Assembly (NCBI GenBank): GCA_013115145.1
Contig: JAAPAO010000376.1
Span: 1-34,696, forward strand
DNA length: 34,696 bases
Direction of reading: 5' to 3'
DNA from: Perkinsus chesapeaki
Lineage: Eukaryota > Perkinsozoa > Perkinsida > Perkinsidae
This document shows, one piece after another, positions 1 to 34,696 of the stretch. Each line of letters opens with the position of its first letter. Positions within the stretch are counted from its first letter, which is position 1. The notes below the pieces were generated by a model. The model worked only from the letters and a program-made list of their open reading frames with translations, searched no databases and was not told the DNA's origin. Both the position numbers and the translations under genes were made by a program.

Positions 1-334
1 GTATCTTCCGTGGGCGAGCGAGATTGCATCTTCACGGACTTGCGGGACGCGTGCAGCGTCACGGTACGTGACACTCCTCATACTCATCCACCGAACCCGT
101 CGGAACCATGGGCGTACTGCTTCCTGTGCTCGAGGGACCGATTACCGGCTCCACGACAATGCCATCGAAGAAACCTGGTGTCACCGTGGTACCAGGTTCA
201 ACCATATGTGTCGGGCTGCTGTCCGTCAGCGTGGGAAGCACACCCAGGTTGAGATCTTGTATGTCGTTGAAGCTGAACTCGCCGAGCACAACTGCCAAAA
301 TGGCGAACGCTATAATGTAGGGGAAACTTATCAT
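1..334 (-). CDS. Secreted protein, N-terminal part (runs off left edge)
   Basis: The reading frame starts at 334 and is open to about position 59. The first 20 or so residues form a hydrophobic stretch (ISFPYIIAFAILAVVLG) that reads as a cleavable signal peptide. After it comes a Thr/Ser/Pro-rich, weakly acidic segment. An in-frame TGA follows a GTAC donor-like site near 66; an acceptor-like CAAG near 33 would carry the frame off the window, so the gene is probably incomplete here. I do not recognise a family. A lineage-specific secreted or surface protein is the most that can be said. Confidence 0.45.
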
Positions 335-970
335 TATGACACTGTTAGGCCGGTTAAGGATAATATAACTAATGAATATTGATGATAAAGCGATAAGCTG
401 TCGGGGCCCCCAACTTGGGGGCTACTGAGTCAGTAGTACTGACCCTAGTCCCCGATTGCCTTGGCTTTTCGCGGACTGTTATATTCGGGCTATGAGTGAA
501 AATGGTCACTGACCAGCGCCCAGTAACTAGGGCGGCCCCAGCTGTCCTCTACGCAATCTGCGACCAGCGCAGTACGGGGTTACCAATTTTGCCTAACTGC
601 ACGACAATTTGTCACTGTCGTCGACAAATGATTTTCAGAGGTGGTGCAGCATTACTGCATTACGGCATTCGTACGGTACAAATCGTACCCCGTCAGGTTT
701 ACTCTCAGCTACATGTTACGTACTCATTCCGCGTGGGAACAAACCTGTTGTGTTACGTAATTTACATAATGTAACACACCCGGTGTGTCACACTGTGTCA
801 GTACAGCTATTGGTCGCGTTACCGTTTAGCAACAATTTACGGAGCTGTTAAAGCTTGGCAAACTCGATTCTGTATCTCAATCGCTATATCGTATAACTCG
901 GAGGTTCCAGGCGTTTGTCACTGGTCTTGAGCCAGTCAGGTTTTACTGTTTTTCATTTGCGGCTCACAAA
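335..970. other. Palindrome-dense intergenic stretch
   Basis: No convincing coding signal is seen. The stretch is unusually rich in perfect short inverted repeats: 406-422, 422-436, 430-442 (all inside an outer pair 401-406/450-455), 503-515, 607-629, 749-778 and 774-788. It lies upstream of the minus-strand secreted gene. It could be regulatory, a structured RNA, or the remains of a mobile element; nothing in the sequence decides between these. Confidence 0.4.
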
Positions 971-973
971 TTA

Positions 974-2862
974 ATGGATTTGACTGCTTCCCAGCGTTTC
1001 CAGCCAGTCACAGCGCGGGAGCAGGAACTTCATGGCTATCCTGTTGGTCTAATGACTAGTCAATCTCTCTCGGCAACAGTAATATGTATGACTGATAGCC
1101 TGGCAGTACCCTCGTGGAGTATTCCCTATGTAGTACTGTTACCTTGTGATCAGCAACACAACGGCGTGCGAGCCCCAAGCTATGTTCCCAATCCTAATAT
1201 GGATCACATGGAGTCATCAGTTTACTCTGAGGCAATTCGAGAGGACTCGAGACCGACTGATGTGCTGCCTCCTCAATCGTTGGCCACTTATCTAGACTGT
1301 GCAGTAAGCACCAAATCCATGCGCGAGAATAACCGAAGATTTCACTAGCCATGGTAAGGTACAACGACTCCATTCGTTATTGTCCTTCGCCAAACGGCAA
1401 GAGTTGAGAAGCGCTCTGGCTCGCTGGTCTGAAGTGCCGACCCTTGCACACAATAAAAAGGAGTTTCATCGGGCACGGGAGCAGGTTCGCAAGTATTATA
1501 TAAGGTTGCGCTCTACTTGCTTCCTTCAGCTGATAAGCTCTATGCGCCGGGAGAGAAAGGACCATGACTATGCCATTACAGTAAGAATATTTTGCTCGGT
1601 TAACATGCATGTATACCCTCAACTTAACGCCGACGGTTAGACAGTTCATGATTGAACGGCAATCTAGGGATCGATAATTCTTTTACGACTAGAGTTCACC
1701 CAAGGAGACCGTCCACGCGATCGATAACTAAGCAAACAGCCTGCATGATGTAGCTTACACCAGGGTCTTTTTCGAGGTTCTGAATCAGCGATGGGCGATC
1801 AAAGCTCAGGAAGTGGCGAATGACGTGCTGGCCGCAGAGGAAATTGACAAAGAATATGGGTACTTAATCCCAATCACAAATCGCAGGTCGCAACTGCTGG
1901 AAATTAGGGCGAAAATAGCCGAGTGCCACAGCAACTGGGAAAGTCGCCACTTGGAGTTGAGGGACCAGCTCAGGACTGTGGTGTTCGAGGATGGTGTTTC
2001 ACGCGGTTTGGTTTTGTTGAAGAACGCCATCGGCCGGTCTACTCATCGTACTCTTCAATCAACAATCAGCAAGTAAATGCGTCGCTTGAGAATACAAAAG
2101 CGGGGGCCTTCAGATGGAAGGACTTGGCAAGTTTTCTCCCTGGAGACGTTTTCGGTGACTCGGCAAGAATCGTAAGTCTCTGAGCAAACTCTGTTTAGAG
2201 CGATCGTTGGATCTCGCTGCAGCCTCCATGCCGCCTGAGTGAAAGCCTCTCAGGTTTCTGGTTTGTTTCCGGAAGCTTCAACTGCCGTAGGGAGTCGGCT
2301 CACTACGATCGCTGTCCTCACGTAAAAAGGCCACCTGGAAATATTTGGTTTCTACACCTTAGCCTTTTCACAGGCACAGCTACGAAGAGTTGGATACTAC
2401 TATTAATCGCTATCGGGCGGAAGCCTATCGACGTCTGCAACTCGAGCAGAGCCAGAGAAATAGGATTCCCGCAGTAGGCTCGCCAACAGCCAACCCTTGA
2501 GGCGGAGCAGCGGTGTTCATTTGCTCTTCAGGCGAGGGCTATCGGAACTGCGCTAAGAAAAGTTCTCCTAAGTAGGATTGTTTACGCTAAAGCATTATCA
2601 AGATTCCATAATTCTTCAGAAGTTTATGACCGGGCTCTGCAGGATGCGAGAGATTATGCAGAGCTTTCCTCAATAACAGTTCCTATTAACTGTAGGAACG
2701 ACAGAAGCGACCGTTCTGAGATTAGCTTATCCTTCCTCTTCCATAGTAGCCTCTTCATCGTAGATACGGAGGTTCCCAAATTGAAGTTGCCTCCTTCGAA
2801 TTCGAGCTTGGAAGTTGGTGTGGATGAAAGTGGTTGTTTTCAAAGCATTACTATCCTATAAT
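974..2862 (+). CDS. Probable multi-exon coiled-coil gene, structure unresolved
   Basis: Several consecutive open segments look coding, but I could not build one clean model. They are 974-1348, about 1370-1580 (ends at a strong GTAAGA donor), about 1735-1993, a segment ending in DVFGDSARI at a GTAAGT donor near 2171, about 2376-2478 after a CACAG acceptor, and an open tail to the TAA at 2860-2862. The predicted peptides are rich in Glu, Arg, Leu and Gln in a coiled-coil pattern, for example EIRAKIAECHSNWESRH. The character and order of segments recall the BAR-like family at the right end of the window, so this may be a strongly diverged or decaying relative. Start codon and exon joins are uncertain; a pseudogene is possible. 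Confidence 0.35.
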
Positions 2863-3241
2863 CATGTCTCTAACTAATTTGATATCTCCCATCACATTAC
2901 GTTGTGTTGACTACAGTATTCGTGTCGTACAAAAAAATCCACTTGTTCTCTTACTTGGCAACTTATTTAACACAAACCTAACAACACCCCAAGCACGTAC
3001 TATTCGCTAAACGAGACGGGCTAATACTCCCAATCAGGACATCTTGACTAATGTGCGAGATCTGTTGAGCTTTGGTAAGGAAACGAAGGAGGTATTCCTA
3101 CTCGATCCGTAACCTGCAGTTTCCGGACCATATCTGTATAATGAACACTGGCTCATAACGCAAGAGACGATTATTAGATTTGATAAGGAAGGTGAACTTG
3201 CCGAATCGTACAATAAGCAGCGAATGGAGGGCCCCATTGAG
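2863..3241. other. Convergent 3' intergenic region
   Basis: About 380 nt between the end of the plus-strand coiled-coil region and the stop of the minus-strand ZC3H15 gene. It is AT-richer than the flanks, and I see no RNA gene or repeat in it. Confidence 0.5.
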
Positions 3242-4618
3242 TTAATCATCATCAGGCAGTTCCTCATCCTTTGAGAACAAGGCAGCGGCACCAGAACTCT
3301 GCAGGACATGCTGCGGAGTCTGAGTAAGAGAGTGACGTAATCCGCATGATAATACGTAACTTACATCAACCTCGGTGTTGTCCTCTTCTTCCTCGTCATC
3401 AGATGAATCAGAGGATTCATCATCCTCATCTTTAAACAGTGTAGGATCGAAGGCAAACAGATCCCTAATAAGCACTCATCAGCTTAAACCATCTGCAATA
3501 GTCACAATGCCCTTCCTTACCTTCCAGACATAACACTCCGTTTCTCTTTCTTGGCCTGAGCAATACGCTCCTGCTTCTTTCGTTCTTCATCAGCTTCCCT
3601 CTCCTCTTGTTTCTTCTTTTTCCACGCGGTAAACGTTTCGAGGGTAACAGGAGTTCCTAATAGGCAAACATGATCGGTATCAATCCTATACAAAAGGCAA
3701 ATGGTATTGCTATTATTATTTACCTCCTGCAGGCAAGGCTTGTCGTTCTTGCTCGATGATCTCATCGATTGATGGACCATTGTCATAATCATCCTCATCA
3801 TCATCTGTTTTCTTCTTCTTAAGGACGTATCCAGGAGGCAATGCGTGTCGATATTTACACTTATCACCACCATTAGGACACACCCAGAACTGGAAGGCAT
3901 TCTCAAACATCCCCACTCTACGATATAAACTTACCCAACCATAAACACCCTTCTCCACGGCATCGAGGAAATACTTGCAGATGATCTCTGTTGGCTTATT
4001 CTGGTTTGTAGCATTATGCTTCGTCTTAATGACTTGTTCCAGTTTAGCCTGGTCCCAGTGGTCCATAGTATCCTGCTTCTTCTCCTCTTCAGACTCGGAT
4101 TTATTTCGGTTATCAGAATACAGATCGATCTTGCCATATTTCTCCTCCTACCATGCACACCCATATTAACCATAATAACATCAGCTCCCCTCCACTACAC
4201 ACCTCTTCCTTCTTCTTTTGTTTGGCTGCCTTCTTCTTATCCTTTTTAGTCTCCAATTGTACTCCAGAGAATATTGACTGCAACAAGAACTGCCGTTGTT
4301 CTTCCTTCTTCTTCTCTTCTCGCTTCTCAAACTAGCCACGACGACCAAGTCCATGTCACTCATTTTAACCGCACAATTACCTCGTTCTTTTGAGGCCCCC
4401 GTTGACCAGGTTTAGCCTTCGCTGCGGCCTGCACTTCCTGGACATACCTGGACTTGCTAAGTACCCCAATGTTAGCAATGAGAATGCTACTACCTCTGAA
4501 CCTTATGAGACTTGTTCTTATTCTTAAGGCCGAAGGTCTTGTCCTCAGCGACCCTCTCCCGGGCCTTCATCTTTGCCTTGTCCGCCCCTCGATCTTGTTT
4601 GGTAGCTTTAGGGGGCAT
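3242..4618 (-). CDS. ZC3H15: DRG family regulatory protein 1 (ZC3H15/DFRP1, Tma46-like)
   Basis: Eight exons, minus strand: 4618-4494, 4456-4381, 4325-4203, 4144-3935, 3889-3724, 3656-3521, 3464-3365, 3298-3242; 330 residues against about 426 in human. The start MPPK and the conserved EDKTFGLKNK match ZC3H15 proteins. The DFRP domain that grips DRG1 is present (DTMDHWDQAKLEQV and ICKYFLDAVEKGVYGW), followed by one CCCH zinc finger (WVCPNGGDKCKYRHALPPG), the ETFTAWKKKK helix and an acidic tail. The first CCCH finger of animal ZC3H15 is missing: a Lys-rich run leads straight into the segment before DTMDHW. In other eukaryotes the protein stabilises DRG1 and stimulates its GTPase on ribosomes. 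It starts 137 nt after the DRG1 stop on the same strand. Confidence 0.93.
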
Positions 4619-4755
4619 GGCGACGAATCACGTAATAGCAAACGGAAAAGTGACGACAATACTGATAACCCATACCACCACCCCAGAACACAACAACGAG
4701 GAGGAAGTGTTAGCGAATATTGGTGAATAAGAAGCGGAGGGAAACTGTTACACCA

Positions 4756-6435
4756 TTAACCCGACGTCTTGACAATCTGTACCACATCCTCATCATAAAG
4801 CACCTAACAATTGATAGGCCATGGCCGAGGGAGGGGCGTAGGATGCTATTACATGGTCCCTGCCAACACGCTGTGGGTTGTGCTTCACTGACATACCCCA
4901 GACTAAGGCATACTTAAACTCTTCGAGAATGCTCTATAAAATAACGATTAGTATCATACTAATATCATGCTCTACCTTGTGCAGTTTGAGACAGAAGTCC
5001 TCTACAGTACACTTCTCCCGTGGTAGGATAACTGGCTCTGAGTAATCTGGGACCTGTCCCTTTGGCTTAGTGTATACCTAAATGACGCCCAGATACTAGA
5101 AGTGATGGCGGCGGCACAGTTCTCAAAAAGAAGAAGGCCCCGTCTATTGGATTGTGTTAAACTTCACGTTTAGAGAGTTTAATGAAGTCCTGCCATTTTC
5201 GAAAGTGTGGCCTGCCCGTGTGTGTGCCTTATAAAATTCGACTTATAGACTAATGTGATAGAAACACGTCACGTGATTGTTGATGTATGTGTTGTTGTTG
5301 TCGTGGTGGTGATGGTGGTGTTAAGTTGATACTTACTCTGATAAGGTCCATATAGTCCCACATTTTATCCTTTAAACCATCAATATTCCATCCAAGATCA
5401 GCTGATATAGGAACGTAATGAGGGCATTTGCATATAACATCAAGCTCCTCAATAGTAATGGAATCTATCTTATTCATCACATACAAGCATGGTACATATT
5501 TCCGTCCACCTAACGATAAATTCCATCGTACTGGTGACAGCAGGAAGAGGACTCACCTTCTATGATATCAATAAGATCATCACTAGTAGCATTACAGCGG
5601 AAGACTATAGAAGCATTGGTGATTCGGAACTCTTTACAGATAGTAACAACTGTCTCCTCATCCATACCGATCAATCGATAACCAGGTGCCACAGTGATAT
5701 TGATGCCACCCTTATCAGCCTTAGTTATCACAATATTAGGCTTCTTCTTGTTCAATCTCATACCGAACCCTTCAAGTTCGTGCTCGATCTTCCGTTTTTG
5801 AGTAAGAGGCTTAGTAACATCCAAACAGATAAGAATAAGACTACATGTCATAGCCACACTAATAACCTGTTTACCTCTACCCTTACCATCCTTAGCACCC
5901 TCAATAATACCTAATACACACATCCTATCCAGTGCCAACATGTCACTCATCCGCCCCCCCCGCCGCCCCTCCTACCAGGAAGATCCAACACCTGCACTTT
6001 AGCACCTTTATACGTATATACACCAGGAACGCATGTTAGAGTTGTGAACTCGTAGGCAGCTGTCTCAGAGAATGTACCAGTGAGCTGCAATAACGGCAAT
6101 AATGTCCTCCACATTACCTTAAGCATGATCATTACCTTATTTAGTAATGTTGATTTCCCCACTGATGGGAACCCTATAAGCCCCACTCGTGCATTACCAG
6201 TAGCCTTTACATCAAACCCTTCACCGCCACCACCACCACCGCTCTTGCTGGACCCGCTTACCAACTGAAAGGGAAATGAGAAGATGCTCGGTGAGCTCGG
6301 TAGAGGGGGTGGTACCTCAGTCTTCAGCTTGGCAAGCTTTGCCTTTAAACGACCAAGATGGGCGTTGGTGGCCTTATTCTTCTGAGTTCGGGCCATCTCA
6401 GCCTCGATCTCATTGATCCTATCTAAAGTACTCAT
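4756..6435 (-). CDS. DRG1: Developmentally regulated GTP-binding protein 1 (DRG1/Rbg1)
   Basis: Eight exons: 6435-6316, 6264-6136, 6084-5976, 5910-5557, 5509-5337, 5077-4976, 4933-4853, 4803-4756; 371 residues against 367 in human, so full length. It has the N-terminal helical segment ([15 protein letters not shown]), the Gly-rich linker, the P-loop GFPSVGKST, switch region [19 protein letters not shown], and a C-terminal TGS domain ([11 protein letters not shown] to DEDVVQIVK). DRG1 is a translation-associated GTPase that needs its DFRP1 partner for stability and activity; the gene for that partner follows directly. Introns are 42-65 nt except a 259-nt intron (5336-5078). Two 51-nt introns (6315-6265, 6135-6085) are in frame and free of stops, but removing them restores the family sequence exactly. 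Confidence 0.96.
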
Positions 6436-6751
6436 ATTGTTGCTGCAGGCGGTAGATGGTTAAAGTATAACCAAACTAATGATAAATGGTGGGGAAGGAG
6501 GAAAAAGAAAAGAACGAGCAACAACTTACAGCCTTTTAAAATGAAACTATTTGTTAAAAACTTAGACACTATCATGGTGTTGACTCAGAGAGGACTATTT
6601 TCATACCAACTTTCTCACAACTTTGAGGGAGTAGTGGCTCTGATGGTGTTAATGTGCTTCAAAACCACATCGGTCTCGGCCACTATCTCACGAAGCAGCT
6701 CTCCTGCCGGCCTGAAACATAGGGATGACTCATACGATATGATACAATGTC

Positions 6752-8166
6752 CTACTTGAGCTCGTTGATTGCTACTACTGACTGCCCAGCTAGCAATGCA
6801 GAGTTGTTGGGGTCAACGATCTCATCTAGCTTAGGGTCATCTTTTCGACGTAAAGGCCCACCAGTTCCATCACCCATCAGACCATAGAAGGCTGTTGGCT
6901 TTACCTATTTAATCCTCTATGACCAACAGCCGCTCACCTATCCCCTACTCCCCTTTACCTTATCATCCATAAGGTCCTTAGCAAGTGGCACTATCCCAGC
7001 CTCCAATAGCTTATCCCTGGCTGCTGGCTGCGACTCCCATCGCTTCACAAACTCGTTCCTGATAACCCTACAAGGTCTACCAGTGTAGGCTGTGGTGCGC
7101 ATAGTGGCTGTTTTGAAATCAGTTTTCAACAGTACCTGCGTTACGACCATCTCCCACCATCATTCTCTATAGCACCCTTCTTTTACCTCCTTTGCCCTTG
7201 GCTCCACATTAGACTCAGGTGTCATCAGAAAGCGTGTGCCCATCCAGACCCCACTAGCTCCCAATGCCAGAGCTGCAGCAACACCACGGCCGTCTCTGAT
7301 ACCGCCGGCTGCCACTACCAAAACCTAACATATATAGAGTACAGTGTATACGAGCAATGTAATGATACGTACATCAGAGCCAAAGTAGTTCTTATGGCCT
7401 TTACACAAATCAACGGCTATCGGCACTAGTACTGTAGTGGCGACATCTCCGGTATGACCACCTATACGGTGGTATATTAGGATACATTATTTTCCTATCC
7501 TATCTTACCGGCCTCCGTGCCCTGGGCACATATTATATCACAACCAGCAGTAATAGCTTTGGCTACATGGGAAGGATGACCAATCATATTCATCACTACA
7601 GTGCCATTCCTATGGAGCTTATCAGTGACCCATTTAGGAGGGACACCAACAGCACATACAAACAGAGGTACTTTCTCATCAACCATAACCTATAGTAACA
7701 TCATTAAGATGGCTCAGAATCCCTACACCTACTTGAACGAGACCTTGTATCTGCCCACCAGTGTAGTCCTTATTGGTCTTTCTAGCATTAGGATTCTCAT
7801 TAGGGTCAGCTGGCAATAATAAATCTACCTGATGAACACAGACTATTGTCTACCTATCCTTTTAAGATAATCCTCTAGCACCAGGGGAAAAATAAAAAGA
7901 TATTATCTTACCCCAAATGGTTTCCCTGGTATAAGCTTGGCTTTAAGCTCTCTAATAACCTGTCTAAGACCATCAGGGCTAAGTCCAACTGCACCAATGG
8001 TACCAATACCACCAGCATTGGACACCTGACTTTAACTATATTCAGTAAATAGTATACTACTTACCGCAGCAGCAAGATCAGGGCCTGTTACAAAGAACCC
8101 CATACCAGCACACATTATAGGATGCTCTATTTTAAGAAGGTCGGTTAGTGGAGTGCGTAGGGACAT
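6752..8166 (-). CDS. Nitronate monooxygenase / 2-nitropropane dioxygenase family flavoprotein
   Basis: Eight exons: 8166-8065, 8025-7912, 7828-7733, 7689-7509, 7461-7373, 7324-7187, 7135-6959, 6904-6752; 349 residues. Family hallmarks in order are an N-terminal HPIMCAGMG, SNAGGIGTIGA, PFGVDLLLP, ARKTNKDYTGGQ, the barrel core VPLFVCAVGVPPKW, the EAGGHTGDV motif with the conserved His, VVAAGGIRDGRG (phosphate binding of FMN), and the GTRFLMTPES region. The family oxidises alkyl nitronates using FMN. No targeting signal is evident, suggesting a cytosolic enzyme. All seven downstream exons begin with GT directly after the acceptor AG. Divergent from the basic-protein gene at 8490, with a 323-nt gap. 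Confidence 0.93.
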
Positions 8167-8489
8167 GGTATGGGTATGGTTTGTCACCAAAATACTACAT
8201 AGAGTGTACCGTAAAACTTACCAAAATCCGGCTATTAGGCCACTAGTATCCTGCCTCCAAGCGCGCAAAAACGACAGAAATAAAATGAATTTTTTGAATG
8301 GTCTGACTCCACTTGATCGGCGGCTTGTTTAGGATGTTCAGTAGTGTAAAGTTCAGTAGGTGTACATGCACAAGTGGACCACCCGCTCACAAGCAAAAAT
8401 TTTCAAAAAAGATATCGATCGAGATGGCGCGCGCTAAATGGAAATGTCGGCGCGCATTCTGGTATTAACCGTTGTTGGTTATTATCTCT
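8167..8489. promoter_or_regulatory. Divergent intergenic region, presumed two-way promoter
   Basis: Gap of 323 nt between the starts of the minus-strand flavoprotein and the plus-strand basic-protein gene. GC-rich GGCGCGC-type words occur near 8425-8455. A short frame starting at 8424 ends after 14 codons and does not splice in phase to the next exon, so it is treated as leader. Confidence 0.35.
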
Positions 8490-9641
8490 ATGACATGGAG
8501 GCACGGACGACGGCAGGGGACCACAGCATGTCAGGCTTGGTTTAAGATAGATAATCATCTAAGGCCAAGATGGGTATTTAGAAAGCAAAGGCTAGGACAT
8601 GAGGTCAGGTAATAACCACTTCATTACTATGGGATGGTATCTTGAGGTTAGGAAGAAGTCACCCATGCTCACTGTAAATGAACGTGTATTCTGGCAGCCA
8701 GGCCTCCGTGCTCATCCTGCCTTCAGAGCCTCTGTAGTTGTTCTATTATTTCATTATTATGTCACAATAGGTCCTCAATGGTCTAGAGCCTACTCATTCC
8801 CCTATGACCCGATTACCACGGACATACAGTGGGTAAGGCTGCTGCTGCTGCTGCTCGCTTCTTACAGGTGATAAACGAATAATCCTTAGTATGGGAAGCC
8901 CCGAATACGTCGGTCGTCAGTATCTATTAACCCAGGACCATGTCCCTGAACATCTGCGGCTGGTATTGTTGCTGCTATAGGCTATATTGGATGATGATAC
9001 CCTTTAGGCTTATGAATCTATTGATACACCTTTATCCTCTCACCTTGCTACCGTCTCTACTGATTTATTTCCACACAGACAGCTAGCTCAACTTTGTGAG
9101 GAATTTGATACCGTAACTTCCTCATAGTCGTTATCTTTTATAGTATACCCACCAGGTATGGCATCATGGCAAAATCCGTAAAGGTGGCAAACTTCAAGCC
9201 TTCCAAGACAAACAGTCTTCGTAAGCCCTCCTCCCAATATACTCCCATCACTCACTGGGCCCTCAGGTCTCAACAGCGAGGGCCTTACCCCTATGTCGAG
9301 GAGGCTGGCTTCCCTATATTGGATCTCTTTGTCAATGAAGTATCCACCCTCCCTAGGTGGAAGAGTATGCATACGGTTAGGTGCTTTACACTAAACATCG
9401 ATTTAAGCAAAGGCAGCATCCTAAATGGAATGTATGGAAGAAGTTCAAGAGCCGATGCAGACGGCGATACTCTGGACGGTAGTAGCCGAGGGGGGGAGGG
9501 GGAGGAGTAATGGACAGCCTGTCTATTAGGGAGGCAGTATTGAACAGGAAGAAGCTTATAGCTTGGAAGTTTAGAGTGCAGAATAAGAGTAATCAGATGG
9601 TAGCCCAGGTTAAGACACAGGCAGCAGCTAAAAAGGAATAG
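8490..9641 (+). CDS. Unrecognised very basic protein, ribosomal-protein-like composition
   Basis: Nine exons fit in phase: 8490-8603, 8647-8707, 8771-8828, 8890-8962, 9008-9112, 9144-9220, 9267-9375, 9408-9478, 9530-9641; about 259 residues. The N-terminus is Arg-rich without acidic residues (MTWRHGRRQGTTAC), as in mitochondrial presequences. The body is rich in Trp, Arg and Lys, with PKWNVWKKFKSRCRRRYSG near the C-terminus and a Lys-rich end. This composition suggests a mitochondrial ribosomal or other RNA-binding protein, but I cannot assign a family. The second intron may be 8708-8770 (63 nt, in frame, no stop) or may be coding; joining a donor at 8734 would break the frame. The third intron has an alternative donor. 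Confidence 0.6.
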
Positions 9642-9813
9642 ATGGCCCCCAGCCACTGCCACTGCTGCTGCATGGACGTGGTTTCTGATATCTTTACTGT
9701 TTGTTGGTGTTATAGTGATGGACTGATTAACAAACAGTAAGACAGTAATGGAAATGTTGTTATTAATGTACATCCCTTCTTATCGACATGCATAATCCTC
9801 AATTAAGGATATA

Positions 9814-11244
9814 TTATTGTTGAACACAGGCATCCGGTGCTAGAGAACAGCTCTTGGAATCTCGACCAGATAATACCATACACTTTAGACATTTCCACCA
9901 GGATGTCTCAGGGGCTACTACAGCAGCAGGCTCTTGGATCTGCTCAGCCTTATCCTTCTCTATAGTCTGCCGTAAGAGGTCTATTGTCAATGCCAGCTCC
10001 TGAGTTTGCCGTTCCTGCTTTTCTAAGGACTCGGTGATATTACGCTGCCACCCTGAAGGCTCATACCTCAACAAGAGCTGAATGATTACCTAGATCCTGT
10101 ACTGCACCCGGTATGCTCATACGCATCAACATATGCTGTTCATGGGTACGTAGAGCCTTCTGGCTGAGGGAATGGACCAATGCCCCAGAGGGTGGAGTGG
10201 AGCCTCTTCCACCGGATCGTCTACGCCTCCTTCGCTCATTCGTGAATGGCGTGCTGCTAGCATTGCCTGCAAGGGTTTCAAGTGTGACGATGTGAAACAC
10301 TCCTACTCGAATTGGATCCATGGACGGATTTCTGATCCTCAATATAATCCCTCAGGAACATATAAATAGCATCGGAAATCTCCCCAGTGGTCAGCAGCTG
10401 GGCTGGGTCGTCAGGTATCGCCCTAATACCACCGCTGTCCGGCCTCCTCCAGCCCCATTATTACGCAAGGACGTTATCCCAATAGTTCACTGCCTCCTCG
10501 TTAGTACATGCCTTTTTAACATCCGATACTATAGCGGCTACCGCTCCAGCCTTAACCCCATCAACTTCAGGTCGAGAGGCTTGACATGCATCCAGCACAC
10601 GGTCCCGGAATATACGAATGCCTGTTAGTGCGGTATGATACAGTGGCAAGGATTTACCATATACCATCTAAAATGATATCACCGCTGGAGTCCTCGACAT
10701 CACCTGCTCGATCTATTGCCCTCCAGAATGAAAGGAAATCCATATCCTCATTATCAACCTGTAGAAAGCTGTACTGTAGAGGGGCTGTACTTATTGGCCA
10801 CTTCAGTGAGGTTCAATAAGGTACTCTTCCATCTCTCTATAAGCTGTGGCCTGGGGCATACTGATACATTAGTGTCCTCTGCTGCAGTAACATCATTAGC
10901 ATCTGTCAGGCTTATGAAGGATAGGGAAGGGGATGCATTACCTTCATCATGGGTAGCACAATGGGCAGCATAAAAGTGATAAGAGAACGCTGCATTATGG
11001 AATAGGACCGACTGAGGTACGGCATCCCTATCTGGGACGGCAGTCGAGCGATCTGCCTCTGATGAAATGGACGTCAGTCGTCTGTCTTTCGTAGAGGCCT
11101 ACGATCAGCCTGGTGCTGCTGCTCCCCTTCTATAGTGTTGCTTTGAATAGGTAGACTTATCATAGATGGTGAATCCATACCAATACGCTTGGATGGTGTG
11201 ATGGCATCCGATGCATTCACACCAATGTTGGGGCTGCTAAACAT
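9814..11244 (-). CDS. Unrecognised protein with C-terminal coiled coil and four-Cys motif
   Basis: Eight exons in consistent phase: 11244-11103, 11058-10942, 10902-10802, 10758-10665, 10621-10465, 10422-10307, 10266-10090, 10052-9814; 380 residues. The first part is polar (MFSSPNIGVNASDAITPSKR). The middle carries DMDFLSFWRAIDRAG and a helical stretch. Next come an Arg/Gly run (RRRRRRSGGRGS) and a Glu/Gln-rich coiled coil (about residues 305-345). Near the end is WWKCLKC followed by two more Cys in the spacing C-x2-C-x10-C-x6-C, loosely like a RanBP2 zinc finger but with an unusual last spacing. No family was recognised. Its start lies 113 nt downstream of the Rpn11 stop on the same strand. 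Confidence 0.65.
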
Positions 11245-11357
11245 ATTAAGGCTAACAACTACAATGAGGCATTGTCCAATGTTGACTAAATAAACAAGAG
11301 AGCGGTATAGGAAACTATTAATAACACGCAGTATTTATCGACCAGCGTCACTGTCAG

Positions 11358-12790
11358 TTAGAAGGTCTGAGAAATACCACATAAACCCAGGCAGGGCTTA
11401 TCATAAGCCTTACCGCAGAGTCCAGCATGCTTCCCATAATCTGTAGTATATTATCCTCTAACATATCCTCAACATTATGCTCCTAATAATAATCGAGTAC
11501 AGCCCCTCCCCCTAGCCTTCATTATTATTACCAGTCCCTTCTTAGGATCTATCTTTCCAGCATTCTTTACTACTATCTCATCCTCTGTTAACTTAGTCTC
11601 ATCCTGTATTAAATCATTGTATCTGACCCCCGTATAACTCTAATAATAGTGACCCCTATTACCCCTTAGTCATCTTTAATATATTGCTCATAAGCTCTGC
11701 ATTCTTTTTATCATGATCCGAATAACTAGTCAACCTGCGGACATTATTAAGTATTATCTAAGGCTGCTGCAGGTCCCCTGCCTTAGTCCATCCTGCCACT
11801 TCTCTTTATGAAGGTTAAGCAACATCCTCTGCTCCAATGGGTTCTTTTTATAGCTTATAGCGATACCTTAACAGCACCCCGTCTGTATATGATTTATGCT
11901 GTTGCTCTTGTTATTACTGTAATAATGTCTATTGAGACCATGAATCAATGCGGACAATGAAGGCCTGTTAAGATGGCCTATGTTGGAGGTAGTCTGCCTA
12001 GGCTCCTGGCCGAGCATCAGCATTTGAGGGTTTATAAGACGGAAGCAGTCTATGACCACCTTTCCTTTAACAGACTAAAAGAGGAGTAAATATGGTTAAC
12101 AAAGCAAAGGCTCTCCACATCCCCACACCCGAAAGGAGCGTTATTGGTACTACCTGAATGGGATCCACCACTATACCCACTGCTCGGGGGTTAAGCTGCT
12201 CAAACGCCTGTTGAGTGTTGATATCAGTACCAGAGAACCAGCAACCAAAACCAGGATGGGAATGGTACCATCCAACAACGTTTTCGGACCTGCAAACGGT
12301 AATGGAGGAGATACGCCCTTTGGTTTATGACCTTCCAGTCTGATTGAGCATCTCCAACATAGTAGCTTGGAACACTTCATCAATGGATTCTACTGATACA
12401 GTGTTACCTAAGTTGGGGACGTATTAGGGACATAGAAGACTGTTATAACGTACCAGACTGTGGCATGGAGAATACATCAACCACCTTAACAGTATAATCA
12501 TCGATAAACTCACCAAGTAGTAACCCCATGACCTCCATCGGTACACCAGCACGACCTAAATAAGCAACCCTTTACTACGTGTAAGCCTAGCAGCAGCATT
12601 CATACCATGTTTAAGCATCTTAAGTAGTGCTAAACTTGATACAAATACCTGTACTAAATATACCCCCACTTCAGCAGCCTTAGTACTATACCTGTTCACT
12701 TGTATCAGGTAATGTTTGATCCTCTCTACCACCCATCCCAGCCCCTCCACCACCGGCTAGGTTTTGCAACTGTTGCTGTAGGTTCATCAT
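11358..12790 (-). CDS. RPN11: 26S proteasome regulatory subunit Rpn11/PSMD14 (JAMM deubiquitinase)
   Basis: Eleven exons: 12790-12692, 12648-12606, 12555-12454, 12407-12332, 12289-12154, 12074-11918, 11866-11782, 11734-11663, 11622-11532, 11482-11414, 11366-11358; 312 residues against 310 in human. The zinc-binding JAMM signature is intact ([14 protein letters not shown]), with the upstream Glu in [13 protein letters not shown]. Other family blocks include [30 protein letters not shown] and [11 protein letters not shown]. Rpn11 removes ubiquitin chains from substrates at the proteasome lid. The Gly-rich N-terminus is typical. Intron 11781-11735 starts with GC instead of GT; this join is required to keep KWQDGL in phase with SYSDHDKKN. 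Divergent from CCDC25. Confidence 0.97.
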
Positions 12791-13045
12791 CTTTAAGGAG
12801 GGCGGTCAATAGAAAAAGTGCTATTATAACAACAACAGTGCAATTTATCGGCGCGTGACACAAAGTCGGCCTTCCTATGTTTCTCTTGCTGAATATATTC
12901 GCCTCTATATACAGTCACACATGAGATTGGAAGAGTCACGGTGATTTTTCCGTGCCGGGGTATAATTTCGTGGCGCGTGACCCTTTCTCTACCAACCTCT
13001 TCCTTACTTGTTGTTGTTTCTCCTTCCCTCCTTGTTCCTTGAAAT
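12791..13045. promoter_or_regulatory. Divergent intergenic region between Rpn11 and CCDC25
   Basis: Gap of 255 nt. It contains two direct copies of GGCGCGTGAC at 12850-12859 and 12972-12981. A pyrimidine-rich stretch (about 12984-13040) leads into the CCDC25 start. Promoter function is inferred from position only. Confidence 0.35.
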
Positions 13046-14166
13046 ATGGTATTCTTCTACGATTGCTGTGATCCCCGTTATAAGGTGTATATGGGACGGG
13101 ATAAATATGAGAATGAGGAACTACTTAAATATGGATGGCCTGAGGATGTTTGGTTTCATGTAATATCCCTAGGTTGCTACATGCATATAATTTATTTTTG
13201 AACAAAGCATAGGATTTTGTGATCGATTATGGATGCCGGAGTTAGTGTATCAACCTCCAAGGAATCTTTAAATCAGGTTGACGATCATTCATCTGCACAT
13301 GTTTACTTGCGACGGCCTTTGGAGCTCCCTAAGATTGATGATATCCCAGAGGAAGTATTAGAGGAGATGTGCCAGCTTACTAAGAACAATTCTATAGAAG
13401 GAAGCAAGGCACCCAAGGTTGATATAGTGTAAGGGACTCGGGTACGGTGATATAGGCACTAATTGAAAAATAGGAGTATCGTGTGTGAGTAAATATGGAC
13501 CTGTTTTGCGGAGAGCAAACTATATAATCTGACACATATATTGCGAGTTGTGGAAATGTTGGTATTCCAGGTACACAGGTTTCAAGAACCTCCGAAAGGG
13601 TGGGGATATGGCAACTGGACAAGTAGGGTTCCATGACACTAAAAAGTGCAAGTAGGGCTTCCTTATCGATCTGAGCTATGCGGTCATGGCAGACCCTCAG
13701 GTTTGTACGTAACCTTCATCGAGATAGAGAGATTGTTAAGAGAATTGAGAAGACTAAACGGGAGGAAGATGTCGATCTTTACGCCGAGAAGGAGGAGCGT
13801 GATAGGAAGGAACGATTAGCACGGAAGAAGGTAACATTTGGCAGCGGTAGCAGTGATGTTAAGGGATGTATTGCAGGCTGCTAAGGATAGGGCAATTAAA
13901 GAGAAGGCAGAGAAGGAAGCAGCTATTAAGGAAAAAGAACTCCGTAGCTATAAGGCATTCGATGTAATAATAGGGAATCTACGTCTGACAAATATAGTGG
14001 CCGAGGACAGATATAATGCATGTGAAACTGAGATATGGCTTAACTTTATACAGGAACACCACTTTCCCATTGTCAGGAATGTGATGAGTTGAAGACCTCT
14101 AACGCGGATCTAGGCGGTGATGGCACCATAGAGTCATGCCGTGAAATAGAAGATGACTTCATGTAA
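13046..14166 (+). CDS. CCDC25: CCDC25 family protein (NFACT-R domain; yeast Jlp2-like)
   Basis: Six exons: 13046-13159, 13277-13428, 13571-13651, 13701-13830, 13877-13963, 14077-14166; 217 residues against 208 in human. The N-terminal half is the NFACT-R fold shared with NEMF/Rqc2 ([21 protein letters not shown], then [21 protein letters not shown], and [15 protein letters not shown]). The C-terminal half is a charged coiled coil ([20 protein letters not shown]), then LRSYKAF and the typical acidic end DDFM. In animals it has been studied as a DNA sensor; the conserved role across eukaryotes is less clear and may be ribosome- or RNA-linked, as for its domain relatives. Derlin follows 138 nt downstream on the same strand. 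Confidence 0.93.
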
Positions 14167-14304
14167 GGATGAGGATGAGGAGGACATCAACAACGTTTAC
14201 TATCACCATCACACTGTTGTATATATCTCCCATTTCTTGGTCCTCGTATATGTCTCTATGACTTGGGTTATAGTAATACTAGTAGGTATTGTTAGTTTTT
14301 TGCA

Positions 14305-15311
14305 ATGGATAACTTGGTTGGTTATATACCGCCTGTGACCAAGGTAATAGGAGGGGTAATGGGTGGCCAGGACGCTAAAGCATCTTACTGTAATATTAGT
14401 ACTACTGCTACTGTATATCAATTCAATGGTGATTCAGCAGCGCTTGTTAGTACTCTTACATTAGTCTAAGTCTAAGATAAGAGTTAAAGTCTTCTTTATT
14501 ATATGGTTATTAGGGTATGCTGGTTATATCCTTTGGCCTTATGGCAGCATGTACCCTTGAGTTCATATCCCCCTTTTCATTATACTTCAACTGGTAATAC
14601 CACCTCCCAATCATCAACGTTACCTCTCTACCCCGATCATTTGTCAGGGAGATGGTATGGGAGCATGGGCAATGGTGGCGACTATTTACGTGTTTCCTAT
14701 TCTATGGTGATCTTGGACTAGGCTTCATGTGGAATGTATACGTTATGTACTTCTATTGCTCCCAATTAGAGGAAGTTGTCTTTAGACAGCGGTAAGGCAC
14801 GGAAGGAGCCGTCTGCAGACCTTAGCACACCTTCAGGTCCGGTGACTTTGTTTATATGCTATTAGTATCTATGTTCATGCTTTTGGGTATATCATTCCTT
14901 ACTGGCCACTTCTCTAACTTTTACTCTGGAGCCATTATTGATGTCATGACGTAGGTCCCACTACTACCACTCATTCTGCTACCTCCAAAGCCAGGTACGT
15001 ATGGGCTCGACGTAACCCTGGTGCCAGAGTACATGTCATTGCCTTCACTGTACAAGCACCTTACCTACCTTGGATACTTGCTGGTATATCATTGGTAATA
15101 AGGCAGATACCACATAGAGTCTGAGTTGTTATTAATTCAGATAATGGGTGGTCAGCTAGCAGACCATCTCCAAGGCATACTGGCTGGACATATCTATTAC
15201 TTCTTTACCGATGTCTACCCTAAGATGCCAACATCTAACGGCCTACAGCTCCTCAGGACACCTAAGCTACTCAAATGGGTATGTGGCCAAAAGGATGACG
15301 AGGCTGCATAG
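14305..15311 (+). CDS. Derlin family ER membrane protein (Der1-like)
   Basis: Six exons: 14305-14343, 14514-14593, 14648-14791, 14837-14950, 14995-15094, 15141-15311; 215 residues. It begins with the derlin IPPVT motif and continues with CTLEFISPFSLYFNWE, a QWWRLFTCFLFYGDLGLGF block (the WR motif), several hydrophobic helices, YVWARRNPGARVHV, the QAPYLPW motif and AGHIYYFFTDVYP. Derlins are rhomboid-like pseudoproteases that help export misfolded proteins from the ER for degradation. The first intron (14344-14513, 170 nt) is long for this window; it contains another open stretch that does not match derlins and was left out. The tail is short and acidic, with no obvious SHP box. Confidence 0.93.
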
Positions 15312-15412
15312 CCGAGCGGCGGAAGTAGACCGTTGTATGATATGTCTTATTTTCACTGTTCTATTTGGATTAGCGTTTGAAGTGTTTGTTAATAGTCATC
15401 CAGTTTATTAGT

Positions 15413-15728
15413 ATGGGCAAGCGTCGTTCGGAGCCCCTAAAGACAGTCTTTACTGAGACTGTTGATGAAGGTGGATGGGAGGTAGATGACACTCTTATGG
15501 ATGAGAATGTCCCACTTAAGGCCAACACTCCCCTGTCCCTTGTTATAAGGTAATAAGGGAATTCATCATAGAGTGGTGATGCCACTTGTCGTCAGAGAAC
15601 ACCCCGAAGCTCCCCAAACAAGCACATGGCCATCGGTCATACCGCTCCCTCCACCAAGTCCTCCAGAAGGGTATATACTCGGAGAATTGAGTGATGATGA
15701 ATACATGCTGGGAGAGCTATCTCCATAG
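15413..15728 (+). CDS. Small acidic Pro-rich protein, unrecognised
   Basis: Two exons, 15413-15549 and 15596-15728, give 89 residues starting MGKRRSEPLKTVF. After the basic start the chain is acidic, then Pro-rich (IPLPPPSPPEGY). It ends with two closely spaced copies of LGELS, separated by DDEYM. No domain is visible. Repeated short motifs suggest a docking peptide, but that is a guess. It begins 101 nt after the derlin stop and ends 68 nt before the VPS29 stop on the other strand. Confidence 0.55.
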
Positions 15729-15796
15729 TATTGCATTACACCAGGCATTTGTGTTAGTAACAACGCAATAGGTTAAATAATATAGAGAATAGTTCA

Positions 15797-16716
15797 CTAG
15801 TCATCCTTACTGTCCGAAGACTTCTTGAACTCGGACATACCAACATCAGCTTTGCCATCAATCTCTTGATAAACATAAACAACAGCATTGGACCCTTGTA
15901 CCTGATGAAGGATAAAGAGAAGGAGTGGTATACAGCAGTAAGGCCTACAGCCATTAGCATGAACGCAGGTACAGTGGTGCCGTCGGGGCGGACACCAGGG
16001 GCTTGGGACCTAATGAGAAGGGGATAGAAGGAAGCTTGTGCTAAGAGAGCTTACCCTAGAAGGTTAGGGTCATATGCACCTGTTGCTGAGCCTGGGTTAA
16101 TAAAGAATTTACCCTGATATATGAAATATAGAGGTAAGGCGGCGGCAGGTCCTACCCGATGCTCCGTTATACCATGTAGATGTGGTGATCCATACACTAA
16201 GATATCTACATCCAACTTACGTTGCCACATACTCAGGGCCTCCTAAGGTTCATAACAATGTAATTAAATAACATATAGTTGTATAGTACAAGGTCTCCAG
16301 GTGGTGTGATTTGATGACCATGTATAAGACCAATCTTGAAGTCCCCAACCTTGCATGTGATATACTCTGGCAAAGGCTTATCTTCGCTATCGGTATCCTC
16401 TAGTTCCCCTCGAACCTATACCATATTCCCTACCGCTCTCTTTGTTAATCGGTTAAGCCTTACAACGTATATAGACTGTTGGCCCATAACTCTAACGTTT
16501 TCCTGCATCTCCTTACTAGAGCCTATGTTCCCTGTGCAAAGGACTGTCCCTATTTTATCGGTATTCTAATAGGAACCTCTATCAGACCAACCTCCCACCA
16601 TTTACTACTACCAATAGCTCCCTAAAACACAGTGGCAGCTCTTTGGCCCGCTCAGGGATGTACATGTCACCGATGAGGAGGACCAACTCACCAAAGGATG
16701 AGTCCTCGTCTGACAT
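15797..16716 (-). CDS. VPS29: Retromer subunit VPS29
   Basis: Seven exons: 16716-16612, 16565-16464, 16415-16290, 16242-16156, 16113-16055, 16009-15949, 15901-15797; 214 residues against 182 in human. It keeps the calcineurin-like phosphoesterase fold signature of VPS29: [75 protein letters not shown], and VVYVYQEI near the end. VPS29 is a scaffold in the endosomal retromer complex. Relative to human, two metal-pocket His are replaced (DLH reads DMY; SGHTH reads YGSPH), and a loop of about 18 residues is inserted after GSATGAY. A Lys/Asp-rich tail (KKSSDSKDD) is added. It starts 110 nt after the stop of the next upstream gene. Confidence 0.93.
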
Positions 16717-16826
16717 CAATCAAAAGGGTACTGATGGAATGAGAAAAGATACTAGGTACTACGCAACCCAGAATCTGATAACGAGAATTTTACAAGATAC
16801 CAGAGCAGCAGCAGCAGTGTACAAGA

Positions 16827-17890
16827 TCAACAGTATTTATCGTGGACCTTCCTAACCCTCATATCTAGCATATCCTCCTTGGTAACATTCTTACTCACCT
16901 TCTCCGAGTGAGCCTTGTAACCGAAGGAACCATGTCTCTCTACATACCTACACCATCCTTATATTACCAATATTACACCCAACCTTACGTGAACAGGTTT
17001 TGCTGTTTCTTTTTGAACTTCTTCTGCAGTTCCTTATCTATAAGGTCCTCTACTGAACCTACTCCATCATTGTAACTAACTAAGTGGTTCGGCTGCTTAC
17101 CTCGGCCTTCGGTGTTGCCCTCCTCGTCTACCTCTTCCTTTTTCATTTTCATCTTAGCCTCCACTTTGCGCCGTAAAACCTCCCCATCCTTACGTACATG
17201 GAACTAACAACGCATCAAGCTTTGTGCTTTACCCAAGTAGGAATACCTCTGTTGTGGTGACGAAGTCCTGGCTGAAGGGATCGGACACCACTAGCGATCG
17301 TGATGATAGAACGCTGATGACCTGTCTTTCCTCAACCTAATATTAAAGTTAACACCAACGAGAGTAAGCCTTTGCAGTACCTGTAGGCTTTGGGGATGAT
17401 GGACGAGGATGGTATCACCTTGCTCTATCTCATCCATAAATTTAGTATTCATTCCCTAAAGTGTGTCGTCCTCCTCCTCTTCTTCTCCCATTGACCATTA
17501 TTACCTGTACTGTACTATTGGTACATACTATCCTTCCTGTGCATTTACGGACAGGGACTTCAGCTGGCTCGGAGGCTACACCATCGGACAGGATACCTAG
17601 AACCGTCAATAATGGTGATAGATTTAGATAACTAATAGGAAAAACCGTTTTAATTAATTCTAGTTAAACGAGCATTACTTGATTATAACTATATTATAAT
17701 TTTATATGGGTAAGATGCCACAGCAAAGGTGATGGGATTTAATAACCTCATCATCTGTGGAATAAGATTGGGTATTACCATCATCTTCGGCTACATGATG
17801 ATGCTTCTTAGACTTCTTCTTTTTCTTAGGTTTATCCCCCTTTAATATTAGAGGCCCTTTCCTTACCCTATCCCCTAATGAAGACATCAT
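16827..17890 (-). CDS. Lys-rich protein with FRG1-like ends and a distinct beta-rich core
   Basis: Seven exons: 17890-17779, 17596-17505, 17455-17381, 17336-17247, 17203-17101, 17058-16989, 16947-16827; 220 residues. The start has LILKGDKPKKKKKSKK, as in the LVLKG-plus-Lys tail at the N-terminus of FRG1. The end reads EDMLDMRVRKVHDKYC, close in pattern to the LLDRR..K.DRYC end of FRG1. In between, instead of the FRG1 fascin-like domain, there is a small segment with GMNTKFMDEIEQGDTI, LSSRSLVVSDPFSQD and TTTEFHVRKD that looks like a compact beta barrel. A nuclear RNA-associated role is suggested by the basic ends only. The first intron is 182 nt; other introns are 41-49 nt. Confidence 0.68.
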
Positions 17891-18102
17891 AAAGGGAAGA
17901 CTTCACAACGTGCTTTATCCAACCCATTTCGAGGTCTGCGTCGCTCCGCTAACATGCAAGATTTGTTTACCATTTTTGTCAAATCGTTCTTGAATTGTGC
18001 GTCACTGAACGTGTGTTCCTTGCGTATTTGCCTCTGTAGATTTTATGTTCCCCTTTTATCCCCATCATTTTCTTTATATAGTCATCGTCCTCTTATTGAG
18101 CT
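17891..18102. promoter_or_regulatory. Divergent intergenic region
   Basis: Gap of 212 nt between the FRG1-like gene (minus) and the membrane-protein gene (plus). No specific element was recognised; a shared two-way promoter is inferred from gene orientation. Confidence 0.3.
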
Positions 18103-19490
18103 ATGGGGCTCCAGAAGGTAACCCTGCCGATCGCTGCGCCTGGAAATTGAGTGGCCTGATGGTAGCTCTGAGCTACTAGTGGTCCTCTTAGTCTCTATAG
18201 TGCAGTGCTGCGATTATTATATCCGTTATTAATCTTGTCTGTTGTTGGCGTGGGCCTTCCCATCAATCCACTGTTAAACTGGGGTCTTAGGTATTCCCCC
18301 TACTAACACCACCCTCAAGGCTTCAAGTACTGTTGCCGAAGGAGCGGTAGAGACAGATACACTACCTGAGATGGGGAGGATAGGGGAGGGGATGGTGGAC
18401 AGACCGAAGACAGCCGATGCTGTTATTCTTGATGAGGGCCAGACCTTCAGGAACGATACTCCTTTAGAGCCCTGGGCTAACCGTAGTAGTAAGGCGCTCG
18501 TAGGGGTTAGTACAGAGGGTAGTGGTAAGAGGTCTAGTATACCAGAGATGGGAATGGGGCCACCAATCCCTATTGGGGTGCCATCGGGTAGTTTAGAAGG
18601 CATTAAGGGTGATGATAAGGAGGAGGAGACTACGGGTGGCAAGGGTAAACACAGGAAGCAGAGGCATGGCCGAGTTAGGCATCATCACCTGTCTGAAGCT
18701 GGGCCGGGGAAGGACAGCACCTTCCAAGCAGCTATAATACCAATCGGATTGAATGATTCTATGCAGTCTACTAGGGGGGCACCAGAGGGTTATGTTAGTC
18801 AGCCTGTGGATCAACGAACATCTTCTGCTGATGAAGCAAGGCTTAGTAATGATAATAAGGAGGAGGTTAAGGGATCTGAAGGCAGCATAGTGGATGATGG
18901 GATGATCAGAGGAGAGAGCGGTAAGAGCAATATTGATAGTAATGAACCAGACAAGTCGGAGGATCAAGGGGGTATTCAAGGCCCAGCCGAACATCATAAA
19001 GGGATGAAGCCAGTTGCCGGGCATAATAGTAAAACGGAGCATAGAGCTGCTGCTGCATCGCTCCGCCCTGTGAAAGCATCATCATCACATACTCTACCGT
19101 CGACAGTAGTGAATGGGTCTGCATCCTACGATGATGAAGATGCAGCTAGTAACAATGAAACATCTACTGTAGCCAAGAGTCCAATTGAAGGGGTGCAGCC
19201 TGCTAAGGGATATAATAATGATTTTATGGGAGGCACTGCTGCTGCTGTTAAGCCATCCATAGGTGGTCTAGAGGGGCAAAGGGATATTGACCAAGGTAGC
19301 CATCTGCCTAATGGAGATGTTGCAATGAGTGAGCTCTCCTGTCATATAGAAGGTTCGATATCCATATTATCTTTCAGGATCCTTTATAGCTGTCACTGTT
19401 GTGACGGTTGTATTGGTAATAGGCCTTATTGGGTCCTTTGTATGCTCTAAGGAATCATTCGATACTAGAAGGAGTCGGACAAGGTACTGA
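18103..19490 (+). CDS. Predicted type I membrane protein with long polar ectodomain
   Basis: Four exons: 18103-18117, 18201-18249, 18291-19328, 19378-19490; 404 residues. The two tiny first exons encode a short start and a hydrophobic stretch (CSAAIIISVINLVCC) acting as a signal sequence. The 1038-nt third exon encodes about 345 polar residues rich in Ser, Gly, Glu and Lys, with a His/Arg/Lys-rich patch (KGKHRKQRHGRVRHHH) and no recognised domain. The last exon encodes a clear membrane helix (FIAVTVVTVVLVIGLIGSFV) and a short basic tail. The start exon and first join rest on phase alone. An alternative donor at 19482 could extend the cytoplasmic tail into 19520-19830. Confidence 0.6.
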
Positions 19491-19906
19491 AGAGGGATAC
19501 GGTTAAGAGTGATATTCAAGCTTAATCAATCCTGAGTGCGGTGTAAAGCCAGCAGTCCGGTCCTATTACCATGCCTTTAGATCCCGTAGTAGTTATATAG
19601 TGGCTGTAGATACGATACAGCATATCATGGTAGTAGGAAATTGAACCTACCATCACCAGGGAGGAGGCATAATCTTGTACAGCCCCTCACACCAGCAGTT
19701 CAGCAGCAACAACAACAGGTCTGCAGCAGCAGCAGCAGCTCAAACTTATGGGTGTCATCATCACCTCCTCAGGTAGTGTATACATCCTCCTCCTCGTCTT
19801 CATCATCATCATCCAAGAGGTTCTAGATGCTCCTTCCATGCTACCACTGGTGTGACCATCATGCTAAGTTGTCCCTATTAAGCCGCTTGTCGTTATAATA
19901 CGGTTA
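19491..19906. other. Intergenic stretch with trinucleotide runs, possible extra tail exons
   Basis: About 415 nt between the membrane-protein stop and ALKBH4. CAG/CAA runs lie at about 19696-19740 and TCC/TCA runs at about 19785-19815. An open stretch from about 19521 to 19630 joins in phase to a donor at 19482 of the preceding gene and could be an alternative C-terminal tail. No RNA gene was recognised. Confidence 0.35.
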
Positions 19907-20746
19907 TTGCGTTGTCATGCTCCCCCCTATTGCCACCGTCTTTTCAGTTCCACTATGCCTCCTCTCTCTCACCACACAACCCCCTCCTGTGCTTGTACTG
20001 GTATACGCAGTTGTCGGCTTTGTGAGGATGCCGGGAGCCGGAGTCTCAAACATAATGTCTACAACCCTCAAGAACGGTTCCTTCCGGATGAAGTGCCAGA
20101 GTCAGGCAGGATCGATGCATTGCCACCGGGGCTGCGAGTGGTGCCAAATGCATTTACAGAGGCCGAAGAGAAGGAGCTGCTCTGTGAGGTTTATAAGGGG
20201 GAATGGAAGGCATCTCAGTCGGGCCGACGGAAGCAGGACTATGGTCCACAGGTCAACTTCAAGAAAAACAAATTAAAGTGCCCGGAAAGATTCAAAGGCC
20301 TTCCGCAGTACATGGACGAAGTGTTGGCTCGTGCACACTCTTTATTGGGCATGCCGATGGATTATGAGTGGCATGAGATGGTCGTACAGGAGTATACAGC
20401 GGATAGAGGGAGCAGTATAGCCCTCCATAAGGACCACAGTTGGGTCTGGGCTGATGGTATCTTGGATATATCCCTCGGTGCTGATTCCATCATGACCTTC
20501 GCCAACCCTTCTAGAGGCATTTACTGTGATGTAGAGCTGCCTAGAAGGAGTATATGTTTGATAGGAGGGGAAGCTCAGAGTGAATGGCTGCATGGGATAA
20601 GGCGAGGTAATGCTTGTATAGGCCCCCCCTCAAAAGAGGAGGAGGAGGTGAGGATATCTCTCACACTGAGGGTGCTTACTGAGGAGGCTGCAGCTACTGT
20701 AGGGGGAAAGGAAACTATAAGGAGGTCTCGAATGAGGTGTTGTTAA
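19907..20746 (+). CDS. ALKBH4: AlkB homolog 4, Fe(II)/2-oxoglutarate dioxygenase
   Basis: Single exon of 840 nt, 279 residues. It has the ALKBH4-specific N-terminal Cys cluster (CACTGIRSCRLC, residues 28-39) and the nearly invariant SQSGRRKQDYGP block (residues 103-114). The iron ligands are H174 and D176 (LHKDHSW) and H229 (EWLHGIRR), and the 2-oxoglutarate-binding Arg lies in RISLTLR near 249. In animals ALKBH4 demethylates lysine in actin and has been reported to act on DNA 6-methyladenine. Met17 (19955) places the start closer to the Cys cluster, as in other members, and may be the true start. The gene has no introns, whereas DNAI1, 138 nt downstream, has 17. Confidence 0.95.
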   Translation: MRCHAPPYCHRLFSSTMPPLSHHTTPSCACTGIRSCRLCEDAGSRSLKHNVYNPQERFLPDEVPESGRIDALPPGLRVVPNAFTEAEEKELLCEVYKGEWKASQSGRRKQDYGPQVNFKKNKLKCPERFKGLPQYMDEVLARAHSLLGMPMDYEWHEMVVQEYTADRGSSIALHKDHSWVWADGILDISLGADSIMTFANPSRGIYCDVELPRRSICLIGGEAQSEWLHGIRRGNACIGPPSKEEEEVRISLTLRVLTEEAAATVGGKETIRRSRMRCC

Positions 20747-20884
20747 TGTTACTCTAATACCCGTACACTGTAGTGTTAGTCAATTACCAAGCAAACGGGG
20801 TACTACTTGGGGAGATCTGGGCCGACTCAATCGACTTGCTATGTCTTATTACTCTTGTAGACTTTAATTCGATAACATTTGAGA

Positions 20885-23769
20885 ATGGATGAGTTCGAGT
20901 TCGACCCTGATATGCAGTTGGTTGTTAAGGTACTACTGCTGCTGCTGTTGCTCAAGCTGATATTATCGTAACTCCTAGGTAGCTCCAGAGGACCAGCTCG
21001 ACCTTACACCAGAGGAGCTAGAGAAGGAGGTTGGTATCAGAGAGATTTGCCTTGCAGAGCCTCCTCCTGCTTCCATCCTATTATTAGGTCCCACCACGTG
21101 TCCTTCATCCTAATGATCCTCAAGCTCCGGACAACATAACACAATTCTCCTTTAAGGAGAGGATCTATAAACCCAATGATCAAGTGGACCATACAGCCTG
21201 GCATCTGGCAGTGGATGGGGTAGTCACCATCACTACCAGCGACTAGGTCATTGGTATTGGAAGGTTCTCATGCTCTCGGAGTCACCAGAGGCCCAGGAGG
21301 AGGATGAGGTACGGCAACGCAAGGCCAGAGAGCAGCAGATGCGTGATAGTACTGAGGCTGTTGATGTCTCTGTTGAGTAAGCACTCGAGAGCCGTTCCCG
21401 ACTTCTGTGTATGGGTATGTGATGGTATGACACGCAGGCTGTACGAAAGGAATGTATACCGCTGTCAGGCAAATTGACGGCGATCCAGATCCGGCTATCA
21501 ACACATTGAGGAACCAGTTCCACTTTGCCGATCGGGGTTCACAGACCAAGAATAGCATTATTAGAGATCGAGGCATTAGCACTGGTAAGACTAGGAGCTA
21601 GGAGGAATCGCTTGCGGGGTAGTGGAACTTTAGAGCCTCCCTCAACAACAACGCATAATGATACAGTGTCCCTATGGGGGATATATGATCATTATATGAA
21701 GGACATAGAGATGACCAAGGATAAGGCTGGAGGTAGTGGGGGAGGGGCAGGATGTTGAGCCGTACTGGTGGGGTCAGGCACTAGGAAGCTGACCAATGAG
21801 GATATGATAGATAGGAAGAAGGCAGGAGGGGATGCTGACCCGCTGTATGGTGATCCTATGAGATTGGTAATTAAGATAATGGAACGTATGGTTAATCAGA
21901 ATGCAGAGGGTGACATCTACAGCGATCTGAAGTGAGGGTTTGGGGGTAGGGGAGGAAATGAGGTCATCTCGATAGGTATTGGGAGGATCGCTCGGATGAG
22001 TACCGTGATGGTGATGGCACTCTTCTGCCCTTGTGGCGATTTGCCAGTGAAAAGGCAAAGCGGAAGCAAGTGACGTGTATAAGGTGCAATCCTAGGTAGG
22101 GCGGCAGGCTGAGGCGACTGACGGAGGCAATCTATAGCTGGCAGATACTCTGATCTATTCGCAGTTGGGTTTGGCTCATATGATTTCCTAAAGCAAGGTA
22201 CAGGGGTTATATGCTGCTATTCAATAAAGAATACACGCTTCCCTGAATACGTCTTTAATACCGACTCTGGTGTATGCTGCATAGATTGGCATCCCACCCA
22301 TCCGGCGATGTAAGGGACATACTCAACAATTAGATGGAGAGAAGGGCGGTCCGTGGGAAGTGGGAATTTGGTCTCGATTTAGGTTAGCGATTGGGCTTTA
22401 TGATGGTACGGTATTGGTCCATGATGTTCGATCAAAGAGCCGTAAGCCACTTTATCAGAGCACTATAAGAACTAATAAACATACTGATCCCGTTTGGGAG
22501 GTACATTGGAACACTGAAGACTCCGCTGGGGTAGGGAGATGTGCCTTTACCTCCTCGCACAGTTCAACCTGGTTCAGGTCCTCAACTTCTTTTCTATATC
22601 AGCTGATGGCCGTGTGAGCATCTGGCGGCTTATGAAGGACAAATTAGAGTATGCACCCGTTCCGTATCCATTTTATGTTGGTTATATTACCCTCGTTGGC
22701 AGGTCTGAACAACTGATGCAATTGAAGATAGCTGCACCATCACCAGAGGCTGAGAAGAAGGATAGTAGGATACCTCTGGAGCCGCGGTGCCATCATGCAT
22801 CTCTCAGACAGTCGAACAACCACCACTACCAACCCAGAGGATGATAAGGGTTTAGCTGGTGGGATGATGGATAGCCATTATAGTGCGGTGGGGAGCTGCT
22901 CCCTTTAGGCCTGGCTGGAGGCTTGTGCTTTGATTTCCATCCTACTGTTGATCATCTCTTCCTTGTTGGGACGGAAGAAGGCAAAATACACAAGTGCAGC
23001 AAGGATTTCTCTGGCCAGTAACCACCTCTACCTCGTTGACACCTCTACCTCGAATATCCTCCACCTCCCCTTGACAGATATCTATCAACATACGAGGGCC
23101 ACACTATGGCTGTTTACACTGTACGTTGGAATGACTACCACCCGAGGATCTTTATGTCAGCGAGCGCTGATTGGACGGTTAAGCTATGGGATCACACTCA
23201 AGAGTAAGCGTCCAGCGTTAGGGTAGAGTTTGTGCACCGCTGTGGGACAGATCCTGTCTGTTATCCTTCGATCTGGGTCAGGCTGTGGGGGACGTCGCCT
23301 GGGCCCCCTACAGCTCTACGGCATTTGCAGCCATCACCTCAGATGGTATAGTACATTTTTATGACCTATCCGTTAACAGGAATGAGCGCATTTGCTACCA
23401 GAAGGTAGGAGGACTGTTGGAGGAGCTGCCGCCGATGATTGGGCGATTTATGGTAGGTAGTACGAAAGGCTAAATTAACACATATAATGTTCAACACCAC
23501 CGAGCCAATCATTTTTGTCGGTGATGACCGTGGCGGTGTGAACTGCTTAAAGCTCTCACCGAACCTCCGAAAGTGAGCTGGGTCTAGTAGCTTGGACTCG
23601 TGGACGGTGGTTGTGGTCTAGGTACTGTGTTGTTACTGAGGAGGATGGTGATGTTACCAGGGAGGACTTGGAGATAAAGAAAATGAATAACTTCTTGGAG
23701 ATGGCAGTTGGGCCACAGAAGGACGACTCTGCTGCTACCGCTGCTGGAGTGGAGATGGTTGGTGCATGA
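20885..23769 (+). CDS. DNAI1: Axonemal dynein intermediate chain 1 (DNAI1/IC1, outer arm)
   Basis: Eighteen exons in unbroken phase: 20885-20929, 20979-21029, 21088-21219, 21264-21376, 21469-21584, 21634-21732, 21778-21931, 21976-22095, 22145-22309, 22383-22530, 22578-22663, 22703-22764, 22808-22849, 22909-23017, 23078-23203, 23251-23404, 23457-23572, 23622-23769; 661 residues against 699 in human. Conserved blocks include [49 protein letters not shown] and GSYDF, and WD repeats carry [55 protein letters not shown] and VGDDRGG. The protein anchors outer dynein arms to doublet microtubules. Its presence implies motile flagella in the life cycle. Confidence 0.97.
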
Positions 23770-24057
23770 AGTGTTATTGTCAGTGTTATTCATATATACA
23801 AGTGCAGTGTTAGTTATAATAAGTACACACACCTCTACGATGGGGAGTTTCAACACTTCAATTCCTGGTATGTTCCAAGATTCCCCCCAGCGACCAGAGC
23901 TGCCCCCCCCCAGCATGACTAGATAACACAAAGCCTATCCTCATCCTCCTCAATGAGACGTGTTCCACTCAATCCTGCCACTCTGCTGCTCTATTGACTA
24001 TCTCTTCCTATCCAGACAGTATAGCTATTAAGAGCCTTTGGTGGTAAGCCACTCGGT
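23770..24057. other. Convergent 3' intergenic region
   Basis: About 290 nt between the DNAI1 stop and the stop of the minus-strand pseudouridine synthase. No RNA gene, repeat or coding signal was seen. Confidence 0.5.
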
Positions 24058-25398
24058 TCAATCCGGTTGCTCAGTGGTGGCTAGTAGTTCATCCACTTTA
24101 GTTTGCCATCCTTCTATTCGGGTGCACCATTCTGGATTTACTGGTGATACGAAGTCGGTAAATGCATTATCAGTATCTGCCAGGCTAATACCGTGGCTCA
24201 CCTACCGAGTCTATCACCTTGAGCAGGATCCTTAACCCTATAGCAGTAGGCATGCAACCGGAGCCTGCCCTCTGGTGTGGGGCTTCCACCATACAGTGTA
24301 TCCCCTTTGATGGGGAAACCCATATGAGATAGATGAACCTGTGTTGTGGTAGATGTAAGGTATTGAGTGGTATTTAAGGCCTACCCTTATTTGGTGTGTT
24401 TTGCCTGTAATTGGCCGGCATGCAACGATACCATTACCGAGATGGCGAAAGAGAGTGGTACACTGCTGCGGAGCTGGTGGGCTATCTGTCGCGGGTTCAT
24501 CTACGACCTTGGACATTAAAGGTTGGTTTGGGACATGCTTCTCCACTACTATCGGAGCTCGGCATACTGAAGGTACCTGCTAATAGTCTTACTCCTCAAC
24601 AGTAGCAGCAGCAGCCTTATGGTGTTCACTTCGGTCGCGCTTTCTCCGACGTCTGCCACATAGACCTTAGCCAGCAATGACTTGTCCTTGAGTCGTTCGT
24701 GGATAGCTGCATTCTTAGCCAGTAGTATAACACCGCTGGTATCCCTATCGAGCCTATTGATGGGCCGTATAATGGGTACGTTAAGAGATTGCGTAAGAAT
24801 GTGAACGAGACATGTTCGCATGTATTTACCACCAGAATGGGTTGGCAGACCGGCCGGCTTGTGTACCTATAATGGTCGGTGCGCAGCAGCAGCACAGTAG
24901 TGTTGGTCCTATCCTACTGCAAGTATCCCTCTCATATCCTCTATTAGTATGATACGCTCATCTCCTTCATTAAATTTCACTTTAGGCTCCTCAACCCTCC
25001 ACGTATGAACCAAACCGTCCCCATTCCGCAGTACAGTGTCTACCAATCGCATATTCACCGAGCAACACAAGCGTGGATCGGCTGCCGCTGCTGTTACCTG
25101 GCTTGGCTCGATGAGGGACTGAGCTCTTCCCAGCTGCCTTAACTTTGATACGGCCCTCTTCACAGGCTTGATTGATATATTCCTCATCCAAGGCGAACTC
25201 GACGGACATGATATCCTTCAGCTTACCTACGTTCACTATACCTTAGATGGTATCCTAAGGTCACTTACGACCACGCCATCTCATCTTGCAATCGACCGAC
25301 TTTGTGGTAGTATAAGGTTTAGCTTTAATGCTTTGGTTTGTTATAATAAACTCATCTTCTGATGGGAGTATTACCCTCGATACGGGGCAGTGTGCCAT
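24058..25398 (-). CDS. RluA-family pseudouridine synthase (Pus8/Pus9/RPUSD2-like)
   Basis: Seven exons: 25398-25269, 25226-25144, 25097-24918, 24866-24651, 24576-24385, 24338-24218, 24176-24058; 346 residues. The N-terminal segment (RWRGRKLKDIMSVEF, then VDTVLRNGDGLVHTWRVEEP) is typical of the eukaryotic Rib2/Pus9 branch. The catalytic motif is present as INRLDRDTSGVILLAKN, with the essential Asp, followed by GIVACRPITGKTHQIRVHL and FPIKGDTLYGG. The preceding HKPAGLPTHSGGKY block is also conserved. Members convert uridine to pseudouridine in tRNA or other RNAs in the cytosol or mitochondria; the exact target cannot be read here. No transit peptide is obvious. Five of six internal exons begin with GT. 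Divergent from the ANP32-like gene. Confidence 0.93.
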
Positions 25399-25707
25399 AT
25401 ACCACTGATAATGAACTACTACGGCCCCACACTACGGGCTCAGGTACCCGACTAAGCTACATCCAGGTAACGTTTACAGTGGCTTTGAGGTCCATCGGAA
25501 AACACACTTCCTCGCCATAGGTGGGCCCGTCCAACGTGAGTTAGTTCCACAGTGGGTCACCAGCCTTTTTGCACGGCAGCCATTTCATTGTCCGACTTGC
25601 GTCATCTTGCGTTTTCTTGCATCTCCTTAACGCTCCCGGTCTGTGTCAGTTTTGCGTTGTTGTTGTATGCCCATCTGACGTGTAGGGTTTTTACCGATAT
25701 TATTATA
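25399..25707. promoter_or_regulatory. Divergent intergenic region
   Basis: Gap of 309 nt between the pseudouridine synthase start (minus) and the ANP32-like start (plus). An in-frame ATG at 25552 would lengthen the ANP32 N-terminus by 52 residues that do not resemble the family, so 25708 is preferred. No defined element was recognised. Confidence 0.3.
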
Positions 25708-27103
25708 ATGGTGGCCAAGAAGGAGGCTGATAACTCCTTTGACTCAGTAATAAAGCTATGCTGTGCTGAAGAGGTAATAACAACGGCGAGAGAGCTAATA
25801 GAATGGGAATCATAGTACTTTGTATAAGCTCCCTAGTGGATCTGCTTCATATGTGGCCTCGAACTAATGTAGTTGTATTCCATATGCCAGCTGGTGGGGC
25901 CTATAGCCTTTCCAATAGTGGTAGGGTTAATATAGGTCACTGATAGGCAGTAGTGGGTTGAATAGGTTACTAGCGATAAGATACCTGCTACTTCGATGGG
26001 GGATCCACCATGCACTGTGAGTAGGTATGGAATAGGTATAGGCTGGGTTATTGGGCAACTTGTACTATTTCATTGTATTGTGGAGCTATTATTGTTTAGG
26101 AGTGTGAGCCTGAAGAGCTCTCAGAGGTGGTGCTTGATGAAGAGAATTTACCAAAGATAACAAAAGCCGATATGAGCGGCGACATTGCCAAGTAGTCCGC
26201 CATTCTACTGTTGTATCATTAGATGTAGCTACGGTTCAGGTGCGAGAATCTTACGTTGATCAACTTAACCTGCTGTGGCCTTACAAGCATCGACGCCCCT
26301 TTTCCTGAGCTACCCAACGTACAGACTGTAGATATGAGCGAGAATAAGCTGACCTCTGACGTTCTAGAGTAAGTAGGCTCCCAGTGGGTGTGATGATGAT
26401 ATACTGTTTCTCTGTTCAGTAAGTTCAGCAATCTATCTGCCCTTCGGCTATTGGTGCTGCGGGGTAACCTGATAGAGACTGTGGATGAGTTCAAGGCATT
26501 GAGGGATCTTAAGGCCCTACAGGCTATTGACATCGGTAATGTGGGGGAGGGTGGCCTTGTAGAGGGGCTTATTAGAGGGCTGTCCTGTAACGAAGGTGGC
26601 CAACTACCGTGAGAAAATATTCAAGATGCTGGAGCAAGTTGAGGTTATAGATGATAGAGGGCGGGAGGTAAGCTCTAGAGGAAGGGACTAAGGGTAAGGA
26701 ATTGTGTACAGGGAGAGAAGGTTGATATGGCTCGGCTATTGGGGCTGACGAATGAAGATGGAGAGCTGGTATCAGAAGGCTCGGAAGAATCTGATGGTGA
26801 TGATGGTGATGTGTTGGATGCTCTTGGAAGGGAGGAGTTGAGGAAGATGCTAGAGTAGTAGCTAGTGGGAGAAGGAGGAGCTGTTTGAGATTTCATTGCT
26901 TTAGCTTGGAGGATGATGATGATGAGGAGGAGGAGGAGGACAGTGATCCTGATGAGAATGATAAGTCTGAGGATGAGGAAGATGTTGATCCTGATATACC
27001 ACCAGTAGCTAAGAACGACGAGAATAGCGAAGATGCAGAGCAGGAGGAAGAGAGTAGCCAACCGCCGGCTACCAAGAAAGCACGCAAGGGTGGTGTTAAG
27101 TAG
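25708..27103 (+). CDS. ANP32-like acidic leucine-rich-repeat protein
   Basis: Seven exons: 25708-25773, 26100-26191, 26240-26368, 26420-26535, 26576-26667, 26712-26854, 26905-27103; 278 residues. Leucine-rich repeats run from about residue 54 (CENLTLINLTCCGLTSI, VQTVDMSENKLT, ALRLLVLRGNLIE). They are closed by the LRRCT cap typical of ANP32/LANP (VTKVANYREKIFKML). The C-terminal third is acidic (DDDDEEEEEDSDPDEND) and ends with a basic nuclear-localisation-like KKARKGG. ANP32 proteins are histone chaperones and phosphatase regulators in the nucleus. The first intron (25774-26099, 326 nt) is the longest in the window. A U2A' relative is less likely because of the acidic tail. Confidence 0.88.
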
Positions 27104-27254
27104 CTCACAGGGTAGTGGCTACACTACTGCTGCCGCTGCTGCCGTTGTTGTTGTTTCCCACGTATACTGTCCCCTCTATACAGTAGATATTGTGTTGAGC
27201 TATAGTGGCCCAATAGATCTGTTGTTAGTTATATATATTTTATCATTATACACA

Positions 27255-28561
27255 ATGCCATTCTCAAGCAAAGTATTCAGGAATTTAAAAGACTCTGTAT
27301 GATTACCGTTTAACCGTAAATGGTTATTATTGTCTTTTTAGATTGTCGGAGTGAAGGAGCAAGATGAAGATCCTCTCAAGACCACCCGTCTCGCTATCGA
27401 AGCCTATAGCAAGGACTCCAAGGTGAGGCTTGCAAGCCCTCGCTCTATATCCCTAATGTTTGTTCTTCTTCAGGCCCTCTGTCAGACTTTGCAAGATTTC
27501 GCAAAGGCAAATGACGAGCTTGATGGGGTTAGAGGGGAAGTGGTGAACACAGCAAAGGCGTTCCTGTTGCCGATGGACCAGCAGGGTGGGCTTCAAGTGG
27601 CCTCTGATCCCGAGGTAGGTGGAGAAGCAGCAGTCTAGTGAGATAGGGCAGGATGTTGTTTTCAGTTGACGAAGGTTGGTAATGTGTTCTCGGCTCAAAT
27701 AGAGAATATGAGTCGATCTAAGACGGAGACTAGGAAACTCCTTGATGATGCTATAAGCGAGGCGTCGGCAATGGAGAGGAGGTTGGCTGATATAGACACA
27801 GCATTTGGGGAGAGAGATAAGGCTGCTGAGTTGGTAGCACATTACAAGGAGAAGATGCAGTCGCTTAATGAGGAGCATTTGAGCAAGCCTAAGAAGGATA
27901 TGGATGATAGAGTCAAGAGGGTAATAGGGGGAGGAGGAGGAGGGGTTCAGTTGTTGTTGTTGTCTTTCAGAATCTCGTTAAGCAACAGAATGCAGTTGAG
28001 GCGTACAAACGTGTGGATAACCAAGTCAGAGCGGATGCCAACCAAGTGCTGGAGGGCCGTCAGACTAGCTTCGCCAAGATACTCGAGAAGGTAGGTGGCT
28101 GACCGCCGCCGCCGCCGCAGGAGGAGGTGTGAGGAGATGGAGGTATGTGTTGTTAGATGTGCACGTATCTGGCAAAGAACGGCAAGACACAAGGTGAAGC
28201 TGTACCGGCATTCGAGGAGCAGATACCAGCAATGATTAGAGAGAGTGAGGCTAATTTGGAGAGGACCAGAGCCGCAAGGGAAGCTGCAAAGGCCGCTGCA
28301 TTGGCAAGGCCAACTAAGAGCAGCACCTCGACGCTTGTACAGCAGCAGCATACTGACCCGAAACCCGAGACACCGAAGATGGAGGATCAAACATCGACTG
28401 CCGTGAACACTCCTACTGCAAAGGAAGGGGATGATGGAGAGAAGAAGGTTGATGAGCATCAGCAAAAGGAGGCACCAGAAGCAGCTGAGGAGGGGGCCAA
28501 GGAGGAGGCAACCCCGGACCAGTCACCTATGAGATCAGCCGACTCACTTGATAAGGAGTAA
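27255..28561 (+). CDS. BAR-like coiled-coil protein, tandem copy 1
   Basis: Exons 27255-27296 (42 nt), 27342-27422 (81), 27474-27614 (141), 27666-27920 (255), 27971-28090 (120) and 28157-28561. All introns are phase 0. The first exon encodes MPFSSKVFRNLKDS, a short amphipathic segment like the H0 helix of N-BAR proteins. The next exons are long Glu/Lys/Leu helices with RDKAAELVAHYKEKM followed by KPKKDMDDRVKR, a pattern seen in the curved helices of BAR domains that bind and bend membranes. The last exon adds a Glu/Pro-rich disordered tail (about 100 residues). A 9- or 6-nt microexon between 28091 and 28156 cannot be excluded. BAR assignment is by pattern, not by alignment. Confidence 0.7.
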
Positions 28562-28763
28562 TTCATTCGTTAGATACCCCAGTGCTCAGCAGCAGCACAT
28601 TCAAAACATTAAGACATTCATTCACTTACAGCCTTTTAAGGCATTGGCTACCACCGCCGCCCACTTACTGATAGAAACATTGTTTCCGTTGTGGCTGTTG
28701 CCATCCAGTATGTCGTTGAGTTGGGGAGGCACTGATGATTGCTGTTAGTTTTATATATCAATA
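28562..28763. other. Spacer between copies 1 and 2
   Basis: Gap of 202 nt carrying CAG and CTG trinucleotide bits. Like the region before copy 1, it ends in an AT-rich run just ahead of the start codon. No gene was seen. Confidence 0.4.
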
Positions 28764-30311
28764 ATGCCATTCTATAGCAGAACTGTTAGAGACCTCAAGG
28801 ATTCAGTAAGTCGCGGGGATGGATGGCTGGGCGGAGAGAGGAGGGCATAAGGTGCTGCAGCAGCAGCACTCACAGGCGATGTATTGAATGTTTTCATTTG
28901 ATATACATTTACTATGCATGTGCAAACTAGGCTTCAGTCGATGATGCAGAAGGAGCCCCTTGAGAGGATATTGTTATTGTGTAGATGTTTGGTGTGAAGC
29001 CAGAGAAGAGTGATCCTTTACAGAGGTCTAGAGAAGAGGTCACTGAATACCTCTCGAAGGCAAAGGTGAGAATTCCAACTCATGGGGTAATACGTTACTC
29101 ATAGCCTTGTTACTCAGGAGCTTCAAGCAACATTGTTGAACTTCCAGAAGACTGTGGATGAGATGGGGGCTATTAGGGAGGACGTCGTTAGACAGTCTCG
29201 AAACTTTTTAATGCCGCTCAGTGAGGGAGGTCAGGACTATAGTGCATCTTCGGGGGGACAGGTAGGCTAATGTGGTACCTAATAGTAGATTGTAAGGGTT
29301 TGGTCTTAGTACGCGAAGGTTGGAGAGTTGTTTGCTAATCAAATAGAGATAATGAGCACTTCGAAGGCCAACACAAGGTCCTTGTTGAATGATGCTATAG
29401 CTGATGCTGGCACACTCATAGAGAGGCTTACGGACCTGCAGACTCAGTTCAGCGAGAGGGATAGGGCTGGAGAGTCGGTCGAGCATTACAGGCAGAAGCT
29501 GTCGGATCTGAATACAGAGCAGGTTAATAAGCCTAAGAAGGATATACAGGACAGGATTAAGAGGGTAAGCAGCCTTACGGTGGCTGCAGCTGAGGGGTAG
29601 GCTGTCTGTTTTAGAATATCGTGAAGTACAATGAAGCTGTATCGAACTATCAGAGTATTGATGATGCTTGCCGATCAGCGGTGTCAGTGTTATTGGAGAG
29701 CCGCCAGGCAGACTTCTCCCAGATACTGGAGAATGTAGGAATGGAAAGGGGTGGTGTCGTTATCGGAACTGGCTACTGTACTTGAGCTCACCCTCCCGCG
29801 GACGTGTGGTATAACATCGGACAGGCTGCTGTTGATACATACGAGGTTAGTTCAAGTGGTCGTTTTGCTTCTAGTATGGCTTGTTGCCGCAAATAATGGG
29901 GAGGCTGCTGAGTAAGATAAGGCTAATCTAATTGCGTCTGCTCAGTGCAAGTAGTGTTTTTGACTTTGTTATTTTCAGATGTGCCTCTATATAGCGACCA
30001 ATGTCCAGTCCTCTACCTCTTGTATACCAGTATTTACCAAGGAAATACCAGATGCTGTGGAGCATAATAAAGCTCTTAGGGATGAACAGATTAAAGCAAG
30101 GAAGGAGGCTGCTGCTGCTGCTCCTAGCGCTGATGCTGCGGCTGGTGGTGTCTCTGATGCTACCAAGATACAGCCTCTTACTGAAGCCGCCCCTGAAGAG
30201 GTCAACGAGGCAGCGCCAGAGGTCGCAGAGAATGATACACCTAAAGGTGCTGATGGTGACGCTGATGGGAAGGTCGTCAATGGCCCTTCTGCTTCGCCAT
30301 CCACTGTGTAA
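28764..30311 (+). CDS. BAR-like coiled-coil protein, tandem copy 2
   Basis: Exons 28764-28805 (42 nt), 28985-29065 (81), 29118-29261 (144), 29310-29564 (255), 29615-29734 (120), probably a 21-nt microexon 29825-29845 (AAVDTYE), and 29979-30311. Exon sizes and phase match copy 1. The start is MPFYSRTVRDLKDS; the helical core has RDRAGESVEHYRQKL and KPKKDIQDRIKR, then LLESRQADFSQILEN. The last exon starts MCLYIATN, parallel to MCTYLAKN of copy 1, and ends in an Ala/Glu-rich tail. Without the microexon the last intron would be 244 nt. Probable peripheral membrane protein; function is inferred only from the BAR-like pattern. Confidence 0.7.
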
Positions 30312-30503
30312 AGACTTGAATTTTAGTAGCAGTTACTGTTGCTGTTGTGATGATGATGATTTGTTAACTTTAGCCCATTGGCATTTTTAATACACATACA
30401 TTTCTAGGGTAGTAATACAGGTAGTAACGATGTTGTTGAGTAGTAGTATATCTCAGTTTATCCCTTGTGAAGTTATTATTTAATATTTTTCATCACAACT
30501 ACT

Positions 30504-31669
30504 ATGGCAGAAAACGACATCAGCGCTACAAATGCGAAGCCTGCCGTCATGACTCGCCATGAGAGGACGGCCTCTTCATCGGTCGGCGGTGCTGCGCCAA
30601 CAGTAGCTTCGACATCGTCGTCGTCGTTGTCCAATGGCGAGGATCCTCTATCAAGTCTGCGAGCCCAGCTGCCTCAACATGAGGCTAAGGCTAGAGCTTT
30701 ATTGAGCTCATTACAGGAGATAGGGGATTATGTTAGTAAATTAGACGAGGCACAGCAGAAGACAGCAAGGCTATTCCGAACTGAACTCATGGCACCTTCA
30801 GGGCGTCCTGTCAACCACGATGTAATAACGCTCCTTGTGGGGATCGAACCTGCGTGCCTGTGAGGTAATATTTCTCTCTTTCTTCAGTACTCCCAAGCCT
30901 GCACTTTATTCGTGAACCAGTTGAATGCTATTCACGAATCTATACTGGATGCCCGATGTGAACTATCTGGAGCAGTATGCTTTGCTGAAGAGATGGTAGA
31001 TAGGAACCATGAGATACAGGGCAGACTACTGCAGCGGGACAGGACTAATGGTCAGCTTAAACGATGTATTATGAAAGTACAGGAGTTATCACAGAAAGAT
31101 ACCAAACATATGAGTAGAGATTATGACCAACAAATTGGAGAGGTAACCTAGTGCTACGAGTTGGCTGCTACCATCGGTTATCATCAGGCACTTAACAAAT
31201 ACCATAATGTTGAGCGTGAGGCCGAGACCTTGGATAAGTCGGTTACAGCCGATCTTAAGGCCCTTATTGAGCACCAGGATACCGACTATGCGAGAGTGCT
31301 GGCTCCGGTACTATTCACGAATACCTTTTACCTTACAAGGCTTCCCGTCAGTTCTCTCGGTATCTTGGTGTAGCTGCATCGACAGAGTCTAATACAGCAT
31401 ATATACTGGCTAAAAAAGTTCCAAATATGCTTCGCTCCGCCGTTCATGAAGATTTAGTGTCCGACCGAAGACCTCAGGCATTCTCAATTGATGAGGAGGA
31501 GGATGATGACGACGAGGCAGAGGAGGTATCGGCCGCTGGTGGCACTATAGATGCGTGCGTTGAGGAAACTCCGCGTGCAAGTTGCGAGGGCGCCGTACCC
31601 ACTGCTAGGCAGTCAGAGCCTCCCAAAGAGACCGCTCGACCGGCTGTACAAGGCCAGAAGGGAGCGTAG
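30504..31669 (+). CDS. BAR-like coiled-coil protein, tandem copy 3
   Basis: Four exons: 30504-30821 (318 nt), 30888-31142 (255), 31188-31307 (120), 31352-31669 (318); 336 residues. The 255- and 120-nt core exons match copies 1 and 2 in size and phase. The separate H0-like and 27-residue exons are absent; a single first exon has a Ser/Thr-rich start, then EDPLSSLRAQLPQHEAKARAL, homologous to exons 2 and 3 of the others. The last exon begins FSRYLGVAAS, includes KKVPNMLRSA, and ends in an acidic then Pro/Glu-rich tail. Peripheral membrane or scaffold role inferred. Confidence 0.7.
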
Positions 31670-32290
31670 AGAATCGTTCAACTTAGCTCCTGCTATCTCA
31701 GGCTGGCGCGTGCGACGTTGTCGTTGGGTGCTCTAGCATGAACGATACTGTGTGCAATTTTGTATAAGTTTTCTATACACTAAGCTCCGATTTGTATCAG
31801 CGCCATTTTTATCATTGTTGCATTGGCCACCTTCCGTTGCCACAAGAACCTGGAAAAGTGCAGGATTCCTGTCGGGAGGAGCTTGCGGCGTTATCTCCGT
31901 ATTTTCCATAACTACTGCACCACCAATACTTGTCGAGTTTTGAATACATCTCTATTGACTTTTGTTCAAGTAATCAATTGGCGGCTGGCCGCTCTTGCTT
32001 TCTGAGCATCATGAGGCTCAAGCTGATTTTTAACTCCCGACAATCTCGGGGTGTTTAAATTTCATATCTAGGATATATGCTTACATTTGGCAGTGGGATC
32101 ATTTTTAAAAGCATTTCAACTTATGTTTATCAAACGAGGCGATTGTCTTGCCGAGGCTAGCAACACAATGTCTCTTGTGGCACAAAGGCTTCGGAGCTAG
32201 TCCCGTGGCGAGTGACGTATTTTGTACCGGTAGTTGTATTTCGAATATTCTTAATAGGTTTGTTTTACCCTATTTGTTATTATTATTAAA
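31670..32290. other. Spacer between copies 3 and 4
   Basis: About 620 nt, the largest gap in the array. A small inverted repeat (CCCGA-n5-TCGGG) lies near 32036-32050, and a GGCGAGTGAC word at 32208-32217 resembles those upstream of CCDC25. No coding signal was recognised. Confidence 0.4.
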
Positions 32291-33265
32291 ATGGATTTTG
32301 CTGAAGAAGGCGAGTGGAGCCCTATGAAGCACATCAGCGAGGAGAAGCTCGAATATTTCAGAGAGAATCTTCCCCAACGTGCGGGTGTTGCTGAAAATCT
32401 GAGAGACCAGATGGAACTGGTGAACCATTATATGCAGAAGCTGGATGAAGCTCAGAAGGATGTTGCTCGGTTGTTTGAAGAGCAACTTGTTACTGAGGAA
32501 GCTGAAGGCGAAAGCGACTACGTAAGCCTCTGTTACGCTGCGAGTTGAGGTGGTGAAGTGATGGTGTTCAGTTCCGTGATGCCTGTAGGGAGTTTTTGAC
32601 CAAGTCGGAGGCCTGGCACAACGCTGTTGAGTGCGCGCAGCCTAAAATGGATCGTGCACTTGCTAGAGCCCAAGCTGTAAGGCATAGCTCCTGCTGCTGC
32701 AACCTGAGTGTCATTTAGTAGCCGTCAGGTTGCTGGTCAATACAGACGTCTCGAAGAAGCTGACGATCTAAGTTCTCTTGATCACGTTACTGCCAACAAG
32801 CTCTATCAGTCGGTTCAGTGCCCCGGTGCGGACTACGCTAAAATACTAGCACCTGTAAGTGGTCTGATACGGCTTATTCTTGCTAGTCTATGATCGTGTT
32901 CTTGCTCTTAGTATTCTCGTTATCTCGGTTACTGCGCTCCAGGCAGCGACTGTGCCTCTGTTCTGGTTAAAACCGTCCCCCGTGAGATTCGCCGTGGTAT
33001 GAAGGACATCCCAGAGCCTGTCCTCACAGCTGAGAAGTCCACCGATCACAGTTCGTCTAGCTCTTCGTCTTCATCATCATCCAGCAGCGATGGCGAAGCC
33101 AGTGAAGGCGGTCACCATCGTAGCCGTCGTGGACTCTTTGGCCGCCGTCGTCAGGGCAGCGGCGAGTCCGGTAATGAAGAGAAGGAGCATGAAGAGGAGG
33201 AAGGCGGTGCCCATCATATGATGGTAGGAGGAACTGAGGTTACTATTGTACAGGATGGAGAGTAA
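32291..33265 (+). CDS. BAR-like coiled-coil protein, tandem copy 4 (shortened core)
   Basis: Four exons: 32291-32521 (231 nt), 32572-32676 (105), 32729-32854 (126), 32912-33265 (354); 271 residues. It shares with copy 3 the fused first exon and the segment YMQKLDEAQKDVARLF (compare YVSKLDEAQQKTARLF in copy 3). The core exon that is 255 nt in copies 1-3 is only 105 nt here, so about 50 residues of the coiled coil are missing in frame. The last exon begins YSRYLGYCAPG, contains KTVPREIRRGM, and ends in a Ser/Asp-rich, then Arg/Gly-rich and Glu-rich tail. The frame is intact, so it is probably functional with a different helix length. Confidence 0.7.
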
Positions 33266-33505
33266 ATACTAGAAATCTTTTTCTTTGCTGTCGCCATTTG
33301 AAAGGCTCTTTAGCAGCCACTGCGGTGGTGTGCGTTATTACAGATGAGTGTTTAATCGACTTGCCGTTTTCGGCAAGTGCGTGCCTTCCTTTAGCAGGCT
33401 GTTGTTGTGTTGTCCTCCATTGGTTGGCTAGTGCTTGCTTGTTCGTTGAATTATCGGAGATATGGGAAGTTTCCGTATTCGGTCAGGTTTTCTATTGTTA
33501 TTTAA
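33266..33505. other. Spacer between copies 4 and 5
   Basis: Gap of 240 nt, T/G-rich with no gene recognised. An AT-rich run directly precedes the copy 5 start, as in the other copies. Confidence 0.4.
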
Positions 33506-34673
33506 ATGGTTGTCTTTTCTAGCAAACACTGGAGGAATCTTACCAACACGGTAGTAGCGGGTGGTTGGGTAACAGCGGCGCATTTAGTGGAGTTTGCCGT
33601 GGTGTCGTGGACTCTCTCACCCATTAGACTTGGCTTAGACTTTGTAATGGTGCACAGTGGAATAAGTCAGGTCATGGGGGTACAGGCCATCACTTCTGAT
33701 CCGTTGGAAAGCAGGAGGAAGCAGCTGGCGGACTACACAGGACGCGTTCAAGTAGACCTAAGCGACAGCGATGGGTCTGGTGGGGGTACCGTTTCTTGGT
33801 TAGGCTCTTCACCAGCATATAGTTCGATTGCTCTCCATCACAGATCAGCTCATTCAGAGCCACGATGATTTAATTAAGGATATGAATCTTATAATGGGAT
33901 GTTCCTCTACAGAGGATGTTACAAAGGAGCAGAAGGCTCCCAGTGATGAGGTCGGTGTTTGGGAGCTTGAAAGGGAATGGTGGGAGTATCGGCTGAAGAT
34001 GAGGAAAGGAGAAACCTTGATCTTTCAGAACGCTCGAGCAATATCCCTCTTCGAGGATCGGCTGGGCGAGTTCAATAAGATGGCGCGTGACGCGAGACCA
34101 CAATTAGAGAAAGCCAGAAATGAGGCGCAAGAATTAGTGCGGCGTACCGGTGACCTTCAAGAGAAGCTGAAGAGTCGCGACCGTGCCTACGAGGAGCTGA
34201 ATCATTATAATCAGAAGGTCACCGATCTCAAAGCAGAGATGGCCAAGAAATCAAAGCCTGATGTGAAGGAGCAAGAACGGCTGGATCGAGTAGGAAATGT
34301 CAATGATTATTGTGGAGATTCAGTCGTTGATAGAACGTTGATAAGCATCGTATAGCGCAGGAGAACTTCACCAAGTTGGACGGGGAAGTCCGAAGCGAAA
34401 TGGCGGTAGTTGTGGATAGTAAGGTGGTGGATATCGCTAGGGTGGTGGCTGAGGTAAGCCACGAAGGGAATCATTGACGTTACATTGCTGTTGTTGTATT
34501 AGTATTCTCGGTACCTTGGAACTGTGGGCTCGGCTGGAGTGAAGGATAACAACGTATTTAGGCAGGATATACCCAATATGGTCAAGGACTCGGCAGCGAA
34601 AGAGAATATTGCCGAAGGGAATGCCAATGAGGGCAATGCAGCAGCTTATCCCCACCTGCCGCCCCCTTCTTAA
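33506..34673 (+). CDS. BAR-like coiled-coil protein, tandem copy 5
   Basis: Exons 33506-33550 (45 nt), 33671-33751 (81), 33816-33950 (135), 34029-34289 (261), 34346-34453 (108), 34503-34673 (171); about 266 residues. It has the H0-like first exon (MVVFSSKHWRNLTNT) and the 27-residue second exon (GVQAITSDPLESRRKQ) seen in copies 1 and 2. The core carries RDRAYEELNHYNQKV. The last exon starts YSRYLGTVGSAG and ends in a short Ala/Pro tail. The 78-nt stretch 33951-34028 is in frame and stop-free; I treat it as an intron because copies 1 and 2 have an intron there, but it may be coding (26 extra residues). The acceptor of exon 5 could also be at 34361. Confidence 0.66.
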
Positions 34674-34696
34674 TTATTCTACTAGCCACAGTGCAG

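Follow-up and report, generated by a model that had tools for sequence, protein, structure and literature searches.

The window, a stretch of 34,696 nucleotides that makes up the entire contig C308 of the clam parasite Perkinsus chesapeaki, carries five tandem genes (c1 to c5) which, together with their probable continuation on a second contig, are best explained as a Perkinsus array encoding cytosolic proteins of the BAR fold, with six genes as a minimum and seven as the probable number. We put the probability of this reading at roughly 80%. BAR proteins are curved rods that bend cell membranes. The common ancestry of the copies and their conserved exon plan are evident from sequence comparison, the predicted structures of c2 (through its Perkinsus olseni orthologue) and of c3 display the BAR bundle of three long helices, and c1, c2, c4 and c5, as well as c3 or at least its start, can be recognised among the predicted proteins of P. 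olseni. The array is a lineage-specific expansion of a known BAR fold and not a new kind of protein.

Five homologous genes of phase 0 on one strand had been described at 27255-34673, and rebuilding of c1 to c5 from GT-AG introns bears this out, with every copy in phase 0. All five lie on the forward strand. c1 (27255..28561, 347 aa) has exons of 42, 81, 141, 255, 120 and 405 nt at 27255-27296, 27342-27422, 27474-27614, 27666-27920, 27971-28090 and 28157-28561, and c2 (28764..30311, 324 aa) has exons of 42, 81, 144, 255, 120 and 333 nt at 28764-28805, 28985-29065, 29118-29261, 29310-29564, 29615-29734 and 29979-30311. Four exons each make up c3 (30504..31669, 336 aa; 318, 255, 120 and 318 nt at 30504-30821, 30888-31142, 31188-31307 and 31352-31669) and c4 (32291..33265, 271 aa; 231, 105, 126 and 354 nt at 32291-32521, 32572-32676, 32729-32854 and 32912-33265). 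The six-exon plan returns in c5 (33506..34673, 274 aa; 45, 81, 147, 261, 120 and 171 nt at 33506-33550, 33671-33751, 33804-33950, 34029-34289, 34334-34453 and 34503-34673). The exon sizes given in the earlier note were right except for one exon of c5, put at 108 nt, which is 120 nt in the spliced model. The 255-nt core exon, exemplified by that of c2 (29310..29564, forward strand), encodes helix 2, a Lys-rich arm tip with the sequence KPKKD and helix 3 as far as its first turns, its extent being taken from the secondary structure of the P. olseni orthologue P0002. Searches by tblastn with c1 to c5 as queries found no further copies before base 27000 of the window at E values up to 1.

The spliced models of c2 and c3 agree letter for letter with the deposited proteins P0007 (FOL47_006659) and P0003 (FOL47_006660). 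For c5, the MMETSP transcript-derived protein P0009 is identical to our model from the residues LTNTV that close exon 1 through to the stop codon, spanning all five introns, and demonstrates that the gene is transcribed. The first two residues of P0009 differ from the genome, so that it does not confirm the start of c5; we take it to be from P. chesapeaki because it is identical to c5 past these residues. Contrary to the transcript, the deposited c5 protein P0008 reads the 78-nt intron at 33951-34028 as coding. Intron lengths in the models of c1 to c6 range from 42 to 244 nt and fall inside the range of 39-1622 bp, mostly under 100, that is given for Perkinsus genes in the available part of PMC3101222.

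The last 73 bases of C308 (34624..34696, forward strand), which include the 3' end of c5, are found again with 100% identity at 26530-26602 on the minus strand of contig C362, about 150 bases upstream of a sixth copy, and this overlap is the sole basis on which the array appears to continue from c5 into c6. The exons of c6 (C362 25303-26374, minus strand) measure 45, 81, 147, 261, 120 and 177 nt, nearly the plan of c5. A seventh copy, c7 (C362 23514-24511, minus strand), is diverged; its first two exons (48 and 81 nt) fit the plan, and exon modelling found no clean single frame for its core. At the end of C362 lies a stretch of 1,142 bases that is 98.4% identical to the c6 region. Genome searches with c2, c3, c4 and the c5 transcript protein located the family on C308 and C362 only, a copy count that is a lower bound since only the best candidates were scored.

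The copies differ at their starts, their arm tips and their tails. c1, c2, c5 and c6 share a short first exon of 42-48 nt, which c7 has in altered form; c1 begins with the H0-like MPFSSKVFRNLKDS and the first exon of c5 with MVVFSSKHWRNLTNT. In all seven sequences tested, the hydrophobic moment of this exon (0.42-0.51) is marginally above that of shuffled sequences (p 0.04-0.14). The exon is missing from c4 and from c3, which has a long low-complexity start instead, and the first 15 residues after Met of c3 and c4 give moments of 0.14 and 0.19 (shuffle p 0.69 and 0.63). A helix corresponding to H0 is predicted at residues 6-17 of the P0002 model at a pLDDT of about 50, and the c3 model has no helix before residue 50. 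The label N-BAR, with its H0-like start, could therefore suit only c1, c2, c5, c6 and probably c7, where the exon is present and its helix is of low confidence, and not c3 and c4.

The core exon of c4 measures 105 nt against 255 nt, which is 150 nt shorter and leaves about 50 residues missing round the tip between helices 2 and 3. The gap faces c3 residues 151-198 in two of three MAFFT modes and 153-200 in the third, a region running from the last part of helix 2 across the tip into the beginning of helix 3; in nine pairwise settings it scatters, and its placement is no finer than round the tip. Judged from this shortening, c4 is apparently a short-armed member, and the shortening is old because the P. 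olseni c4 piece P0006 carries the same gap. Beside the tip, c5 and c6 have two residues more than c1 and c2 (261 versus 255 nt). The tails are, as first noticed, unrelated among the copies, that of c1 being rich in Glu, Pro and Lys and that of c4 having a Ser run and being Arg-rich. Between the species, some of the tail ends are kept: c5 ends in AYPHLPPPS and P. olseni P0011 in AYPQLPPVA, and c1 ends in DQSPMRSADSLDKE and P. olseni P0005 in DPSPAASADQTDKQ.

Each of the five copies of the window has an orthologue in P. olseni, that of c3 being represented by a fragment only. Two pieces represent c1 (P0004, 82% identity over 159 residues; P0005, 75% over 100); c2 has the orthologue P0010 at 73%, c3 the fragment at 70% over 64 residues, c4 the partial P0006 at 60% over 130 and c5 an orthologue at 62%. 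A further protein of the c5 type, P0015 (56% over 119 residues), carries no species name. Identity between paralogues is only 20-46%. A maximum-likelihood tree of 12 rows, in which P0001 stood for P. olseni c1 and from which c7, P0004, P0005, P0013, P0014, P0015 and the c2 part of P0002 were left out, pairs the two species copy by copy, with support (bootstrap/SH-aLRT) of 99/99 for c1, 88/95 for c2, 100/99 for c4, 100/99 for c5 and 88/90 for c3, where one row is 29% filled. With midpoint rooting, c1 joins c2 and c3 joins c4 (100/100 each), and the placement of c6 is left open. Since orthologues are far closer than paralogues and the tree pairs the species, the duplications that gave c1 to c5 predate the split of P. 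chesapeaki and P. olseni; of the two possibilities raised before, old or fast-evolving, they are old. The P. olseni model P0001 fuses an upstream leucine-rich-repeat gene with c1, and in P0002 the c2 model continues into the opening exon of c3, which suggests that these genes are neighbours in that species too. Protein searches, most of which scored about 8000 candidates sharing most words, named no relatives beyond these two species; P. marinus is absent from their matches, which does not imply absence from that species.

The copies could also be redundant paralogues of one function, kept for dosage, with neutral differences in their tails. Polyploidy has been reported for these species, according to the title of Bogema 2021, and the c6 region has its 98.4% duplicate. 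However, all 15 pairs among c1 to c6 are less than 50% identical, two copies lack the first exon and c1 and c5 have tail ends that are conserved in P. olseni, which makes the dosage explanation rather unlikely. It is quite doubtful, too, that only the c2-like copies work and that c3, c4 and c7 are decaying duplicates. Such decay would agree with the low identity (20-32%) that c3 and c4 share with the remaining copies and with one another, with their missing first exon, with the 50 residues absent from c4 and with the lack of a clean frame in the c7 core. The frames of c3 and c4 are nevertheless open, with phase-0 introns, and their P. olseni orthologues, at the identities given above and with the same gap in c4, fit constraint. 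To c7 itself the decay reading may apply.

Assignment to the BAR fold comes from structure models. The profile search against BAR models that had been proposed as a check gave no support: among 10 proteins (c1 to c5 and five relatives), Pfam listed several families with E values between less than 0.001 and 1 but none that reached its curated cut-off. PF03114 was listed for none of the 10, which are accordingly not assigned to that sequence family, no Pfam BAR model passed the cut-off and no SH3 family was listed. The lowest E values belong to non-BAR families of coiled-coil type, AATF-Che1 (6e-4, c2) and PHM7_cyt (1.3e-4, P0009). A whole-genome search with PF03114 gave no matches, but neither did 14 control genomes, and it is hence uninformative. 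The top PDB profile match is a designed helical bundle, and the best BAR match by PDB sequence profile, 3caz, spans helix 2, the tip and helix 3 at an E value of 0.029, which is not significant; in a single-sequence PDB search with P0010 it ranks below an unrelated chain, with E 0.67. UniRef names c2 (P0007) a 'BAR domain-containing protein' and calls other members uncharacterized.

The AlphaFold models, which are monomers and cover two copies, c2 (via P. olseni P0002) and c3 of the window, support the BAR-like reading of the earlier note. The P. olseni c2 model consists of three long antiparallel helices, of which helices 2 and 3 reach a distal tip, and the c3 model is likewise a three-helix bundle with helices 2 and 3 reaching the tip. 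For each model, all 50 PDB entries among the matches listed by VIA-align belong to the BAR superfamily, in a method whose own note states that helical bundles score high. The c2 model superposes on 1uru, 4avm, 3sog, 2fic, 4i1q, 1x04 and 9uhd at 2.1-2.9 Å over 195-216 residues and on 9bqx at 4.4 Å. The c3 model superposes on 1uru, 4atm, 2fic, 3sog, 4i1q, 1x04 and 9uhd at 2.5-3.6 Å, spanning 196-217 residues in all of these but 1x04, and on 4avm at 4.4 Å. Foldseek's own superpositions are loose for the c2 model (best row TMt 0.36 at 13.4 Å; 3caz 0.55 at 6.0 Å) and tighter for c3 (4avm 0.74 at 3.1 Å). The alignments behind the models are shallow (17 rows, including 11 single exons, and 10 rows) and share sequences, so that the two models are not independent. 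As coiled coils with a structural role in the alveolate cytoskeleton or flagellum, the copies would only resemble BAR bundles and have no membrane role. This would explain the want of any Pfam match over cut-off and the weak similarity to coiled coils such as tropomyosin, ATG16 and spectrin, but is improbable given that both models superpose on solved BAR domains, their helices being of matching length and their tip short.

For an array of membrane-binding BAR proteins, the BAR family suggests how the copies would work. Their bodies would dimerise into curved rods, the rod face and basic arm tips of which would bind acidic membrane lipids; c1, c2, c5 and c6 would also bend membranes actively by inserting the short helix at their N termini, and c4, with its shorter arms, would form a smaller rod. 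More tentatively, c3 and c4, lacking the first exon, might sense or scaffold membranes without insertion, and the unrelated disordered tails might choose different partners. One duplicated membrane-binding unit could thereby serve several compartments or steps. As to which membranes, endocytic or endosomal tubules and the flagellar membrane of the zoospore are guesses. It may even be speculated, with little expectation of being right, that the copies form a set of graded curvature (c1, c2, c5 and c6 with long arms and an inserting helix, c3 with long arms and no helix, c4 a short-armed mini-BAR) and that a membrane specific to Perkinsus owes its curvature to the composition of mixed dimers. 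Variation of arm length and first exon among sister copies offers a natural experiment on what sets the curvature of BAR rods, and the array supplies membrane-shaping candidates in Perkinsus, a parasite group in which, to our knowledge, endocytic and flagellar membranes have been little studied. As judged by titles and the starts of abstracts, no paper on Perkinsus BAR proteins was found.

Among protists, the available part of PMC3785460 describes LdFlabarin of Leishmania as a lineage-restricted BAR protein whose C-terminal domain gives flagellar specificity and which tubulates liposomes; likened by this description and not by sequence comparison, it is a precedent for the flagellar-membrane guess. 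In Toxoplasma gondii, of a related alveolate parasite group, two BAR domain proteins are named (PMC7911406, PMC9947163), as against at least six in tandem in Perkinsus; the likeness is again one of description, and the available parts of these two papers do not mention a tandem array.

Solved BAR domains offer a further comparison. The P. olseni c2 model resembles the N-BAR domains of amphiphysin, BIN and endophilin (1uru, 4avm, 2fic, 1x04) in its helix lengths (2.1-2.7 Å over 195-216 residues), and further likenesses are a short stretch ahead of helix 1 (in c1, c2, c5 and c6) and the disordered tail after the body. Identity of these four entries to both models is only 9-14% by VIA-align, and, unlike amphiphysin and endophilin, the Perkinsus copies have no detected SH3 or Pfam BAR match, while c3 and c4 also lack the first exon. 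The BAR domain of FAM92A/CIBAR1 (9uhd) ranks first by VIA Z against both models (16.0 and 15.9), with 8-9% identity; APPL ties with it within 1 Z in both cases, and amphiphysin does so for c3. A FAM92-like role at the cilium was considered and not adopted in view of this tie. The BAR protein of the red alga Galdieria sulphuraria (3caz), the best BAR match by sequence profile and for part of the domain only, lies at 4.8 and 5.4 Å from the two models by VIA-align.

The gene lying immediately upstream of c1, the first of the five tandem BAR-fold copies, occupies positions 25708-27034 of the forward strand and matches the N-terminal part of the P. olseni protein model P0001, in which leucine-rich repeats are identified by Pfam. 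P0001 is a fusion in which the counterpart of this upstream gene is joined to c1. Comparison by eye revealed a similar stretch just 5' of the start codons of c1 (27200-27254) and c2 (28720-28763), consisting of TGTTAGTT followed by TATATAT, and nothing of this kind was seen 5' of the remaining copies.

At c5, positions 33951-34028 are coding in the deposited protein P0008 and intronic according to the transcript-derived protein P0009. The 3' end of c5 recurs on the minus strand of C362, the other contig carrying members of the array, within 26530-31173 (L009 3531-8174). In this region a duplicate of the c6 region (98.4%), located at the contig end, is followed by ~3.4 kb of mostly other DNA and then by the c5 3'-end copy. 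Either an additional haplotype or a segmental duplication may account for this arrangement, or it may stem from faulty assembly.

Elsewhere in the window, an open frame at 3517-4066 of the minus strand contains a DFRP_C domain (PF16543, E 1.4e-8, within 3517-3906), and ~1.4 kb away on the same strand, open frames at 5510-6435 contain DRG-type GTPase domains (PF01926, E 4.5e-10; PF16897, E 1.2e-11). DRG GTPases have DFRP proteins as their partners, so that genes of partners adjoin here. The open frame at 19907-20746 of the forward strand matches PF13532, the 2OG-Fe(II) oxygenase domain, at E 2.2e-13 and is AlkB-like by our reading.
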